NCBI GenBank assembly: GCA_026129465.1
Contig: JAHCIA010000001.1
Coordinates: 1,497,964-1,561,963 of the forward strand
Length of the DNA stretch: 64,000 nucleotides
Origin: Flavobacteriales bacterium
GTDB taxonomy: Bacteria; Bacteroidota; Bacteroidia; Flavobacteriales_F; PHOS-HE28
Direction of reading: 5' to 3'
A program made the translations under genes and the position numbers. Shown here in pieces: positions 1-64,000 of the stretch. The notes under the pieces are model-generated. The model was not told the DNA's origin, did no database searches, and saw nothing but the letters and a program-made list of their open reading frames with translations. The first letter of the stretch is position 1, and the number at the start of each line of letters is the position of its first letter.

Positions 1-1075
1 AATCCAACAGGGCCGCCAACGCTTCCGCGCCGATCGAGGCGGGCAGCAGCAGACCGGCCTCGGGACGCAGCACCTCGCTGACACCGCCCACAGCGTTGGC
101 CCAGATCGGTATGCCGAAGCTGGAAGCCTCCATCAGGGCCAGCGGCACGCCCTCGTGTCCACTCAAATGAAGCAGCAGGTCCACGGGATGGGTCATGTAC
201 CACGCGATCAAGGAGGCTTGGTCCACATCACCCTTCAGGTCCACATTGATGTTCGGCGGCAGTTCGCGCACCAGGGCGTCCAGTTCCGCGCGGTCCGGGC
301 CATCGCCGAAATGTGTCCAACGCACGTGCCGCTTCACCTGCTGCAACGCCTGCGCGATCAAGGTGATCCTTTTCGGTTTCCGCAGGTAGGCGCAACTGGC
401 GATCCGCAACACTGCATCAGGCTCCCATGGCGCAAGGCCATGGTCCGTGGTGCCCAGATGCGTGGCCACCACCTTACCCGCCTGGGCGGGCCATTGCTCA
501 CGCAGGTAGCGCGCACCATGCTCGGAGATGCAGCACACCCGGTCCACGGCTTCCATCTGCATGGCCCGATAGGGCATCACGCCATCGGGTCTTCGCTCCA
601 CATAGAGGTCCGAACCATGGGCCAGGGAGGCGAAACGGATGCGCGGGTCGCGCCGCTTCAGCAGAGCCAACACATTCGTCCAGTCCTCCATCCAGGCGGT
701 GAGCAACGCGACACGCGAGGGGTCGTAACGCGGCATCAGGTCGCGCCGCAGGACATCCGCCTTCCACAACAACTGGCGCGCATGGCTCAAACGTTCCGCG
801 AAAGCGCTCGATCCGCCATGTGCGGAAACGGTCCGGAACACTTCACCGGCACGCATCACCATGGCGCGCGCACCGATGGTGGAATGTTCATGATCGCGGT
901 CCCATGGCCTGAGCAAATCCACACCCTCGGGGAGCGATGCCCCTCCCGCACCCCGGAACATCGGCACCACCACCACCTTGCTGAACACCTCGGCCCAGAC
1001 CGGCATGGCGTGGTCCAGGAAGGTCTCGCCCGGGCCTTCGGGATACTTGCGCGTGAACAGCCAGAGCTCCCTCAT
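1..1075 (-). CDS. Glycosyltransferase family 4, partial (3' end outside window)
   Basis: About 358 codons of a GT4-type (GT-B fold) glycosyltransferase are visible; the C-terminal end lies beyond base 1. The N-terminus reads MRELWLFTRKYPEG. A C-terminal nucleotide-sugar site of the EGVPLALMEASSFG type (Glu-x7-Glu) is clear near the window edge. It probably adds a sugar to the polysaccharide repeat on the cytoplasmic face of the membrane. The start codon overlaps the stop of the preceding GT2 gene by ATGA at 1072-1075, which indicates translational coupling. It is a clear paralog of 4263-5477 (shared LWLFT start and HFGDGP-type core), so it is the third member of a duplicated three-gene module. 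Donor and acceptor sugars cannot be told from sequence. Confidence 0.85.
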   Translation of the reverse strand, partial: MRELWLFTRKYPEGPGETFLDHAMPVWAEVFSKVVVVPMFRGAGGASLPEGVDLLRPWDRDHEHSTIGARAMVMRAGEVFRTVSAHGGSSAFAERLSHARQLLWKADVLRRDLMPRYDPSRVALLTAWMEDWTNVLALLKRRDPRIRFASLAHGSDLYVERRPDGVMPYRAMQMEAVDRVCCISEHGARYLREQWPAQAGKVVATHLGTTDHGLAPWEPDAVLRIASCAYLRKPKRITLIAQALQQVKRHVRWTHFGDGPDRAELDALVRELPPNINVDLKGDVDQASLIAWYMTHPVDLLLHLSGHEGVPLALMEASSFGIPIWANAVGGVSEVLRPEAGLLLPASIGAEALAALLD

Positions 1076-2076
1076 GCCTTGCCCGGTTTCATGCGCCGCA
1101 TGTAGTGGCGCAGGAGAAAATAGAGCCGTGCCGCATCAAGCCGGCCACCTGCACTTCTCCACGCGCGCCAGGCCTGGGATCCGTGCGGCACGAGCAGGTG
1201 GAAGAGTTCGTCCCACGCGCGATCCACCCGTTGATGCATGGCGTCATCATCGGTCCACCCTGCCCGGGTGTTCCACATCACCAACCGATCCAACCACACG
1301 CGCAGGCGGCCGAGGCGTTCCGCATCGACCCGCTCAGGGACCACTTTCATCGCCATGGCGTGCAGGTCCACGTCGTCATCCGACAATGCTGGATGGCCCA
1401 GGATGCCGAACACATCACGGATCAGGAAGCGCAGATCGGCGGCCTTGTCGCGACCGTAGGAAACGCCTTGCGGGCCGTGGCGGTAGAGCACCAACGGTTC
1501 CGCCAGATTGGCCAGGCGCGTGTGCCGGGCGATGCGCGCCTGCAACATCCAGTCCTCGCCGTAGCGCGGCCAGTCATCGCCGAAGCGCAGACCATGATCG
1601 CGCAGCACCCGTGTGCGATAGGCGCTCACCGTTTGGAACACCGCCACACCGAAAAGCAATTGGGCGCGCAGGCCGGCATCTTCGGCCACCCGCCGTTTCT
1701 CGCCGGTGCTGCCGCCCATCATGCGCACCGCGCCGCCCAGCAGGCCCACCTCGGGATGTGCGTCCAGGTAAGCGACCTGTTTCGCGAAGCGCCCAGGCAG
1801 TTGCACATCGTCGGCGTCCACGCGCAGGATGTATTCCCCTTTCGCGTCATCCATGGCCACAGCGGCGGCATGGGCGGGTCCGCGATTCACCGGCGAGGCG
1901 ATGATCCGAAGTCTTGCATCCTGCAGACCGCGCAGGATCTCCAAACTGCCGTCCGTACTGCCGTCGTCCACGGCGATGACCTCAAAGCCGGCCATATCCT
2001 GCGCCAACACGCTGTCCAGGCACTCCCGCAGGAAGGGCGCCTTGTTGTAGACCGGTATCACCACGCTGGCCTTCAT
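1072..2076 (-). CDS. Glycosyltransferase family 2
   Basis: A 334-residue GT-A-fold glycosyltransferase. The N-terminus MKASVVIPVYNKAPFLREC and the acidic VDADD metal/nucleotide-sugar motif near residue 95 are typical GT2 features. It has no membrane segments, so it should work at the inner face of the cytoplasmic membrane. The start at 2076 is chosen because it gives the canonical GT2 N-terminus and an ATGA overlap with the upstream gene; a start further upstream (2118) would add 14 unusual residues. Its closest relative here is 5526-6521. Substrate unknown. Confidence 0.88.
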   Translation of the reverse strand: MKASVVIPVYNKAPFLRECLDSVLAQDMAGFEVIAVDDGSTDGSLEILRGLQDARLRIIASPVNRGPAHAAAVAMDDAKGEYILRVDADDVQLPGRFAKQVAYLDAHPEVGLLGGAVRMMGGSTGEKRRVAEDAGLRAQLLFGVAVFQTVSAYRTRVLRDHGLRFGDDWPRYGEDWMLQARIARHTRLANLAEPLVLYRHGPQGVSYGRDKAADLRFLIRDVFGILGHPALSDDDVDLHAMAMKVVPERVDAERLGRLRVWLDRLVMWNTRAGWTDDDAMHQRVDRAWDELFHLLVPHGSQAWRAWRSAGGRLDAARLYFLLRHYMRRMKPGKA

Positions 2077-3077
2077 CGGGTGAGATGCCGCCATTTGCGG
2101 CGCAGGCGGAAGGCCCACCAGCCGGGAACCCGCAGTTGGGAGCGAAGTGTGGCGAGCCAGGCGCGTTCCTCCCCGTCAAGCGAGGTATCGTGGAGCAGGT
2201 CCATCTCCGACAATGCGCGCATCATTCGGAACTGGTCCTTGCGGTGGATCACATGGTGCCACTTCAGCAGGAAGTACCGCGTCATGCGCAGCACCAAGGC
2301 CCCGTGCTCCTTGTCAGCGGGTATGGAGCGCATCCCTTCGGGCCAACGATGGCCGATGCGCAGGATCCCCGCGAGATCCGCGAGACCCGCGTTGAGGCAC
2401 AAGCCATACAGGATGCCCGCGATCTCGCCGGTGAAGGCGCGGTCCATGGCACGGCTCTTCATGGCGCCATGCACCCGGAAAATGGCCAGGGGCTCGGCTT
2501 CGAAACGCAGATGCTCCGTGCCGAAGCGAAAAAGCAGGCGCAGCCAGAGTTCATGGTCCATCGCATAATGCAGCACGGGATCCACGCCACCCAATTCACG
2601 CACCGCCGCCAACCGGAAGAAGGTGGACTGCTGGTTCACCATGGGGGCGATGTGGAGGCGACCGGGATCCGATGGATCATCCAGGGGCGCGATGCGCTCG
2701 GCACCCTGATCATCGCGCAACACCCGCTGCCCGCCATACACCAACAGCTGCGGATCGCGGTCGAAGGCCTGCGCCACGCGCTGCAGGGCACCAGGCAGCA
2801 GGGCATCATCACTGTTGAGCCAGCCGAACACCTCACCCGTGGCACGTGCCAGCCCCTTGTTGATGGCATCACTCTGGCCCGCGTCCTTCTCGCTGCACCA
2901 CCACGCGAGCCTGTCCGCATTCCGTTCCAATATCGCCACACTGCCGTCGGTGCTGCCGCCGTCCACCACGATGTGCTCCACCTCCGCATGTTCCTGTCCT
3001 GCCACCGAGAGCAGGCAGTCCTCCAAAAAGGCGGCCTGCTGGTAGCTGGGCGTGACGATGGAGATGCGGACGGACAT
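2073..3077 (-). CDS. Glycosyltransferase family 2
   Basis: A 334-residue GT2 enzyme of the type beginning RISIVTPSYQQAAFLE, followed by VVDGGSTDGS and the GWLNSDDALLPG acidic motif near residue 95. These belong to the nucleotide-diphosphosugar-binding half of the GT-A fold. The C-terminal half is basic and probably membrane-proximal. It overlaps the next gene by four bases and follows the GT4 gene at 3083 by five bases, so it is cotranscribed. It is paralogous to 6541-7551; both keep LAWWCSEKD and QSDA-NKGLARATG blocks. The sugar added is unknown. Confidence 0.88.
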   Translation of the reverse strand: MSVRISIVTPSYQQAAFLEDCLLSVAGQEHAEVEHIVVDGGSTDGSVAILERNADRLAWWCSEKDAGQSDAINKGLARATGEVFGWLNSDDALLPGALQRVAQAFDRDPQLLVYGGQRVLRDDQGAERIAPLDDPSDPGRLHIAPMVNQQSTFFRLAAVRELGGVDPVLHYAMDHELWLRLLFRFGTEHLRFEAEPLAIFRVHGAMKSRAMDRAFTGEIAGILYGLCLNAGLADLAGILRIGHRWPEGMRSIPADKEHGALVLRMTRYFLLKWHHVIHRKDQFRMMRALSEMDLLHDTSLDGEERAWLATLRSQLRVPGWWAFRLRRKWRHLTR

Positions 3078-3082
3078 GGCGT

Positions 3083-4258
3083 TCAGCGCGGCGGCGATGA
3101 ATATAGCCGGGCCACGCGGTTGGCGAGGTCCTCCACGGTGCCGCGTGTGGCGGCCAGGCGCAGTGCCGCACGCCCCATGGCGATCGTGCCCTGCGGATCA
3201 CGAAGGCGGGCCAGCATGTGCGACGTCAACTCCTCCACGGTGGCATACAGGTGTCCGGTCGCGCCCTCCTGGATCAATTCCGGCGTGGCGCCAGAGGCGT
3301 GGCCGATGACCGGAATGCCCGAGGCCATGGCTTCAGCGGTGGCACGGCCGTAGGCTTCATGGCGCGAGGTCATCAGCGCGCAATGCGCCCTGCCGAAGAC
3401 CGCGAAGGGGTCGCTGACGAAGCCCGGCAACAACACGTGGTCCGCGATGCCGAGTTCCGCGATCCGCTGGCGAACGGGCTCCACGGCGCCGTCACCGGCG
3501 AGTTCCAGGACCGCATCAGGTGCTTCGCGCAGCACTTGGGCGAAGGCTTCGACCGCATCGAGCTGGCCCTTGGCCTTGTGGAACAATCCCACCATCGCGA
3601 AACGAAAAGCGCCCATGGCCTTCCACCGCGCTTCGGCACCGGCCACCAACTGCGCCAGCCGGGCCGCATCGGCCACGGGGTTGGGCATCACCTCCACGGG
3701 CAGGTCCTCCCCGCCGATCCGCAGCAGTTCATCGCGCACCGCACCGCTCACGGCGATGACCGCGTCGGCTTGTCGCAAGGCGCTGCGCCAGGCCCCGTCC
3801 CCACCATCCGGATACAGGCCGTAGTGGAGGCCCGGCAGCTCGCGGACATGCCAGGCATGCCTCGCCCCCGCCGCCTTGGCCAAGGCGCCGCCCAGCCCGA
3901 TCACCGCACTGTTGCTGTGGATCCACTGCGCGCGATGGGTGCGGGCATGCGCCACCAGCCTGGGCAGCACCTCCTTGGCCGCCCGTGCACGCGCCGCGAT
4001 GCCCCTGCGGCGTGCGAGCCATTGCTTCAACCGATGATGCGGCCCGCCCATGGACACACGCGGCGCCATCCACACCGGGAAGGGTTCCACCACGAAGGCG
4101 ATGTCCTCCTTCAACAGGTCCTCCTCCAAAGGTCCTTCCCTGGCCAGCACCACCAAGGGCTCCACCTGCTCGGCGGCCTTCAGGCGCGTCACCAGGTCCA
4201 GCAGGGAGCGGTTGGCCCCATAGCGGTCCGCGTAGTGGGTGAGGAAGACCACGCGCAT
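3083..4258 (-). CDS. Glycosyltransferase family 4
   Basis: A 391-residue GT4 (GT-B fold) glycosyltransferase. The N-terminus is MRVVFLTHYADRYGANRSLL; an internal GLFHKAKGQ loop precedes the C-terminal donor-binding motif EAYGRATAEAMASG (Glu-x7-Glu). The start at 4258 gives the standard GT4 first strand; a longer reading from 4369 would add 37 low-complexity residues. The gene sits four bases after the stop of 4263-5477. Unlike its neighbours it has no second copy in the window, so it separates the two copies of the duplicated module. Linkage and sugar are not predictable. Confidence 0.87.
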   Translation of the reverse strand: MRVVFLTHYADRYGANRSLLDLVTRLKAAEQVEPLVVLAREGPLEEDLLKEDIAFVVEPFPVWMAPRVSMGGPHHRLKQWLARRRGIAARARAAKEVLPRLVAHARTHRAQWIHSNSAVIGLGGALAKAAGARHAWHVRELPGLHYGLYPDGGDGAWRSALRQADAVIAVSGAVRDELLRIGGEDLPVEVMPNPVADAARLAQLVAGAEARWKAMGAFRFAMVGLFHKAKGQLDAVEAFAQVLREAPDAVLELAGDGAVEPVRQRIAELGIADHVLLPGFVSDPFAVFGRAHCALMTSRHEAYGRATAEAMASGIPVIGHASGATPELIQEGATGHLYATVEELTSHMLARLRDPQGTIAMGRAALRLAATRGTVEDLANRVARLYSSPPR

Positions 4259-4262
4259 GGGC

Positions 4263-5477
4263 TCAAAGTTCCAGCAGTTCGCGGGCGAAGCGCTCGTGGA
4301 TGGTGTCCGATTCGAAGTGCTCCTTCCAAAAAGCGCGCGCCGCATCGCGCCGGCCGGGATCGTGGCCACGCCGGTGGAAGGCCGTCATCCGTGCCATGAG
4401 TTCCGAAGCGTTGGCATCGTGGGGAAGCAGATCGCCGGTATGCGCGTTGACGATCTCCGACACCCCGCCGGCATCGGCCGCCATGAGGGGTATGCCGAAG
4501 CTGGCGGCCTCCTGCAGCACCACGGCCACACCGCCTTCCGATGAACTCATGTGGACGAAAAGGTCGACGGGGTGATGACGGTAGTGGTCGATCAGGGCCT
4601 GGTTGGCCACGGCACCTTTCAGCTCCACCCGCACATGATCGGGCAGGCCCGCGATGATGGCCTCCAACGCGGGTCGTTCAGGGCCATCGCCGAAATGCGT
4701 CCATCTTACGGGTATCGACGCTTCGTGCAGGGCCTCGGCGATGAGGTGCACCCGTTTCAGCGGCACCAGATTGGAGCAGGACACGATGCGCAGCGCGTCA
4801 GCTGGCGACCAGGGTGCGATGCCATGATCGGCGGTGCCGGTATGTACGGTGCGCAGCTTGTGCGCGAGATCCGGGAAGCGCTCCGCCAGGTGGATGCGGC
4901 CCGCTTCCGAGACCGGGTAGAGCCGGTCGGCGCTGCGCATGCGGAACGCCTGGAAGGGCGGCCAGCCACCGTCAGCGCGATGCGCGAACATGTCGAAGCC
5001 GCGCATGCGGGCCGTGAAACGAACGCGTGGGTCCATCAGCTTCCACAGGGCCAACGTGGTCGCCTGGTCGTCGGTCCAATTGCTGTGCAGCGCCACGCGC
5101 GACGGGTCGTAGGAACTTCCCAGGGCCGCACGCATGAGCAGGGCCCGGCGCAGGGCCTGCCGCAGCCGTGCCATGATCTCCCGGCGTTTCAGCCGATACA
5201 TCGCCGGGGATGGCGCGGAGGCCTTCACCTCGCGCATGACCCGCCGCAGGAGACCAGCGTGCATGGCGGTATCCAGCCATGACGCGGCCTTATCGGGATC
5301 ATGGAAGACCGCACGCATGGCAGCGTTGGGCGGCATGGGTCGAAGACCTTCCCTCTCGTATGCCGGGAAGACCACCACTTCATCGAAAACGCGGCAGAAG
5401 GAGCGCAACTCGTGGCCCACGGAGATCTCCATGGAGCCCGTGGGAAAGTGGTGTGTAAAGAGCCAGAGGGAGCGCAT
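4263..5477 (-). CDS. Glycosyltransferase family 4
   Basis: A 404-residue GT4 enzyme starting MRSLWLFTHHFPTG. The donor-site motif EGGVAVVLQEAASFG lies in the C-terminal Rossmann domain, and RIVSCSNLVPLKR and WTHFGDGPE are typical of the family. It is paralogous to the partial gene at 1-1075 (shared RxLWLFT start, RVAL, HFGDGP, DLKG/ELKG and HLS/HMS blocks). A 48-base gap separates it from the preceding GT2 gene. Inferred role: a sugar-transfer step in the same polysaccharide repeat unit. Confidence 0.87.
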   Translation of the reverse strand: MRSLWLFTHHFPTGSMEISVGHELRSFCRVFDEVVVFPAYEREGLRPMPPNAAMRAVFHDPDKAASWLDTAMHAGLLRRVMREVKASAPSPAMYRLKRREIMARLRQALRRALLMRAALGSSYDPSRVALHSNWTDDQATTLALWKLMDPRVRFTARMRGFDMFAHRADGGWPPFQAFRMRSADRLYPVSEAGRIHLAERFPDLAHKLRTVHTGTADHGIAPWSPADALRIVSCSNLVPLKRVHLIAEALHEASIPVRWTHFGDGPERPALEAIIAGLPDHVRVELKGAVANQALIDHYRHHPVDLFVHMSSSEGGVAVVLQEAASFGIPLMAADAGGVSEIVNAHTGDLLPHDANASELMARMTAFHRRGHDPGRRDAARAFWKEHFESDTIHERFARELLEL

Positions 5478-5525
5478 GCCGGGACCCGCGTGGGCAAGCT
5501 ACGATCCGCAGCGCAAGCGACATGC

Positions 5526-6521
5526 TCATCCCCGGCGCACGGCGGCCAGGCGCGCCTTGGCGAGGTAGGCCAGCCTTTCGAGCGACCAGCCCCCATCACA
5601 TCGCAGGAACTCCAGTGCCGGAGCCATGCCGCGTGCTGCCAGGCGATTGAAAAGCCCATCCCAGGCCTTGCGCAGCCGGCGCTCCATGGCCTCGGGCGGA
5701 GCGAAACCACTGGCCTTGTTCCAGGCGCGGAGCCGGTCCAACCATCGGTGGCAGGCGGCCACTTGGGCCCGCGTGACATGGACCGGCACGATGTGCGAGG
5801 CGAGCAGATGCGCCTCAACTTCCTCCGGGGTGGGTTCCAGACCCAGGTCGCGAAGCACCAAGGCGATCCGGTGGCGCCGGGTGGCCGCCCGATCCTGCCC
5901 ATGCGCGATGTTCTGTGTGCCGCGGCGATACAGGATGAGCGGGTCCGCCACGTTTCCAAAGGAGGCATGGCGCGCGAGCGACAGCCAGAAGAACCAGTCC
6001 TCGCCGATGCGCGGCCAATGGTCCTGATAGCGTATGCCATGCCTTCTCAAGACCTCCGTTCGCATGATGCTGGCCCCCTGCGGCACCGGGACGCCGAAAA
6101 CAAGTTCAGCGCGGCAGTCCGCATCATCCGGGGAATAGGTCCATTCGCCTTCCTCCGCGCCGAAGAGCCGCACCGTGCCACCACTGGCGCCGATGTGCGG
6201 ATGAGCATCCATGTAGCTCACCTGCACCGCCAAACGGCCGGGAAGCATCAGGTCGTCGGCATCAAGGCGCGCGATGTATTCGCCCTGCGCCAGGTCCATG
6301 GCACGCTGGGCCGCACCGGCAGGACCGAGATTCCGCTCCAAGGCCACCACGCGCAACCGGGGATCACCCACGGCCCGCAGGATCGCCAGGCTGTCATCGG
6401 TGCTGGCGTCGTCCACGGCGATCAGCTCGAAGTCGCCGAAGGTCTGCCCCAGGATGCTGTGCAGGCATTCGCGGAGCCAGGGCGCCTTGTTGTAGACCGG
6501 AAGCACCACGCTGACCTTCAT
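5526..6521 (-). CDS. Glycosyltransferase family 2
   Basis: A 331-residue GT2 protein starting MKVSVVLPVYNKAPWLREC, with AVDDASTDDS and the ARLDADDLMLPGR metal-binding segment. It is the paralog of 1072-2076; both share YNKAP-LRECL, GEYI-R-DADD, LPGR and DAHP blocks over the N-terminal half and diverge more in the C-terminal acceptor half. That pattern is expected when two transferases keep the same fold but act on different acceptors. It lies 19 bases after 6541-7551 in the same operon. Confidence 0.87.
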   Translation of the reverse strand: MKVSVVLPVYNKAPWLRECLHSILGQTFGDFELIAVDDASTDDSLAILRAVGDPRLRVVALERNLGPAGAAQRAMDLAQGEYIARLDADDLMLPGRLAVQVSYMDAHPHIGASGGTVRLFGAEEGEWTYSPDDADCRAELVFGVPVPQGASIMRTEVLRRHGIRYQDHWPRIGEDWFFWLSLARHASFGNVADPLILYRRGTQNIAHGQDRAATRRHRIALVLRDLGLEPTPEEVEAHLLASHIVPVHVTRAQVAACHRWLDRLRAWNKASGFAPPEAMERRLRKAWDGLFNRLAARGMAPALEFLRCDGGWSLERLAYLAKARLAAVRRG

Positions 6522-6540
6522 CGCTGCTGTGGCCCTGCCT

Positions 6541-7551
6541 TTACCGCGATCCGCGCAGATGACGGAGTTTGCGACCCGCCCGGAAGGCGAGCCAGCCGGG
6601 CACCTTCAGCTGCCGGTCCAGTTTCTCCAGCCTGGCGCGCTCCGCATCATCGAGCGGCACATCCGAGATGTCGATCCGCCGGCGGAAAGCGCGCATCATG
6701 CTGAACTGCTCGCGCACATGGATGGTGTGGTGCCACTTCAGGAGGAAATGCGTCACCATCTCCTTGGCGAGTCCCTGCTTCGCTTCTGGCACGGGCATGG
6801 GCCTGATGCCCGGTGAGATGTGGTGTCCCAAGGCGAGCACGCCTGCGAGATCCTCGCGACCGGCGGACAGGCACACCCCATGGAGCACCGTGGCCCGCTC
6901 ATCCAGGAATCGTCGCTGGTACCGCACCGTTTTGCAGTCGTCGTGCAGCCGCGCCACGGCGAGCCGCTCGTCCACGAAGCGCATGCGGTCCGTGCCGAAA
7001 TGGAAGGCGAGGCGCAGGACCAATTCGTAGTCCATCACATAGTGCAAGCGCGTTTCCAACCCGCCCACCTCGCGCACGGCGTCCATGCGAAAGAAAGTGG
7101 AAGGCTGGTCGAAGCCCGGGTTGCGCATGAAACGCCGCTCGTCGCTGGCATCCACCACGCGCTCGGGCAAGGTGTCGCCCGCGGTCGAGCGCAACAGGCT
7201 TCTCCCGCCGAAGACGACGAGTTGCGGGTCCTGCTCGAAGGCATCGGCCACGCGATGCAATGTGCCGGGCAGCAACATATCGTCACTGTTGAGCCAGCCG
7301 AAGAGGTCGCCGGTGGCGCGCGCGAGTCCCTTGTTCAAAGCGTCGCTCTGGCCCTGGTCCTTCTCGCTGCACCACCACGCCAACTGGTCCGCATGGGCCA
7401 TGATGATCTCCCGCGACCCATCGGTGCTGCCGCCATCCACCACCAGATGCTCCAAGGCTGTGTAGCCCTGATCATGCACCGACCGAAGACATTCCTCCAG
7501 ATAGGCCGCCTGCTGGAAACTGGGGGTTGTCAGGGATATCCGCAGCATCAT
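6541..7551 (-). CDS. Glycosyltransferase family 2
   Basis: A 336-residue GT2 enzyme. The N-terminus MMLRISLTTPSFQQAAYLEEC and the FGWLNSDDMLLPG acidic motif match 2073-3077. ATG codons at 7551 and 7548 are equally possible; 7551 is given, and an upstream ATG at 7566 would only add five residues. The C-terminal half is rich in Arg/Lys. It is the first gene of the upstream copy of the duplicated three-gene glycosyltransferase module. Acceptor and donor unknown. Confidence 0.85.
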   Translation of the reverse strand: MMLRISLTTPSFQQAAYLEECLRSVHDQGYTALEHLVVDGGSTDGSREIIMAHADQLAWWCSEKDQGQSDALNKGLARATGDLFGWLNSDDMLLPGTLHRVADAFEQDPQLVVFGGRSLLRSTAGDTLPERVVDASDERRFMRNPGFDQPSTFFRMDAVREVGGLETRLHYVMDYELVLRLAFHFGTDRMRFVDERLAVARLHDDCKTVRYQRRFLDERATVLHGVCLSAGREDLAGVLALGHHISPGIRPMPVPEAKQGLAKEMVTHFLLKWHHTIHVREQFSMMRAFRRRIDISDVPLDDAERARLEKLDRQLKVPGWLAFRAGRKLRHLRGSR

Positions 7552-7579
7552 CGCTACTTCAAGCATCGGACCCCGTCGT

Positions 7580-8569
7580 TCAACGGGTCTTGAACAGGAA
7601 GCCCTCGATCCCCGGGTACCAGGCTTTCAAGGCGTTCCGCATCGTGGTGGTCCATCGCCAGGAATGGCCTCGCTCCGCCGCGATGGCCTTCCAAAAGTAC
7701 CGCATGGCCTTGCGATCACGTGACCTTTCGGCGAGCTGCCAGCCATGGAGCAGCAGGTTCATGCGCTTCCTGTGGATCGCTTCCCGGTACTCTCCGTCCG
7801 TCATGTCGTCGAGCAGTTCCAGCAACCTGGCGTGCACTTCGGTCTTGAAGATGTCGCTCTTCATGGAATACACGCCACCGGCGTGGACATGGCGGACCGC
7901 GGTGCTTTCGGGCAGGTAGACCAAATGGCCTGCGCGTGTGATGTGCGTGAAGAGGATTGTATCACCCACCGGCGCGGTGATCATCTGTGGCGGCATTGTC
8001 CTTATCGTTTCCCGCAGGAACACCACCGTACACGTGGCGATATTCTGGCCCAGCACCACATCCTTCCGGGTCACAGGCGCCATTGGGACCCGCTTCTGAA
8101 GCCCATCGAGATATGGGGTCCGAACGCCATCCTCCTCGTTCCAAGCATTGGTGAAGCAACCCACCGCCAGCGGATCGGCCTCGATGGCATCCACCTGTTT
8201 CTGGAGCTTGTCCGGATCGGTCCAGTGATCGTCGCCCTCGCACAGTGCGATGTACCTGCCACGTGCCTCGGCCAACAACGCGAGCAGGTTCGCCCTGCCG
8301 GTGGGCCTGCCGTCGATCATCATCACATCCTTGCGGCTTCGAAGGAACAGCCTGATCCGTTCCGGGTGGGCTTCCGCGTATCGCCGGCAGATCTCCCTGG
8401 TACCATCCGTGCTCTCATCCTCACCCAGGAGCACCTCCACCGCGAAGGTGGTCCTCTGCATCAGGATGCCGTCGAGGCATGGCCCAATGAACGCAGCATG
8501 CTGGTAGGTGGGAACGACCACCGACACCAAGGGGGCGATGGCACCCTGGTTCACGTTACGCTCCTCCAT
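7580..8569 (-). CDS. Glycosyltransferase family 2
   Basis: A 329-residue GT2 protein of a different subgroup from its neighbours. It reads VSVVVPTYQHAAFIGPCLDG, LLGEDESTDGTREICR, then IALCEGDDHWTDPDKLQKQ, the form seen in many capsule and O-antigen transferases. The first 12 residues are an unstructured leader. It lies between the other glycosyltransferases and a sulfotransferase (8734-9540); a 164-base gap separates it from that gene, one of the larger gaps in the cluster, so an internal promoter is possible although I see no clear one. Confidence 0.86.
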   Translation of the reverse strand: MEERNVNQGAIAPLVSVVVPTYQHAAFIGPCLDGILMQRTTFAVEVLLGEDESTDGTREICRRYAEAHPERIRLFLRSRKDVMMIDGRPTGRANLLALLAEARGRYIALCEGDDHWTDPDKLQKQVDAIEADPLAVGCFTNAWNEEDGVRTPYLDGLQKRVPMAPVTRKDVVLGQNIATCTVVFLRETIRTMPPQMITAPVGDTILFTHITRAGHLVYLPESTAVRHVHAGGVYSMKSDIFKTEVHARLLELLDDMTDGEYREAIHRKRMNLLLHGWQLAERSRDRKAMRYFWKAIAAERGHSWRWTTTMRNALKAWYPGIEGFLFKTR

Positions 8570-8733
8570 GTGAAAAGGTCATACAGCACCATCGCATGGC
8601 GACATCGAAGAAGCATGATCGGAGGCGAGGGGGCAAGCGATGGATGCGATGGCGAAGCGGGCAAAGTTGCGATGTTCCATGCGATGGACACACCTCGAGG
8701 GATCACATGGGCGTGCATGATGGCCGCACCCGA

Positions 8734-9540
8734 TCAAAGAAAACGGGACAAGGGGCCGCCGCTCAATTCATCCTGTATGGTGCGCGCTATGCTGGCCGGA
8801 AGGCGATCCCGCCAAGCCGTATCAGGCCTTTCCAAACGATAGATGCTGTTGGCGTCCTCGCCCTGCCTGCTCCGGCTCTGTTCAATGAACGCTACGGTCT
8901 CCGGGCCGAGGTCAAGGGCACAGAATGCGAAAACGTCCCTGACCACCTCGATGGGATCGGCGTTCAGGTCCGCGTATCGCACCACCTTCACCTGCGATGG
9001 ATGCTCACGCTCAAGGTCCAGGAACAATTGCGCGACCTCCTTCCATTTGTCGAATCCGAAGAATTCCTCCGGTCTGTTCTGGTTCTTGCTGGCCCCGCTC
9101 CGCCACTCCTCATCCACATTCCATTCCGGCCTGAACTCGCGGGGAGCATGGATCCAACTATCGATCACCGCGCAAGGGTGCCGCACAAGACCCACCACCT
9201 TCAGCCCGGGCACCTGCTCCACCATACGGCGTACGATATGGTTGTATCGGACCTCCTTCATCACGATGTGGCTGGTGTCGGGTGATTCGGCCCACGATGG
9301 ATACTCCACGTGGATATGACCCACCTTCTGGAGCACGAAATCGTCCTCGGTCCGCTTGATGTCCTGAAAGAACCGGACGATCTCCTCACGCGTGCTGGAT
9401 CCGTTCAACCGACCCTTGAACGCATAGGAGAACAAGGGCTGGAAGCGGTATGCGACCCGCGGCGAGCTTCTGAATATCTGCCCAAGCCACGACGATCCGG
9501 AGCGAGGCACGCTTTGTATCGAGACCAACTGTTCGTTCAT
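8734..9540 (-). CDS. Sulfotransferase family protein
   Basis: A 268-residue protein with the two PAPS-binding signatures of sulfotransferases. The 5'-phosphosulfate loop is VPRSGSSWLGQIF near residues 10-22, and the 3'-phosphate motif is GLVRHPCAVIDSW in the middle. It should transfer sulfate from PAPS to a hydroxyl or amine of the glycan or its precursor in the cytoplasm. The start at 9540 is set by an ATGA overlap with the WbqC-family gene upstream and puts the P-loop at the normal distance from the N-terminus. It is one of three sulfotransferases in this cluster and is only distantly similar to the other two. The real acceptor could also be a lipid or small molecule. Confidence 0.8.
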   Translation of the reverse strand: MNEQLVSIQSVPRSGSSWLGQIFRSSPRVAYRFQPLFSYAFKGRLNGSSTREEIVRFFQDIKRTEDDFVLQKVGHIHVEYPSWAESPDTSHIVMKEVRYNHIVRRMVEQVPGLKVVGLVRHPCAVIDSWIHAPREFRPEWNVDEEWRSGASKNQNRPEEFFGFDKWKEVAQLFLDLEREHPSQVKVVRYADLNADPIEVVRDVFAFCALDLGPETVAFIEQSRSRQGEDANSIYRLERPDTAWRDRLPASIARTIQDELSGGPLSRFL

Positions 9541-10253
9541 TCCTCCAACTGGTATCTGGCCATCATGTCCAGGACCGAACTCCTCGAGTTCCACATGAGC
9601 ACATCGATCATGGACAGTCCGGGCTCAAAATGGCCCGCCGTGCCTTGTGTGTAGGGAACGATCTCCGAGCGCAGGAACCGCAAACGGATGCCGCGTTCCT
9701 TGAACCGCTCCGCCAGGTAAAGCTCGCGCCCCCCTGCTGGATTCACATAGAGATCGGTGCCCACCGCCCCGCAGATCGCGAGGATACGGTCCTGGCCATG
9801 CAGCTCCGGATCCAACCCCAACTCGCTCGCCCTTCTGATGGAACGGGGAGTGCCCAGATGATCGAGCACGAGCATCAACGAACGCTCCGCGGTATCCGCG
9901 ACACTCTCTCCTGGCAGCGCCAGGACCCGCTCGAAAATGGGGTACACCTCATCGAAGTATGGCGCCTTGCGATACGCATGACCGAGGGTGGTGAGCAACT
10001 TCCGCCGCCATCCGTCATCGGGTGCCACACGCGTATCGCGGATGCTCACGTTCTGGCTGCGCGCACTGAGCGGTATGGTGAAGAAGTGCGGGCCACCCTG
10101 CAAGAGCAGGCGGTTCCGGTTCACCCATCCCTTGTTGATGAATGCGGCATCATCGAGTGAGACGAAAGTGTCGGCGGCATGGAACAGCTGGTAGTATCCC
10201 AGGTAAGGGAACACATAGGGCTGCATGATCGCGGTACGACGCTCCTGGCTCAT
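9537..10253 (-). CDS. WbqC-family protein
   Basis: A 238-residue soluble protein matching the WbqC-like family, known from O-antigen and other glycan loci. The hallmark N-terminus is AIMQPYVFPYLGYYQLFHAAD, then a LDDAAFINKGWVNRNRL block. The biochemical role of the family is not settled; a part in making or attaching modified amino sugars has been suggested from gene context. Here it sits between two sulfotransferases and close to a sugar aminotransferase, which agrees with that idea. It is coupled to the downstream sulfotransferase by ATGA. Confidence 0.82.
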   Translation of the reverse strand: MSQERRTAIMQPYVFPYLGYYQLFHAADTFVSLDDAAFINKGWVNRNRLLLQGGPHFFTIPLSARSQNVSIRDTRVAPDDGWRRKLLTTLGHAYRKAPYFDEVYPIFERVLALPGESVADTAERSLMLVLDHLGTPRSIRRASELGLDPELHGQDRILAICGAVGTDLYVNPAGGRELYLAERFKERGIRLRFLRSEIVPYTQGTAGHFEPGLSMIDVLMWNSRSSVLDMMARYQLEE

Positions 10254-10309
10254 TGTTGTGTTATTCCCGATCCCGATCTTTCATGGACCGGTATCAATGA
10301 CCGCATGGA

Positions 10310-11329
10310 CTACCTGACCACATCCTTTCTCGACGCCGCGCGCTTGCCGATCTCACGTCGAAGCTCAAGCTTGCTGCGCAGGATCCCCAGTTCCTTTTCA
10401 TAATGCCCACGGTCGCGCCGCGTGACCCTCCTGCGCTCCATTTTGAGCCTGAACGCGTGGGCGAATGGAGGGCGCCATGCCCGCCGCGTGTCGAACTCGT
10501 AACCAAGTTCCTCCATGACCGAACCCGCCCTGGTCTCGATCATCTCGATCTCCTGCGGTGTGAGGTCCCTTCGATACTTCTTCGCATTGTCCCGGATGAT
10601 GGGCTTGTCGATATTTTCCCAATAGACGAATCGCCGTGCCGTTTCCTGCTGCTTCTCCGAGTCGGTCTGGAAACAGTTCTCCTCCACCGGCAGACCGCAG
10701 AACCGCAGGGCCCCGGCCATCACCTGGGGAGTGTCGGAGATCAGGTCCTCATAGCTGATGAAGTGCATGTCGACGCCATGGCGCTTGACCAGTTCCAGGC
10801 ACCTGCGCTGTTCACTTTCCCACTTCCGCATGGAATCCCAAACGGTCCTCAGGTGCGCGGGTTTCTTCTTCCAGGAGGCACAATGGTCGCGCGGATCCCG
10901 ATACAGGTACAGCAGCCTGCTTTCCGGCCATCGCGCCTTCACCTGGAAGGCATAGTTGAAGATGTGGTTCCCCTTGCAGGCGTAGATGGGTTTACCGTGC
11001 ATCCGCGCCTTGGCCCGGTAGATCACATCGAACGCGTCCCAGAAGCTCTTGGGTTGGTGCTCGCGAAGGGCTTCCGCCACATCCAACCGCAGGCCCCATT
11101 TGTTGAAGTCGTGGTTCGCGAACTCCATCATATCCTGGAGCAGGTACGCCATGTTCCTCTCCACCCGCAGGTCACCATAGTGGTGCAGCATGCCTGACCA
11201 AGAGTCGAAATAGTGCGGGGCCACGGGCGCCTCCACGCGCGAGTGGTTGCCCAAGAGGCTTCGCAGCAGGTTGCTGCCGGACCTTTCGGAGCCTACCAGG
11301 AAGATCGGGGCTGGATCGTTCGATCGCAT
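10310..11329 (-). CDS. Sulfotransferase family protein
   Basis: A 339-residue protein. The 5'-PSB loop is LVGSERSGSNLLRSLLGNH at the N-terminus, and the 3'-PB segment LLYLYRDPRDHCASWKK follows in mid-protein. This arrangement fits a PAPS-dependent sulfotransferase of the broad Sulfotransfer_3-like group. The C-terminal 60 residues are highly basic, perhaps for membrane or polyanion contact. It lies 35 bases after the aminotransferase gene and is cotranscribed with it. The acceptor is unknown; a cluster glycan is the obvious candidate by context. Confidence 0.78.
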   Translation of the reverse strand: MRSNDPAPIFLVGSERSGSNLLRSLLGNHSRVEAPVAPHYFDSWSGMLHHYGDLRVERNMAYLLQDMMEFANHDFNKWGLRLDVAEALREHQPKSFWDAFDVIYRAKARMHGKPIYACKGNHIFNYAFQVKARWPESRLLYLYRDPRDHCASWKKKPAHLRTVWDSMRKWESEQRRCLELVKRHGVDMHFISYEDLISDTPQVMAGALRFCGLPVEENCFQTDSEKQQETARRFVYWENIDKPIIRDNAKKYRRDLTPQEIEMIETRAGSVMEELGYEFDTRRAWRPPFAHAFRLKMERRRVTRRDRGHYEKELGILRSKLELRREIGKRAASRKDVVR

Positions 11330-11364
11330 TGTTCGCGCGGTTCGGTTCGCAAGAGGTTACAGGT

Positions 11365-12447
11365 TCACAAGCAGGGTATCATCAGGTCAACGATCTTCCG
11401 GGGTATGTGGTCCGGCAACCCCGGGTAGAACGGAAGGCTCAGCACGGTCTCGGCCATATGCTCCGACACGGGCATGGCCACTTGGTCGACATACGGAAGC
11501 CGGTTCAGGGAAGGATAGAAATATCGCCTGGGGTTGATCCCATGGGCCACCAAGGCGGCCTGCACGCGTTCGCGGGTGGCCCCGTCCTTCAGGAACACCG
11601 GGAAGTAAGCGTAGTTGTGGACGGTTCCCGGGAATTCGGGCAGCACCTTGACCGGTGTTCCGGCGAACAGTCCTGTGTAGGTGTCATACAATCGCTTCCT
11701 ATCGGCGATGCACGCCGGCAGGTACGGCAGCACCGCCATCCCCATGGCCGCATGCAACTCGCTCATTTTGGCGTTCATGCCAAGGGTGAAATGCTCATCA
11801 CCGATGTGGCCGAAACTGCGCAGCAAGCGGATGTCATGATCGTGGTCCTTCCGGTGCAGCACCACGGCACCACCCTCCACGGTATGGAAGAGCTTGGTGG
11901 CGTGGAAGCTGAGGGTGCTGGCATCGCCATAGGCCAGAACGCTCCTGCCTGCGACCCCCACGTCGAAGGCGTGGGCCGCATCATAGATCACCTTCAATCC
12001 ATATTTCCGCGCGATGGCATCGATGGCCTCCACATCGCATGGGATCCCATACACATGGGTGGCCAGAATGGCGCTGGTGTCAGGTGTTATGGCGGCTTCG
12101 ATCAAAGCGGGGTCGATGCAACACGTTTCGGGATCGATATCCACGAAGACCGGTTCGCAACCCTCCCAGAGGATGGCGCTGGTAGTGGCCACATAACTGA
12201 ATGGCGTGGTGATCACCTGCCCCCGCACCTTGAGCGCCCGCAAGGCGAGCTGCAAGGCCAGCGTGCCATTGGCCATGAGCTTCAGGTGGGGCACTTCGAA
12301 CCGGGCGCGCAGGGTCTCCTCCAACAAACGATGTATGGGTCCGTTGTTCGTGAGGACATGCGTGGAGTAGGCCTGGTCCAGCCAATGCAGATACTCCTCC
12401 CGGGGTGGCAGGAACGTGCGGGTAACGTATACCGGTGGCTGCTCCAT
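11365..12447 (-). CDS. DegT/DnrJ/EryC1/StrS-family sugar aminotransferase
   Basis: A 360-residue PLP-dependent enzyme of the sugar aminotransferase family, which converts a nucleotide-linked keto-sugar to an amino-sugar with glutamate as usual donor. Visible features are LMANGTLALQLAL (cofactor phosphate site), VFVDIDPETCCIDP, VIYDAAHAFD, and SFHATKLFHTVEGGAVV, whose Lys is the expected PLP Schiff-base residue. Family length is 360-400, so it is complete. No nucleotide-sugar dehydratase or epimerase is present in this window, so its keto-sugar must come from genes elsewhere. Confidence 0.9.
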   Translation of the reverse strand: MEQPPVYVTRTFLPPREEYLHWLDQAYSTHVLTNNGPIHRLLEETLRARFEVPHLKLMANGTLALQLALRALKVRGQVITTPFSYVATTSAILWEGCEPVFVDIDPETCCIDPALIEAAITPDTSAILATHVYGIPCDVEAIDAIARKYGLKVIYDAAHAFDVGVAGRSVLAYGDASTLSFHATKLFHTVEGGAVVLHRKDHDHDIRLLRSFGHIGDEHFTLGMNAKMSELHAAMGMAVLPYLPACIADRKRLYDTYTGLFAGTPVKVLPEFPGTVHNYAYFPVFLKDGATRERVQAALVAHGINPRRYFYPSLNRLPYVDQVAMPVSEHMAETVLSLPFYPGLPDHIPRKIVDLMIPCL

Positions 12448-12481
12448 GTCGCTCGTTGGTGATCCGGATCCTGCTCCCGTC

Positions 12482-13291
12482 CTAATGCTCGATCAGGTCC
12501 ATGGGGCGACCCATGAGATGGTCCAACGCTTCCAAGCCGGGCTGGAAATGTCGGTAAAGTTCAGCCTCCAACCCGGGAGCCATACCCACATCATATCCCC
12601 CCTTTCTGGGTGGAAGTGTGAAAGCGGAGTGGTCCGCGGGCAGAACTTCGATACCGCTCCATAGGCACAACTCACCCACCAGCCATGGCAGTCTGTCACG
12701 CATATCCCTGAAGGAGAACACCTTCACCCGGTCCTTCCCGAACAGGTCGACAAAGGGCCGAAGCTGTTCGGCGTATTCCCCATGGCGCAGGTAACTGGAT
12801 CCACCGGTGCGGGGTTCTCCGGCCAGTTCGCCACGCACCGCTTCCTCGAAGGACAGCGGATCGTAGAGGTGGCCCTGGACCGGATGATCCTTTTTGCGCT
12901 GGGACATCTGCCACGCGGAGAAGGCGCGCTTCACCGGATCGCGAAGCACAGCCACGATCAGAACTTGGGGCATCACCTGGTGGATGCGTTCGGCATAGTG
13001 TGCCTCCCACATATAGCTGGGGGTCGCCTCAAAGGTGACGAAGCGTCCGCCGAACCATGGCTTCCTTGGGAAGAGCTGGCGATAATATGAGAACCCCAAC
13101 CGGTGATCGGCGTTCCTGTCGAAGAAATGCAACTCCTTGCGCTTCGGTGGCAGGATGGACGGATGCTTGGACAGGACGTTGAACAAATGGGTCGTCCCAC
13201 TCTTCTGCGCGCCGATGATGATGAAGGAGGGCAGCATCCTGGGCGATACCACATCCAGCATGCGGCCCATACGGTAACTCAGTGCTCCCAT
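12482..13291 (-). CDS. Sulfotransferase domain protein
   Basis: About 269 residues from the chosen start. The signature IIIGAQKSGTTHLFNVLSKHP is the classical 5'-PSB loop of the carbohydrate sulfotransferases (PF00685-like, related to heparan-sulfate enzymes). It is followed by KELHFFDR and the 3'-PB motif VAVLRDPVKRAFSAWQMSQ. This is the best candidate in the cluster for true polysaccharide sulfation. The reading frame is open back to 13375, which would overlap the FkbM gene by 65 bases; ATG 13291 avoids this and leaves about 19 bases between the genes, but the start is uncertain. Confidence 0.83.
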   Translation of the reverse strand: MGALSYRMGRMLDVVSPRMLPSFIIIGAQKSGTTHLFNVLSKHPSILPPKRKELHFFDRNADHRLGFSYYRQLFPRKPWFGGRFVTFEATPSYMWEAHYAERIHQVMPQVLIVAVLRDPVKRAFSAWQMSQRKKDHPVQGHLYDPLSFEEAVRGELAGEPRTGGSSYLRHGEYAEQLRPFVDLFGKDRVKVFSFRDMRDRLPWLVGELCLWSGIEVLPADHSAFTLPPRKGGYDVGMAPGLEAELYRHFQPGLEALDHLMGRPMDLIEH

Positions 13292-13310
13292 CCTTCGATA
13301 CGTCAAGGTT

Positions 13311-14117
13311 TCATCGATCACTGGTGGCCATGAGGAATCCGCGGCGTGGATCCTCTTCATGCAACAGGACCACACGATAACGCAGTCCGTGAAGCAGCTC
13401 CATCACCCGGAATGTGCATGCCACGGAATGCACTTCGATCAGCAACACGGGCCGTGCATGGGCCAGGGTTTCCATGGCGCCATGCAAAACCATGTGTTCC
13501 GCCCCCTCCACGTCGATCTTCACAAGACCGATGCCCTGCCAGGCGTGCTTCTCCACGAGCGTGTCCAGTCGATGCACGGGCACACTGAAGGAGTGGAACC
13601 CGGCCTTGGTGTACACCTCCTCTGGTAGACTTGGACGTACGCCATGGAGATACCCGCCGGAACTCGTCTGGTCCTCGATGTTGGAGGAAGCGCGCATGTC
13701 CATCCTGCCATCGACATCGGCAAGCGCCATGGACATCACCTCGACCCGTCCGGCGATCGAGGGGTTCAAGACGAGTTGTTCGCGGAGGCGTCCCACGTTC
13801 ACCGGGTTGGGTTCGAAGGCGACAACACGCGCTTCGGGCCAGCGCATGGCGAAACAAAGCACATGGTAACCCATGTGGGCACCCACGTCTAACACCATGT
13901 CCGGGCGGATGGCGGCATGGTCCAACGCTTCGTGGATATGAGCATCGTAGGTGCCCGCGATCATCTGGCGGAAGGCCGGGGCCCGGTCGTTCACCAACAT
14001 GCGCAGGCCCTTGGCGGGGCCCCCGACCACCTCGTGTATGGCCGGTTCAAGGGGGGGTGGGGTCCTGGCATGGCCGAAAGGTCCCAGTCTGTTCCGCAGG
14101 CGATCGGTCCATCCCAT
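13311..14117 (-). CDS. FkbM-family methyltransferase
   Basis: A 268-residue SAM-dependent methyltransferase of the FkbM family. Motif I is DMVLDVGAHMGYHVLCFA, the acidic loop is VVAFEPNPVNVGRLR, and the family-typical VKIDVEGAEHMVLHG lies in the C-terminal half. FkbM enzymes O-methylate sugars or polyketides. The start at 14117 sits ten bases after the Wzt stop; a longer frame would run into wzt. Because it lies directly next to an exporter ATPase with a C-terminal extension, it may methylate the non-reducing end of the glycan; this is inference. Confidence 0.85.
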   Translation of the reverse strand: MGWTDRLRNRLGPFGHARTPPPLEPAIHEVVGGPAKGLRMLVNDRAPAFRQMIAGTYDAHIHEALDHAAIRPDMVLDVGAHMGYHVLCFAMRWPEARVVAFEPNPVNVGRLREQLVLNPSIAGRVEVMSMALADVDGRMDMRASSNIEDQTSSGGYLHGVRPSLPEEVYTKAGFHSFSVPVHRLDTLVEKHAWQGIGLVKIDVEGAEHMVLHGAMETLAHARPVLLIEVHSVACTFRVMELLHGLRYRVVLLHEEDPRRGFLMATSDR

Positions 14118-14127
14118 AGCGCAAGCA

Positions 14128-15384
14128 TCAGCGCTCCCAGCGAAGCTTCGGGTGGACCACTCCGGGGCGCCGCACGTAGGGCATGTCCTCCTCCCCCTCG
14201 TGCCGCATCTCCAGAACGATGGCGTCATTCACCTGGAAGATACGCCTGCCGTTGCGGCGGAAATGGGCCGTGAACCGGTAGCCTCCCTCATTCAGCAAAT
14301 GCGGCGGAATGATGCATGTGACCTTGGATCGCCCCGGCTCCCAGACCACGCTGTCCAACTCGCGCGCCATACTGGAGATGAAAGCCAGTACCTCGTTGTG
14401 TGTACTGACCCGCAAGGTGATGTCGAGATCATCGTCGATGATGCCCAGGTTGAGCAACTCGAACTCAATCCGGAGGGCATGACTGGTGAGCAACTCGCCA
14501 TCGGGGGCAAGGCTGGTGGCCTTCACCGACAACAGGCGCAACTCATCGGTACCCGGTGCATGTTCCGCTTCCCACTCCTGGGCATGGGTCTCCACGGCGT
14601 ATTTCTCCAGATAGGACCGCACCACTTCATGGGTGCCCCCGCTCATGCGCAACTCGCCCTGGTCCAACCAGATGGCCGAGTTGCACAGGTTGTGCACCGC
14701 GTTCACATTGTGGCTCACGAGCAGGATGGTGCGGCCACTGTCGGCCACCTTGCGCATGCTGCCCAAGCACTTGCGCTGGAACTCGGCGTCGCCCACGGCG
14801 AGCACTTCGTCCACGATGAGGATGTCCGGGTCCAGATGCGCCGCCACAGAGAAGCCCAGGCGGACCTTCATGCCGCTGCTGTAACGCTTGATGGGCGTGT
14901 CCAGGTGGTGTTCGATGCCGCTGAAGGCGATGATCTCGTCCAGCTTGCGCACGATCTCGGCCTTGCGCATGCCCAGGATGGCGCCGTTGAGGAAGATGTT
15001 CTCCCGGCCGGTGAGTTCGGGATGGAAACCCGTGCCCACTTCCAGCAGACTGCTGAGTTTGCCTTTGAGGCTGATGCGGCCTCGTGTGGGGAGGGAGATG
15101 CGCGAAAGGAGCTTGAGGATGGTGCTCTTGCCCGCGCCGTTGCGCCCCACGATGCCCAGGATGTCACCACGCTTCACTTCGAAGCTCACCCCTTGCAAGG
15201 CCCAGAAATACTGGCCCCGGCGCTGGCCGATGTGGGCCTTTTCCACCAGCAGGCGGGGGTCGGGCCTGCGGCGCATGCGCGCCCATACCGCCGACACTTC
15301 GTCGGTGAGCAATGAACTGCCGATGATGCCAAGCCGGTAGCGCTTGTGCACATCCTCCACCCGGATCACCGTATCGCGCGCCAT
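14128..15384 (-). CDS. wzt: Polysaccharide ABC exporter ATPase (Wzt/KpsT type) with C-terminal domain
   Basis: A 418-residue ATP-binding subunit of a polysaccharide/teichoic-acid type ABC exporter. Walker A is GRNGAGKST (about 80-88), the signature is YSSGM (168-172), Walker B is DILIVDE (187-193) and the switch His is in VSHN (about 225). Roughly 150 residues follow the nucleotide domain and look like the beta-sandwich Wzt C-terminal domain, which in Wzt proteins of E. coli O8/O9a recognises the modified end of the finished glycan. The gene is two bases from the permease gene. The domain predicts export of a preassembled, end-marked chain. Confidence 0.88.
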   Translation of the reverse strand: MARDTVIRVEDVHKRYRLGIIGSSLLTDEVSAVWARMRRRPDPRLLVEKAHIGQRRGQYFWALQGVSFEVKRGDILGIVGRNGAGKSTILKLLSRISLPTRGRISLKGKLSSLLEVGTGFHPELTGRENIFLNGAILGMRKAEIVRKLDEIIAFSGIEHHLDTPIKRYSSGMKVRLGFSVAAHLDPDILIVDEVLAVGDAEFQRKCLGSMRKVADSGRTILLVSHNVNAVHNLCNSAIWLDQGELRMSGGTHEVVRSYLEKYAVETHAQEWEAEHAPGTDELRLLSVKATSLAPDGELLTSHALRIEFELLNLGIIDDDLDITLRVSTHNEVLAFISSMARELDSVVWEPGRSKVTCIIPPHLLNEGGYRFTAHFRRNGRRIFQVNDAIVLEMRHEGEEDMPYVRRPGVVHPKLRWER

Positions 15385-15386
15385 GT

Positions 15387-16244
15387 TCAGACCACGTCAG
15401 CGAAGGACCTTTCGGCCCGTTGGAAGATGAGGATGCCGACCACCGTGCTGCCCACGGCGAATCCAACGGCGTAGAGCATGGTGCCCCAATCCATTGGGGT
15501 GCCCAGCAACACCGCGCGGAATCCTTCGATCACGGGGGTCATGGGATTGAGTTCGATGACGGTGCGAAGCGTGCTTCCCTCGGGCACCCGTGAGAGGGGG
15601 AATATCACCGGGCTCATGAACATGAGCAGTTGCACACCGAAGCCGAGCAGCACGGTGAAGTCTCGGAACTTGGTGGTGAGCGCGGACACCAGCAGGCCGA
15701 GGCCGCCGGCGATCATCATCAGCACGATGATGAGCAGGGGCAGCAGGGCGGCATCGGGACGGAAGCGCATGGTGAACTCGCCCATGAGGTGGAAGTAGAC
15801 CGCGAAGAGGGAGAAGGTGGCCAGTTGGGTGAAGAAGCTCACCGAGGCGGAGAGCGTGGTGGCCATGGGCGAGATGAGGCGCGGATAGTAGACCTTGGTC
15901 ATGAGCTGCGCGTTGAACACCAGGGTCTGCGCGGTACGGTTGAGCACACTGGCGAAGAAGAGCCAGGGGACCACACCGCTCATGTAGAAGAGCAGCGGAG
16001 GATACCCGGGCTCGGCCAGGCGGGCCATCATGCCGAAGACCACGGCGAACATGATGGAGGTGAGAAGTGGCTGCACCACCTGCCAGGCGGGGCCGAGGAT
16101 GGTCTGCTTGTAAACGGCGAGCAGGTCGCGCCGCACCAGCAGCTTCAACAGGTCCCGATAGCGCCACAATTCGCGCAGGTCCACCACCCACCATGGCCGC
16201 CGTGGGTCTATGACCACGTTCCAATGTTCCTGGTCCTTCACCAT
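15387..16244 (-). CDS. wzm: Polysaccharide ABC exporter permease (Wzm/KpsM type)
   Basis: A 285-residue ABC-2 family permease with six predicted membrane segments. An amphipathic N-terminal segment (WWVVDLRELWRYRDLLKLLV) is followed by hydrophobic stretches around residues 60-85, 95-110, 135-160, 175-200, 205-225 and 255-275. It forms the transmembrane half of the exporter with the ATPase directly downstream. NPMTPVIEGFR near the end is a conserved permease motif. It begins three bases after the tyrosine-kinase stop codon. Confidence 0.9.
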   Translation of the reverse strand: MVKDQEHWNVVIDPRRPWWVVDLRELWRYRDLLKLLVRRDLLAVYKQTILGPAWQVVQPLLTSIMFAVVFGMMARLAEPGYPPLLFYMSGVVPWLFFASVLNRTAQTLVFNAQLMTKVYYPRLISPMATTLSASVSFFTQLATFSLFAVYFHLMGEFTMRFRPDAALLPLLIIVLMMIAGGLGLLVSALTTKFRDFTVLLGFGVQLLMFMSPVIFPLSRVPEGSTLRTVIELNPMTPVIEGFRAVLLGTPMDWGTMLYAVGFAVGSTVVGILIFQRAERSFADVV

Positions 16245-16247
16245 CCC

Positions 16248-18677
16248 TCAATGCTTCTCCCTGCTCTCCCGCTCCTGCTTGCGGCGGCGGCGGCCGTAGC
16301 CATATCCGTAGCCATAGCCATAGCCGCTGCCATAGCCGTAGGCGTAGCGGTAGCCATAACCGTAGTTGGTGTTGTAGTAGTACTTGCTCTTCTTCATCCG
16401 CACGCCGTTGAGCACCAGGCCCACGTTCTTCACGGCGTGGCCCTCCAGGGTCTCGATGGCATTGTTCACGTGGTCCTTGTTCGCGAAGCGGGTGTTCATC
16501 ACGAAGAGGGTCACGTCGCAGTGCCGCATCATCAGCAGGGCATCGGTGATCAGGCCCACGGGCGGGGTGTCCATGATCACGTAGTCATAATCCCGCCGGG
16601 CTTCGATCAGCATGCGCCCCAGATGCTCACTCAGCACCAGTTCCGAGGCGTTCGGTGGTGTGGGGCCGGAAAGGATCACGTGGAAGTTCTCGTACTGGGT
16701 GGGCAAGACCACATCGCGCCAATCCACCTTGCCCACGAGCATGTTGCTCAGGCCGGTGGCGTTGGTCATGTTCAGGCCCTGGCCCACCTTGGGTTTGTGC
16801 AGGTCCAATTCCAGCAGCAGCACGCGCTTGCCCGCCTTGGCCAGTATGGCGCTGAGGTTCACCGAGCAGAAGGTCTTGCCCTCGTTGGGCCTGTAACTGG
16901 TGAGCATCACCACCTTGCCACCCTGGTCCTCCGGCCCGCGCACGTACTCCAGGTTGGTGCGCACCGTGCGGAAACATTCGGTGATGGCGGCCTTTGGATC
17001 GCTGTCCACCACCACGTAGTTCTCCTCGGCCTTGTCGCTGTGGATGATCTCGCCATAGACCGGCAGTTGCACCAGTTCCTTCAATTGCTCGGCGTTCTCG
17101 ATGCGGTCGTAGAAGACCACGCGCATGAAGACCACCAGGAGCGCCACCACCAGACCGACCAGGACGAAGACGTAGAAGATCCGGAGCTTGTCAGGCCGCA
17201 CCACGCCCAAGCTGCGGGCCTTTTCGATGACCTTGGTCTGGGGCACGATGCTGGCCCGTGAGATCAGGGTGCTGGCCCGCTTCTCCAGGAGGAAGAGGTA
17301 CATCTTCTCGTTCACCTGCAGCCTCCGTTGGATCCTCATCATATCCCGCTGGCTCTCGGGCATGTTGCGGATGAGCACCTCGTAATCGCGGATCTGCTTC
17401 TCCACGTCTTGCATCCGGCCCTGAACGGCTTCCCTCGCATTGCGGATGTAGGTGTGCAGATTGCCACGGATCAGGTCCATGGCGCGGTCCAGTTCGCGCA
17501 CGCTGATGTTCTCCTCCTTGCCGGCGAAGAGCATGCGCGTTCGCTCCATCTGCATGCTGTAGAGTTCGCCCAAGGTCTGCCGCAAAAAGGCATCGTCCGT
17601 GATGAAGACCGCCGGTGGCAGCAGACGTTCGTCGGTGGAGTTCTCCAGGTAGTCCTGCAAGGCGTCCAGCGAACCCAGTTCCAGGAGCATCTCGCGGCGG
17701 CGGTTGTCATAACGCACCAGTTCGCTGAAGTAGAGCTGCTCCTCCTTGCTCAGGTTGAGGATGTCCTTGCTCTCCTTGTAACTCTCCATCTCGGTCTCGT
17801 CCATCTCCAGATATCGGCTCACCTCCTCCAATTGCCGATCGATGAAGACCACCGTGTTGCTGTTGATGTCGAACTCGCTCTTGAGGGTATAGTCGATGTA
17901 CACCCTGCTGAGGGTGTCCAAAAAGGCCTTGGCCCGGGTGGCCACCTCGTCCTCCACGGTGATCTGCAGTATGGTGGTGTAGTCGTGGTTGGTGACCTGC
18001 ACGCGGTTCTTCCACTTGGCGATGAGGGCATGGCGGTCGTGCCGCACCAGGCGGTAGTCCGATTCCATGTGCTTGTCCAGGTTGCCCTGGTTCACATAGG
18101 GGTGCAGGGTTATCAGCACACGCAGTTCGCCGTCGTCGGAGGGCTTGCCGAACTCCAGCTTCCGCGAGACGATCTCACCGCCCCGGTCATAGCTCAGTTC
18201 ATAGGTGCGCAGGTCCAGGATCTTCATGTCCAGCGGCTTCTCGTAGAACCGCGGATTGGTCGCGTCCAATTCCACCGAGAAGGGCAGCGTGCCATGGACC
18301 TGCGAGGTTTTGAAGCGGCCCACGATGAAGTACGAGATGTCGAAGTCGAGCTTGCTGAGCGTGGTGTTGATGAGGTCGTAGCTGGTGAGCACCCGCTTCT
18401 GGTTCACCAGGTCGCCATAGAGCCCCGCATAGCCCAGGCTCTTGTACATCTGGGCCTGGTAGTCGTAGGTCTCACGGTCCTTCAGCAGCAGCTGCGTGCT
18501 GGCCCCGTAGATGATGGGCAGCTTGTAGCTGTACAGGTAGGACAGGATGGAGGCGAGGATGAGCGATACGACGACGAAGTACCAGTTCTTGCCGACGACC
18601 CGCAGGATATAGCGGATGTCCTTCGCATCGACGATGCCCCCGCGTGCTTGGGGTCGCTGTGGTGGTCTGGCGGCCAT
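16248..18677 (-). CDS. wzc: Polysaccharide co-polymerase / tyrosine autokinase (Wzc type)
   Basis: An 809-residue inner-membrane protein that sets polysaccharide chain length and couples synthesis to export. It has a Wzz-type periplasmic domain between membrane segments at about 32-50 and 500-520, with long coiled-coil between 280 and 460. The cytoplasmic BY-kinase domain has Walker A (YRPNEGKT, about 595-602), Walker A' (LLLELDLHKP, 620-629) and Walker B (VIMDTPPVG, 700-708). The C-terminus is a Tyr cluster with 14 tyrosines in about 30 residues, made of Tyr-Gly repeats, the expected autophosphorylation region. It is the first gene of the cluster, preceded by a possible promoter at 18765-18772. 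Pairing of this kinase with an ABC exporter rather than a Wzy/Wzx system is notable. Confidence 0.9.
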   Translation of the reverse strand: MAARPPQRPQARGGIVDAKDIRYILRVVGKNWYFVVVSLILASILSYLYSYKLPIIYGASTQLLLKDRETYDYQAQMYKSLGYAGLYGDLVNQKRVLTSYDLINTTLSKLDFDISYFIVGRFKTSQVHGTLPFSVELDATNPRFYEKPLDMKILDLRTYELSYDRGGEIVSRKLEFGKPSDDGELRVLITLHPYVNQGNLDKHMESDYRLVRHDRHALIAKWKNRVQVTNHDYTTILQITVEDEVATRAKAFLDTLSRVYIDYTLKSEFDINSNTVVFIDRQLEEVSRYLEMDETEMESYKESKDILNLSKEEQLYFSELVRYDNRRREMLLELGSLDALQDYLENSTDERLLPPAVFITDDAFLRQTLGELYSMQMERTRMLFAGKEENISVRELDRAMDLIRGNLHTYIRNAREAVQGRMQDVEKQIRDYEVLIRNMPESQRDMMRIQRRLQVNEKMYLFLLEKRASTLISRASIVPQTKVIEKARSLGVVRPDKLRIFYVFVLVGLVVALLVVFMRVVFYDRIENAEQLKELVQLPVYGEIIHSDKAEENYVVVDSDPKAAITECFRTVRTNLEYVRGPEDQGGKVVMLTSYRPNEGKTFCSVNLSAILAKAGKRVLLLELDLHKPKVGQGLNMTNATGLSNMLVGKVDWRDVVLPTQYENFHVILSGPTPPNASELVLSEHLGRMLIEARRDYDYVIMDTPPVGLITDALLMMRHCDVTLFVMNTRFANKDHVNNAIETLEGHAVKNVGLVLNGVRMKKSKYYYNTNYGYGYRYAYGYGSGYGYGYGYGYGRRRRKQERESREKH
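16293..16383 (-). repeat. Hexanucleotide (TATGGC-like) repeat coding the Tyr-Gly tail of the kinase
   Basis: On the plus strand this segment is built from units such as CCATAG and CCGTAG in register with codons, giving alternating Tyr and Gly in the kinase tail. The repeat is imperfect, with Ser, Arg and Ala replacements. Repeats of six bases keep the frame when they expand or shrink, so the number of phosphorylatable tyrosines could vary between strains. Confidence 0.75.
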
Positions 18678-18764
18678 CGGCGCTTGGGGCGGGGGGCGGG
18701 CCTTACGTTGTTCAGGTCGCCCGGCGGGTGATCCGCGACGCCGGCCCTATGCTGGCAAGGTCGG

Positions 18765-18772
18765 CAAATATA
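18765..18772 (-). promoter_or_regulatory. Candidate -7 promoter box for the polysaccharide cluster
   Basis: Read on the minus strand this is TATATTTG, a full match to the Bacteroidota -7 consensus TAnnTTTG. It lies about 88 bases upstream of the kinase start codon at 18677. I do not see a good -33 TTTG at 19-21 bases further upstream, so the call rests on the -7 box and position only. Confidence 0.4.
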
Positions 18773-18853
18773 GCGGCTGCACACCTTTGGGGGGCTGTGG
18801 ATCATGACCATCGAACGCATCGTGGCTTCGCTCGTACCATGGTTTGGAACTAC

Positions 18854-18886
18854 TTTGCCCCCGTTGTGCGGATATTCCTACTTTTG
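18854..18886 (+). promoter_or_regulatory. Candidate promoter for the exosortase locus (-33 TTTG, -7 TACTTTTG)
   Basis: TTTG at 18854-18857 and TACTTTTG at 18879-18886 are separated by 21 bases, matching the Bacteroidota arrangement TTTG-N19-21-TAnnTTTG. Transcription would begin about 18891, giving a leader of about 20 bases before ATG 18911. It is divergent from the candidate promoter of the polysaccharide cluster, about 80 bases away. Confidence 0.55.
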
Positions 18887-18910
18887 GCCACCCTTGGTGT
18901 ACCCCGCTCC

Positions 18911-19132
18911 ATGAAGATGTTGTTACGCAGTCTGCTTTTGGCCATACTTGTCGGTGGGTCATGGGGAGCCACCGCCCTGGCCGCTCCGCCCATTGGCGGC
19001 CCTCCGCCCTGCTGGCCTCCGCCCTGCATTCCGATCGATGGCGGGCTCACCGGATTGATCGTGGCCGGCGCCCTCCTCGGTGGCCGCCACGCGCTGGCCC
19101 TGCGCCGCACCCGCCGCAAGCCTGAACTTTGA
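18911..19132 (+). CDS. Short PID-CTERM-like exosortase substrate
   Basis: A 73-residue protein with a Sec signal peptide (cleavage expected after Ala24, in TALA-AP), a Pro/Cys-rich linker with a PPPCWPPPC core, then PIDGG (41-45), a hydrophobic helix (46-64) and a basic end RRTRRK. This three-part tail (short motif, membrane helix, positive cluster) is the layout of exosortase sorting signals, and the PID-G-G form matches what I know as the Bacteroidota PID-CTERM signal. The mature part would be only about 20 residues. Its stop overlaps the exosortase start (TGATG), so the two are made together. The most likely role is as the dedicated substrate, perhaps an anchor or carrier for an attached glycan; that is inference. 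Confidence 0.7.
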   Translation: MKMLLRSLLLAILVGGSWGATALAAPPIGGPPPCWPPPCIPIDGGLTGLIVAGALLGGRHALALRRTRRKPEL

Positions 19133-19692
19133 TGGCCGCCATGCCCACCCGCGCGGTGGTTTGGCGCGACCCGGTCATCCGTTTCTTCCTCGTTGCCGGT
19201 CTCCTCTATTTCGGCTGGTATCTCATTTACGGCCAGGTGTTGAAGCCCGGCGGAGCGGCCGACCGGGCCTTGATCGGCAACCTGGTGGAGGTCTCCGGCG
19301 CCATGTTGCGCCTGGCCGGCCATGAACTGATACCCGAACCGGCCAACGCCGAAGGTCTGCGCACCATCGGGGTCCAGGGTGGCCATCTCCTGTGGATCGG
19401 CAATGCGTGCAACGGCCTGGGCCTGTTCGCCGTGTACCTCATCTTCCTCATCGCCTACCCCGGCCCCTGGCGGCACAAGCTGTGGTTCGGTGCGGTGGGA
19501 CTGCTGGGCATCCACCTGATCAATGCCCTGCGCATAGCGGTGCTTTGCGTGGTGGTGAAGTACGACTACGAATGGCTCAACTTCAACCACGACTACACCT
19601 TCTATGTGGTGGTGTACGGCTTCGTGTTCCTGCTCTGGGCCATCTGGGTGAAACGCTTCGCCGGCCGGCGGCGGCCGGGACCCGCAACGTGA
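19132..19692 (+). CDS. Exosortase/archaeosortase family protein
   Basis: A 186-residue polytopic membrane protein with the transpeptidase-like triad of exosortases: Cys93 in NACNGLGLF, Arg134 in INALRIAVL and His153 in NFNHDYTFY. Exosortases recognise C-terminal sorting signals, cleave them and transfer the protein to another group at the membrane. About five to six membrane helices are visible. ATG 19132 overlaps the preceding stop by one base; ATG 19141 (MPTRAVVW) is an alternative. It lies between its likely substrate and a small membrane partner, and is divergent from the polysaccharide cluster. I cannot assign the exact Xrt subtype. Confidence 0.87.
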   Translation: MAAMPTRAVVWRDPVIRFFLVAGLLYFGWYLIYGQVLKPGGAADRALIGNLVEVSGAMLRLAGHELIPEPANAEGLRTIGVQGGHLLWIGNACNGLGLFAVYLIFLIAYPGPWRHKLWFGAVGLLGIHLINALRIAVLCVVVKYDYEWLNFNHDYTFYVVVYGFVFLLWAIWVKRFAGRRRPGPAT

Positions 19693-20141
19693 TGGGCAGG
19701 CGGGCCGCTATCCTGGCGATCATGGCCGTTGGCGTGGCCCTTGGCGCCCTGCGCGAATTCCTGCTCATCAACCTCAACTACCAGATCGACCATCTACGCC
19801 ATGGCCGCGCGGTGTCCTATGCGCACAGCGCGTTCCAGGCCTGGACGAAGGGGCTGGACCTTCGTGGTCTTGTGGTGTTGAAGTGGGGCATCTCCGCACT
19901 GCTGGTGGGCGCCATGCTGCTGCTGGCGGTGCTGCTGGCGCGCACGCTCTGGGGCGACCATCGCTACCGCACACGCATCATCTTCGGCTTCGTGCTGGCC
20001 GCTGCCCTGGCGTTGGCGGCGTATGGGCTGGCCGCCTGGTGGCCGCCCGCCGGCATCGCAGGGGTGAAGGTGCTGCACGCCCTGCAGTATCCAGTGGTCT
20101 TGTTCCTGCTCTGGGCCGCCTCGGGCATCCGCCGCGCCTAG
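19692..20141 (+). CDS. Exosortase-linked small membrane protein, function unknown
   Basis: A 149-residue protein with four hydrophobic segments (about 6-22, 58-83, 95-115 and 125-147). An aromatic/basic loop LREFLLINLNYQIDHLRHGR follows the first helix. The start codon shares one base with the exosortase stop (TGATG), so it is almost surely part of the same system. Small membrane genes are often found beside exosortases in Bacteroidota, but I do not recognise this one as the named XrtF-associated family. It could be an accessory subunit or supply the acceptor lipid; unknown. Confidence 0.7.
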   Translation: MGRRAAILAIMAVGVALGALREFLLINLNYQIDHLRHGRAVSYAHSAFQAWTKGLDLRGLVVLKWGISALLVGAMLLLAVLLARTLWGDHRYRTRIIFGFVLAAALALAAYGLAAWWPPAGIAGVKVLHALQYPVVLFLLWAASGIRRA

Positions 20142-20164
20142 CCCCCGCCACTTGGGCCTTCGGC

Positions 20165-20172
20165 TATCTTTG
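20165..20172 (+). promoter_or_regulatory. Candidate -7 box upstream of sulfotransferase/glyA operon
   Basis: TATCTTTG matches TAnnTTTG and lies 18 bases before ATG 20191. No matching TTTG is seen 19-21 bases upstream, so this is a weak call. Confidence 0.35.
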
Positions 20173-20190
20173 GCCGCTTCGCGCGCAGGC

Positions 20191-20987
20191 ATGCTCATCA
20201 CCCCCAAGTTCGTCATGATCAACTTCCCCAAGACGGGAAGCACCTTCGCGCGCCGGGCTATCCGCGGCATACACCAGCCAGGCAGGGGGCGCAGGCTGCT
20301 TGAACGCGTGGGGCTGGCCCGGCCAGAATGTTCCGAGCTGCTCATGCGCCAGCGCTTCTTCACGCCCATGCGCGAGCGGAGCAACCTCCGCGTGCAACAG
20401 CATGGCGCCTGGTGCCAGATCCCCGAGGCATTTCGCGACCGCACCATCATGTCCGTGGTGCGCGATCCCATGGATCGCCTGGTCTCACTGTACGAGTATC
20501 GTGCTTGGGCCTTGATGCCTTTCCCCGAGGAGAAGATCGTCCGTCGCCATTTCCCGCATTTCCCCGATCTGTCCTTCGAGGAATTTTTCGAACTGTATCA
20601 GACGATCGCCCCTGAGTATTCCCTGCCCGAAGGTGTGCGCGGGGCACCGGGGCCGCTCACGGTCCAGTTCATCCGCTTCTATGCGCGCGATCCGCTGCGG
20701 ACGATCATGGCCTTGGATGAAGGCAGCGACCTGCGGAAGATGCGCAGGGAGCATTTTCCCGACATCGACTTCCTGCATACGGAGAACCTCAACGCCGAAC
20801 TCCACGACTTCCTCCTGCGCATGGGCTATCCGGAGGAAAGGGTCGCCGGCATCAAGGACATGGGCAAGGTGAACACCTCCACACGCTCCCGGCCGGACTA
20901 CCTCAGCGATGGGATGATCGACCGGCTGGCCTGGAGTGAACGATTCTTCTATCAACTCTTCCCTGAATATCTCGAACGGGTACCCGC

Positions 20988-20991
<4 letters not shown>
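20191..20991 (+). CDS. Sulfotransferase family protein
   Basis: A 266-residue protein. The 5'-PSB type loop [18 protein letters not shown] is near the N-terminus, and [19 protein letters not shown] matches the 3'-phosphate motif. These are the two PAPS-contact signatures of the Sulfotransfer_2-like group. The start at 20191 (MLITPKFV) gives the usual short lead before the loop. Its stop overlaps the serine hydroxymethyltransferase start by ATGA, an unusual pairing with a housekeeping enzyme. It sits just downstream of the exosortase locus, so its acceptor may be a surface glycan or glycoprotein, but this is speculative. Confidence 0.77.
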
Positions 20992-22304
<1,313 letters not shown>

Positions 22305-22324
22305 CCGAAGCATTGAACGGCGCC

Positions 22325-23275
22325 ATGATCGGCGAACTCCTCAATAGAACGCTCAGGCCGCTCGGGTTCCGGCTTGAGCGCATCAAGCCCAAGGGCGGCG
22401 CGATCACCACGATCGCTGGGAAAGCGTCGTCACCATGGCTCGAAAAGCTCAGTGCCTCTCCTTTGGACGCCGGACTGCACTTGGAGCAGGCACGGTGGCT
22501 CATGGCGCAGGGCAACCCGAACGCCGCCCTCGCCGAGTCGCTCACCGCCGCCTTCCTGGGCGCACCGATGGCGTTGTGCAATGCCCTCCAGCAGGAAGCC
22601 GAAGCTCGCACACGGCCATTGCTTGACATCCCCCACAACCGTTACTACCGGCTGCACAGCATGGCGCAGGCGATCAAGCGCATGGCGGCCGGCGAGCAGG
22701 TCTCCGTGCTCGATGTGGGCGGTGGCGATGGCACGCTGGGGCGCTTCCTGCCGGGACACCAATACTGCCTTGCCGAACCCGTGGTGAATGGCATCGCGGG
22801 GGAGAAACTCCCCTTCCCACCGCGATCATTCGACATCGTCGTATCGGGCCATGTGCTGGAGCATGTGCCACGTGACCAACGCACCCTGTTCCTGGAGAGG
22901 CTGGTGGGGCAGGCGCGACGTGGAGTGATCCTGTTGAACCCTTTCCACGTGGAGGGCGTGGACGAGGAGGAAAGGCTGCGCCTGGTGATCCGGCTCAGCG
23001 GAGCGGCGTGGGCGCGAGAACACCTGGAATGCGTCCTGCCCAAGGTGCATGAGGTGGAGGCCTTCGCGCACGATCGTGGCCTCACGTGCAGGGTGACACC
23101 CAACGGCACCATGGCCTCCACCTTCGGATTCGTGTGGGTGGAATACTTCGCGCGAAGAGCCGGGGATACCAAGGCGCTTCATGAGCTCAACCGCTACATG
23201 AACACGCGTATGATGGACCATCTGGACAGCGAGGCGCGCCCCACCGCCCACTTGGTGGAGATAACCGGCATGTGA
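22325..23275 (+). CDS. Class I SAM-dependent methyltransferase
   Basis: A 316-residue protein. Motif I SVLDVGGGDGTLGRFL and the later SFDIVVSGHVLEHVPRDQR identify a Methyltransf_11-type Rossmann fold in the centre. The first 130 residues have no clear family match and may bind the substrate or a partner. The motif spacing resembles methyltransferases from surface-glycan or lipid biosynthesis. The gene lies 20 bases after glyA and 12 before a thioesterase. Substrate unknown. A TTG at 22313 in frame is an alternative start. Confidence 0.78.
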   Translation: MIGELLNRTLRPLGFRLERIKPKGGAITTIAGKASSPWLEKLSASPLDAGLHLEQARWLMAQGNPNAALAESLTAAFLGAPMALCNALQQEAEARTRPLLDIPHNRYYRLHSMAQAIKRMAAGEQVSVLDVGGGDGTLGRFLPGHQYCLAEPVVNGIAGEKLPFPPRSFDIVVSGHVLEHVPRDQRTLFLERLVGQARRGVILLNPFHVEGVDEEERLRLVIRLSGAAWAREHLECVLPKVHEVEAFAHDRGLTCRVTPNGTMASTFGFVWVEYFARRAGDTKALHELNRYMNTRMMDHLDSEARPTAHLVEITGM

Positions 23276-23287
23276 CGCCGGCCATCC

Positions 23288-23764
23288 ATGGACGCCACGC
23301 CCCCCTTCCGCTCGCGCATCCAACTCCGTTGGGCGGACATCGACGCCAACTTCCACATGCGCCACAGCGTGTACTACGATCTGGGCGCCATGCAACGGAT
23401 GGAGGTCCTCACCGCGCTGGGCGTGTCGCTGGCCTACATGCGGGAAAATTCCCTCGGGCCGGTGCTGCTGCGCGAGGAATGCGTGTTCCGGCGCGAGATC
23501 AAGCTGGAGGACGAGGTCTGGAGCGAAGTGCTGGTGAGCCAGCTCTCGCGGGACCACAAACGCTTCTCCTTCGAGCACCGCATCACCAAAGGCGATGGCA
23601 CGCTGTGCGCCACGCTGGTGGTGGATGGCGCCTGGATCGACACGCGGATCCGCAAGATGTGCATGCCGCCGCCCTTCGCCCGCGAAGCGCTGGACCGCAT
23701 TCCGCGCAGTGAGGGCTTCACGTGGCTGGAACCGAAACAGCCTGGCGCCAGCGGTAGCACCTGA
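23288..23764 (+). CDS. Hotdog-fold acyl-CoA thioesterase (4HBT family)
   Basis: A 158-residue protein whose N-terminal RWADIDANFHMRHSVYYDLG matches the 4-hydroxybenzoyl-CoA thioesterase signature, with the catalytic Asp expected in the WADID segment. It should hydrolyse an acyl-CoA. The last 47 bases overlap the end of the convergent HTTM gene (23718-24536), so transcripts from the two strands meet there. Confidence 0.83.
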   Translation: MDATPPFRSRIQLRWADIDANFHMRHSVYYDLGAMQRMEVLTALGVSLAYMRENSLGPVLLREECVFRREIKLEDEVWSEVLVSQLSRDHKRFSFEHRITKGDGTLCATLVVDGAWIDTRIRKMCMPPPFAREALDRIPRSEGFTWLEPKQPGASGST

Positions 23765-24536
23765 GCACCGCACCCGATTCATTGTTCGAAAGCCAGATGG
23801 CATACGCCGCGATGAAGGCCGCTCCCATCTCGGGAATGCCCAGCCACAGCGCCGTTCCCAGGTGGAACACAGCGCCGAACGCCATCCATGGCAGACGTGT
23901 GCGGCGCCACCAGACGGCCACCGGAAAGGTCAGCTGAAAGACCAGTACCGCCCAGGTCATGGACTTCGCCAACAACGGAAAGCCCGTCAGCCAGGCCGGC
24001 CCGAACGCCGGGTCGCCGGCCACGATGCCCATGGCGGTGCCATCCAGCCAATGTGTGCCGGTGAGTTTGTGCAGACCGGTGGCGGCATAGGCGAGCAGCA
24101 GCTGCAGCCGGATGATCCAGAAGCCGGTGGCCCCGACCCACGTCGCGTGACCGCTTCGCTCCAAGCACAGCAACACGTTCCAGAAGAGCAGGTTGGCCAT
24201 GAGCTGCTGGCCGCCGCTGGAGGCCATGAAAGCCAGGTTCATCAGCGAGGAATAGCCCGCCCATAGTGGCAAGGACAACCACCAGCGCAACGGCCGGACC
24301 ACACCCCACAACGCGACAAGCAGTGTGCAGGCGAGGACCACCGGTGCGGCCCGCACGGGCAGCCAGGATCCGAAGGCATGCACCAGGGTGTAGCGTGGAC
24401 CGCCCATGGGGTGAGGGGGTGACAGCGGGTCGAGCCAGAGTTCCTCCATGGCCGGCAGCGCGGTGAGGAGATGGAGCGACACCCACAAGTGCAGCGCACG
24501 CTGGAAGAGCAAGACCGTATTCGCCGGAATGCTCAT
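23718..24536 (-). CDS. HTTM-domain membrane protein (gamma-carboxylase-like)
   Basis: A 272-residue protein with about seven hydrophobic segments, in the pattern of the HTTM (horizontally transferred transmembrane) domain shared with vitamin-K-dependent gamma-carboxylase. The block AATGLHKLTGTHWLDG resembles the carboxylase-type loop carrying an active-site Lys. Bacterial members are mostly uncharacterised. The start at 24536 overlaps the stop of the partner gene upstream (ATGA). A frame open to 25427 exists but its first 300 residues are an unlikely, non-membrane sequence. Activity on a protein or lipid cannot be told. Confidence 0.72.
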   Translation of the reverse strand: MSIPANTVLLFQRALHLWVSLHLLTALPAMEELWLDPLSPPHPMGGPRYTLVHAFGSWLPVRAAPVVLACTLLVALWGVVRPLRWWLSLPLWAGYSSLMNLAFMASSGGQQLMANLLFWNVLLCLERSGHATWVGATGFWIIRLQLLLAYAATGLHKLTGTHWLDGTAMGIVAGDPAFGPAWLTGFPLLAKSMTWAVLVFQLTFPVAVWWRRTRLPWMAFGAVFHLGTALWLGIPEMGAAFIAAYAIWLSNNESGAVLRCYRWRQAVSVPAT

Positions 24537-24985
24537 GGTCCGTAAAGTGGAATGAGGCGTTCCTCCCGAACCGTGGGACGCGTGGGGTCCGCGATGCAGT
24601 GCCGCACGATCCGGAAGCGTGTTTCGGGCGCGTCTTCCGCTTGGACCATCCGCAGCAGGGCCGGCCTGGCCTGCCGTTCCGCACTGGCATCGCCTTCGGC
24701 AAGCCACAGACAATGGTTGTGGATGATGCGGCGCTCCAGATAGTGGCCCGCATCCACGGCGTGCCATGCGGCGTTGCCATCCTGCCATTCCAGCGCGCAG
24801 GAGCAGTCCGGCGGATCCGGCGCGAAAAGCTTCCATTGTTGATGGAACAAAGGGCGCACCCACCACTGGCCGATCACGCGAAACGGCTCCGGCACCCAGT
24901 GTTCCGGGAAGGTGTACGACGCCAGCAGCAACAGGTGGGAAAGGACCAGTACACGAACGACGATGCCTGCGAAGCGGCCTGCCAT
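24533..24985 (-). CDS. HTTM-associated membrane-anchored protein (DUF5819-like)
   Basis: A 150-residue protein with an N-terminal membrane helix (about 5-24) and a domain containing GQWWVRPLFHQQWKLFAPDPP. This W-x-LFAPxPP form is typical of small proteins encoded beside HTTM genes (DUF5819-like). The stop overlaps the HTTM start by ATGA, so the pair is made together. It probably forms a complex with the HTTM protein; the molecular role is not known. Its start lies 53 bases from the divergent fumarylacetoacetase start. Confidence 0.65.
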   Translation of the reverse strand: MAGRFAGIVVRVLVLSHLLLLASYTFPEHWVPEPFRVIGQWWVRPLFHQQWKLFAPDPPDCSCALEWQDGNAAWHAVDAGHYLERRIIHNHCLWLAEGDASAERQARPALLRMVQAEDAPETRFRIVRHCIADPTRPTVREERLIPLYGP

Positions 24986-25038
24986 GCCGTGAAGATGGGA
25001 CACGCCGGCCCATCGGCGCGCCTTCGCACCTTTGCGGC

Positions 25039-26316
25039 ATGACCATTCCCGCCAACGATCCCGCCCTGCGCTCCTGGGTCCCCGCCCCCCCCGGCAGCGA
25101 CTTCCCCATCCAGAACATTCCTTTCGGGATCGGCAGCTGGAACGGTGAGCCGCCTGTGCCCGTGACGAGGATCGGTGATACCGTGGTGGACCTCTCCATC
25201 CTGGCCGAAGCGGGGCTGCTGGACGGCACCGGTATTCCACGTGAGGCCTTCCTGGCGCCACACTTGAATGAGGTGATGAAAGGCGGCAAGGCGGGCATGC
25301 GTGCGCTGCGCGAACGGCTCAGCGAACTCCTGCGCCACGACCACGCCACCCTGCGCGACGACAACACCCTGCGCGAGGATGCCCTGCTCCCTGTGGACCA
25401 GGTGACCATGCACCTGCCAGTGACCATCGGCGACTACACCGATTTCTACAGCAGCCGCGAGCACGCCACCAACGTGGGCACCATGTTCCGCGATCCGCAG
25501 AACGCCCTGTTGCCCAACTGGCTGCACCTGCCCGTGGGCTATCACGGCCGCGCCAGCAGCATCATCCCCAGCGGGCAGGCCATCCACCGCCCCATGGGCC
25601 AGCGCCGCCCCGATCCCGAACAGCCACCGGTCTTCGGGCCCACCGTGCAGTTGGATTTCGAGTTGGAGGTGGCCTTCATCACCTTCGATGGCAAGCCCCT
25701 CGGCCAACGCATCAGCGCCGCGGAGGCGGAGGACCACATCTTCGGTCTGGTGCTCTTCAACGACTGGAGCGCGCGCGACATACAAGCATGGGAATACGTG
25801 CCCCTGGGTCCCTTCCTCGCGAAGAACTTCGCCAGCAGCATCAGTCCCTGGGTGGTGACGCTGGATGCGCTGGAGCCCTTCCGTGTTCCCGGCCCGCCAC
25901 AGGACCCCCGGCCCCTGCCCTACCTGCGCACCGAGGGCGCCCACGGCCTTGACATCGCGCTGGAGGTGGCCATAGCCCCCCAAGGCGGCGCCGAGACCAC
26001 CGTATGCCGCAGCAACTTCCGATACATGTACTGGAGCATGGCGCAGCAACTGGCCCACCACACCGTGAACGGCTGCAACATCCGCAGCGGCGACCTGATG
26101 GCCAGTGGCACCATCAGCGGCCCGGCGCCCGATAGCTACGGCAGCATGCTGGAACTCACCTGGCGTGGCACCAGGCCCCTTGCGCTCGCCGATGGCAGCG
26201 AACGGAAATTCATCGCCGATGGCGATACCGTGGTGATGCGCGGACATGGCGAGAAGAATGGCACTCGCATCGGCTTCGGCGAAGTGCGGGCGCAAGTACT
26301 GCCCGCCGTGGAATAG
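25039..26316 (+). CDS. fahA: Fumarylacetoacetase
   Basis: A 425-residue enzyme hydrolysing 4-fumarylacetoacetate to fumarate and acetoacetate in the last step of tyrosine breakdown. Features are the N-terminal SH3-like domain with IQNIPFGIGSW, FYSSREHATNVGTMFRD (catalytic His in EHA), LPVGYHGRASS, FELEVAFI (metal Glu pair), and NDWSARDIQAWEYVPLGPFLAKNF. All catalytic blocks are intact. ATG 25039 is preceded by a CACCTTTG box ending four bases upstream, which suggests a near-leaderless message. No other tyrosine-degradation gene is in the window. Confidence 0.96.
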   Translation: MTIPANDPALRSWVPAPPGSDFPIQNIPFGIGSWNGEPPVPVTRIGDTVVDLSILAEAGLLDGTGIPREAFLAPHLNEVMKGGKAGMRALRERLSELLRHDHATLRDDNTLREDALLPVDQVTMHLPVTIGDYTDFYSSREHATNVGTMFRDPQNALLPNWLHLPVGYHGRASSIIPSGQAIHRPMGQRRPDPEQPPVFGPTVQLDFELEVAFITFDGKPLGQRISAAEAEDHIFGLVLFNDWSARDIQAWEYVPLGPFLAKNFASSISPWVVTLDALEPFRVPGPPQDPRPLPYLRTEGAHGLDIALEVAIAPQGGAETTVCRSNFRYMYWSMAQQLAHHTVNGCNIRSGDLMASGTISGPAPDSYGSMLELTWRGTRPLALADGSERKFIADGDTVVMRGHGEKNGTRIGFGEVRAQVLPAVE

Positions 26317-26336
26317 TGCAGGGCACTCCGCCCCGC

Positions 26337-26344
26337 TACCTTTG
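26337..26344 (+). promoter_or_regulatory. -7 box immediately before rel
   Basis: TACCTTTG fits TAnnTTTG exactly and ends five bases before ATG 26350. With normal Bacteroidota spacing, transcription would start at or next to the start codon. No -33 TTTG is evident. Confidence 0.5.
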
Positions 26345-26349
26345 TCTGG

Positions 26350-28611
26350 ATGGACAAAGGTTCACATAGCCCTCCGCCCGAAGGCGCGCCGGTAGCGGTG
26401 AAGACCACCAGGCCGGCGATCGATCCGGTGGCGGAGAAAGCCGAGATCCTGCGGCGCTATAAGGGTCTGTTGCGCAGCATTCGCGGCGAACGCACGCCCG
26501 AGGACACGCGCCTGATCCGCAAGGCCTTCAACATCGCCGTGGAGGCCCACAAGGAACAGCGGCGCAAGAGCGGCGAACCCTACATCTACCACCCCATCGC
26601 CGTGGCGCGCATCTGCGCCGAGGAGATCGGCCTGGGCGTCACCAGCGTGGTGGCCGCCCTGCTCCATGACACCGTGGAGGATACCGACCTGACGCTCGAC
26701 GATGTGCGCGACCTCTTCGGCCCCTCGGTGACCACCATCATCGACGGGCTCACCAAGATCAGCGGCATCGAACTGCGATCGGACAGCATCCAGGCTGAGA
26801 ACTTCCGCAAAGTGCTGCTCACCCTGGCGGAGGATGTGCGCGTGATCCTGATCAAACTAGCCGACCGCCTGCACAACATGCGCACGCTGGAGGGCCTCTC
26901 GCGCGACAAGCAGCTGAAGATCGCCAGCGAGACCACCTACCTCTACGCCCCGCTGGCCCACCGCCTGGGCCTCTACAACATCAAGAGCGAGCTGGAGGAC
27001 CTGGCCCTGCGCTACAAGGAGCCCGAGATCTACGAGGACATCAGCCAGAAACTGAAGAAGGGCGAGGCCGTGCGCAAGCGTTTCATCAGCCGCTTCACGC
27101 TGCCCATCCGCGAGTCCATGGACCGTGAAGGCTTCAGCTACGAGATCAAAGGGCGCCCGAAGAGCGTGCACAGCATCTACAACAAGATGCTGAAGAAGCA
27201 CGTGAGCTTCGAGGAGGTCTACGACGTCTTCGCCATCCGCATCATCATCGACACGCGGCAGGAACTGGAGAAAGCCGACTGCTGGAAGGTCTATTCCATC
27301 GTCACCGATTTCTATCAACCCAACCCCGACCGGCTGCGCGACTGGATAAGCCTGCCGAAGGCCAACGGCTACGAGAGCCTGCACACCACCGTGATGAGCC
27401 CCGGCGGGCGCTGGGTGGAGGTGCAGATCCGCAGCCGGCGCATGGACGAGATCGCCGAGATGGGCCTGGCCGCGCACTACAGGTACAAGGACGACCTGGA
27501 CCATACCGCGGTGCTCGATCCCTGGCTGGCGCGCATTCGCGACATGCTGGACGATCCCACGAGCAACGCGTTGGATTTCGTGGCCGATTTCAAGCTGAAC
27601 CTGTTCAGCGACGAGATCGTGGTCTTCACGCCCAAGGGCGAGATGCGCAGCCTGCCCGCCGGGGCCACCGCGCTGGACTTCGCCTTCGACATCCACACCC
27701 AGGTCGGCAGGCAATGCATTGGCGCCAAGGTGAACCACAAGCTGGTGCCCCTGAGCCAGCCCCTGCGCAGTGGCGACCAGATCGAGATCATCACCAGCCG
27801 CAAGCAGTTGCCCAAGGAGGACTGGCTCAACTATGTCACCACCGCCAAGGCACGTCATCGCATCAAGCAATCGTTGCGGGACCAGAAGCGCAAGCTCGCC
27901 GTGCTGGGGCGCGAATCCATACAGCGCCAACTGCGGAAATGGGGCGCCAAGGTGGACACGGCCAACGTGCACGTGCTGGTGGAGCATTTCAAGAGCGCCA
28001 ACGCCACCGACCTTTACTACCAGGTGGCACGCGGCCGCTTCGACCCGGAGAAGGTGACCGGGGCCCACGTGCGCAATGGCCGATTGTCGCTGCCCAAGCG
28101 CAAACAGGAGCCGGGGGAACGCACCCTGGAGGAGATCGTCAGCGAGATCCGCGGAGACCATGGTGCGCTGATCATCGGCGACGACCTGCGCAAGATCGAT
28201 TACACGCTCAGTTCCTGCTGCAGCCCCATCGCCGGCGATGATGTCTTCGGCTTCGTCACCAAGGACGAAGGGATCAAGATCCACCGCGTGAATTGCCAGA
28301 ACGCCACGCAGTTGATGAGCAACTTCGCCTACCAGGTGGTGAAAGCGCGCTGGAAGGGCAAGGACACCGTGGAGTTCCTGGCCGGCATCAAGTTCAGCGG
28401 CATCGATGACGTGGGGCTTGTGAACAAGATCACCACCATCATCAGCCACGAGCACAACGTGAACATGCGCGCCATCAGCTTCGAGAGCCACGACGGCATC
28501 TTCGAGGGCCGCGTGATGGTCTATGTGCATGACACCGACCACCTCAACGCCCTGATGGAAAAGCTCAAACGCGTGCAGGGCGTACGTAGCGTGGTGCGCG
28601 TGGAGCAATAA
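26350..28611 (+). CDS. rel: Bifunctional (p)ppGpp synthetase/hydrolase (RelA/SpoT family)
   Basis: A 753-residue long RSH enzyme that makes and degrades the alarmone (p)ppGpp. The HD hydrolase domain is intact (YHPIAVARI with His81, LLHDTVEDT with His106-Asp107). The synthetase domain has GRPKSVHSIYNKM and ANGYESLHTTV. A TGS domain (about 420-480), a zinc-finger/helical segment with SSCCSPIAGD and a C-terminal ACT domain follow. Both activities look present, as expected for the single long RSH of Bacteroidota. It may be translated from a nearly leaderless mRNA. Confidence 0.96.
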   Translation: MDKGSHSPPPEGAPVAVKTTRPAIDPVAEKAEILRRYKGLLRSIRGERTPEDTRLIRKAFNIAVEAHKEQRRKSGEPYIYHPIAVARICAEEIGLGVTSVVAALLHDTVEDTDLTLDDVRDLFGPSVTTIIDGLTKISGIELRSDSIQAENFRKVLLTLAEDVRVILIKLADRLHNMRTLEGLSRDKQLKIASETTYLYAPLAHRLGLYNIKSELEDLALRYKEPEIYEDISQKLKKGEAVRKRFISRFTLPIRESMDREGFSYEIKGRPKSVHSIYNKMLKKHVSFEEVYDVFAIRIIIDTRQELEKADCWKVYSIVTDFYQPNPDRLRDWISLPKANGYESLHTTVMSPGGRWVEVQIRSRRMDEIAEMGLAAHYRYKDDLDHTAVLDPWLARIRDMLDDPTSNALDFVADFKLNLFSDEIVVFTPKGEMRSLPAGATALDFAFDIHTQVGRQCIGAKVNHKLVPLSQPLRSGDQIEIITSRKQLPKEDWLNYVTTAKARHRIKQSLRDQKRKLAVLGRESIQRQLRKWGAKVDTANVHVLVEHFKSANATDLYYQVARGRFDPEKVTGAHVRNGRLSLPKRKQEPGERTLEEIVSEIRGDHGALIIGDDLRKIDYTLSSCCSPIAGDDVFGFVTKDEGIKIHRVNCQNATQLMSNFAYQVVKARWKGKDTVEFLAGIKFSGIDDVGLVNKITTIISHEHNVNMRAISFESHDGIFEGRVMVYVHDTDHLNALMEKLKRVQGVRSVVRVEQ

Positions 28612-28741
28612 GCCTTGGGCAACTAGCGCGGACCGTGGTCAAGACCGGGCCGTCCCGGGAAATGGAACTTCTGTGGCCCAACGCCTCCTTTCTTTGCATG
28701 GAGGCCCATGCATCGCCGCGTACAGGCCACAGCCGATCAAG

Positions 28742-29428
28742 ATGAAGACCTATGACCCCAGCGTTCCGCTGCTCTCGATCCACATTCCCAAGTGCGGCGG
28801 CACCAGTCTGCTAAAGACCTTGAAGGACTGGTTCGGGGACGGGTTGCTCATGCACTACTTCGATGAGAGGGCGGGCACCATGCCCAAGCGGCACAAACTG
28901 AAGCACTGGTATGGCGGCTATCGGAAGGATATCTGCATCCATGGGCACTTCAATGGCAAGAGGGGCTTCGGTGTGGACGACTACTACCCGGGGATCGGAC
29001 AGGCGATCACCTTTCTGCGGGATCCCCTGGAGATGAGCCTGTCGGTCTTCCACTACAACCTGCGCCGTGCCGGGGACGGCAAGAACTATGTGGAAGGAAA
29101 GAAGGTTGAGCCGGTATCCGACATCGACGAATTCCTGGAAACAACGAACCCATTCGTCAGAAATTTCCTGCCACGCGGCATGGATGAGACCAACATGGCT
29201 TCATACATCGGGAACTACTTCGTCCACATCGATGTGATGGAGAACTACCAGCGCGGCATCGAGGTCCTGGCCGAGAAGCTGGGCAAGCCCAGGGTGAGCA
29301 TCCCGCATGAGAACATCTCGAAGCGCGCCCAGGAGCCCTCGCACACTTCGATCTCCAGATTCAAGGAACGCTGTGGCTTCGAATACAAGCTCTACGACCT
29401 GGTACTGCGGGCGAATGGCTTGCGGTAA
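28742..29428 (+). CDS. Sulfotransferase family 2-like protein
   Basis: A 228-residue protein with the 5'-PSB type loop SIHIPKCGGTSLLKTLKDWF near its start and a 3'-PB-like segment ITFLRDPLEMSLSVFHYNLRR. The HIPKCGGTS form is typical of the Sulfotransfer_2 group that modifies carbohydrates. It stands alone between rel and the fur operon. ATG 28742 is chosen over an upstream start at 28673 because the extra residues are not family-like. It is the fifth sulfotransferase in the window and belongs to a different subgroup from those in the glycan cluster. Confidence 0.78.
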   Translation: MKTYDPSVPLLSIHIPKCGGTSLLKTLKDWFGDGLLMHYFDERAGTMPKRHKLKHWYGGYRKDICIHGHFNGKRGFGVDDYYPGIGQAITFLRDPLEMSLSVFHYNLRRAGDGKNYVEGKKVEPVSDIDEFLETTNPFVRNFLPRGMDETNMASYIGNYFVHIDVMENYQRGIEVLAEKLGKPRVSIPHENISKRAQEPSHTSISRFKERCGFEYKLYDLVLRANGLR

Positions 29429-29701
29429 CCGCAACCGCCCCGACGCTTGTGTGACCTTCCATCGGAGAGGCGCATGCACGACTCCGGAAGGGGTGTCGCG
29501 TTCACGGGAAGCCGGTTTCTGATAGCGCACTGTGCCTGCATCACATCCCGCACACCTGAGGGAGGAACCAACTGGGGCCATCCATTACCACCCGGTTGCT
29601 ATCGGTCGGTCCTCTGCGGCCTCCGGTCGGGTATTCTGGTCCGGATCGTCGTCACCGATCCACCGCCCCTGCTTATGGCGCTGCTGCACCCGCCTGCCCA
29701 T

Positions 29702-29709
29702 TACCTTTG
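29702..29709 (+). promoter_or_regulatory. -7 box immediately before fur
   Basis: TACCTTTG ends four bases before ATG 29714, the same box and spacing as before rel. The rest of the 285-base gap from 29429 shows no gene, tRNA or clear hairpin. Confidence 0.5.
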
Positions 29710-29713
29710 GCCC

Positions 29714-30172
29714 ATGGCCGTGGCCGAGCAACACGACAACGTCCGCCGGATCTTCACCGAGTACCTGGAGCGCAAGGGGCACCGCAAGACGCCCGAACGA
29801 TTCGCCATACTCAACGAGATCTACGCGGAGGACGGCCATTTCGACATCGAGCGGCTCTACGGCCGGATGAAGTCCAAGAACTACCGCGTGAGCCGGGCCA
29901 CCCTGTACAACACCATGGACCTGCTGTTGGCATGCGACCTGGTGCGCAAGCACCGCTTCATGGGCGCGCAGGCCTGGTTCGAAAAGGCCCATGCCTACAA
30001 GCAGCACGACCACCTGATCTGCGACCGCTGCGGCCGGGTGCAGGAGTTCTGCGACCCCCGCATCCAACAGATCCGCAACACGGTGGGCGAGGTGATGGGC
30101 TTCCAAGTGCACCACCACGCGCTCCACATCCATGGCCTGTGCCGCGAATGCCAGAGAAACCAGAGAACATGA
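29714..30172 (+). CDS. fur: Fur-family metal-responsive regulator
   Basis: A 152-residue winged-helix repressor of the Fur family. The DNA-binding domain covers roughly 10-85 with [14 protein letters not shown] as recognition helix. The metal sites show HDH (98-100), two CxxC pairs (Cys103/106 and Cys143/146) for structural zinc, and a His-rich HHHALHIH strand. Iron, zinc or peroxide response (Fur, Zur, PerR) cannot be separated by sequence alone. It starts a tight run with STAS, purA and an rRNA methyltransferase gene. Confidence 0.9.
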
Positions 30173-30534
30173 CCGTGACCGACCGACCGACTTTCGACCT
30201 GGCCGTAGCCGATGAAAAGGGCTGCATGGTGTTCCACATGAAGGGCAGGCTCATGGACCAGCAGCAGGCCGACCGGCTCATGGCCGCGCTGGACGGCGAA
30301 CTGGGCAAGGGGCACAAGTCGGTGATCCTGGACCTGACCGAGTTGCAGTACATGAACAGCACCGGGCTCAACATCCTCATCAACGTGCTCACGCGCACGC
30401 GCAACGCCGGGGGCGACACGCTCATCGCCGGCATGAGCAACAGCGTACGCCAGCTCTTCCTGGTCACCAAGCTCGATTCGGTGTTCACCATCACCCCCGA
30501 TGTGGACGCCGCCGTGGCCAAACTCACCAGCTGA
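30169..30534 (+). CDS. STAS-domain anti-sigma factor antagonist
   Basis: A 121-residue STAS protein. The conserved loop [13 protein letters not shown] carries Ser64, the position phosphorylated by anti-sigma kinases in SpoIIAA/RsbV-type proteins. It would sequester an anti-sigma factor or relay a partner-switch signal. No partner kinase or phosphatase is next to it. It overlaps fur by ATGA and ends six bases before purA. Its link with the SiaC-type protein at 37014 is only circumstantial. Confidence 0.87.
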
Positions 30535-30540
30535 TCGCCG

Positions 30541-31815
30541 ATGGACCCGCGCATGGACGTGCTGCTCGGCGCCCAATGGGGCGACGAGGGCAAGGGCAAG
30601 GTCGTTGATGTGATCGCCCCTGGATACGATGTGATCGCCCGCTTCCAAGGGGGACCCAACGCCGGCCATACGCTCATCTTCGAGGGCTACAAACACGTGC
30701 TGCACACCATCCCCAGCGGCGTGTTCCGCGAAGGCACCATGAACCTGGTGGGCAACGGGGTGGTCATCGACCCGGTGATCTTCCTGCGCGAGGTGCAGGC
30801 CCTGGAGGCCGTGGGCATCGACCTGCGGAAGAGCCTGCTCATCTCACGCCGCGCCCATTTGATCCTGCCCACCCACCGCGCACTGGACGCCGCCAGCGAG
30901 GCCGAGAAGGGCAAGGCCAAGATCGGCAGCACGCTCAAAGGCATCGGCCCCACCTACATGGACAAGACCGGGCGCAATGGCCTGCGTGTGGGCGACCTGG
31001 AAAGGACCGACATGATGGAGCGCTACGAGACGCTCGTGCGCAAGCATGAGAAACTCCTCGCACACCACGACATGACCTTCGACCTGCGCGAGCAGCAGGC
31101 CGAATGGTTGGACGCCGTGCGCCAGCTGCGCGAGATGACCCTGGTGGACAGCGAACACTACCTGGACATGGCCATGCGGGAGGGCAGGCGGATCCTGGCC
31201 GAAGGCGCGCAAGGCACCCTGTTGGACATCGACTTCGGCACCTATCCTTTCGTCACCAGCAGCAGCACCATCTGTGCCGGCGCATGCACCGGCCTGGGTG
31301 TCGCCCCCAACCGCATCGGCAAGGTGGTGGGCATCTTCAAGGCCTACTGCACCCGCGTGGGCAGCGGCCCCTTCCCCACCGAACTGCACGACGCCACGGG
31401 CGAACACATCCGCAAGGCCGGTCATGAATTCGGCAGCACCACCGGACGCCCGCGACGCTGCGGCTGGCTGGACCTGCCCGCCCTGCATTACGCGGTGATG
31501 GTGAACGGCATCACGGAACTGGCCATGATGAAGGCCGACGTGCTCAACGGCATGGACACCGTGCGGCTCTGTACGCGATACAAGGTGGACGGCCGCACGA
31601 CGGACCGCCTGCCCTACGACATCAGCTCCGGCATCGAGCCGGTGTACGAGGACTTCCCCGGCTGGGGCGACCCGCGCATCGACGCGCCCCTGCCCGATGC
31701 GTTGCAGCGCTACATCGCCCGCATCGAAAAGGCGGTGGATGTGCCCATCACCCTCGTATCGCTCGGCCCCGATCGCGCTGAAACCCTGTTGCGCGAACCC
31801 GTACTCACGCGCTGA
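30541..31815 (+). CDS. purA: Adenylosuccinate synthetase
   Basis: A 424-residue GTP-dependent enzyme that joins IMP and aspartate in AMP synthesis. The P-loop-like GAQWGDEGKGK, the IMP site block FQGGPNAGHT with catalytic His, IGSTLKGIGP, and the C-terminal VGSGPFPTE and GRPRRCGWLD blocks are all intact. It is complete. ATG 30541 and 30553 are both possible; the second gives the classical MDVLLGAQWG start. Confidence 0.97.
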   Translation: MDPRMDVLLGAQWGDEGKGKVVDVIAPGYDVIARFQGGPNAGHTLIFEGYKHVLHTIPSGVFREGTMNLVGNGVVIDPVIFLREVQALEAVGIDLRKSLLISRRAHLILPTHRALDAASEAEKGKAKIGSTLKGIGPTYMDKTGRNGLRVGDLERTDMMERYETLVRKHEKLLAHHDMTFDLREQQAEWLDAVRQLREMTLVDSEHYLDMAMREGRRILAEGAQGTLLDIDFGTYPFVTSSSTICAGACTGLGVAPNRIGKVVGIFKAYCTRVGSGPFPTELHDATGEHIRKAGHEFGSTTGRPRRCGWLDLPALHYAVMVNGITELAMMKADVLNGMDTVRLCTRYKVDGRTTDRLPYDISSGIEPVYEDFPGWGDPRIDAPLPDALQRYIARIEKAVDVPITLVSLGPDRAETLLREPVLTR

Positions 31816-31820
31816 GCCCC

Positions 31821-33194
31821 ATGGCGCGCCGCGATCGCCAGCGGAAGGACCGGCATGGTGATGTGCTTCCGGATACGCTGCGCGATACCCTGGGGTCGAT
31901 CATCCCGGGCGAAGTGGATCTGCTCGCGCGGGCGTTACTGGAGCCGCCGCCCACGAGCATACGGCTGAACAGCGCCAAACCCGGCGGCCCGGAGGGTGCA
32001 CCGGTGCCGTGGTGCCGCACAGGAAGGTATCTGGCGGAAAGGCCGGTCTTCACGCTGGACCCGCTGCTGCACGCGGGTGCCTACTACGTGCAGGAGGCAT
32101 CATCCATGCTGGTGGAACAGGCCTTTCTGGCCACCGGCTTGCTGGAGCGCCACATCGTGGCGCTGGATCTCTGCGCCGCGCCCGGCGGCAAGAGCACACA
32201 TCTCCGGTCCCTGATGACGCCGGGTTCCCTGCTTGTGGCCAACGAGGTGGATGGCCGTCGACGCGCCATCCTTGCGGAGAACCTATGGAAGTGGGGATCG
32301 CCCAACACCGTCATCACAGGTGCGGAGACGATCGCGTTCGAGACCCTGCCGGACAGCTTCGACCTGGTGCTGGTGGATGCGCCCTGCTCCGGGGAAGGCA
32401 TGTTCCGCAAGGATCCCTTCGCACATCAGCAATGGGGCCCTGCGCTCGTGCATCGGTGCGTGGCCGCACAGGCCGTGATCCTCGCCCATGCGTGGGAAGC
32501 CATTCGGCCCGGTGGCTTTCTCATCTACAGCACCTGCACCTGGGAACCCACCGAGAACGAGGAACAGCTCCTTCCTCTGCTCGCCCGCGGCGCTGAGCCG
32601 GTCACGATCGCCACATCGCCGGCATGGGGCACCCGTCCGGCTGTGCTGCCGGAGATACCAGGTCTGCGCTGCTATCCGCACTTGTTGCGCGGGGAAGGCT
32701 TCTTCATGGCGCTGCTGCGGAAACCCGGTGATACCGATCCCGGCGAGAGCCGCATCCGGCCTTCGGGATCGGCGATCGACCCGGGCGTCCGCACCGAGTG
32801 GCTCGATACCCGGGAAGAACTGTCCTGGATCGAGCATGAGGAGACGCTCCATGCGGTCGGGACAAGGCACGCACCACTTGTGGACGCGTTGAAAGCATTG
32901 ACGACGACCATTTCACCTGGCATACCGGTAGCGGAACGCAAGGGATCAGGCCAGCGCCCACATGCGGCACTCGCTCTTTCCACCCTTTTGCGCCAGGATG
33001 CCTTCCGCACGATCGATCTCGACCCGGCCCTAACGCTCGCCTATTTGCGCGGAGAGGCCCTGCCCGGCAAGCATGCGAACGGCACCGCGCTCATACGCCA
33101 CGCGGGACTTGGGCTGGGCTGGGCACACGGTGCGGGCAACCGCTGGAACAATGGCTGGCCCAAGCCCTGGCGCATCCGCATGCGGACCACCTGA
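31821..33194 (+). CDS. RsmF/RsmB-type rRNA m5C methyltransferase
   Basis: A 457-residue NOL1/NOP2/Sun-family RNA cytosine-5 methyltransferase. SAM motif I is DLCAAPGGKSTHL, and the two catalytic cysteines lie in DAPCSGEGMFRKD (Cys189) and STCTWEPTENEEQ (Cys239). The combination GMFRKDP and the long C-terminal PUA/RsmF-like region fit the RsmF type. It begins six bases after purA. The C-terminal 30 residues are rich in Trp/Arg. Confidence 0.9.
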   Translation: MARRDRQRKDRHGDVLPDTLRDTLGSIIPGEVDLLARALLEPPPTSIRLNSAKPGGPEGAPVPWCRTGRYLAERPVFTLDPLLHAGAYYVQEASSMLVEQAFLATGLLERHIVALDLCAAPGGKSTHLRSLMTPGSLLVANEVDGRRRAILAENLWKWGSPNTVITGAETIAFETLPDSFDLVLVDAPCSGEGMFRKDPFAHQQWGPALVHRCVAAQAVILAHAWEAIRPGGFLIYSTCTWEPTENEEQLLPLLARGAEPVTIATSPAWGTRPAVLPEIPGLRCYPHLLRGEGFFMALLRKPGDTDPGESRIRPSGSAIDPGVRTEWLDTREELSWIEHEETLHAVGTRHAPLVDALKALTTTISPGIPVAERKGSGQRPHAALALSTLLRQDAFRTIDLDPALTLAYLRGEALPGKHANGTALIRHAGLGLGWAHGAGNRWNNGWPKPWRIRMRTT

Positions 33195-33297
33195 GGCTGG
33201 CGGCTATCTTGGGCCGGTGGAAGGTGCATGAACCCCAGGAGACGCGTGAAATGACCATGGCACGGCGTTCTCCGATCATGCGGCACGAAAGCCGGGC

Positions 33298-34032
33298 ATG
33301 ATGGACGCGCTGTTGGACTGGATCGATCGGCACCGCACCGGGGTGATGGGCACTCTGGTGGTGCACGCCGTGCTCTTCATCCTGCTCACCATCTGGACCA
33401 TACGGGCCACGCCGCGCGAGGAGGATCGCAGCGAGATCCGCGTGGAGGTGGTGCCCAGCGAAATGGCCGAGGAGATGGAGGAGCGGATCATGGAAGAATT
33501 GGAGGGCGGTACGCCGCGCGAAGTGCTCAACCTCACCAGCAACATCACCGCGGAGACAAGGCCCACCTGGTCGGAACAGCGCCTCTCCGAGCGTGTGGAA
33601 CAGGACCTGCGCCGCATGGAACAGCAGGAGTTCGAGCGGCTGGCCGAAGAGCGCCGGGAACGCGGCGAGGAGGTGGATATGCCCGAACTCGATCCCAGCA
33701 AATGGAACAAGGAACTGTATATGGACAAGGCCGCCGAGCCAGTGCGCATAGAAGGCATCACCACCGTGTGGCACGACCTGGAGGGGCGCGAGCGCGCGCG
33801 TGACGTACCGGGCTACCTCTGCCGCACGCAGGGACGCGTGGCCGTGAGGGTGCAGGTCGCCTCCTCGGGTGCCGTGCTCAAGGCGGAACTCGATCCTGCC
33901 CGCAGCGCCTTCGCCGACGATTGCATGGTGGAACATGCGCTGCGATCGGCGAGAAGGGCGCGCTTCAGCCCCAGCGCCAATGCCACCGACCCACAAAAAG
34001 GCACGGTCTTCTTCCTCTTCATGCCCCAGTAG
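33298..34032 (+). CDS. TonB-like energy transducer (C-terminal domain protein)
   Basis: A 244-residue protein with one N-terminal membrane helix (about 14-36), a long charged helical middle rich in Glu/Arg (55-130), and a C-terminal domain of the TonB type (GRVAVRVQVASSGAVLKAELD, then ALRSARRARFSP). It would span the periplasm and couple inner-membrane energy to an outer-membrane partner. No ExbB/ExbD or receptor gene is adjacent. The acidic spacer differs from the usual Pro-rich one. ATG 33301 is an equal alternative. Confidence 0.7.
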   Translation: MMDALLDWIDRHRTGVMGTLVVHAVLFILLTIWTIRATPREEDRSEIRVEVVPSEMAEEMEERIMEELEGGTPREVLNLTSNITAETRPTWSEQRLSERVEQDLRRMEQQEFERLAEERRERGEEVDMPELDPSKWNKELYMDKAAEPVRIEGITTVWHDLEGRERARDVPGYLCRTQGRVAVRVQVASSGAVLKAELDPARSAFADDCMVEHALRSARRARFSPSANATDPQKGTVFFLFMPQ

Positions 34033-34145
34033 CGACAGATCGTCGCACCAGCGGGTCCTTGGTCTGCAACAATTTCCGGGATTGGCGGCTGGCAGAGCCT
34101 TTGGGGACCGAGGCGCACATGCGAACCAACCAAAAACGCAAAGCC

Positions 34146-34589
34146 ATGACGATCGTGAAATACCGCCCGCAAGGTTCGTTCGTCAGTCCCTTCAACGCGC
34201 TGATGAACGACTTCTTCAACCGCGACATCGGCCAGGTGTTCGGACAGGACGAGATGAAGCACTTTCTGCCCGGGGTCAATATCGTGGAGAACGACGAAGC
34301 CTTCGAACTGCGGATGCAGGTGCCCGGCTTCAACAAGCAGGACCTGAAGCTCCAGATGGAGAATGATGTGCTCACCATCAGTGCCGAACACAAAGTGGAG
34401 GACCTGAAGGAGAATGAACGCTACACCCGCCGGGAGTTCTCCTACGGCAGCTTCACCCGTTCCTTCCGGCTGCCCGGTTCGGTGGACAGCGCGAACATCT
34501 CAGCCCAATGCGCCGATGGGCTGCTGACGGTGCGTATCCCCAAGACGGAAGCCGCCAAGCCCCGTACAAGGGAGATCGGTATCAACTGA
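34146..34589 (+). CDS. Hsp20-family small heat shock protein
   Basis: A 147-residue alpha-crystallin-domain chaperone that binds unfolding proteins. The core is visible from FLPGVNIVENDEAFEL through FNKQDLKLQMENDVLTI to the ADGLLTVRIPK motif (GLLTV-IPK is the family C-terminal signature). ATG 34146 (MTIVKYRP) is typical for Bacteroidota Hsp20; ATG 34119 would add nine residues. A strong terminator follows at 34614. Confidence 0.94.
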   Translation: MTIVKYRPQGSFVSPFNALMNDFFNRDIGQVFGQDEMKHFLPGVNIVENDEAFELRMQVPGFNKQDLKLQMENDVLTISAEHKVEDLKENERYTRREFSYGSFTRSFRLPGSVDSANISAQCADGLLTVRIPKTEAAKPRTREIGIN

Positions 34590-34613
34590 GCAAGGGCCAG
34601 GACGAATAGTTGG

Positions 34614-34645
34614 AAAGGGGGACCCAAGGTCCCCCTTTCTTCTTT
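34614..34645 (+). terminator. Rho-independent terminator after hsp20
   Basis: Perfect 11-bp stem AAAGGGGGACC / GGTCCCCCTTT with a CAA loop, followed by CTTCTTT. It ends the rightward transcript. Confidence 0.9.
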
Positions 34646-34703
34646 ACCATTCGATCTGAAACCCCGCTTGGTGCGAACCGTAAAGGGCCATACGCCTGAT
34701 CCC

Positions 34704-34928
34704 ATGCCCATGCGCAAGAACATGCTCGCCTATTACCAGGACGTCCTGGACCGCATCAGCCATGCCGATCGACGCGTCTTCCGCAAGGAGATGCGGAAGG
34801 CCCTGCGCGGGCTGGATTCCGGGGACCGCGAGATGTTGAAAGTCTGGTTCCGCGAGCGTTGCGTCTGCCGCGTGGGCACGCGCTATTCCTCGGAATCCTT
34901 GGAAAAGGGGATGCCTCAGTTGAAGTAG
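34704..34928 (+). CDS. Small conserved-looking hypothetical protein
   Basis: A 74-residue basic protein predicted to be helical (MLAYYQDVLDRISHADRRVFRKEMRKALRGL), with a CVCR pair near the end. I do not recognise a family. The start at 34704 follows the terminator closely; ATG 34710 is possible. The last 13 bases overlap the convergent membrane-protein gene at 34916. Codon use fits the genome, so it is probably real. Confidence 0.5.
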   Translation: MPMRKNMLAYYQDVLDRISHADRRVFRKEMRKALRGLDSGDREMLKVWFRERCVCRVGTRYSSESLEKGMPQLK

Positions 34929-35626
34929 CGGCTGTTCCAGGCCTGGGTGCTGAACTGGCCGAAGAAGGCGAACCAGGCGAAGACCGTGAAGCTGGCCACC
35001 ACCACGGTGCTCCATAGCAAGAACAAGATGCGATAGGCGCCCCAGAATCCCACGGAGGGATCGCGGGTGATGAGGTCGGCGGGCATCACGGCCGTGAACA
35101 CCATGGCCAGCAGCAACACACAGGCACCCAAGGTCCATGGTGAGCGTGTTGGCCAGCCCAGGACCACGCGCGCCACACCCAGATCATTGCCCCACTTGTG
35201 CACCAAGTAATAGCGCCCTTCGCCCAAGGGCACAAAGAGCAGTGGATCCACCTCGCTGTCGCAGAGACTGAAACGCTCCGCTGGAGCCATCACCTTGTAA
35301 TTCAGCACCGGACCGGAAGCCTTTCGCTCCAGCTGCCGTATGGCATGCATGGCCTGTGGGGGCAGATCACCTTTGAACAAGCCGGCATCCAGGAAGCGCA
35401 AGCGATACTTCACACACAGGGCGCGGATGGTGGAGATGCCGAAGACCCGTGCTGGATCCGGGTCGAGGAGATGGACGGGGCGTTCGCCCCGTGAGGTCCG
35501 CACCACCGCCCTGCGGATGTTGTCCTGTTTTTCCTCCTCGGCGAGCAGGGCATGCACCTCCTCCAGGAATACCTGTTGTCCCTGAAGGACCTGTTCCAGC
35601 CGTTCACGTTCCGTTCCAGTAGCCAT
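34916..35626 (-). CDS. Membrane protein of unknown function
   Basis: A 236-residue protein with a soluble N-terminal part (about 1-150) and two to three C-terminal membrane helices (about 157-175, 190-215). The N-terminal part has LLDPDPARVFGISTIRALCVKYRLRFLDAGLFKGDLP and a YYLVHKWGNDLG block that recall Bacteroidota proteins of unknown function. No catalytic motif is recognised. It lies 50 bases after DUF1883 on the same strand and may be cotranscribed with it and the stress protein upstream. Confidence 0.7.
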   Translation of the reverse strand: MATGTERERLEQVLQGQQVFLEEVHALLAEEEKQDNIRRAVVRTSRGERPVHLLDPDPARVFGISTIRALCVKYRLRFLDAGLFKGDLPPQAMHAIRQLERKASGPVLNYKVMAPAERFSLCDSEVDPLLFVPLGEGRYYLVHKWGNDLGVARVVLGWPTRSPWTLGACVLLLAMVFTAVMPADLITRDPSVGFWGAYRILFLLWSTVVVASFTVFAWFAFFGQFSTQAWNSRYFN

Positions 35627-35676
35627 GATCGTGTCGCTTGTACGGATGCAACGCCGATGACCGCCGATCCGTTCGT

Positions 35677-36060
35677 TCAGCCCTCGCTGCGCGATGCCAT
35701 GCTCAACTCCCGCGCGATCGCCTCGGCATCAGCATCCATGGCCCGCAATTCGGGAGGAGCATCCTTCGGCACGCTGGAGCGCACGGTATTGTTCGGCAGC
35801 AACAACTGGCAACCGGCCTTCACTGGCAATGGCTGCCGGAAGGTCCCTTTCTCCACCACCACGTTCCACACGGAATCGAAAGGGACCACGAATCTGACGG
35901 GCGATTCATCGAAGAGCCCGCCGAAGTAGGAGTAGGTCTTTCCCTGCTTGTAGGCCTTCATCTCCTTGCCGGTCATGAACTTCACCTTGGTGGGCTGGTC
36001 GATCTCCACCTCGATGATCTCCTTCCTTTTCGCCTCGAATGTCTTGTGCAGGAATCTCAT
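35677..36060 (-). CDS. DUF1883 family protein
   Basis: A 127-residue protein matching DUF1883 in its first 90 residues: MRFLHKTFEAKRKEIIEVEI, a KAYKQGKTYSYFGG block and SPVRFVVPFDSVWNVVVEKG. The fold is predicted to be all-beta and some DUF1883 proteins carry a TIR domain, absent here. The acidic C-terminal 35 residues are variable. Function is unknown. It sits 40 bases after the universal stress protein. Confidence 0.77.
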   Translation of the reverse strand: MRFLHKTFEAKRKEIIEVEIDQPTKVKFMTGKEMKAYKQGKTYSYFGGLFDESPVRFVVPFDSVWNVVVEKGTFRQPLPVKAGCQLLLPNNTVRSSVPKDAPPELRAMDADAEAIARELSMASRSEG

Positions 36061-36100
36061 GGTCGCGTGCGCTACTGGTCCAAAGATAGGGGGGCAGGGA

Positions 36101-36901
36101 TCAGAGTTTGATGCTCAGCACGGGGAAGGTGGTATGGTTCACGATGTCCTCCGTCAGGCTGCCGTTCACCACATGGAAAAAGCCTGTACGGCCGTGCGTG
36201 GCCATGGCGATCAGGTCGGCATCGATGCCGCGGGCGAAGTTGAGGATGCCCTCTTCGATGCTGAGATCGTTGTAGATGGTGGCCGTGAATTTCCGCAGTT
36301 CATGGCGCTGCAGGAAGGCGTCGATGGCGCGGCTGGTGTCCTCACTGCGTTCGAAGGTCTTGGGGGTGTTGACCTTCACCAGGTGGATCCTGGGATCGAA
36401 CAGGTCGAACAGGGGTCTGAAGGCGTCGAACTTCTCCACGTCCTGCGCCGAAAAGTTGGAGGCGAACACCACATCGCCGATCGTGAAGTCTTCGGCCGGA
36501 TGTTTTATCACCAGCACCGGCATGGGGGCCTGCCGCACGATGCGCTGGGTATTGGACCCCACCAGGCCTTTGAGTCCTTTGGCCCCATGGCTGCCCATCA
36601 CGATCAGATCGGCCTCGGACAGCCGCTCATTCTTGAACATCTCCGGCAGGGTCATCTGCCGCAGCATGAACTTCTTCAATTCCACCCCTTCCAGGAATGG
36701 CAATTCCGGCACCCGGTCCAGTTTGCTCTCGATATCCTCACGGATCTTCTGGTTCTCCGTGTGGAAATCGGTCATCTGCTCATAGAGGTGGACCACATCG
36801 ATGCATGCGCCCGTGAGGCGCGCGATCTTGCTCGCCACGCGCAGGGCGTCCGTGGCGCAATCACTGAAATCGTAGGGAACGAGGATGGTGCGTATGCTCA
36901 T
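36101..36901 (-). CDS. Tandem universal stress protein (UspA x2)
   Basis: A 266-residue protein made of two Usp domains. The first starts MSIRTILVPYDFSDCATDAL and has the ATP-binding segment GSHGAKGLKGLVGSNTQR; the second has ATHGRTGFFHVVNGS and ends FPVLSIKL. Both G-x2-G-x9-G-S/T-type motifs are present, so nucleotide binding is expected in both halves. The start at 36901 replaces a longer frame that begins in the opposing gene. It is divergent from the SiaC-type gene, 112 bases apart. Confidence 0.9.
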   Translation of the reverse strand: MSIRTILVPYDFSDCATDALRVASKIARLTGACIDVVHLYEQMTDFHTENQKIREDIESKLDRVPELPFLEGVELKKFMLRQMTLPEMFKNERLSEADLIVMGSHGAKGLKGLVGSNTQRIVRQAPMPVLVIKHPAEDFTIGDVVFASNFSAQDVEKFDAFRPLFDLFDPRIHLVKVNTPKTFERSEDTSRAIDAFLQRHELRKFTATIYNDLSIEEGILNFARGIDADLIAMATHGRTGFFHVVNGSLTEDIVNHTTFPVLSIKL

Positions 36902-37013
36902 GGGGATCCCGCCTTGGACCATGGCGCCGGTGAAAAGTAAGGCCGGACCATGCATCCCCACAAACGGAGTGGCCAATACCTTTCCCGGAGTTCGGTCTAC
37001 CTTCGGCGCCCAA

Positions 37014-37400
37014 GTGTCCGAAAAGACCATATACCGGGTGGAAGCCACTGACAAGACCCCTGCCGTGGCCTTGGACCCGGCGTCGGGAACGGTATCGATC
37101 AAAGGCACCTCGATACCCGAGAACGCGGACGGCTTCTTCACGCCGCTGTTCGACCGCATCTCCTCCTATGCCGAGGCGCCGGCGACACGCACACTGATCC
37201 GCGTGGAACTGGACTACTTCAACTCCAGTACTGCCAAGTACCTGCTGGACATTCTGAAGCGCTTGGAGGATGCGCATGCGTCCGGCTCGTCCGTGGTGAA
37301 CTTGGAGTGGGTGCATGCCGAAGACGACCTGGACATGCAGGAGGCCGGCCAGGACTACCGTGACCTGCTGGAATTTCCCGTGCGGTTGGTGGTCCGTTGA
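37014..37400 (+). CDS. SiaC-type regulatory phosphoprotein (DUF1987)
   Basis: A 128-residue protein matching the SiaC/DUF1987 family: TPAVALDPASG, GTSIPENADGFFTPLF, a RVELDYFNSSTAKYLLDIL block with the Ser/Thr expected to be phosphorylated, and WVHAEDDLDMQEAGQDY. SiaC in Pseudomonas is phosphorylated by SiaB and activates the diguanylate cyclase SiaD; those partners are not here. The start is proposed at GTG 37014, which gives the normal family length; ATG 36885 would add 43 unrelated residues that overlap the stress gene start. A TACCTTCG box lies seven bases before the GTG. Confidence 0.8.
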   Translation: MSEKTIYRVEATDKTPAVALDPASGTVSIKGTSIPENADGFFTPLFDRISSYAEAPATRTLIRVELDYFNSSTAKYLLDILKRLEDAHASGSSVVNLEWVHAEDDLDMQEAGQDYRDLLEFPVRLVVR

Positions 37401-38123
37401 TCAGCGGCCAGGGAAGGTCTCTTCCCAAATACGCTCGGAGACCGCGATGCCGTCCCGGAAGTACACTGTTTGGCCCCAAGGGTGGTCCACTTTGCGCCAT
37501 ATGGTGATCCTCCCATCCTGGACCAACACACGCTCCAGCACCACTGCGCGTCCCTCCCGCAGGGTCCGCTCGGTCATACCCTCATCAAGTGTGGGTGGCA
37601 CCGGGATGACCGCTTGCCGTTCGAGGCCCTGGGAAGGGCGCGGTACAGGCTTCACTTCCGATCGCTTCTCAGGCTGGGCCGTCTTCGGTGCGCTGGGCTT
37701 TGGAGCTTCAACCATCAAGGGTCGCGGCGTATCGATGACCGGCCATGCCGATCCACCGGGCTCCTCCACCAGCACCGTCAATTCTTCCCGCTTGGACTCC
37801 GCATCACGTTTCTCCATCAGGGCCTGGAGATCCTGGATCTTCACCTTGGGGTATACGTTGTAGGGCCGCATGGCACGCGCCACGGTGTACCGCTCAAGGG
37901 CATCCTCGTACCGTTGATGGCGGAAATGCTCGTCGGCTTCGGCCATCACCTGTTGGTATTGCTGATCGTTGGCTGCCTGGGCGATCTCCTCCTGGGCTAT
38001 ACGGGTGCGCTCCTTGGCGCTGAGCCGGCCGAACTCCTCGGTGAGCGCGTCGCCCTGGGCCAATATGGCCAGGCCAGGGCAGAAGAATGCCAGGAAGGCT
38101 AAGGATCGCGGTGTCCTGGTCAT
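37401..38123 (-). CDS. Secreted TPR-like hypothetical protein
   Basis: A 240-residue protein with a signal peptide (MTRTPRSLAFLAFFCPGLAILAQ), a helical tetratricopeptide-like segment (DEHFRHQRYEDALERYTVARAMRP, about 65-100), a Pro-rich spacer (130-180) and a C-terminal beta part (VLVQDGRITIWRKVDHPWG). Likely periplasmic. The stop abuts the convergent SiaC-type stop (37400/37401), leaving no room for a classical terminator. No function assigned. Confidence 0.65.
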   Translation of the reverse strand: MTRTPRSLAFLAFFCPGLAILAQGDALTEEFGRLSAKERTRIAQEEIAQAANDQQYQQVMAEADEHFRHQRYEDALERYTVARAMRPYNVYPKVKIQDLQALMEKRDAESKREELTVLVEEPGGSAWPVIDTPRPLMVEAPKPSAPKTAQPEKRSEVKPVPRPSQGLERQAVIPVPPTLDEGMTERTLREGRAVVLERVLVQDGRITIWRKVDHPWGQTVYFRDGIAVSERIWEETFPGR

Positions 38124-38294
38124 TTCCCTGGGAGCTATGCCTCTGGCGGCCAGAGCCGTCAGCGGCCACCCTGTTACGCACAAAGATGGGCTGCCGTTGC
38201 GGCCTGTGGCCCAATGGCATCGAACTTTGCATGGCGAGGACCGAAGAGGCCCACGTACCACAGCCCCAAGACGCCCCGTTCAAATTCCACATCC

Positions 38295-39146
38295 ATGACC
38301 CCTATGGTCCGCACAACCCCTGCCATACTCACCGCCCTGTTGCTGATCACCGCCTGCCAGAACGATCCGCGGGAGAGCCCCCAGTATCAGCAACTGGCGG
38401 AGGATACGCGGCGCGCGGAAGCCCTCATAGCGGAAAAGGATTCCATGCTGGACGCGATGTTCGGCACCTTCAACCGCATCAGCGAGAACCTCCGCAACAT
38501 CCGGGCACGGCAGGGCCAGCTCACCGCCCCGCTGGGGGGTGCGGAGAACGGCCGCAGCGGCGAGGAACGCATCATGGAGGAGATCGAGCAGATCGATGGC
38601 CTGCTGGCCGAGAACCGGGCCTTGATCGACAAACTCCGGGGGCAGGCCCGGAGTTCGGCCAAGGGTCTGAATGAGCTGGAACGGACACTCGCGGACTTCG
38701 AAACGACCATTCTGGAGCAGGACCAGGAGATCGCGGACATCAAGGAGCAGCTGGCCAGTTCGAACAGTTCGCTGGCCACGCTGATCGACATGTATCGGGA
38801 CAAATCACAGCAGGCCGATCAGCAGGCCCGTGAACTCAACACGGCATGGTACGCCGTGGGCACCGCCAAGGAATTGCGCGATGCCGGCGTGCTTACCAAG
38901 GAAGGTGGTGTCGTGGGCATCGGGGGGGTCGACAAACTCACCACGAAGCGCTTCCCTGCGGAGCATTTCACCCAGGTGGAGATCGATGGTACGGAGCGCA
39001 TTCCCGTGCTGGCCAAGAAGGCCCGTCTGGTGACCACCCATCCCGAGGGCACCTACCGTTTCACGGATGGTGCGCACCAGCTGTTGATCCTTGACCGGGA
39101 CGCCTTCTGGAGCCTGTCCAAGTATCTGGTGGTGGTGGTGGAGTGA
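38295..39146 (+). CDS. Coiled-coil lipoprotein
   Basis: A 283-residue predicted lipoprotein. The lipobox is LLITAC with the Cys near residue 21. The middle (about 30-185) is a long heptad-rich coiled coil with repeated Glu/Asp and Ala. The C-terminal domain (about 190-283) has AWYAVGTAKELRDAGVLTKEGG and a repeated SxxK-like pattern, resembling uncharacterised Bacteroidota lipoproteins. Probably in the periplasm. ATG 38295 is preferred because it exposes the lipoprotein signal. Confidence 0.72.
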   Translation: MTPMVRTTPAILTALLLITACQNDPRESPQYQQLAEDTRRAEALIAEKDSMLDAMFGTFNRISENLRNIRARQGQLTAPLGGAENGRSGEERIMEEIEQIDGLLAENRALIDKLRGQARSSAKGLNELERTLADFETTILEQDQEIADIKEQLASSNSSLATLIDMYRDKSQQADQQARELNTAWYAVGTAKELRDAGVLTKEGGVVGIGGVDKLTTKRFPAEHFTQVEIDGTERIPVLAKKARLVTTHPEGTYRFTDGAHQLLILDRDAFWSLSKYLVVVVE

Positions 39147-39160
39147 CCTGTTGGGAAAGC

Positions 39161-39188
39161 AGAAGGCCCTGCCTCCGCAGGGCCTTCT
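39161..39188. terminator. Bidirectional hairpin between convergent genes
   Basis: Perfect 12-bp stem AGAAGGCCCTGC / GCAGGGCCTTCT with a CTCC loop, between 39146 and 39223. T-runs on either side are weak, so termination efficiency is uncertain. Confidence 0.65.
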
Positions 39189-39222
39189 GTACCTATCGAC
39201 AGGATCGCAGGCGCAGAACGCT

Positions 39223-39810
39223 TCATCGCTTGTTCGGCACCTGTTCCAGCTTGTTGTTTGGTGCCTGGCGCTGCGGCGTTGCACCACCGGCACCTGTCGC
39301 GGATGGCCGAGCCGAAATGCCGGGTTTGGCCTCCCCCTTGTGTCCTGCCTTGCACCCGCAGGGGTCGAGATAGTCATCCCACTCACCAGCACCGCGCACC
39401 TTGCGCAGCTTGTTGCGCTGTTCTTCATTGAAGGTGGCGTCAACAGTGTTGATATGCTTCTTCAACAGGGCGTCGATCTCCTGCTGCGCGATAGCCAGCT
39501 TGGCCCGGGCGGCGATGAGGTCCTTCTCCGACTCCAGGAAGGCATCCTTGACACGGTTGAACTCCTTCTCGTTCAGATACAAGGCCCGGGTGTACGCCTC
39601 AGCCAGAGACTTGGCCGAAGCCTCTCCCTCCGGACCGACCTTCCGCTCACGACCGGCGGCAGCGGCAGCGGCAGCCCTGTCCGATGATTGCACCGGCTGT
39701 GCCCCGGCTCCGCGCGCGGGAGGCTGGGTCTCTTTGCCTCGATCCTGTGCGTCCACTGCGGTCAACATCAACAGCATGCTGGCTGCGGCCAGCGATCTCA
39801 TTATTTTCAT
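39223..39810 (-). CDS. Secreted hypothetical protein
   Basis: A 195-residue protein with a signal peptide (MKIMRSLAAASMLLMLTAVDAQ), an Ala-rich stretch, a helical core (about 65-140) and a C-terminal segment with EQRNKLRKVRGAGEWDDYLDP followed by CGC. The helical part with NEEQ-KL recalls the LTxxQ proteins (Spy/CpxP fold), but the match is too weak to name. The tail is Gly/Pro/Gln-rich and probably disordered. Convergent with 38295-39146. Confidence 0.6.
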   Translation of the reverse strand: MKIMRSLAAASMLLMLTAVDAQDRGKETQPPARGAGAQPVQSSDRAAAAAAAGRERKVGPEGEASAKSLAEAYTRALYLNEKEFNRVKDAFLESEKDLIAARAKLAIAQQEIDALLKKHINTVDATFNEEQRNKLRKVRGAGEWDDYLDPCGCKAGHKGEAKPGISARPSATGAGGATPQRQAPNNKLEQVPNKR

Positions 39811-39918
39811 CGGGCTTGGGATTTTGTTGGCTTGGGTCGGAAAGATAGGCCGATCGTGATCGACCCGCCGCACCATCAGCAATGATCGTGCCCGGGACCA
39901 TGCACGGTATCGGCAGCT

Positions 39919-40797
39919 TCAACTTCCCTTGGTGCCCCGGATCATCGCTTCGATGGCATCCCACATGCCCGGCTCCACCATCTCCAGCATGTTGAATTGC
40001 CCTGCGCCCTTGAGCCATTCCCCCCCATCGATGGTGACGACCTCGCCATTGATGAAGCCGCTGTAGGGCGAGATCAGATAGGCCACGAGATCGGCGAGCT
40101 CCTGGTGCTCGCCCATGCGGCCCAGCGGCACGCGCTTCCGCATGTCGAACTTCTCCATCATTTCGCCCGGCACCAGCCTGCTCCACGCTCCTTTGGTGGG
40201 GAAGGGACCTGGTGCCACCGCATTGGTGCGGATGCCATGGCGTCCCCACTCGACCGCCAGTGACCGGGTCATCGCCAATACGCCGGCCTTGGCGCAGGCG
40301 CTGGGCACCACATAACCACTGCCGGTCCAGGCATAGGTGGTGACGATGTTGAGCACGGCCTTGTCACGCTCGCCCTTGGCGATCCAGTGCTTGCCCACGG
40401 CCAGCGTGCAATTCACGCTGCCCATGAGCACAATGTCGATGATGGTGCGGAAGGCGTTGCTGCTGAGCCGCTCGGTGGGGCTGATGAAGTTGCCGGCGGC
40501 GTTGTTCACCAAGGCGTCCACCCGCCCGAAGCGCGCCAGCACCGCATCGCGCATGGCCTCCACCTCCTCGTACTTGCGCACGTCACAAGCCAGCGGCAGC
40601 ACCTGCCCACCGGTCTCCTGCGCCAATTCCGCAGCCGTCCTCTCCAGAACATCCAACTTTCGACTGGTGATGCAGATGTGCGCGCCCAGCTTCAAGCAAT
40701 AGCGGGCCATGGCCAGGCCGAGGCCGGTGCCCCCGCCGGTGATGATCACCACGCGATCCTTCAGAGCGCCTTCGCGCAGCATTCCTTCGTTCATCAT
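39919..40797 (-). CDS. Short-chain dehydrogenase, 2,4-dienoyl-CoA reductase-like
   Basis: A 292-residue SDR enzyme. The NADP(H) site is IITGGGTGLGLAMA, NNAAGNFISPTERLS is the classic dienoyl-CoA reductase block, and TYAWTGSGYVVPSACAKAG corresponds to the YAETGSGFVVPSASAKAG segment of mammalian DECR, keeping Tyr, Ser and Lys. It should reduce trans-2,4-dienoyl-CoA to 3-enoyl-CoA in unsaturated fatty acid beta-oxidation. Other beta-oxidation genes are not nearby. Start could be 40797 or 40794. Confidence 0.83.
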   Translation of the reverse strand: MMNEGMLREGALKDRVVIITGGGTGLGLAMARYCLKLGAHICITSRKLDVLERTAAELAQETGGQVLPLACDVRKYEEVEAMRDAVLARFGRVDALVNNAAGNFISPTERLSSNAFRTIIDIVLMGSVNCTLAVGKHWIAKGERDKAVLNIVTTYAWTGSGYVVPSACAKAGVLAMTRSLAVEWGRHGIRTNAVAPGPFPTKGAWSRLVPGEMMEKFDMRKRVPLGRMGEHQELADLVAYLISPYSGFINGEVVTIDGGEWLKGAGQFNMLEMVEPGMWDAIEAMIRGTKGS

Positions 40798-40815
40798 CGG
40801 CGGTTCCGTGTCGGG

Positions 40816-41817
40816 TCAGGGGGCATTGCTGCGTACCGGCGCATTGCCGCGTGGGGCCTGTGGAACGGGGCCCGGGGTCGTCGTTGGCCGCACACCCTCA
40901 CAATGTCGCTGGTACAGTGTCTCCACTTCATCGCCATGCAGCGGCGTGAATTTCATCTCCAATGCGGTGCGCAAGTAGGCACATCCCTTCTCCGCATCGC
41001 CCTGCTCGATGGCGATGAGGCCCAGGTTGCGGTACACGTAAGGGTTGCTGCGCCGTTTGCGGCCGGCCAGCTCGATGTTCCGGATGCCTTTATCCGTCTC
41101 GCCCAAGCGGTGCAGGGCCCAGCCCCGGTTGTTGAAGGCGAAGCTGTAGTTGGGGTCGAACTTGATCGCCCGGTCATAGTCGCGCACGGCCTCCTGCCAT
41201 CGCTCGGCGCGGGCGTGCAGTTCATACCCCCTGCTGTTCCAGTTCACTGGGTCCCTTGGCCCCAATTCGATGGCGCGGTCCAGGTCCGCGCGGGCACCGG
41301 CGGTGTCGCCAAGGACCGCCCGGCAGCCGCCGCGTTCACGCCATGCCGCCGTGCGATCCGGGTGTCGGGCCAGCACCCGGTCGAACTCCGTGATGGCCTC
41401 GCCGCAACGATCGCGCACTTTCAACCAGCTGCCGATCCGGAGCCGGGCGTCACTGTCGTCGCTGCTGCCCAAGGCCTGCTGGTACCAGTACATGGCGCTG
41501 TCCGGAAAGCCCAATGCAGCCAGGGCGATGCCCATCTGGAGGGCGGCCGCGTAAAGCGTATCCCCCGAGACATGCGGCCGCGCCGCGTCCGCATCGCGCA
41601 ACGCCTTGCCATACTCCCCGATGCGGTTGTTCCCCTCAGCGCGCAGGACCTGGAATGCATGGTCCGGCGCCTTGGCCGACACCCGCTTGTCGCAGACCTT
41701 GATGCCCGCATGCACCTTGCCCTTGGCGTAGAGCGCTTCCACACGTGCCCGGTCCTTGTCCACCTGGGCGGATAGCAGCATGGGCAAAAGGCAGCAGAGC
41801 AGAAGTGGCGCACGCAT
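40816..41817 (-). CDS. Secreted tetratricopeptide-repeat protein
   Basis: A 333-residue protein with a signal peptide (MRAPLLLCCLLPMLLSAQ) and at least five TPR-type helical repeats between 75 and 290, including NWNSRGYELHARAERWQEAVRDYDRAI and FAFNNRGWALHRLGETDKGI. The C-terminus is Pro-rich. TPR domains mediate protein-protein contacts, so a periplasmic scaffold is likely. A frame open to 42279 lies over 41875-42285 and is not used. It ends 18 bases before the SDR gene. Confidence 0.8.
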   Translation of the reverse strand: MRAPLLLCCLLPMLLSAQVDKDRARVEALYAKGKVHAGIKVCDKRVSAKAPDHAFQVLRAEGNNRIGEYGKALRDADAARPHVSGDTLYAAALQMGIALAALGFPDSAMYWYQQALGSSDDSDARLRIGSWLKVRDRCGEAITEFDRVLARHPDRTAAWRERGGCRAVLGDTAGARADLDRAIELGPRDPVNWNSRGYELHARAERWQEAVRDYDRAIKFDPNYSFAFNNRGWALHRLGETDKGIRNIELAGRKRRSNPYVYRNLGLIAIEQGDAEKGCAYLRTALEMKFTPLHGDEVETLYQRHCEGVRPTTTPGPVPQAPRGNAPVRSNAP

Positions 41818-41874
41818 GGTGCGAAGGTATCGTGCGGCACCCTGGCATGCCGCTGCGGTAACTTCGTGGTCGAT

Positions 41875-42285
41875 ATGCGTACCGAATACCCTGTGAAGAT
41901 CCTGCTGGCCTGGGGCGAGGCCATCAGCGGCCATGCCGGGCTGCGCGACTGGCTGATCAAAAACGGCTACCCCGAACTGGGCGTCTTCACTTTCGCGCTG
42001 CGCAACAAGCCCGATGCGCGCGAATGGCTGATGAAGAACGGGCATCCGCATCTGATGGCCGTGATCAGCGGCATTGAAGGCGATGAAAAGGCGCTGGACT
42101 GGCTGGAGCGCAATGGCATGGCCACGCTGCGGCATGTGGCTCTGGCGGGCGATGAGCCCGAATCCTTCAAGTGGCTTGTGCGCCACGGCCACCGCGAACT
42201 GGCGATGGTGGGGCTGCGGATGGGCAAGGTGAAGCGCGACCTGGACGAGCGCTACGGCGACATCCACCACTATCCGCAAGCCTGA
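41875..42285 (+). CDS. Internal-repeat hypothetical protein
   Basis: A 136-residue acidic/basic helical protein made of four tandem units of about 25 residues with a consensus like WLxKNGxPxLxxxxxA: RDWLIKNGYPELG, REWLMKNGHPHLM, LDWLERNGMATLR and FKWLVRHGHRELA. This looks like a small solenoid similar in spirit to ankyrin repeats; I do not recognise a named family. No signal peptide, so cytoplasmic. A TAACTTCG box ends eight bases before ATG 41875. Confidence 0.62.
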   Translation: MRTEYPVKILLAWGEAISGHAGLRDWLIKNGYPELGVFTFALRNKPDAREWLMKNGHPHLMAVISGIEGDEKALDWLERNGMATLRHVALAGDEPESFKWLVRHGHRELAMVGLRMGKVKRDLDERYGDIHHYPQA

Positions 42286-42291
42286 AGCGCC

Positions 42292-42900
42292 TCAGACGGC
42301 ACCCTGCCTGGCGCGCCAGCGTGCATGCAGGCGCTCCAGCAGCACCACGTCGATCATGGTATGCGCCGCCATGGGCGCGAGCAGGCCGTGGTGTTCGGCA
42401 AGCCAGCCCAGCAGCAACATACAGGCGGTCATAAAGAGACCGTAAATGCTCAAGCGCCGGTCGCGCGGATCGAGGTAGCCATGGATGGCGACGAACAGTA
42501 CGGCGGTGATGGGGATCCCCAGCCAGAACTGCAATGCGCCGCGGAAGAAGACCTCCTCGCCCACGCCTGCGCAGATGGACACGAGGATGCGGTCGCTTCG
42601 ATGGCCCATGAGCGGGCCGATCCGACGGGTGTAGCGGTCCATGGAAGGGGCCAGCAAGGTGCTGTCCGCCACGCGCCAGGCCAAAAGGCCAAGCAGCCAG
42701 CCCAGCAGCAGCCCGCCGCCGATCCAGGCCCACCATGGACCCTGACCCATCACCACTTCACGTACGTCGCGGGCCTGGGCGAACCGCATGAGCAGTACAC
42801 CGCCATATCCGAAAAAGAGGATGGTGCCAAAGCCGAGCAGGGCGACCAACCGGCGCGGATGGTGGATCGGTGGCTTGCTGCCAGGCCGGGCGTCTTCCAT
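42292..42900 (-). CDS. CPBP-family intramembrane metalloprotease
   Basis: A 202-residue membrane protein with the three CPBP (type II CAAX/ABI) motifs: GEEVFFRG (Glu115, Glu116, Arg120), FVAIHGYL (His140) and HTMIDVV (His180, Asp184). About five membrane helices. These proteins cleave membrane-embedded substrates or process prenylated peptides; the substrate here is unknown. It ends seven bases from the convergent gene at 42285. Confidence 0.87.
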   Translation of the reverse strand: MEDARPGSKPPIHHPRRLVALLGFGTILFFGYGGVLLMRFAQARDVREVVMGQGPWWAWIGGGLLLGWLLGLLAWRVADSTLLAPSMDRYTRRIGPLMGHRSDRILVSICAGVGEEVFFRGALQFWLGIPITAVLFVAIHGYLDPRDRRLSIYGLFMTACMLLLGWLAEHHGLLAPMAAHTMIDVVLLERLHARWRARQGAV

Positions 42901-43014
42901 CGTCGTGCGCTTGGGCTCGCTGCCTGCGGTCCTTGCCGGTCATCCACAGGCACCTGCGATCCAAAGATCGCCGCTGCACGCATCGCCAAGGGTGTGGCGA
43001 TCGTCCCACACCAC

Positions 43015-43056
43015 CAAGCGAAAGCCCCGGCCATCAAGGACCAGGGCTTTTGCTTG
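43015..43056. terminator. Inverted repeat downstream of the T9SS cargo gene
   Basis: CAAGC-x-AAAGCCC pairs with GGGCTTT-x-GCTTG, with a partly paired inner GGCC/GGACC part, located 16 bases after the stop of the minus-strand gene at 43072. It may terminate that gene and shield the CPBP gene. Confidence 0.5.
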
Positions 43057-43071
43057 CTCGATCAGTGTATC

Positions 43072-44091
43072 TCACCGCACCACCAGACGGCGGGTGCCCA
43101 TCACGCCATCAGCGCTGCTGAGCCGGATGTGATAGACCCCCGGCGAAAGACCACCGACATGGAATGCTCCCAGCAGATCGCCCGATGGGGCCAGTCCCAG
43201 ATCACGTTGCGCCACGAGGCGTCCTGTGCCGTCCAGCACTTCCAGGAAACGCACTTTGTGGTGGCCCGCACCGAATGAGAGGTTCACCGCGCCATCCGCA
43301 GGGTTCGGATAGGGCGTGAAGACCACATCCGTGGGGTCCAGTTCGGCGATGCCCACCTGGCCGGGACCGAACATCCATTCGGCGATGCTGCTCACCGCGG
43401 GGTTGCCGCCTGAGATCACCGAAGTGTCCACTTGCAGCTTCAGCACCGGGAAGGGGACCTGGTCGGTGAAGAAGTAGTGGGTGTGTGTCACACGGTCCAC
43501 ATTGATCACCGCGCTCTGGTCCTGGGTGGCTTTGCGCACATGTACACGAAGCACATTGTTGAAGGTCACTTCCGGCAGCTCCAGTGTACCCCAACCATCG
43601 GCGTTGCCCGTGATCGTGCCCACGCGCGCCACAGGAAAGCCACTGACGCTGTAGTTGGCCTGGAAGATGTCGCTCCAAGTGGTGCCGTACGTGCAGGGAT
43701 ACTTCAGCTCCAGTGCGCCGTTGCTATACGGAATGCTGGCGGCCAGGGCCGTGCGTTCGCCCACGAGTTCAATGCCGTTGGCGTCGACCTTGTGGAAAAG
43801 GGTATCCGAACCGCCATCGGTGAAGAGTCGTGTGGCGGTGGGATACAACGCTGAAGTGGGCGTGACCGATGGCGCGTGGTGGCGGTAGTTGCGATCGCCG
43901 GTACTCTCCAGCATCCAATAGCCGTAGCCTTGGCCGGCACCGGCATTGCCCGGCAGCAGGTAGAGGCCCAGGTCCACCGTGTAGTCCGCATCGAGCAGCG
44001 GCGTATTGTTGGACGGGTCGATGGTGGGCTGCGCCTGAAGGAGGCCAGCGAAGAGGAACAGGGTGGTCGAAGCGGTGTACCGATGGAGCAT
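43072..44091 (-). CDS. Secreted protein with T9SS type A sorting domain
   Basis: A 339-residue protein with a signal peptide (TTLFLFAGLLQAQ) and a C-terminal type IX secretion domain of about 80 residues (PYPNPADGAVNLSF at its start, then LSPGVYHIRLS near the end). The central part (about 25-250) is beta-rich and unknown; it has no enzymatic motif I can recognise. The C-terminal domain would direct it across the outer membrane and be cleaved, with possible attachment to A-LPS. Divergent from the nitroreductase gene. Confidence 0.82.
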   Translation of the reverse strand: MLHRYTASTTLFLFAGLLQAQPTIDPSNNTPLLDADYTVDLGLYLLPGNAGAGQGYGYWMLESTGDRNYRHHAPSVTPTSALYPTATRLFTDGGSDTLFHKVDANGIELVGERTALAASIPYSNGALELKYPCTYGTTWSDIFQANYSVSGFPVARVGTITGNADGWGTLELPEVTFNNVLRVHVRKATQDQSAVINVDRVTHTHYFFTDQVPFPVLKLQVDTSVISGGNPAVSSIAEWMFGPGQVGIAELDPTDVVFTPYPNPADGAVNLSFGAGHHKVRFLEVLDGTGRLVAQRDLGLAPSGDLLGAFHVGGLSPGVYHIRLSSADGVMGTRRLVVR

Positions 44092-44222
44092 GACGCGTTT
44101 TCGTTTTGGGTGGCGGAAGGTAAGACAGTGGTCACGCCTGGAACGCTGCCCGGTTGGCCATATCAGCGTCCGATCGCTTCTCTTTGCTCCACGCCATGCC
44201 CATTCGCAGGCGCCTCCGCAGC

Positions 44223-44810
44223 ATGAAGTTCAGCGTCAGCGAGATCGAAGGCCTGGTGCGCCACCGCCGTACCATCCACCCCAAGGACTACACCGACCGC
44301 ATCGTCCATCGGGAGATCGTGGAGCGCGTCGTCGCCAATGGCACCTGGGCGCCCAGCCACGGCATGACCCAGCCTTGGCGTTTCACCGTGTTCACCGGCG
44401 CTTCACGCCAGCGCTTGGCGGACCTCCTCGGCGAGACCTACCGCAGCACCACACCACCGGACAGCTTTCTCCAACGCAAATTCGACAACCTCACCCAGCG
44501 GCCCATGCAAAGTTCGGTGGTCATCGCCATCGGCATGGTGCGCGACCCGCGCGGCAAGATCAGCGAGCTGGACGAGATGCTGGCCGTGGCCTGCGCCGTG
44601 CAGAACATGCATCTCACTTGTGCCGCATACGGTCTGGGCGCCTTCTGGAACACCGCAGCCGCCGCCACCGGACCGGCCATGCGCGACTTTCTCGGCCTGG
44701 GGCCAAAGGATCGCGCGCTGGGACTCTTTTACATCGGCTATCCCGCGGTGGAATGGCCCAAAGGCTATCGCAAACCACTCGATCAGGTGATGACCTGGCT
44801 GGACACGTGA
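44223..44810 (+). CDS. Nitroreductase-family FMN enzyme
   Basis: A 195-residue nitroreductase-fold protein, probably FMN-dependent NAD(P)H oxidoreductase. LVRHRRTIHPKDYTD at the N-terminus gives the FMN phosphate contacts (RHRR), WAPSHGMTQPWRF contributes to the flavin site, and GLGAFWNTA is typical of the C-terminal half. The start at 44223 gives the family form; ATG 44196 is possible and is preceded by a TCTCTTTG box. Substrate unknown. Confidence 0.87.
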   Translation: MKFSVSEIEGLVRHRRTIHPKDYTDRIVHREIVERVVANGTWAPSHGMTQPWRFTVFTGASRQRLADLLGETYRSTTPPDSFLQRKFDNLTQRPMQSSVVIAIGMVRDPRGKISELDEMLAVACAVQNMHLTCAAYGLGAFWNTAAAATGPAMRDFLGLGPKDRALGLFYIGYPAVEWPKGYRKPLDQVMTWLDT

Positions 44811-44841
44811 GGACAGGCGGCCGTCGCAACTTTGCCATACG

Positions 44842-45165
44842 ATGGCCCTGCTGAACCTGACCAACTTCGACGACCACCCCACCGATCCGCATTGGCTGGT
44901 GTTCCGTTTCGGCGACCGGGAGATGGCCGATGAGTTCATGGCCGGCTTGCGCGAAGCGGACATCGCCTTCGAAGCCGATCTGGATGGGGACATGGCCCTG
45001 GTCGCCGTGAAACAGCGCCACCGCGAAGCGGCCATCCGCATCGACTACGCCGTGCTGGGCCGGCACCGCCAGCCCTTCATCGGTGACGGCTGGCTGCGCT
45101 GGGGGCTGCTGGCCTTCACCCTGCTGCTGGTGCTGTTGGCCTTGGTCGGGGCCTGGCTGGGCTGA
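44842..45165 (+). CDS. Small membrane-anchored hypothetical protein
   Basis: A 107-residue protein with a soluble alpha/beta-like N-terminal domain (LVFRFGDREMADEFMAGLREADIAFEAD) and one C-terminal membrane helix (about 87-105). The pattern of finding a change between two residue sets resembles small putative signal-transducing proteins (DUF2007-like), but I cannot confirm this. It follows the nitroreductase by 31 bases, probably in the same transcript. A CAACTTTG box ends seven bases before ATG. Confidence 0.6.
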   Translation: MALLNLTNFDDHPTDPHWLVFRFGDREMADEFMAGLREADIAFEADLDGDMALVAVKQRHREAAIRIDYAVLGRHRQPFIGDGWLRWGLLAFTLLLVLLALVGAWLG

Positions 45166-45279
45166 GTCCATTGGCCTGGGCCACCCCCCCCTTCGTCGAC
45201 GCATGGCGCCTGTTCGACCGGGCCGGATATCTTCGGCGCCAGTGGTCCGTTGAAAGTACCAGACCACCGGCCGGACCAC

Positions 45280-46416
45280 ATGAAGGCAAGGATGACCATG
45301 CTCGGGATGATGTGCGCCCTTGGTGCCGCATCCCTGCACGCCACGGATCCGCCGCGTGCCAAGGCCGAGCCCGATACCGTGCCCGCGGTGGTGGTCTATG
45401 GGGAGGACAAGCTGCTGGACATCGACGAGCCCCTCTCCGATGAGCGCCTGGACCAGCTCCTCGATTCGCTCTGCACCCTGGACCCCGCGCCGCTGGACAT
45501 GATCCGCGACCTGCGGCTCTTCCAACGGATCCGCAGCATGGATGAGCACGCCATGGTGGCCCTGGTCGATTCCCTTTTCGAACTGGAGACCGTTCCCTAC
45601 GCGTTGATCAACGAGATCCACCTCTACGCGTTGGAGATGCCCGCACAGCGCTCCGTGGATGAAGCGCTCCATGTGGACTGGTACAGCCCCTGCCCCATGC
45701 CCGGGGGGCACCTGTATGGCGATTGGATCACCAGCCACCCCAACGCCTATGGCCCGGAACTCTCTTCCAGCGACAGCCTGTTGTTGTTGCGGTTGGTCGA
45801 CCACGGGGCGAACTGCGGCTTCCACATGCCCGTACCCGGGGTGCTCACCTCACGTTTCGGCTGGCGCGAAGGCCGCGCCCATAATGGCGTGGACCTGGAC
45901 CTGCGCACCGGCGAGCCTGTGCGCAGCCTATTCCCGGGCGTAGTGCGCTTCGCGGGCAGTTATGGGGGCTTCGGCCGTCTGGTGGTGGTGCGCCATTGGA
46001 ACGGCCTGGAGACCTACTACGCCCATCTCCACCGCGTGAAGGTGACCGCCGGTGAGGAAGTGGAGGCCGGGCAGGCCATCGGCCTGGGCGGAAGCACCGG
46101 CCGAAGCACCGCCCCGCATCTGCATCTGGAGGTCCGTTTCAAGGGCATCCCAATCGATCCCTCGCGCTTCATCGACCTTTCCTCGGGCGAACTCGCCTGT
46201 GACACACTGGTGCTGCGCCGCACACGTTGGAGTTTCGCCGCCTACCCATTAGGTACCCGCTTCCACACCGTTCGGAAAGGTGAGCATCTTTACGCCATCG
46301 CGGAACGCTACGGCATCAGCGTCAAGGCACTTTGCGAACTCAATGGCATAACACGAAGATCCGTCCTTCGCGTAGGACAGGAGTTGCTCGTGTCCGCTTC
46401 GCCGCACGGCCACTGA
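45280..46416 (+). CDS. M23-family peptidase with LysM domain
   Basis: A 378-residue secreted peptidase that probably cuts peptidoglycan cross-links in the periplasm. It has a signal peptide (MLGMMCALGAASLHA), a helical N-terminal region (about 45-130), the M23 zinc site with RFGWREGRAHNGVDL (His201, Asp205) and APHLHLEVRF (His280, His282), and a C-terminal LysM motif (HTVRKGEHLYAIAERYG, about 328-372) that binds glycan strands. ATG 45280 is chosen because it gives the signal peptide. Zinc ligands are intact, so an active enzyme is expected rather than a NlpD-type activator. Confidence 0.9.
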   Translation: MKARMTMLGMMCALGAASLHATDPPRAKAEPDTVPAVVVYGEDKLLDIDEPLSDERLDQLLDSLCTLDPAPLDMIRDLRLFQRIRSMDEHAMVALVDSLFELETVPYALINEIHLYALEMPAQRSVDEALHVDWYSPCPMPGGHLYGDWITSHPNAYGPELSSSDSLLLLRLVDHGANCGFHMPVPGVLTSRFGWREGRAHNGVDLDLRTGEPVRSLFPGVVRFAGSYGGFGRLVVVRHWNGLETYYAHLHRVKVTAGEEVEAGQAIGLGGSTGRSTAPHLHLEVRFKGIPIDPSRFIDLSSGELACDTLVLRRTRWSFAAYPLGTRFHTVRKGEHLYAIAERYGISVKALCELNGITRRSVLRVGQELLVSASPHGH

Positions 46417-47123
46417 TCGTGCTTGCCGCCTGGGCCCTTCCCGGGCTGGTGACGGCCCAATTGGGCGTCACCACCGTGGGCCTGCAGCTGAAGCCGGTCA
46501 TCCCCTTCCAATTCTTCGATCCGCTCACCACTGTGGAAGCGCCTTCCCTGAGGGGAAGCATCGAACTCACCGGTGGCCTGGCCTACGGCATGAGCATCCG
46601 CGTGGGGCTCACCAACACCGTGTCGCTGGAAACGGGCATAGCGCAGATCACCAGACGCTACCAATTCAGCGTGGCCAATGACACCACGGGCTACCTCGGC
46701 AGCGACCGTGTGCGGTATGTGGGCTACGAGGTGCCCGTGATGGGATTGGTATACATCCGGTTGGGCGAGCGTTCCTGGATGAACGCAGCACTGGGCTTCG
46801 CGATGGACATGTATCCCAGCGATGCGCAGCGCGACGTGGAGGAAGGCCGGATCTACATCTTCCGCCGCAATTGGGCGCAGACCGGCATCATCGGCAACAT
46901 GGGCGTGGAATACCGCACCGAGAAGAGCGGTACCTTCTACCTCGGCGCCACCTACCACCGGCCATTCAATGACATGGCCCTGGCCGACTTCACCTGGTAC
47001 GGGACCAACTTCTTCCCCTATAACATGCGCACGGTGCTCGATGGCAGCTACCTCACCGCCGATCTGCGCTACTACTTCCACGAGGACCCCGACCACATGC
47101 GGCGGCTCCGGCGCAACCGTTGA
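46332..47123 (+). CDS. Outer-membrane beta-barrel-like protein
   Basis: Up to 263 residues. A signal peptide ends LPGLVTAQ and the mature part has alternating beta strands (TTVGLQLKPVIPFQFFDP, YGMSIRVGLTNTVSLETG, TFYLGATYHRP) and ends with an aromatic strand LTADLRYYFHED. This is the pattern of small Bacteroidota outer-membrane barrels. No ATG precedes the signal peptide in frame; TTG 46332 or GTG 46419 must be used. The TTG option overlaps the M23 gene by 85 bases, the GTG lies three bases after its stop. The start is therefore unsettled. Confidence 0.65.
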   Translation: MRTQWHNTKIRPSRRTGVARVRFAARPLIVLAAWALPGLVTAQLGVTTVGLQLKPVIPFQFFDPLTTVEAPSLRGSIELTGGLAYGMSIRVGLTNTVSLETGIAQITRRYQFSVANDTTGYLGSDRVRYVGYEVPVMGLVYIRLGERSWMNAALGFAMDMYPSDAQRDVEEGRIYIFRRNWAQTGIIGNMGVEYRTEKSGTFYLGATYHRPFNDMALADFTWYGTNFFPYNMRTVLDGSYLTADLRYYFHEDPDHMRRLRRNR

Positions 47124-47143
47124 ACCCTGGGCCACAACATGCA

Positions 47144-47169
47144 GGACCCCCGGCGTACGCCGGGGGTCC
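47144..47169. terminator. Bidirectional hairpin between convergent genes
   Basis: A perfect 26-base palindrome forming an 11-bp stem GGACCCCCGGC with a GTAC centre, placed between the barrel gene and the deiminase gene that face each other. No long T-run follows. Confidence 0.75.
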
Positions 47170-47192
47170 ATGCGCGGCGAATGAGGTCCGGT

Positions 47193-48995
47193 TCAGTGCT
47201 TGGCCACCCGGTGCGTGGTGCGCCCCTGCGCATTCTCCACCACCAACATGTATTGCGCTTCGGCCAGGCCCGTGAGGTCGGCGAAGAGGCGGCCGTCCTG
47301 CGGCAAGGCGCCGTTGTGGATGCGCATCACCTCGCGGCCCAGCGCATCCACCAGCCATACCCGCACATGTTCCTGGCCGGCACCCTTCAGGTGTACCACC
47401 AGCAGTGACGCCGTGGGGTTGGGGTAGACGGACACGATCGAAGGCCCATCGTTATCGGGCACACCGGTGGGGCCACCCAGCACCTCGAAACGCCACCAGC
47501 CCTGCGGCGCGGTGATGGGGCGTGCGATGGTCTTGCCGCTGTTGGCCGTGGCGTGCAGGTAGTAGTAGACCATGGTGCCCACCGGATGCGCGGGAATGGC
47601 CGCCGCCCAGTTGTTGCCGCCAGCGGGTGCCATGGGCACGGCGTTGTATCCCTGCAGCGTATCGATGGACCAGTGCAGCGTGGCGTTCGCGATGCCGCTC
47701 TTGTGGCGGATGTAGGCGCTCACCGGATAAGGCATGGCCGTTTCGTAGGTGTCCTGCAGGCTCTTGTGCTTGATCAGCAGCGGATCGCGCACACCGAGGT
47801 TCTTCGTGATGCAGTGGATGGCCCCGCTGGCGCTGATGATGTTCGCGTCGGCGTTGTCGCAATCGATCCCCACCACTTTGTAGCCCGGCATGTATTCACG
47901 CCACAACCGGAGACCCACGGTGTCCACCTCCTCACGGTAGGTGGGTACCAGGATCAGCTTGTTGATGAAGATGGCATTCGCGAAAGTGCGGTAGGACGCC
48001 TGCGGCGGCCATTGCCCGCCCACGCTGGGCACCATGGGGATGCGCAGGATCTCGTAGGGCTCTCCGAAGGTGTTCACGTAGTTGTTCTGGATGAAGGCGA
48101 TGTTGGCCTCCAGCGTGGGGCCGTCGCTCACGCCCACCGGGAACTCCCCGATCAACAGCCGTTCCTCATCCAACAGCTTCATGTGCATGTCGATGTGGCT
48201 GATGTTGTCGAAGGGCAGCTCGTTCATCTTCACATACGGCGAGATCCCCATCCAGGTGTTCATCAGCGTGTTCACCTGCGCAGGCGTCTTGTTGGTGATG
48301 TTGAAATCACCCTGCGGACCGTTCTCCATATCAACCAACTTGCTGGAGAAGCCGATGCCGAAACCGTCAGCCATGAAATTGCCACCGGTATGCACCAGGT
48401 CGTTGGGCGCGGCGGTGGAACTGAACACGGCGATGTTCTTCAGTGTGCCGATGTTGTCGCTGAGCACGTCATCCTGCGGGCGCGGACGGTTGTAGATCCA
48501 ATCCATCAGCACCAGGCTGTCCACCTCGTTGAAGTACATCGTCTCCGGGCCGTAGTCGCGGATCCATACGCTGTTGGTGGCCGCCACATGGAAGGTGATG
48601 TTGTTGAAGTTCGGCAGCGGTGGGCCACCGCCGTTGTTGGCATTGAGGTAGCTCTGCACGTTGGCCACGGAATTGGTGCCGCTGCTGGCGCATACGATGA
48701 TCACTTCGCACTGCTCCTTGGCGTGCCGCACGATCTGCTTCAGGATCACCGGATAGCTGCGCCAGGTGATCACCAGGCTCATCACCTCCTCCCATTCACC
48801 GGCGGTGCGCACCGGTTGGTTCGGCGGGGTGGTGATGCCCTTGGCCGCGCCTTCGCGACTCGCGCGGTAACCGGGGATCAATTCATACTCGTGCGGCGCC
48901 ATGTGGCGCGGCAGGTCGATCTCCTGCTCCTGCGCCAGGATCGGCGCGGCCAGCAGGATGGACAGCAGGGTGAGGAGGGCAGGTTTCCGTAGCAT
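47193..48995 (-). CDS. T9SS-secreted agmatine/peptidylarginine deiminase-family protein
   Basis: A 600-residue secreted guanidino-modifying enzyme. The signal peptide ends PILAQ; the catalytic domain (about 60-425) of the PAD_porph family has VWIRDYGPE (Asp147), SHIDMHMK (His267, Asp269), an FANAIF segment and SGAIHCITKNL (Cys395), the nucleophile pattern of agmatine deiminase and Porphyromonas peptidylarginine deiminase. A beta-sandwich (430-515) and a type IX sorting domain (from about 525, VYPNPTASLLVVHL) follow. It should turn arginine-type guanidines into citrulline or carbamoyl products outside the cell. Protein versus agmatine substrate is open. The start at 48995 is set by the signal peptide. 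Confidence 0.85.
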   Translation of the reverse strand: MLRKPALLTLLSILLAAPILAQEQEIDLPRHMAPHEYELIPGYRASREGAAKGITTPPNQPVRTAGEWEEVMSLVITWRSYPVILKQIVRHAKEQCEVIIVCASSGTNSVANVQSYLNANNGGGPPLPNFNNITFHVAATNSVWIRDYGPETMYFNEVDSLVLMDWIYNRPRPQDDVLSDNIGTLKNIAVFSSTAAPNDLVHTGGNFMADGFGIGFSSKLVDMENGPQGDFNITNKTPAQVNTLMNTWMGISPYVKMNELPFDNISHIDMHMKLLDEERLLIGEFPVGVSDGPTLEANIAFIQNNYVNTFGEPYEILRIPMVPSVGGQWPPQASYRTFANAIFINKLILVPTYREEVDTVGLRLWREYMPGYKVVGIDCDNADANIISASGAIHCITKNLGVRDPLLIKHKSLQDTYETAMPYPVSAYIRHKSGIANATLHWSIDTLQGYNAVPMAPAGGNNWAAAIPAHPVGTMVYYYLHATANSGKTIARPITAPQGWWRFEVLGGPTGVPDNDGPSIVSVYPNPTASLLVVHLKGAGQEHVRVWLVDALGREVMRIHNGALPQDGRLFADLTGLAEAQYMLVVENAQGRTTHRVAKH

Positions 48996-49106
48996 GGTTC
49001 CTTGAGGTTGAGCGCAAGTTAGCAGGACGCTCCTGAAGCCATGGGACCTGTCTCCCGCCTGGCTTGGGATCCGGACCCGCCGTTCCATGGGCAGGGGTCT
49101 TGCCTC

Positions 49107-50579
49107 CTATTCCCCTCGGCCCGTGTCCACCACCCCGGCCATGCGGCGGTCAGGCAGGTCCAGCGAGCGCAACTGGCGGTACAGGCCGGTGACATCCCTG
49201 ACGTAGTGGAACACCTGGCTGCCGTCGCAATAGCCGTTGCGCATGTTGGGCAGCATGAAGTAGCGCGGTTTGGCCTTCAGCAGGATGGCCCGCTCCACAT
49301 GATGCTCCCACCGGTCGGGGTCCAGGCCCAGACTTTCGGCCAGGCGCTGCGCATCTATGATATGGCCGGGTCCGGCGTTGTAGGACCCGAGCACGAAACG
49401 CAGGCGCTGTTCTCGATCGGGCACGGCACGCATCCACATGGTGTCCAACTTGTTCAGGTAGCGCACCGCGGCCGCCACATGGTCGCTCATGGCGCTGGAA
49501 CTGTCCAGGCCCAACTTGCGGCCCGTGCGCGGCATGATCTGCATGATGCCCTGCGCACCCATGCGGGAGGTGACGGTGCTGTCGAAGCGTGATTCGCGGT
49601 AGGCCATGGCGGCGAGCAGTTCCCAGCCCCAGCGCATGCCGCCGGCGTGCAGGCGGAAGGCCTCATCGAAGGGCGAAATGCTGTCGTTCTCCACCGGGAT
49701 GCGCTTGCGCATGGCGATAGGACCGGGCTTGCCCGGCGGGCGCCCATAGACCTTGAAGAATTGCGCGTGCGCCTCGCGTTCGTCCGGGTCTTCCAACCAT
49801 TCGTCCAAGGCTTCCAGCAGCCCTTTCGCGTTGCGGCGCACCACGAAGCACAAGGGCAGTTCAGGGTCCATGGGCGCACTGAACTCCAGCACGGGGAAGC
49901 GCCCCGATTCGTGGGCGGCGCGTGCGTCGGTGATGAGCGTGGCCTGTGCCCGGCCCAGCACCACCTCCATCAACAACTCCTCCGGGCTGATGAGCGTGTC
50001 GTGCACACGCATCACCTTGTTGCCCGGAGCGCCCGGCAACTTCTGCGCAAAGGGTGACCAGGGACTCACGAGGGCGGTGTCGGCTTCCGATCCAGGCGCC
50101 ACGGTAGCGCCCTTCCCCTGCATCAGTGGATCGGCGCGCAACACGGCGATCACCGGCCGCACATGACGGTAGGGCGCGCTGAAGGAGACCCAGGCACGCT
50201 GGGAACGCCGGGGCGTCCATTGCGCGGCGATGATGTCGCCTTCGCCCCGCTGCAGGGCCATGAGCATGCTGTCCGGATGGTCCATGGGTAAGGCCCGCAA
50301 CAAGAGGCCCATGCGCTTGGCGAACCGTTCGATCAACTCGAACTCCAGACCTGTCTCCGCGTGCGGGCGGGGTTCCCAACTGAGGGGGTCGCGCATGACC
50401 AGCACACGCAACGTGTCGGTGGCGATACGGTCCAGATCCCTTTCCACCTGCGGCCGCGACCAGGGCAGGCGCTGGTCCTCCACACGTGGTCGCACCACGC
50501 GTGAGGCGAACAAGGCGGTCACCACGATGGCCAATGCCGAAGCACCGGCCAGGGTCACTATGCGCGTGCGCGTTCTCAT
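49107..50579 (-). CDS. MltF-like lytic transglycosylase
   Basis: A 490-residue protein with an N-terminal membrane anchor (about 7-25), a periplasmic solute-binding domain (SBP_bac_3 type, about 55-285) and an SLT domain (about 310-450) with catalytic Glu329 in AYRESRFD, GAQGIMQIMPRTG and FVLGSYNAGPGH. MltF cuts peptidoglycan between MurNAc and GlcNAc and its binding domain responds to muropeptides. It is coupled to the ACP phosphodiesterase gene by ATGA. Length and layout are normal for MltF. Confidence 0.92.
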   Translation of the reverse strand: MRTRTRIVTLAGASALAIVVTALFASRVVRPRVEDQRLPWSRPQVERDLDRIATDTLRVLVMRDPLSWEPRPHAETGLEFELIERFAKRMGLLLRALPMDHPDSMLMALQRGEGDIIAAQWTPRRSQRAWVSFSAPYRHVRPVIAVLRADPLMQGKGATVAPGSEADTALVSPWSPFAQKLPGAPGNKVMRVHDTLISPEELLMEVVLGRAQATLITDARAAHESGRFPVLEFSAPMDPELPLCFVVRRNAKGLLEALDEWLEDPDEREAHAQFFKVYGRPPGKPGPIAMRKRIPVENDSISPFDEAFRLHAGGMRWGWELLAAMAYRESRFDSTVTSRMGAQGIMQIMPRTGRKLGLDSSSAMSDHVAAAVRYLNKLDTMWMRAVPDREQRLRFVLGSYNAGPGHIIDAQRLAESLGLDPDRWEHHVERAILLKAKPRYFMLPNMRNGYCDGSQVFHYVRDVTGLYRQLRSLDLPDRRMAGVVDTGRGE

Positions 50580-51148
50580 GATCCCTGCACGGTCATACGC
50601 AGATCATGGAGGAAAGTGCCGAACTCGGCCCTATAGTCCTGAAAATGATCGGCCAGAACGGTCTCCGCCCCCTGCATGGAGGCCCCTTGGGGCGCCCGGC
50701 GCGAAAGACCATCCAGCGCCCTGCCGATGCCCCCGAGGGTGGCATAGGAAGTGAGCCAGTCGCCGCGCATCATCCAAGGCAGCATCTCGCGGGTGCGCTG
50801 CGGAAGCAGGTGGTGATGGGCCTCCAGCAACCTGTACATCCGCGCGCTGAATGCCTCCAACGGCTCGGGGTGATGTTCCTGCCAATCAATGGCGAGCAGG
50901 TGGTCGTAGAACAGGTCCATCACCACACCGGCATAGCGGCCGGCATGTGCACGCACCCGCTCCCGTCCCACGCGGTGCATGGGATGCGCGTCGGTGGCCA
51001 CGTCGATGGCGCGGTGCAGTCTGATGCCCCGCTGGATGCCTTCCGGATGGTGCGAGAGATCACGTCCTTTCACCGCATCGGCCATGAAATTCCCCACGAT
51101 GATCAAAGGGTCATCGCCCGAGAGATAGAGGTGCCCGAGAAAGTTCAT
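50576..51148 (-). CDS. acpH: Acyl-carrier-protein phosphodiesterase (DUF479 family)
   Basis: A 190-residue enzyme of the AcpH family, which removes 4'-phosphopantetheine from acyl carrier protein. MNFLGHLYLSG is the family N-terminus and NFMADAVKG, IRLHRAIDVATDAHP and VVMDLFYDHLLA supply the metal-binding His/Asp residues of the HD-like fold. ATG 51148 is chosen over 51163 for this reason. Divergent from the histidine kinase gene. Confidence 0.88.
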   Translation of the reverse strand: MNFLGHLYLSGDDPLIIVGNFMADAVKGRDLSHHPEGIQRGIRLHRAIDVATDAHPMHRVGRERVRAHAGRYAGVVMDLFYDHLLAIDWQEHHPEPLEAFSARMYRLLEAHHHLLPQRTREMLPWMMRGDWLTSYATLGGIGRALDGLSRRAPQGASMQGAETVLADHFQDYRAEFGTFLHDLRMTVQGS

Positions 51149-51263
51149 GGGAGGCGGGACCAAGTTACCGACGGCCCATCCGTCCCTTCGGCGGCCCGCT
51201 CGTGTGATCGGCCGCAGGGCCTTGGCGCATGGGGGTATCTTTCGGCGACCCTTTGGCCAAGCG

Positions 51264-52340
51264 ATGACCGACGATGCCGCGCCTGAAAACAGCTTGCGCC
51301 CGCCACTGATGCGCTACTACATCACCCAGGTGGCGGGCTGGGGCGCTTATGTCGGTCTGTTCGCGCTGTGGAACTACTTCAGTGGACAGCTCACGCGCGA
51401 GTTGCTCATCGTGATGGCCCTTGTCTTCCTCACGGGTCTGGCCATCAGCCATGGCTTCCGCCATTTGATCCTGCGTTATGGCTGGCTGCGCCGCGACCTG
51501 GGCCATGTGCTGCCCCGCCTGGTGGCCACCAGCCTGCTGCTCGGCATGGCGGCCTTTCTCCTGCAGGGTGCGGCGCACGACCTGCTCGTCACGGGCTATC
51601 CGCCCATGCTGTCGCTGGACCCGATGCGGGTCTTCGGCAATGTGCTCAACTGGATGGTGCTGCTGCTGATCTGGTCCCTGGCCTACTTCGCCTACACCTA
51701 CTTCGTGCGCAACAGGCGCGAGGAGATCCGCATCCTGCGCCTGGAGACCGCCAACCGAGAAAGCCAGCTCGGCAACCTGCGCGCGCAGATGAACCCGCAC
51801 TTCATGTTCAACGCGCTCAACGGCATCCGCGCATTGATCGACGAGGACCCCGACCAGGCCAAGCGCGCCATCACGCAACTCAGCGCCATCCTGCGCAACG
51901 CCATGAGCAGCATCAAGCGCAAGGTGGTGCCGCTGGGCGAGGAGATCGACATCGTGAAGGCCTATCTGGCGCTGGAGGCCATGCGCTACGAGGAACGGTT
52001 GCGCACGAGCATCGAGGTGCCGGCGGAACTGGATCGGCAACCGGTGCCGCCCATGCTGTTGCAGACCCTGGTGGAGAACGCCGTGCGCCATGGCGTGGCC
52101 AACCTGCCACAAGGTGGCGACCTGCACATCGGTGCCGAACGCCGTGGAGACGACCTGGTGCTCACCGTGCGCAACAGCGGACATTACACGCCGGGCAAAG
52201 TGAACGGCACGGGCATCGGGCTGCGCAACACGCGCCGCCGCCTGGAAATGATATACAACGGCCGGGCACGGATGGAGATCGCCAACCGCGGGGGCATGGT
52301 CGTCACCGAAGTGGTGGTGCCCTTGAATGGGGATGGATGA
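51264..52340 (+). CDS. LytS-type sensor histidine kinase
   Basis: A 358-residue sensor with four N-terminal membrane helices (about 18-38, 48-66, 85-102 and 128-148), a His_kinase domain with the phospho-acceptor His179 in QMNPHFMFNALNGI, and a HATPase with LVENAVRHG and GTGIGLRNTRRRL. This is the short LytS/YehU type that has no periplasmic sensor domain; it probably senses a membrane signal. Its LytTR partner follows 96 bases downstream. Confidence 0.92.
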   Translation: MTDDAAPENSLRPPLMRYYITQVAGWGAYVGLFALWNYFSGQLTRELLIVMALVFLTGLAISHGFRHLILRYGWLRRDLGHVLPRLVATSLLLGMAAFLLQGAAHDLLVTGYPPMLSLDPMRVFGNVLNWMVLLLIWSLAYFAYTYFVRNRREEIRILRLETANRESQLGNLRAQMNPHFMFNALNGIRALIDEDPDQAKRAITQLSAILRNAMSSIKRKVVPLGEEIDIVKAYLALEAMRYEERLRTSIEVPAELDRQPVPPMLLQTLVENAVRHGVANLPQGGDLHIGAERRGDDLVLTVRNSGHYTPGKVNGTGIGLRNTRRRLEMIYNGRARMEIANRGGMVVTEVVVPLNGDG

Positions 52341-52436
52341 TCTTTTCCGACACATGTGTGGCGTCGACCCTCCGGGTAGACCGATGCCAGGCTGAATGAG
52401 CAATGAGCAAGGTGGAAGACCGAAGAACACAAGACC

Positions 52437-53165
52437 ATGAAAGCACTGATCATCGACGACGAACGGCTCGCACGCAAGGAATTGGCGGGCCTGCTGGAGA
52501 AGCACCCGCATGTGCAGGTGGTGGGCGAAGCGGCCAACGCCGACGAAGCCGAGAAGCTCATCGCCGAGCTGAAGCCCGACCTGCTGTTCCTGGACATCAA
52601 CATGCCGGGGCGCAGCGGTTTCGAACTGCTGGAAAGCCTGGAGCAGGCGCCCCAGGTGGTGTTCGTCACGGCCTACGACGAGCACGCGCTGAAAGCCTTC
52701 GAGGTGAACGCCCTGGACTATCTGCTGAAACCGATCGACCCCGAGCGGTTGGAGGCGGCGATCGGCAAACTGCGCGAATCGAACGAACAGGTGGCCGGCG
52801 CGCGCGACGTGTTGCGCGAGGATGACCAGATCTTCCTGAAGGACGGCGAAAAATGCTGGTTCGTGACGTTGAAGGACGTACGCTGGTTCGAGAGCGAGGG
52901 CAACTACGTGCGCGTGCGTTTCAACGAGCACAAGCCACTGGTGCTCCGCTCGCTCAACAAACTGGAGGAGCGGCTGGACCCGCATGTCTTCTTCCGCGCC
53001 AACCGCAAGCACATCATCAACCTGCGCTGGGTGGACAGGATCGAGCCGTGGTTCAACAACGGCCTGATGGTGAAGCTGCGCAGCAACGACCGCCACGGCC
53101 AGCCCGAGCAGATCGAGGTCTCCCGCCGGCAGGCCGCACGCTTCAAGGAGCTGATGAGCCTGTGA
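52437..53165 (+). CDS. LytTR-family response regulator
   Basis: A 242-residue regulator with a receiver domain (Asp53 in FLDINMPG, conserved Thr and Lys in FVTAYDEHA and YLLKPID) and a LytTR DNA-binding domain (about 135-240) with WFESEGNYVRV and FFRANRKHIINL. It should bind promoter repeats after phosphorylation by the adjacent kinase. Targets cannot be told from this window. Confidence 0.94.
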   Translation: MKALIIDDERLARKELAGLLEKHPHVQVVGEAANADEAEKLIAELKPDLLFLDINMPGRSGFELLESLEQAPQVVFVTAYDEHALKAFEVNALDYLLKPIDPERLEAAIGKLRESNEQVAGARDVLREDDQIFLKDGEKCWFVTLKDVRWFESEGNYVRVRFNEHKPLVLRSLNKLEERLDPHVFFRANRKHIINLRWVDRIEPWFNNGLMVKLRSNDRHGQPEQIEVSRRQAARFKELMSL

Positions 53166-53262
53166 CCTTGTACAGGCCGGGCTTCGCGGCGGGCCGCTCC
53201 CGGCGGCATGGGCTAATTTCGCGCACCTCCTCCATCCAAGGCGGCGGTCCTATCGCTCGCGC

Positions 53263-53901
53263 ATGTCCAACAACACCACCCGCCTGCTCATCATCTGGAA
53301 TGTGGTCCTGACGGCCCTGGCCGGTTGGGCCTTGTTCCGCCCCGCATCCCCTGCCGAGCCCCAGGCCAGCCCGGAGCCAACGCCACCGGTGGTGGTGCAG
53401 CGCGACAGCACCGCACTCAAGGACGCGCACATCGCCTACTTCTTCATGGACAGCCTGCAACAACGGTATGCCCTGGTGAAGGAACAGGGCGACAGGCTCC
53501 GCGCGGAAGGACGTCGTTTGGAAACGAATCTGCAGAGCGAGATGTCCAAGGCACAGAGCCGCTACCAGGCGCTGATGGGCAAGGACCACACCTACAGCAC
53601 GCAGGCCGAGATCCAGAAGGACGAGGAGGAGCTCCAATCGCTCATGGGCCGCATCCAGGAACTGCAGTCCCGCAGTGAGCAGCAGCTCGCCCGCATGGAG
53701 GTGGACATGCTCAGCAGCATCTCGCTGGAGATCGAGGGATTCCTCGAAGAGTACAACCGTGCGGCGGGCTTCGACTACATCTTCAGCGTGCAGAACGGCG
53801 GCCAGATCTGGGTGGGCAACCCGGACCTGGACATCACCGATGAGGTCATCGCCGGATTGAATGCACGGCATGCCGCGAACAAGAAGGCCGACCGCAAGTG
53901 A
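53263..53901 (+). CDS. OmpH/Skp-family periplasmic chaperone-like protein
   Basis: A 212-residue protein with an N-terminal membrane helix (about 7-25), a Pro-rich linker, AYFFMDSLQQRYALVKEQ, then a long coiled coil (about 75-155) and a conserved end GFDYIFSVQNGGQIWVGNPDLDIT. The coiled-coil plus DLDIT ending is the OmpH pattern of Bacteroidota; these chaperone outer-membrane proteins. The stop overlaps the DUF4924 start (TGATG). Confidence 0.84.
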   Translation: MSNNTTRLLIIWNVVLTALAGWALFRPASPAEPQASPEPTPPVVVQRDSTALKDAHIAYFFMDSLQQRYALVKEQGDRLRAEGRRLETNLQSEMSKAQSRYQALMGKDHTYSTQAEIQKDEEELQSLMGRIQELQSRSEQQLARMEVDMLSSISLEIEGFLEEYNRAAGFDYIFSVQNGGQIWVGNPDLDITDEVIAGLNARHAANKKADRK

Positions 53902-54449
53902 TGGACATGGATCCCCTGGGCTGGCGCAGACGCAACGACATCACGGGCTACGTGATCGCCATGTGGCACCTGGAGGACCTGTTGCGCGCCCACCGCTTCG
54001 ACCTGCGCGCCGTGGAGGAGACCTTGATACCCGCCGCGGAGCATGAAGCGAAGCGCGCCGCGCTGCGCACCTGGTACGCTGGGCTGATGGACCAGATGCT
54101 GGAGGAGGGCCTGCGTGAGAAGGGTCACCTGCAGGAGGTGCAGGGCATCGTGCAGGAACTCGAATATCTGCACCGCACACTGATCGATGTGGTCGAGGAC
54201 GAAGCGCACCGCGCGCTGCTGGAGGCCGCCACACCGGGCCTGGAGGCCCTGCGCAGGGCCGGCAGTGTGCAGGGCGGCCCGATCCTGAGCTGCTTCACCG
54301 CCGTGTACGGTGTGATGCTGCTGCAGGCCCAGGGCAAACCAGTGAGCGACCCCACCGCGGAGGCCGAGGGCCATATGCGAAGGCTGCTGGAGGACCTTGG
54401 CCGCCACTACCACCGCATCCACATGCTTCCCGGCGTGTCGATGAATTGA
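53901..54449 (+). CDS. DUF4924 family protein
   Basis: A 182-residue all-helical cytoplasmic protein. The pattern NDITGYVIAMWHLEDLLRA, GHLQEVQGIVQELEYLHRTL and ILSCFTAVYGVMLLQAQGK fits DUF4924, a Bacteroidota family of unknown function. A start at 53901 shares one base with the OmpH-like stop. In several Bacteroidota this family is next to OstA-like genes, as here. Confidence 0.75.
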   Translation: MDMDPLGWRRRNDITGYVIAMWHLEDLLRAHRFDLRAVEETLIPAAEHEAKRAALRTWYAGLMDQMLEEGLREKGHLQEVQGIVQELEYLHRTLIDVVEDEAHRALLEAATPGLEALRRAGSVQGGPILSCFTAVYGVMLLQAQGKPVSDPTAEAEGHMRRLLEDLGRHYHRIHMLPGVSMN

Positions 54450-54489
54450 CCGCGTTCCGCATGGAACGCCATTTGGAAAGGCCGATCGC

Positions 54490-56025
54490 ATGACGCGCAC
54501 CGCCACCCTCCTGCTGCTGCTTGCCGCCCTGCAGGGCATGGCCCAGCAGGCGACGCGTGTGGAGATCATCGGCGCGGACGAGTGGCGCTTCGATGAACGC
54601 ATCGCACCCGGTGCACAAAGGCTCAAGGGCAACGTGCGCTTCCGGCACGACCGCGCCCTGATGTGGTGCGACAGCGCCTACCTGTACAACGACCAGCGCG
54701 TGGAGGCCTTCGGCCATGTGCGCATCGACCAGGGCGACAGTCTGCGCATGCGCGGCGACCGCTTGAGTTACGATGGCCAGCAGCGCATCGCACGCATGGA
54801 GGGCCGCGTATCGCTGGAGGATGGCCGCATGCGCCTGGAAGCGCCCAGCCTGGAGCACGACCTGCGATCGCGCAGGGCCACCTACCACGAAGGCGCCGTC
54901 ATCACCGGCCAGGAAGGTGATGTGCTCACCAGCCAACGGGGCACCTACCTCACCGGCGAAAAGCTCTTCCTCTTCAGCCGCGATGTGCGCATCACCCACC
55001 CGGAACGCATCATCACCGGTGACACGCTGCACTACGGCATGGCCACCGGTGTCGCCGAGTTCTTCGGCCCCACGACGATCCTCCTGACCGGCGACAGTAC
55101 CATCATCCGCACGCGACGTGGCACTTACGACACGAAGAACGACCAGGCACGCTCCACACGCCGCAGCAGTGTGGAGCACCGTGGGCGCAGCCTGGCGGGC
55201 GACACCCTGCACTACGACAAGGCCACGGGGATCGGCCTGGCCTGGGGCAACGTGGCGATCACCGATACCGCGGGCAAGATCACGTCAAGCGGACAACATG
55301 GGCGCTACAACGAACGCACCGACCGGTCCATGATCACCGGCCGCGCCCTGCTGGTGATGGCCATGGAGGACGACTCGCTCCATCTCCACGGCGACACGCT
55401 CTTCACCGCACCGCAGCAGGTCACCGACAGCGCCGGTGGGACCGTGACACATCGCCATGTGCTGGCCTACCGGCAGGTGCGGTTCCACAAGCGCGACATG
55501 CAGGGCACCTGCGACACGCTCACCTACAGCGGTGCCGACAGCCTCATCCGCATGTTCCACCGCCCCGTGCTGTGGAGCGGAACGGACCAGATCTCCGGCG
55601 GTCACATCCGCATCACGCTGCGCGATGGGCGCGCGCACCGCATGTACGTGGAGCAGGACGCCTTCCTCGTATCGCGCCTGGACAGTACGCGGTACGACCA
55701 GGTGGCGGGCCGGCAGATGACGGGATTCTTCGATGAGGACGGGCTGCGCCGATTGGTGGCCGAGGGCAACAGCCGAACGGTGTTCCATGTGCGCGAGCAG
55801 AAGGACGGCGAGGAGGAGAACATCGGCGTGAACGTGGCCGAGTGCGGGCGCATCGCGGTGGAACTCGCGGATGGCGAGGTGGCCGTGGTCACTTTCCTCG
55901 ACAGGCCCGACGCCGTGTTGCATCCCACGGAAAAACTCCCGGAGGACGCGGCGATCCTCGAAGGCATGGTGTGGCGAGAGCGCGAACGCCCCGTGGATCG
56001 GGCGGACATCTTCCGCAAGCCTTAG
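54490..56025 (+). CDS. OstA-like LPS-transport protein (LptD N-terminal-like)
   Basis: A 511-residue secreted protein. A signal peptide (LLLLLAALQGMAQ) is followed by repeated beta-taco strands with the motif GDTLHY / GTYDTKND / RGTYLTGE, characteristic of the OstA/LptA/LptD-N fold that carries lipopolysaccharide across the periplasm. The family in Bacteroidota is usually annotated as OstA-like. Part of a compact OmpH-DUF4924-OstA set. Confidence 0.88.
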   Translation: MTRTATLLLLLAALQGMAQQATRVEIIGADEWRFDERIAPGAQRLKGNVRFRHDRALMWCDSAYLYNDQRVEAFGHVRIDQGDSLRMRGDRLSYDGQQRIARMEGRVSLEDGRMRLEAPSLEHDLRSRRATYHEGAVITGQEGDVLTSQRGTYLTGEKLFLFSRDVRITHPERIITGDTLHYGMATGVAEFFGPTTILLTGDSTIIRTRRGTYDTKNDQARSTRRSSVEHRGRSLAGDTLHYDKATGIGLAWGNVAITDTAGKITSSGQHGRYNERTDRSMITGRALLVMAMEDDSLHLHGDTLFTAPQQVTDSAGGTVTHRHVLAYRQVRFHKRDMQGTCDTLTYSGADSLIRMFHRPVLWSGTDQISGGHIRITLRDGRAHRMYVEQDAFLVSRLDSTRYDQVAGRQMTGFFDEDGLRRLVAEGNSRTVFHVREQKDGEEENIGVNVAECGRIAVELADGEVAVVTFLDRPDAVLHPTEKLPEDAAILEGMVWRERERPVDRADIFRKP

Positions 56026-56031
56026 ATCGTC

Positions 56032-58149
56032 CTACTCCACGCCGAAAGCACGCGCCACGGCCGGGTCCATCGTGCCATCGGCCACCACGGCCCCGTTGGG
56101 CGCCACCTCCACTTCGCGCCGCGCCTCCACGATCGTGTTCGCGTAGCGGTGCAGCCTTCCGCCGGGGCCGCCGCCAGCGTCCGGGAGATGGAAGACCAGG
56201 TCGTGGTGCTCGAACTGACAATCGATCACGTGCGCCACGGTGAGACCACCCAGCCGAATGGCCGTGCCGTTGCGCTTGAACGTGCATCCGGAGACCATCA
56301 CTTGCGCACCTGCCGTCGCCTCCAAGGCCACCTCATGGATGCCGCTGAAACGACCCTTCTCCACCAGGATGCGGCCACCCCATTGCCGTGCACCACCATG
56401 GCCGCGCGCATCACCGGTGAAGCCGCACGCGGTGATCCGGCCCTGCACTTGGCGCAAGCGCAACTCCCCACCGTGGAACACATTGCCTTCCATGGCCAAC
56501 CGGCCGCCCTCGATCGACAGTATGGGCTGTCCAGCGGTAGTCAGTTCGCAACCGTCGATCTCCGTGCGCGACATGCCAGCGATGGACAACATGGCCTCGT
56601 GCTCCTCACCGAGCATGGTGGCGCCGGCACCACCGCTCATGCGCAATCCTTTGATGATGCTCGCACCACCGCCCCGGACAGCGAAAGTGCCGTACGGCGC
56701 GGCAGCGTTTTGCGGGCGGATGAAGACAGGATTGAGCGTTGTGCCGCGCACCTCCAGCGGACCGCGGCAGAGCACGCTGCGGCCTGGGGCGATCTCGAAA
56801 CGTGCGCCGGGCAAGAGGACCACACGGTGGCCGGCGGGAAGCACCAGGTCCTCCTCCACCACGTAGCGGCCGCGTGGAAAGACCACCGAATCGCCCTGCA
56901 CCACCACACGCGTTCGACGCTTGAAGGCCGCGAAGGCGGAACCCGCATCATCCTGCATGGTGACGGGCGCAACAGTTGATGCGCCGCGCGTCAACGTGGC
57001 ATGGCCGGCGGGCGGTATCGTGGGGCGCAGCAGCGACAAGGGATCGAAGGGCATGCCCAACCGGCGATCGAGCAACTCGGCGAGTTGCTCACGCGCCCGG
57101 GCCTTCACCAGACGCACGGATCCGCCGCCCGCCAGATGCGGCGCAAGGGCATCGATGTAGGCCTCGCAGCGTTCGCGCAAGCGCCCGCGGGCTTCCAGCA
57201 GCTTGTCGCGCTGGGCCTGCATGGCGGCTCGGAATGCGGGGTCATCGAGCAGAGGTGTGAAGGGGTTGCAGGCGATGGGTCCGGCATGCACGGCCTTGCT
57301 CGGCGGCAATGGCGTGTAGATCGGCCACCAGCGGCCCATGCCGGTGCGCCAAGCGAAGGCCTGCGTGGTGCGGAAGGGATCGCCATGGCCCTCCAGGTGG
57401 AGCATCAGCATCCAGCCGGCCACCTGATCGCGCTCCACGAGGTCCAACAGTGCGGGCACCGGTGCCGGGCCGCCATCGGGGCAGGCCAGGGCCATGCGCG
57501 CACGGATGCCCTCCGCGCTTTCCTCCTGCGCGGCAATGGCGGGCAGGTACTGCTGGGGCCGTTCAGGATCCAGGCCCCAGGTCACCGCCACACCATCGTT
57601 CATGCCATGGCGGAAGAGCCAATCACCATCGGGTATCGGCACGCGGCAGTACGGACGCTGGGCCATGCCCGGGGATGCGAGGTGCACGAAACCCACCTCG
57701 GGCGAGAGCAGGCCGAGCTCCTCGGCGAGCAGTTGAAGGAACTTGCGGCGCAGATCATCGGGCGAAGCAGGATGCAGCAGGACGTGCCTGTCCGTTCCCA
57801 GCAGCGCCTCCTCCGATGTGCGCATGACCATGGCATCTGGATCCTCCACGCGCCTTTCGTAAACGACCATGCCTTGCCGCTCTCCGGAGCGCAATGGGGT
57901 GCGGCCCTGCGCTCCCGACAGGTCATCGGCCTGGAGCAGGGACAACTCACTGCTGGGCGCCTGGCCCGGCCGGCGATCGAACCAGCCTGCATAGGCCTCC
58001 ACCTCCTGCGCTGTGATGCCCAGCGGCAAACGACCCGTGAACAGTTCCGCACCGGCGAAGGAGAACACGGCGAACAGCCCGCCGGCCACGATGACGGTGG
58101 CGATGAGGATGGCGCCGAGGCCGACCGGTCTGGGCTTATGGTCGCGCAT
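56032..58149 (-). CDS. CotH-like protein (degenerate) fused to a beta-helix domain
   Basis: A 705-residue protein with an N-terminal membrane helix (about 14-35), a central domain (40-370) that loosely resembles CotH-type spore-kinase folds (LLDLVERDQVAGWMLMLHL, then RTGMGRWWPIY), and a right-handed beta-helix (about 430-690) with repeats such as EVRGTTLNPVFIRP, LSIEGGRLAMEGNVF and ATAGAQVMVSGCTFKRNG. The paired Asn/Asp catalytic residues of CotH kinases are not seen, so if it is related it may be inactive. The beta-helix is typical of surface carbohydrate-binding or degrading proteins. Start at 58149; overlaps the upstream gene by 14 bases. Low confidence in the CotH link. Confidence 0.55.
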   Translation of the reverse strand: MRDHKPRPVGLGAILIATVIVAGGLFAVFSFAGAELFTGRLPLGITAQEVEAYAGWFDRRPGQAPSSELSLLQADDLSGAQGRTPLRSGERQGMVVYERRVEDPDAMVMRTSEEALLGTDRHVLLHPASPDDLRRKFLQLLAEELGLLSPEVGFVHLASPGMAQRPYCRVPIPDGDWLFRHGMNDGVAVTWGLDPERPQQYLPAIAAQEESAEGIRARMALACPDGGPAPVPALLDLVERDQVAGWMLMLHLEGHGDPFRTTQAFAWRTGMGRWWPIYTPLPPSKAVHAGPIACNPFTPLLDDPAFRAAMQAQRDKLLEARGRLRERCEAYIDALAPHLAGGGSVRLVKARAREQLAELLDRRLGMPFDPLSLLRPTIPPAGHATLTRGASTVAPVTMQDDAGSAFAAFKRRTRVVVQGDSVVFPRGRYVVEEDLVLPAGHRVVLLPGARFEIAPGRSVLCRGPLEVRGTTLNPVFIRPQNAAAPYGTFAVRGGGASIIKGLRMSGGAGATMLGEEHEAMLSIAGMSRTEIDGCELTTAGQPILSIEGGRLAMEGNVFHGGELRLRQVQGRITACGFTGDARGHGGARQWGGRILVEKGRFSGIHEVALEATAGAQVMVSGCTFKRNGTAIRLGGLTVAHVIDCQFEHHDLVFHLPDAGGGPGGRLHRYANTIVEARREVEVAPNGAVVADGTMDPAVARAFGVE

Positions 58150-59296
58150 CGCTATTCCGATCGGATCCCTTCCAGTAGGCGTGGTAGGCGGCACGCATCG
58201 TACGTGCGCGGGCGGTGACCTGCGCCGTGGGCACGCGGAACAGGGTGTTGTCGCCGGCCGTTACGCGATCGTACTTGTCGCGATCGGCGAGCAGCGCGGG
58301 CAGGGTACGCTCCAGCAACGCATCCAGCAGCGCATCGAAGGCGCCGGAACGCAGCCGTTGCACCGCATCGTTGTGCAACACCTGCCGGCGATGCGCCAGG
58401 TCGGGTTCCTGCATCATGGCGCGCATCACCCGGTCCACCATGCGCATGCCCAGGCTGTCGCGCTCCATGGCACGCGTCCCTTCCAGCACGGGGATCCACC
58501 GATCGCTGCGTGCATCACGCGTCACCACAAGCTCTTGGGCCGAAACATCCAGGGCCTCCAGCACCGCATCGTAGCGAAGCCAGGCCTCCACATCCACCAG
58601 GCGCATGAGGCTGTCCCGCCGGTCCATGGGCGACACGGCCGTATCGGCGGCCATGGCCCAGAAGCGCTGCCATGCCGCGCGTGCCTCTTCAGGGTCCCGG
58701 CCTTCACAGGACCAGCCCTGGCCCGCGTACCGGCAGGCCACTCCTTCCCCATAGGCCACATGCCGGTCGCGGAGTAGCTCTGGTCCCGCCCGTTCGCGCA
58801 GCCAGCACACGCGGCCGCGCGCACCATCGATGCGCAGGCCCACCGGCGCAGACCAGGTGGCCACCACGCCCAGCCTGCCCGCGGCGGTGTGCACCAGGTG
58901 GCCATGCAGCATGTCCATGATGCCGCCGCGATCGAGCCACAAGGCGCGCACGGGCACATGCGGCGTGGCATGCGACAATTCGATGCGCCAGGTGGCGTGC
59001 TCCGGCCGCATGCCCGCCACGGGTTCCATGGCCGTCCAGGTCATGGCGAGGCGCGCTTCATCCTCATGGAGCGTCGCTTGTCCTTGTTGGTCGCGGTCAC
59101 GCTGGATGCGCCACACCGGGATGTCCGGATGCCCGGGATGCTCCGCGAGACCATCCAGGAGCACCGATGCCGCCGCCGCGCGCGCGATGCGCCAGGTGCG
59201 TTCGGGGCCAAGCAACGCCGTGGCCGCCACGCCGCTGAGGGCCACCAACGCGAAGAGCGCCCACCACCACCTGCTGCCACCGCGCCCTTCCTTCAT
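58136..59296 (-). CDS. Membrane-anchored protein of unknown function, possible CotH-like fold
   Basis: A 386-residue protein with one N-terminal helix (about 10-30) and a soluble domain. The segment VDVEAWLRYDAVLEAL followed by TRDARSDRWIPVLEG recalls the CotH kinase layout seen in its downstream neighbour, but the expected catalytic residues are absent. Other parts are not recognised. It is coupled to the small membrane-protein gene by ATGA (59293-59296), so the three genes form one transcript with the beta-helix protein. Confidence 0.5.
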   Translation of the reverse strand: MKEGRGGSRWWWALFALVALSGVAATALLGPERTWRIARAAAASVLLDGLAEHPGHPDIPVWRIQRDRDQQGQATLHEDEARLAMTWTAMEPVAGMRPEHATWRIELSHATPHVPVRALWLDRGGIMDMLHGHLVHTAAGRLGVVATWSAPVGLRIDGARGRVCWLRERAGPELLRDRHVAYGEGVACRYAGQGWSCEGRDPEEARAAWQRFWAMAADTAVSPMDRRDSLMRLVDVEAWLRYDAVLEALDVSAQELVVTRDARSDRWIPVLEGTRAMERDSLGMRMVDRVMRAMMQEPDLAHRRQVLHNDAVQRLRSGAFDALLDALLERTLPALLADRDKYDRVTAGDNTLFRVPTAQVTARARTMRAAYHAYWKGSDRNSDARP

Positions 59297-59712
59297 CGCA
59301 CACGGCTTGGTGCGCCCAGCAGCAGCACCAGCACCGTGGCGCCGGCGAGCACGAGCGCGCTGAGATGAAGACCCAGGCCGAGCAGGGCGGAGAAGAGCAT
59401 CACCGGCAGCCACAGGCCATGCTGGCCATCGTTGCGGCCGATCAAGCCGCCCAAGGTGACGCCGACGGCGATGATGATCGCGGGCCAGAGGCCGCATTCC
59501 ACGTGGCGGAGCAGCAGCACCAGGCCGAAGCCGGCCAGCAGCATGGTGCCCCGCATCAGCGGTCCGCGATCCGCCGGGCGCAGCGGGCGGTTCCAGCACC
59601 AGCCGAAGAGCACAAGCGCCACGAGGAGCACGGCGAAGAGCACCACGTGCGTGACCCAGCCGTGGAACAGCCAGGCCAGGGCGGGGTCTTCAGCGCCGGT
59701 TCCGGGGAACAT
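59293..59712 (-). CDS. Small polytopic membrane protein, unknown function
   Basis: A 139-residue protein with about four hydrophobic segments (20-38, 52-68, 75-90 and 98-135). An R-rich loop (NRPLRPADRGP) lies between the first two. Family not recognised; in some CotH loci of other bacteria a small DUF4956 membrane protein is found in the same position, but the sequence match is not clear. ATG 59712 is chosen; the frame is open to 59835. First gene of the three-gene set. Confidence 0.5.
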   Translation of the reverse strand: MFPGTGAEDPALAWLFHGWVTHVVLFAVLLVALVLFGWCWNRPLRPADRGPLMRGTMLLAGFGLVLLLRHVECGLWPAIIIAVGVTLGGLIGRNDGQHGLWLPVMLFSALLGLGLHLSALVLAGATVLVLLLGAPSRVR

Positions 59713-59794
59713 CCGCGCCAAGATCGGCGCCTGGACAGGGGTCCATTGAGCGGACGGCCTGCGAGTTATCCATGGCCGACGGGGGAAAGAAGCA

Positions 59795-60310
59795 TCACAG
59801 GTAACGCTCCATCCAACTGGCGCGCAGCGGCACACGGAAGCGCTCGTGCAGCTCGCCCACGGTGGTCACCAGATCGTCGAAGACGGTGGTGTCCGCGTCG
59901 ATCAGGCCCTTGGCGAGCATCTCCGGCAGTTCCTGCAGGCGGCAGCTGAGCACCTTTCCCTCACGCTCGTACACGATGAACATGCGGTCGGTGAGCATGA
60001 GGTTGAGGTCGTACTCCAGCTGCTTGACGAAGCCCACGCTCTTGTCGATGCTGCAACCGCTGGCCTGGGCCTGTTCCTCGTCCACGGCGATGATGACGAA
60101 CCGGTCGTGCAGCACATCCACGCAGGCGTCCAGCGGCTGGCCGTGCGCCGCCCATTCGGCGGTGAAGACCGCGCCGCGTTCGCGGATGAGCTTCTGCTCG
60201 GCCTGGCCCAGATCGCGCGGGGCCTTGTACACCCAGATGCGGGCGTGCGCGGGCATGTCGGCGATGCGCTTGACGATGGACGGTGCGGGGGTGGCGGTCT
60301 CCATGTTCAT
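59795..60310 (-). CDS. Conserved Bacteroidota protein of unknown function
   Basis: A 171-residue soluble protein. The blocks ARIWVYKAPRDL, WAAHGQPLDAC and SGCSIDKSVGFVKQLE match a protein commonly found after the HdrB-like gene in Flavobacteria and often labelled 'ABC transporter ATPase', though there is no Walker motif here and the label seems wrong. It may act in Fe-S or redox metabolism by context. It lies 34 bases after the HdrB-like gene. Confidence 0.68.
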   Translation of the reverse strand: MNMETATPAPSIVKRIADMPAHARIWVYKAPRDLGQAEQKLIRERGAVFTAEWAAHGQPLDACVDVLHDRFVIIAVDEEQAQASGCSIDKSVGFVKQLEYDLNLMLTDRMFIVYEREGKVLSCRLQELPEMLAKGLIDADTTVFDDLVTTVGELHERFRVPLRASWMERYL

Positions 60311-60344
60311 GGTCTTCCGGGGTTCGTTGGCAAGACGTGTACCA

Positions 60345-61124
60345 TCAGAGTTCCGATGCCTCGGCGATCAGTTCGGCGATGTCCTTCACCTTCACCTCGG
60401 CTTCCTTGTTGAAATGTTTGACACCATCGGTGAGCATGGTGTTGCAGAAGGGGCAACCTGCGGCTATCACATCGGGCTTCTCCCCCAACGCTTCCTCGCT
60501 GCGTTCGATGTTCACCTCGCGCTGGCCGGGCTCGGCCTCCTTGAACATCTGTGCGCCACCGGCCCCGCAGCACAGGCCGTTCCGCTTGCTGCGCTTCATC
60601 TCCACCAGCGCGGCATCAAGCTTCAGCAGCACTTCGCGCGGCGCTTCGTACTCGCCGTTGCCACGGCCCAGGTAGCAGGGGTCGTGGAAGGTGATGCGCT
60701 TGCCGGCGAAGCTGCCGCCCTGCACCTTGATGCGGCCTTCCTTCAGCAGCGCGTTGATGAATTGCGTGTGGTGCAGCACCTCATAGTCGCCGCCCAGCGC
60801 GGGATACTCGTTCTTCAGCGTGTTGAAGCAATGCGGACAGGCGGTGACGATGCGCTTCACGCCGTAGCCGTTGAGCACGGTGATGTTCTGCAACGCCTGC
60901 ATCTGGAAGAGGAACTCGTTGCCGGCGCGGCGCGCGGGATCGCCTGTGCAGCTTTCCTCCTGTCCCAGCACGGCGAACTTCACCTGGGCCGCGTTCATGA
61001 TGCGCACGAAGGCCTTGGTGATCTTGCGCGCCCGATCGTCGAAGCTGCCAGCACAGCCCACCCAGAAGAGCACTTCGGGGGTTTCGCCGGTGACGGTGAA
61101 CTCGGAGATCGTGGGGACGTGCAT
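60345..61124 (-). CDS. CCG-domain (Fe-S)-binding oxidoreductase subunit (HdrB/GlcF-like)
   Basis: A 259-residue protein with two cysteine-rich CCG domains: VTACPHCFNTLKNEYP with the earlier CTGDPARR, and HDPCYLGRGN, GLCCGAGGAQMF, AAGCPFCNTM. These bind a [4Fe-4S] cluster and accept electrons, as in heterodisulfide reductase B and glycolate oxidase GlcF. It should pair with the ferredoxin/NarI-like protein (61733-63061). A four-helix-bundle gene and repeats lie between the two, interrupting what is usually a tight pair. Confidence 0.87.
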   Translation of the reverse strand: MHVPTISEFTVTGETPEVLFWVGCAGSFDDRARKITKAFVRIMNAAQVKFAVLGQEESCTGDPARRAGNEFLFQMQALQNITVLNGYGVKRIVTACPHCFNTLKNEYPALGGDYEVLHHTQFINALLKEGRIKVQGGSFAGKRITFHDPCYLGRGNGEYEAPREVLLKLDAALVEMKRSKRNGLCCGAGGAQMFKEAEPGQREVNIERSEEALGEKPDVIAAGCPFCNTMLTDGVKHFNKEAEVKVKDIAELIAEASEL

Positions 61125-61133
61125 GGGGCGGTG

Positions 61134-61210
61134 TTCAGTTGTCAGCTGTCAGTTGTCCGTTGTCAGTTGTCAGTTGTCCATTGTCCGTTGTCCGTTGTCA
61201 GTTGTCTGAT
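61134..61210 (+). repeat. Tandem 7-bp repeat (GTCAGTT / GTCCGTT), about 11 units
   Basis: From 61141 to 61203 there are nine complete heptads with consensus GTC(A/C)GTT, preceded by TCAGTT at 61135 and followed by GTCTGAT. The last unit contains the stop codon (TCA on this strand) of the four-helix-bundle gene. It lies directly between that gene and the HdrB-like gene. Confidence 0.9.
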
Positions 61211-61686
61211 GCGAGATCCGTGGCAAGGTCGGCCGGCATGGGCACAAAGATCTCCACTTCCTCGCCATAGGGTCCTGCTGGCTCCGCAGCACCATCGACA
61301 ATGCCCATGCCTTGCAGATACCGGATATAACCGTTCAGGACACGGATAGCCTCTTCCACCAAAGCCCAGTGCGATCTCAAAGCAGCCGCATCCATGTACT
61401 CCTCATCAAATGCGGCACTCAGATGACCCAAGGTCTCGTAGAGCGAGCCGCGCGCCATGCGACAAAAACGTGCATTGTCCTTCTCATGGAATCGACCATA
61501 ACCCTCAGCCAGGTTCGAACATGGACCTCTGCTCGAACGGATGATCCGATCGCAAAGCCTGAATTTTTCTTCCGCCGGCCAGGTCCTCGCCAGCTTGGAG
61601 ACCGCCTTCCTGACCTCGCGAGCCTTCTGCCAAGCGATCAACTCCGTAAAGGACCCGAGGGCTGAACCTGATGTGGATGCGCTCAT
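61198..61686 (-). CDS. Four-helix-bundle protein (23S rRNA IVP / S23 family)
   Basis: A 162-residue helical protein. SFTELIAWQKAREVRKAV, IIRSSRGPCSNLAEGYGR and ARGSLYETLGHLSAAF match the family found in 23S rRNA intervening sequences and related to the Avd proteins of diversity-generating retroelements. Function unknown; a nucleic-acid-binding role is likely. The final codons (Ser-Asp-Asn-stop) are supplied by the 7-bp repeat. It is in the same direction as its neighbours. ATG 61686 is chosen over 61770. Confidence 0.85.
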   Translation of the reverse strand: MSASTSGSALGSFTELIAWQKAREVRKAVSKLARTWPAEEKFRLCDRIIRSSRGPCSNLAEGYGRFHEKDNARFCRMARGSLYETLGHLSAAFDEEYMDAAALRSHWALVEEAIRVLNGYIRYLQGMGIVDGAAEPAGPYGEEVEIFVPMPADLATDLASDN

Positions 61687-61703
61687 GTCGTTCCGCTTAT
61701 GAT

Positions 61704-61734
61704 CCTGACAACCGACAACCAACCACTGACAACT
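61704..61734 (-). repeat. Inverted copy of the 7-bp repeat, 3-4 degenerate units
   Basis: Read on the minus strand: GTCAGTG, GTTGGTT, GTCGGTT, GTCAG. It is in the opposite orientation to 61134-61210, so the four-helix-bundle gene is flanked by repeats facing each other. It reaches the stop codon of the ferredoxin/NarI-like gene (61733-61735). Confidence 0.75.
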
Positions 61735-63061
61735 ACTCCTGCGCCCATTCCATCCTCCTGTCCGGCCCAAAGGCCCATGGCGCGCCGTTGTTCTCCACGT
61801 TGTTGAACATGCCCGTGAGCGCCGGTCTGGTGCTGCTCTGCTCCATCACCAGGTAGCGGCGCATCTCCAGAATGATGTGCACCGGATCGATGTTCACCGG
61901 GCAGGCCTGGGTGCAGGCGTTGCAGGTGGTGCAGGCCCAGAGCTCCTCGTCGGTGATGCGGCTGTGCAGGTCCCTGCCATCGGCCTGGAAGGTGCCTCCG
62001 TTGGCGTCGATGTTGCGGCCCACCTCCTCCAGGCGGTCGCGCGTGTCCATGATGATCTTGCGCGGACTGAGCAATTTGCCGGTGATGTTCGCCGGGCATT
62101 CGCTGGTGCAGCGGCCGCACTCGGTGCAGCTGTACGCGTCCATCAGGCTCTTCCAGCTGAGGTCGAAGACGTCCTTCGCACCGAAGCGCTCGGGCACTTC
62201 ATGGCCGGCCACTTGGCGCGCGGGCGCCGGATCGGGCGGTGGCACCGCGGGATCGATCATGCTGCGCACTTCGCCGGTGATGCGTGGCATGTTGGCCACC
62301 TGGGTCTTCGGCTCCAACTTGCTGTACCAGGTGTTGGGGAAGGCCAGGATGATGTGGAAGTGCTTGCTGTAGGGCAGGTAGTTGAGGAAGGCGAGGATGC
62401 CCACGATGTGGAACCACCAGAAGCAGCGCTCGAACAGCAGCACGGTGCCATCGGACATGCCCGCGAAGAAGGGCCGCAGGAGGGTGCTTACCGGATAGCT
62501 GCCGGCGGCGGTGTAGGGTTCCACCCCGCGCTGGGCGAGCACCTGGTCGGTGGCGTTCATCTTCAGGAAGGCGCCCATGAGGAGGATCTCGGCCACCAGG
62601 ATGACCATGGCATCGCGCGTGGGCCAGCCCTTCATCTCCGGCTTGTGGAAGCGCGGCAACTGCAGTATGGCGCGGCGGGCGATGAAGACGAAGCAGGCCA
62701 GCAGCACGCCCACGGCGAGGATCTCGAAGGACCCGATCAGCAGGTCGTAGAAAGGCCCCAGCACAGCGCCCACGCGGTGCGTGCCGAGGACACCATCGAG
62801 GACGATCTCCAGCACCTCCAGGTTGATGATGACGAAGCCCACATAGATGAGGATGTGCATGATGCCCGCGATGGGGCGGGCCACCATCTTGCTCTGGCCC
62901 AGGGCCACCAGCGCCATGGTGCGCCAGCGCTCGGCCTTGCGGTCGGTGCGGTCCTCGTCGCGGCCCAGGCGGATGTTGCGGACCACCTTCCCCACATTCC
63001 GGGCGAACAACGCGATGGCCGCGGCCAGGATGAGCAGGAAGATGATGTTCCCGAGGGTCAT
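61733..63061 (-). CDS. NarI-like membrane / 4Fe-4S ferredoxin protein
   Basis: A 442-residue protein with five to six membrane helices (about 3-20, 65-85, 105-130, 150-170 and 215-235), in the NarI/DsrM-like cytochrome-type fold, then two [4Fe-4S] sites: CTECGRCTSECP (about 317-328) and CTTCNACTQACP (about 378-389). It likely passes electrons between the quinone pool and the HdrB-like partner. The start overlaps the Mce-protein stop (ATGA). Confidence 0.87.
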   Translation of the reverse strand: MTLGNIIFLLILAAAIALFARNVGKVVRNIRLGRDEDRTDRKAERWRTMALVALGQSKMVARPIAGIMHILIYVGFVIINLEVLEIVLDGVLGTHRVGAVLGPFYDLLIGSFEILAVGVLLACFVFIARRAILQLPRFHKPEMKGWPTRDAMVILVAEILLMGAFLKMNATDQVLAQRGVEPYTAAGSYPVSTLLRPFFAGMSDGTVLLFERCFWWFHIVGILAFLNYLPYSKHFHIILAFPNTWYSKLEPKTQVANMPRITGEVRSMIDPAVPPPDPAPARQVAGHEVPERFGAKDVFDLSWKSLMDAYSCTECGRCTSECPANITGKLLSPRKIIMDTRDRLEEVGRNIDANGGTFQADGRDLHSRITDEELWACTTCNACTQACPVNIDPVHIILEMRRYLVMEQSSTRPALTGMFNNVENNGAPWAFGPDRRMEWAQE

Positions 63062-64000
63062 GGCGATCGTTTCTCCTCCTCCATGGACCGCCTGATCCGG
63101 TCTATGTCGCTGTTGCTCAGCTTCGGCAGGCGGTCCTTCTTACCGAACAACGACAGATGCATGTATCTGTTCGGATTGATGCGCAGGTCCTCCAGCAGCA
63201 GGTCCAGTTCCTTGCTGGCGCTCTCCAGGTTGCGGTAGAGCGTGTCGTTCTTCATCAGCGCGCCCAGGGTGCCCTCACCCCGGTCCAGGCGCTCCATCAC
63301 CTGCCGCAACTGCTCCGCGCTGGCGGCCATGTCGGCCTTCATGCGGTCCAGGTCGCCATCGGCCAGCTCGGTGGTGATGCTGTCCATGTTGGTGAGGATG
63401 CGCGCCATGGTGGCGTTGTACTTCACCAGGTTGCCGGTGATCTGCTTGATGTCGTGGAGCACGGCCTCGATGGTGGCGCGTTCCTCGGCGATCATGCCAT
63501 CGATGCGTTCGGCGCTGCGGTTGAAGGTCTCCAGCGTGGCGCGGATGCTGGCGAAGCTGGCGTCGATGTCGCGCCGCGCCGAATCGTTGAGGATGAGCTG
63601 CAGGCTGGTGAGCACCGAATCCACGCTGGCCAGCATGCCCTCGGCCTTCTGCTTCAGGGGGTCTATGGCGGCGGAGAAGCTCTCGGTGAGGCTCAGTTGC
63701 GCGTCGCCGGTGAGGGTGTCGCCGGCCTGTGCGAAGTTCGCCGAGGTGCCCAGCTTCAGGTCGGCCCATTTGCCGAAGAGGTCGCCGCCCAGGGAGATGC
63801 GCGAGTCATCGGGGATGCGCAGCCCGCGCTCGTCCACCTGGTAGGAGATGATGATGCGGCCGGTGCCGTCCTCGGTCATGCCCACGCGCACCACCTGGCC
63901 CACCTTGAAGCCGTTGTAGAGCAGGGCGTTGCTCTCCACCATGCCCTGGGCGTTGGCGTAGATGGCGTGGATGACGTGGCGCTTCCGGAAGATGTCGCGG
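63058..64000 (-). CDS. MlaD/Mce-family protein, partial (5' end outside window)
   Basis: About 314 C-terminal residues of an Mce-domain lipid-transport protein. YANAQGMVESNALLYNGFKVGQV is the core of the MlaD/Mce domain; a long coiled coil (IDPLKQKAEGMLASVDSV onward, with many Asp/Glu/Arg) follows. The protein would form a periplasmic channel for phospholipids with an MlaE/F-type ABC transporter not in this window. The first part lies beyond base 64000. Coupled by ATGA to the downstream oxidoreductase, an order common in Flavobacteria. Confidence 0.88.
   Translation of the reverse strand, partial: RDIFRKRHVIHAIYANAQGMVESNALLYNGFKVGQVVRVGMTEDGTGRIIISYQVDERGLRIPDDSRISLGGDLFGKWADLKLGTSANFAQAGDTLTGDAQLSLTESFSAAIDPLKQKAEGMLASVDSVLTSLQLILNDSARRDIDASFASIRATLETFNRSAERIDGMIAEERATIEAVLHDIKQITGNLVKYNATMARILTNMDSITTELADGDLDRMKADMAASAEQLRQVMERLDRGEGTLGALMKNDTLYRNLESASKELDLLLEDLRINPNRYMHLSLFGKKDRLPKLSNSDIDRIRRSMEEEKRSP

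What the first reader, a model, noticed from the sequence alone, without database searches (positions are those of the whole stretch)
18911..20141. Compact exosortase locus with a near-minimal substrate
Seen: three genes joined by TGATG overlaps, encoding a 73-residue protein, an exosortase (Cys93, Arg134, His153) and a four-helix membrane partner. After signal-peptide removal the substrate would keep only about 20 residues before the PIDGG motif, with two cysteines in PPPCWPPPC. Known: exosortases process C-terminal tripartite signals and in Proteobacteria are tied to exopolysaccharide loci. Inferred: so small a cargo is unlikely to be an enzyme and may be a carrier or anchor peptide for glycan or lipid. 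The locus starts about 200 bases from the polysaccharide cluster it diverges from.
Basis: partly seen in the sequence, partly recalled or inferred. Interest (0 to 1): 0.75.

Follow-up and report, generated by a model that had tools for sequence, protein, structure and literature searches.

The report
Two-cysteine micro-peptide with dedicated exosortase
Three overlapping genes of a Bacteroidota bacterium encode a 73-residue protein, the exosortase that would likely trim it to a short peptide with two cysteines, and a membrane partner; across 39 genomes of the same family a 13-residue stretch of the small protein hardly changes, and elsewhere in the phylum such small genes often follow directly after genes for large proteins predicted to be exported to the surface by the type IX secretion system.

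Summary
The locus is real as described. It is a divergent member of a catalogued, little-studied system: exosortase X (NF046081, 176 bits, cut-off 170), a PID-CTERM substrate (NF046080, below cut-off) and, by profile chain, an XrtX-associated membrane protein (NF046082). A tiny substrate is the norm for this family. Three features were in no paper I found. (1) PCWPPPCIP[IV]DGG is almost frozen: pN/pS 0.008 over 39 genomes, against 0.46-0.59 in its flanks. (2) Sampled exosortase-first, 131 of 137 XrtX-adjacent substrates of the class carry exactly two cysteines before P-x-D; the other six have none. (3) Elsewhere the small gene often follows, on the same strand, a large protein ending in a T9SS type A sorting domain (20 of 29, 15 of 22, 43 of 79, 8 of 26, 18 of 61 in five samples). 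The window's family lacks that adjacent cargo; there the genes diverge from Wzc (36 of 36 loci with enough flank). Likely mechanism: XrtX cuts at PIDGG and joins the Cys-loop peptide to an unknown envelope acceptor. The cut, the acceptor and the cysteine chemistry are untested. Verdict: new variant of a known kind.

The parts
18911..19132 (+). PID-CTERM microprotein, 73 aa: signal peptide (about 18911-18985), mature peptide, PIDGG, membrane helix, basic tail
   Evidence: NF046080 at residues 41-60, 19.3 bits, cut-off 26; 120 listed homologs of 54-123 aa
19007..19045 (+). near-invariant core PCWPPPCIPIDGG; Cys34 at 19010-19012, Cys39 at 19025-19027
   Evidence: pN/pS 0.008 over 39 genomes; exactly two cysteines in 131 of 137 XrtX-adjacent peptides of the class
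19132..19692 (+). exosortase X (XrtX), 186 aa; Cys93 19408-19410, Asn131 19522-19524, Arg134 19531-19533, His153 19588-19590
   Evidence: NF046081 176.2 bits, cut-off 170; the only XrtX match of the genome
19692..20141 (+). predicted XrtX-associated membrane protein, 149 aa, four membrane helices
   Evidence: no direct family match; profile chain to NF046082 relatives; AF2 pLDDT 95.1
16248..18677 (-). Wzc-like polysaccharide co-polymerase/tyrosine kinase, divergent neighbour
   Evidence: TIGR01007 162.5 bits, cut-off 108; divergent in 36 of 36 family loci with enough flank
15387..16244 (-). ABC-2 polysaccharide export permease
   Evidence: PF01061; in 27 of 38 family loci
14128..15384 (-). ABC exporter ATPase
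   Evidence: PF00005; in 25 of 38 family loci
20988..22304 (+). glyA, syntenic marker downstream, not part of the system
   Evidence: PF00464; found in 21 of 38 family loci and 36 of 61 other pattern loci

Best explanation
The three genes encode a PID-CTERM microprotein, the only XrtX exosortase found in this genome and a predicted XrtX-associated membrane partner, and XrtX likely cuts the microprotein at PIDGG and joins the resulting roughly 15-residue two-cysteine peptide to an envelope molecule that would be exported to the cell surface. Inferred steps: Sec export and signal peptidase remove the first 24-25 residues; Cys93 attacks beside P-I-D and holds the peptide as a thioester, with Arg134 and His153 assisting; the peptide is passed to an acceptor (lipid or polysaccharide) while the membrane helix is discarded; the two cysteines close a small Pro-rich ring or bind another thiol. 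Shown here: the one-to-one pair in this genome, the near-frozen peptide, the two-or-none cysteine pattern, and, elsewhere in the phylum, the tight arrangement of such small genes behind T9SS type A cargo genes. My reading is that the peptide is an anchor or tag for surface material: a T9SS cargo encoded in cis in many lineages, and in this family either capsule-like polysaccharide (Wzc neighbour) or T9SS cargo encoded elsewhere in the genome.
For: One XrtX and one clear PID-CTERM in a 99.7% complete genome: of 19 P[IV]DGG places only the window's is followed by a clear membrane helix, basic tail and stop, judged by eye. XrtX in 40 of 45 family genomes, 29 of 30 high-quality; the five without it also gave no PID-CTERM match. 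Core pN/pS 0.0078 against 0.586 before and 0.464 after. Exactly two cysteines in 131 of 137. CWPPPC persists where XrtX is only 31% identical to the window's. T9SS type A tail directly upstream, same strand: 20 of 29, 15 of 22, 43 of 79; 17 of 17 tails or cargos given to TIGR04183 pass its cut-off. Relatives of a partner cargo module are encoded elsewhere in the window's genome (3 matches) and in 30 of 44 family genomes. In F. johnsoniae, deleting xrtF or its adjacent partner gene gave the same phenotypes: much less biofilm, zorbs abolished (PMC10936215, passages read).
Against: No acceptor, cleavage site or anchor was observed. The window's substrate misses the PID-CTERM cut-off and the third gene has no direct family match. 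The window's family has no T9SS cargo beside the operon (0 in 480 kb), so the cargo link is from relatives; it is weaker in two samples (8 of 26 and 18 of 61). Pfam's T9SS tail model passes its own cut-off in only 3 of 10 cargos or tails given to it. Cys-less PID peptides exist (L104, L137, L157, L452, L336, L437; the 30 of L163-L192; 5 of 24), so the cysteines are not needed for XrtX processing as such. Wzc adjacency is not universal in the class (32 of 64 divergent, 3 more on the same strand).
Confidence: 0.5

Rival explanations
1. The peptide is a released signal or structural peptide: XrtX only cuts, and the Cys-loop peptide leaves the cell as a small disulfide-ring factor.
For: Small size, Cys pair, Pro-rich loop and extreme constraint suit a peptide that is itself recognised; no acceptor gene is apparent.
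Against: A near-frozen sequence across 39 genomes is unlike fast-changing signalling peptides (recalled); I saw no receptor-like gene kept beside the pair in the window genes traced; cargo and Wzc neighbours point to the envelope.
Confidence: 0.17
2. Split anchor: the XrtX-processed peptide forms a disulfide with its T9SS partner cargo and so tethers it.
For: Cargo gene directly upstream. Cargo beside Cys-pair peptides has a Cys pair near -133/-90 from its end in 48 of 80, against 2 of 20 other T9SS tails of the same genomes (p 9e-5) and 0 of 27 beside Cys-less peptides.
Against: The -133/-90 windows were chosen after seeing the alignment. 20 of the 80 have one and 12 neither; L256 and L329 have no Cys at all in the last 460 and 395 residues. 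Cys-less cargos are mostly of one Cys-poor lineage. The window has no cargo in cis, and none of five trans relatives read has that pair.
Confidence: 0.15
3. Accessory role: the small protein is a subunit or regulator of XrtX or of Wzc, and cutting is incidental; true substrates are others.
For: Overlaps XrtX and lies beside Wzc; fixed small size.
Against: Carries a full tripartite sorting signal; in other genomes 1-9 such genes occur, many away from XrtX and behind cargo genes; no other clear PID-CTERM in the window's genome.
Confidence: 0.1
4. Cysteine lipidation as proposed for MYXO-CTERM: a Cys next to the cut site is acylated before cleavage.
For: The second Cys lies 0-2 residues before P-x-D; MYXO-CTERM has an invariant Cys needed for cleavage (PMC11980579, passages read).
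Against: Two cysteines or none, never one in the mature part as I cut it; Cys-less PID peptides occur in genomes with XrtX; different enzyme family.
Confidence: 0.08

Closest known systems
XrtX / PID-CTERM / XrtX-associated membrane protein (NCBIfam NF046081, NF046080, NF046082)
   Same: Exosortase over cut-off, PID motif with membrane helix and basic tail, third gene related to the associated protein by profile chain
   Different: Substrate below the model cut-off, with a Cys loop and a one-to-one pair; only the models' names were seen, not their full descriptions
XrtF and exosortase F system-associated protein (TIGR04128, TIGR04127; Fjoh_1448/1449)
   Same: Exosortase plus adjacent membrane partner gene; partners linked by profile through relatives (96.1%)
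   Different: Window's XrtX scores 74.6, below the XrtF cut-off 90; direct profile comparison of the third proteins fails (0.3%); XrtF targets not known (PMC12188702, passages read)
PEP-CTERM / EpsH (XrtA) systems
   Same: Tripartite C-terminal signal, exosortase, polysaccharide neighbourhood
   Different: PEP motif absent; substrate has almost no cargo
MYXO-CTERM / myxosortase
   Same: Cys beside the cleavage motif, membrane helix, basic tail
   Different: Unrelated protease and one invariant Cys (PMC11980579, passages read)
T9SS type A cargo attachment by PorU
   Same: Partner cargos in relatives carry the type A sorting domain
   Different: Here a separate exosortase substrate gene sits directly behind the cargo gene
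Pfam PF28310
   Same: Listed as precomputed domain for most of the 120 listed homologs of the small protein
   Different: Gave no match with the Pfam copy searched; its name and text were not seen

Membership tests
Exosortase X (NF046081) | score over the curated cut-off of 170 bits | tested here: met
   176.2 bits
Exosortase X (NF046081) | conserved Cys, Arg, His of exosortases | tested here: met
   C93 234/236, R134 236/236, H153 231/236
Exosortase X (NF046081) | proteolysis or transpeptidation at the PID motif | not testable with these tools
   no experiment; no relative among solved structures by sequence or by fold at E 0.001
PID-CTERM (NF046080) | score over the curated cut-off of 26 bits | tested here: not met
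   19.3 bits, 23.4 bits in the genome search
PID-CTERM (NF046080) | P-[IV]-D motif, membrane helix and basic tail at the C-terminus | tested here: met
   sequence; the only clear such place among 19 P[IV]DGG sites
XrtX-associated membrane protein (NF046082) | score over the curated cut-off of 75 bits | tested here: not met
   no match for the window's protein
XrtX-associated membrane protein (NF046082) | homology shown by profiles | tested here: inconclusive
   family profile to non-family relatives 99.5%, E 3.7e-23; two such relatives score 71.9 and 60.5 against NF046082, just below the cut-off
PEP-CTERM substrate | PEP motif | tested here: not met
   motif is PIDGG; NF046080 is the only NCBIfam match of the small protein at E 1
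T9SS type A cargo partner | T9SS cargo gene directly upstream | tested here: not met
   0 of 38 family loci; Wzc instead

The most novel reading that the evidence does not exclude
XrtX systems build a two-protein surface anchor: the exosortase makes a tiny Cys-ring peptide, fixes it to an envelope glycan or lipid, and a T9SS-exported cargo from the same operon (or, in this family, elsewhere in the genome) is then caught by that peptide. The sorting signal and its cargo would be separate genes, joined only after export.
Probability: 0.25. Interest if true: 0.92.

Novelty: new variant of a known kind. Interest (0 to 1): 0.72.

Why it matters
No exosortase acceptor is named in the passages read here, and the exosortase-substrate link in Bacteroidota is untested there. 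In this locus the whole substrate is about the size of a synthetic peptide, one per genome, almost frozen in sequence, with two traceable cysteines. That makes the open question (what does an exosortase attach its substrate to?) directly testable by peptide mass spectrometry. If the arrangement behind T9SS cargo genes reflects joint action, it would connect two surface-display systems.

Tried and rejected
Rejected: (a) 'the tiny substrate is unusual': the best PID-CTERM match of each of 30 other genomes lies in a frame of 153 residues or less (one 995-residue frame). (b) Second substrates in the genome: the two weak NF046080 matches are not PID C-termini; of the 19 P[IV]DGG sites one other (L488) ends 28 residues after the motif in a partly hydrophobic stretch without a clear helix or a basic end in the part seen. 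(c) A strict cargo-peptide cysteine coupling: first seen, then weakened by controls (2 of 20 tails elsewhere and 3 of 34 other tails in fetched loci also have the pair); kept as a rival only. (d) Fold clues: no PDB match at E 0.001 or better for the partner or XrtX. (e) hhalign of the window family's third protein straight to XrtF partners: 0.3% probability; only the chain works. The first hhalign script read the wrong output line; repeated. (f) First PID detectors missed P-[IL]-N variants; found. (g) Wzc as a universal partner: 35 of 64 class loci with 3 kb upstream.

Rows dropped or counted apart: L102 (contig edge). Of the 135 class genomes, 15 are of the window's family and 100 are in the class set; the other 20 were seen in other sets (G677, G709, G596, G089 in the order set, all Cys pair; G116, G317, G159, G515 as L104, L137, L157, L452, all Cys-less and added to the total of 137; G210, G230, G135, G162, G545, G553, G638 no adjacent PID seen), not fetched (G093, G190, G097, G147) or not used (G719, stops in XrtX). 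Of 104 genomes with a match only the best 30 were read. Second XrtX copies L449-L451 and L456 were not counted. Two cargo tails were too short; L222 lies at a stretch edge. L103-L162 and L163-L192 overlap in genomes, and pattern loci and XrtX-first loci overlap in contigs, so counts from different samples must not be added. The seed of my T9SS tail profile came from loci in L457-L473, so L163-L192 is the independent set.

Full report
What is there. The second protein is exosortase X (NF046081, 176.2 bits against a cut-off of 170; XrtF only 74.6 against 90). The first protein matches the PID-CTERM model over residues 41-60 but below its cut-off (19.3 against 26). The third has no direct family match. 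Two of its counterparts outside the family score 71.9 and 60.5 against NF046082, XrtX-associated membrane protein (cut-off 75), and the family profile aligns with the non-family profile at 99.5%, E 3.7e-23. So the system is catalogued by NCBIfam; this is a divergent member of it.

Catalytic residues. Cys93, Arg134 and His153 are kept in 234, 236 and 231 of 236 aligned XrtX rows, and Asn131 in 236. AlphaFold2 gives confident models (XrtX pLDDT 89.4, third protein 95.1), but no solved structure matches XrtX by sequence or either model by fold at E 0.001.

One enzyme, one substrate. The window's genome (3.88 Mb, 99.7% complete) has one XrtX match. Of 19 places that read P[IV]DGG, only the window's is followed by a clear membrane helix, basic tail and stop, judged by eye. 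In the family, 40 of 45 genomes have XrtX (29 of 30 high-quality); none of the five without it gave a PID-CTERM match, although four of those five are 73-85% complete.

A near-frozen peptide. Thirty-nine family loci were fetched by their exosortase, not by the small gene. Thirty-eight carry PCWPPPCIP[IV]DGG directly upstream; in L102 the contig ends inside XrtX. With the window, 39 genomes give 38 distinct DNA versions of these 13 codons; synonymous sites differ freely (pS 0.63), protein-changing ones almost never (pN 0.0049, ratio 0.0078), against 0.586 in the 11 codons before and 0.464 in the 18 after. The ratio before the core is inflated by unaligned length differences.

Two cysteines or none. 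To avoid the bias of searching with the peptide, I sampled XrtX first: 395 genomes of the class (135 with a match at E 1e-30, 102 over cut-off) and 199 of the order of G089 (104 at E 1e-20, of which the best 30 were read). Of 100 class loci, 30 order loci and 38 family loci counted, 69, 26 and 38 show an adjacent PID gene. Of these 133, 131 have exactly two cysteines in the mature part, as C-x(3-8)-C-x(0-2)-P-x-D; L437 has none, and the single Cys of L336 lies in its signal peptide as I read it. Four more class genomes of the same draw, looked at in other sets, have Cys-less adjacent PIDs (L104, L137, L157, L452), so the class total is 131 of 137. CWPPPC is the commonest form and is found where XrtX is only 31% identical to the window's. 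In 31 class genomes where the first detector saw no adjacent PID gene, 23 had one by family search (some beside XrtX after all); of the 24 genes, 19 have the Cys pair and 5 none. Outside the class, L145 and the 30 PID genes of L163-L192 (best match per genome, a few of them class members) have no Cys pair. On a FastTree tree of 201 XrtX rows, the 139 labelled ones need three changes between the two states; 29 Cys-less labels there come from a PID gene anywhere in the genome. An exact pattern scan of 84,980 species genomes for PCWPPPCxP[IV]DG found 98 stretches, 86 with an XrtX-like frame right beside it; one of the other 12 is cut off and one has XrtX 1.2 kb away.

The unexpected neighbour. 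In f84, f60, f61 and f62 genomes the frame directly upstream of the PID gene mostly ends in a T9SS type A sorting domain. All seven sequences first tested and ten more later, six of them from an independent set, pass the TIGR04183 cut-off of 23 bits; Pfam's model of the same tail passes its stricter cut-off in 3 of 10. Counted with a profile of my own: 20 of 29 PID genes in L163-L192 (30 loci, 29 read) and 15 of 22 in L457-L480 (24 loci, 22 read) have such a frame upstream on the same strand, none on the other strand. In XrtX-first and pattern loci, which overlap, 65 of 203; four more have a tail only on the other strand. With a refined profile: class XrtX-first loci 43 of 79, order sample 8 of 26, pattern loci outside the family 18 of 61. 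The stop of the cargo lies about 120-300 bases before the PID motif in nearly all, so the genes almost touch. Twenty genomes checked hold 48 to at least 150 such tails (150 is a cap on what was scored). With an assumed rate of 5% of genes, 20 of 29 has a binomial p of 6e-20 (loci are not independent). Background: 0 in 480 kb of family loci, 8 in 928 kb of other XrtX loci.

The window's branch. In the family no cargo stands beside the operon. Instead Wzc diverges from it in every locus with enough flank (32 of 32 with 2 kb; 36 of 38, two short), followed by an ABC permease and ATPase in most. In the wider class some loci have Wzc, then cargo, then PID (8 of 79), so the window's order may be what is left after loss of the cargo; this is inference. 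Relatives of a partner cargo's C-terminal module exist in trans: three in the window's genome (E 4e-18 to 8e-11, 26-30% identity) and at least one in 30 of 44 family genomes.

A tempting link that held only in part. Cargo beside Cys-pair peptides often has its own Cys pair about 133 and 90 residues from the end (positions chosen after seeing the alignment): 48 of 80, with one in 20 and none in 12; 0 of 27 beside Cys-less peptides; 2 of 20 among other T9SS tails of the same genomes and 3 of 34 among other tails in fetched loci. But L256 and L329 have Cys-pair peptides and no cargo Cys in the part aligned, most Cys-less cargos are from one lineage, and five trans relatives from the window's family have cysteines at other places. 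I therefore do not claim a peptide-cargo disulfide.

How it likely works. Shown: gene order, conservation, pairing and neighbours. Inferred: export, signal-peptide removal, XrtX cleavage at PIDGG by Cys93, transfer of the peptide to an envelope acceptor, ring closure by the two cysteines. Support from the literature is indirect. Deleting xrtF or the adjacent partner gene in F. johnsoniae gave the same phenotypes, much less biofilm and no zorbs (PMC10936215, passages read). A Nostoc exosortase is needed for motility and biofilm, and its authors consider linkage to polysaccharide or another molecule (PMC12188702, passages read). Transfer to a new moiety by exosortases is given as a suggestion or proposal in PMC11980579 and PMC7468200 (passages read).

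What is in print. Searches of 5.39 million open papers for exosortase or PID-CTERM (30 of 75 listed), XrtX, exosortase X, PID-CTERM or XrtF, exosortase with Wzc and Bacteroidetes (none), exosortase with type IX secretion and exosortase with short peptide or cysteine listed no paper whose title, abstract start or read passages describe these peptides, their cysteines or their place behind T9SS cargo; PID-CTERM occurs in none of the papers. Four papers hold both exosortase and type IX secretion; I read passages of two (PMC7468200, PMC10936215). Most subscription papers are not in that library, and the 2012 exosortase survey was not held. PF28310 is listed for most homologs, so the small family has been noticed by Pfam; its text was not seen.

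Noticed in passing
window 8734-9594, 10310-11329, 12482-13375 (-), 20191-20991 (+): Four sulfotransferase-like genes in and beside the polysaccharide cluster, with FkbM methyltransferase, WbqC and DegT genes: the exported polymer may be sulfated.
   Followed up: no
L203 and L244 (DTRI01, isolate UWMA-0021): One MAG holds two Cys-loop PID genes, one beside XrtX and one without XrtX in its 8 kb stretch.
   Followed up: no
L464, L471, L475, L476, L478: PID motif varies to P-I-N or P-L-N, with and without the Cys pair.
   Followed up: partly
L282 (CAMCAZ010000031.1, 42,529 bases) and L085 (G043:C31, 42,529 bases): A MAG titled Chryseobacterium gleum has a contig of the same length and the same small protein as a genome of the window's family, so its title is probably wrong.
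   Followed up: no
G000:C1:117268-118350, 130531-131619, 2686901-2688004: Three very long frames (1,406-4,310 aa) in the window's genome carry a module related to the PID-partner cargo of other genomes.
   Followed up: partly
L378, L385, L396, L401, L425: A further neighbour type: PID-XrtX next to an undecaprenyl-diphosphate-synthase-like and a BamA-like frame on the other strand (named from recall of their sequence).
   Followed up: no
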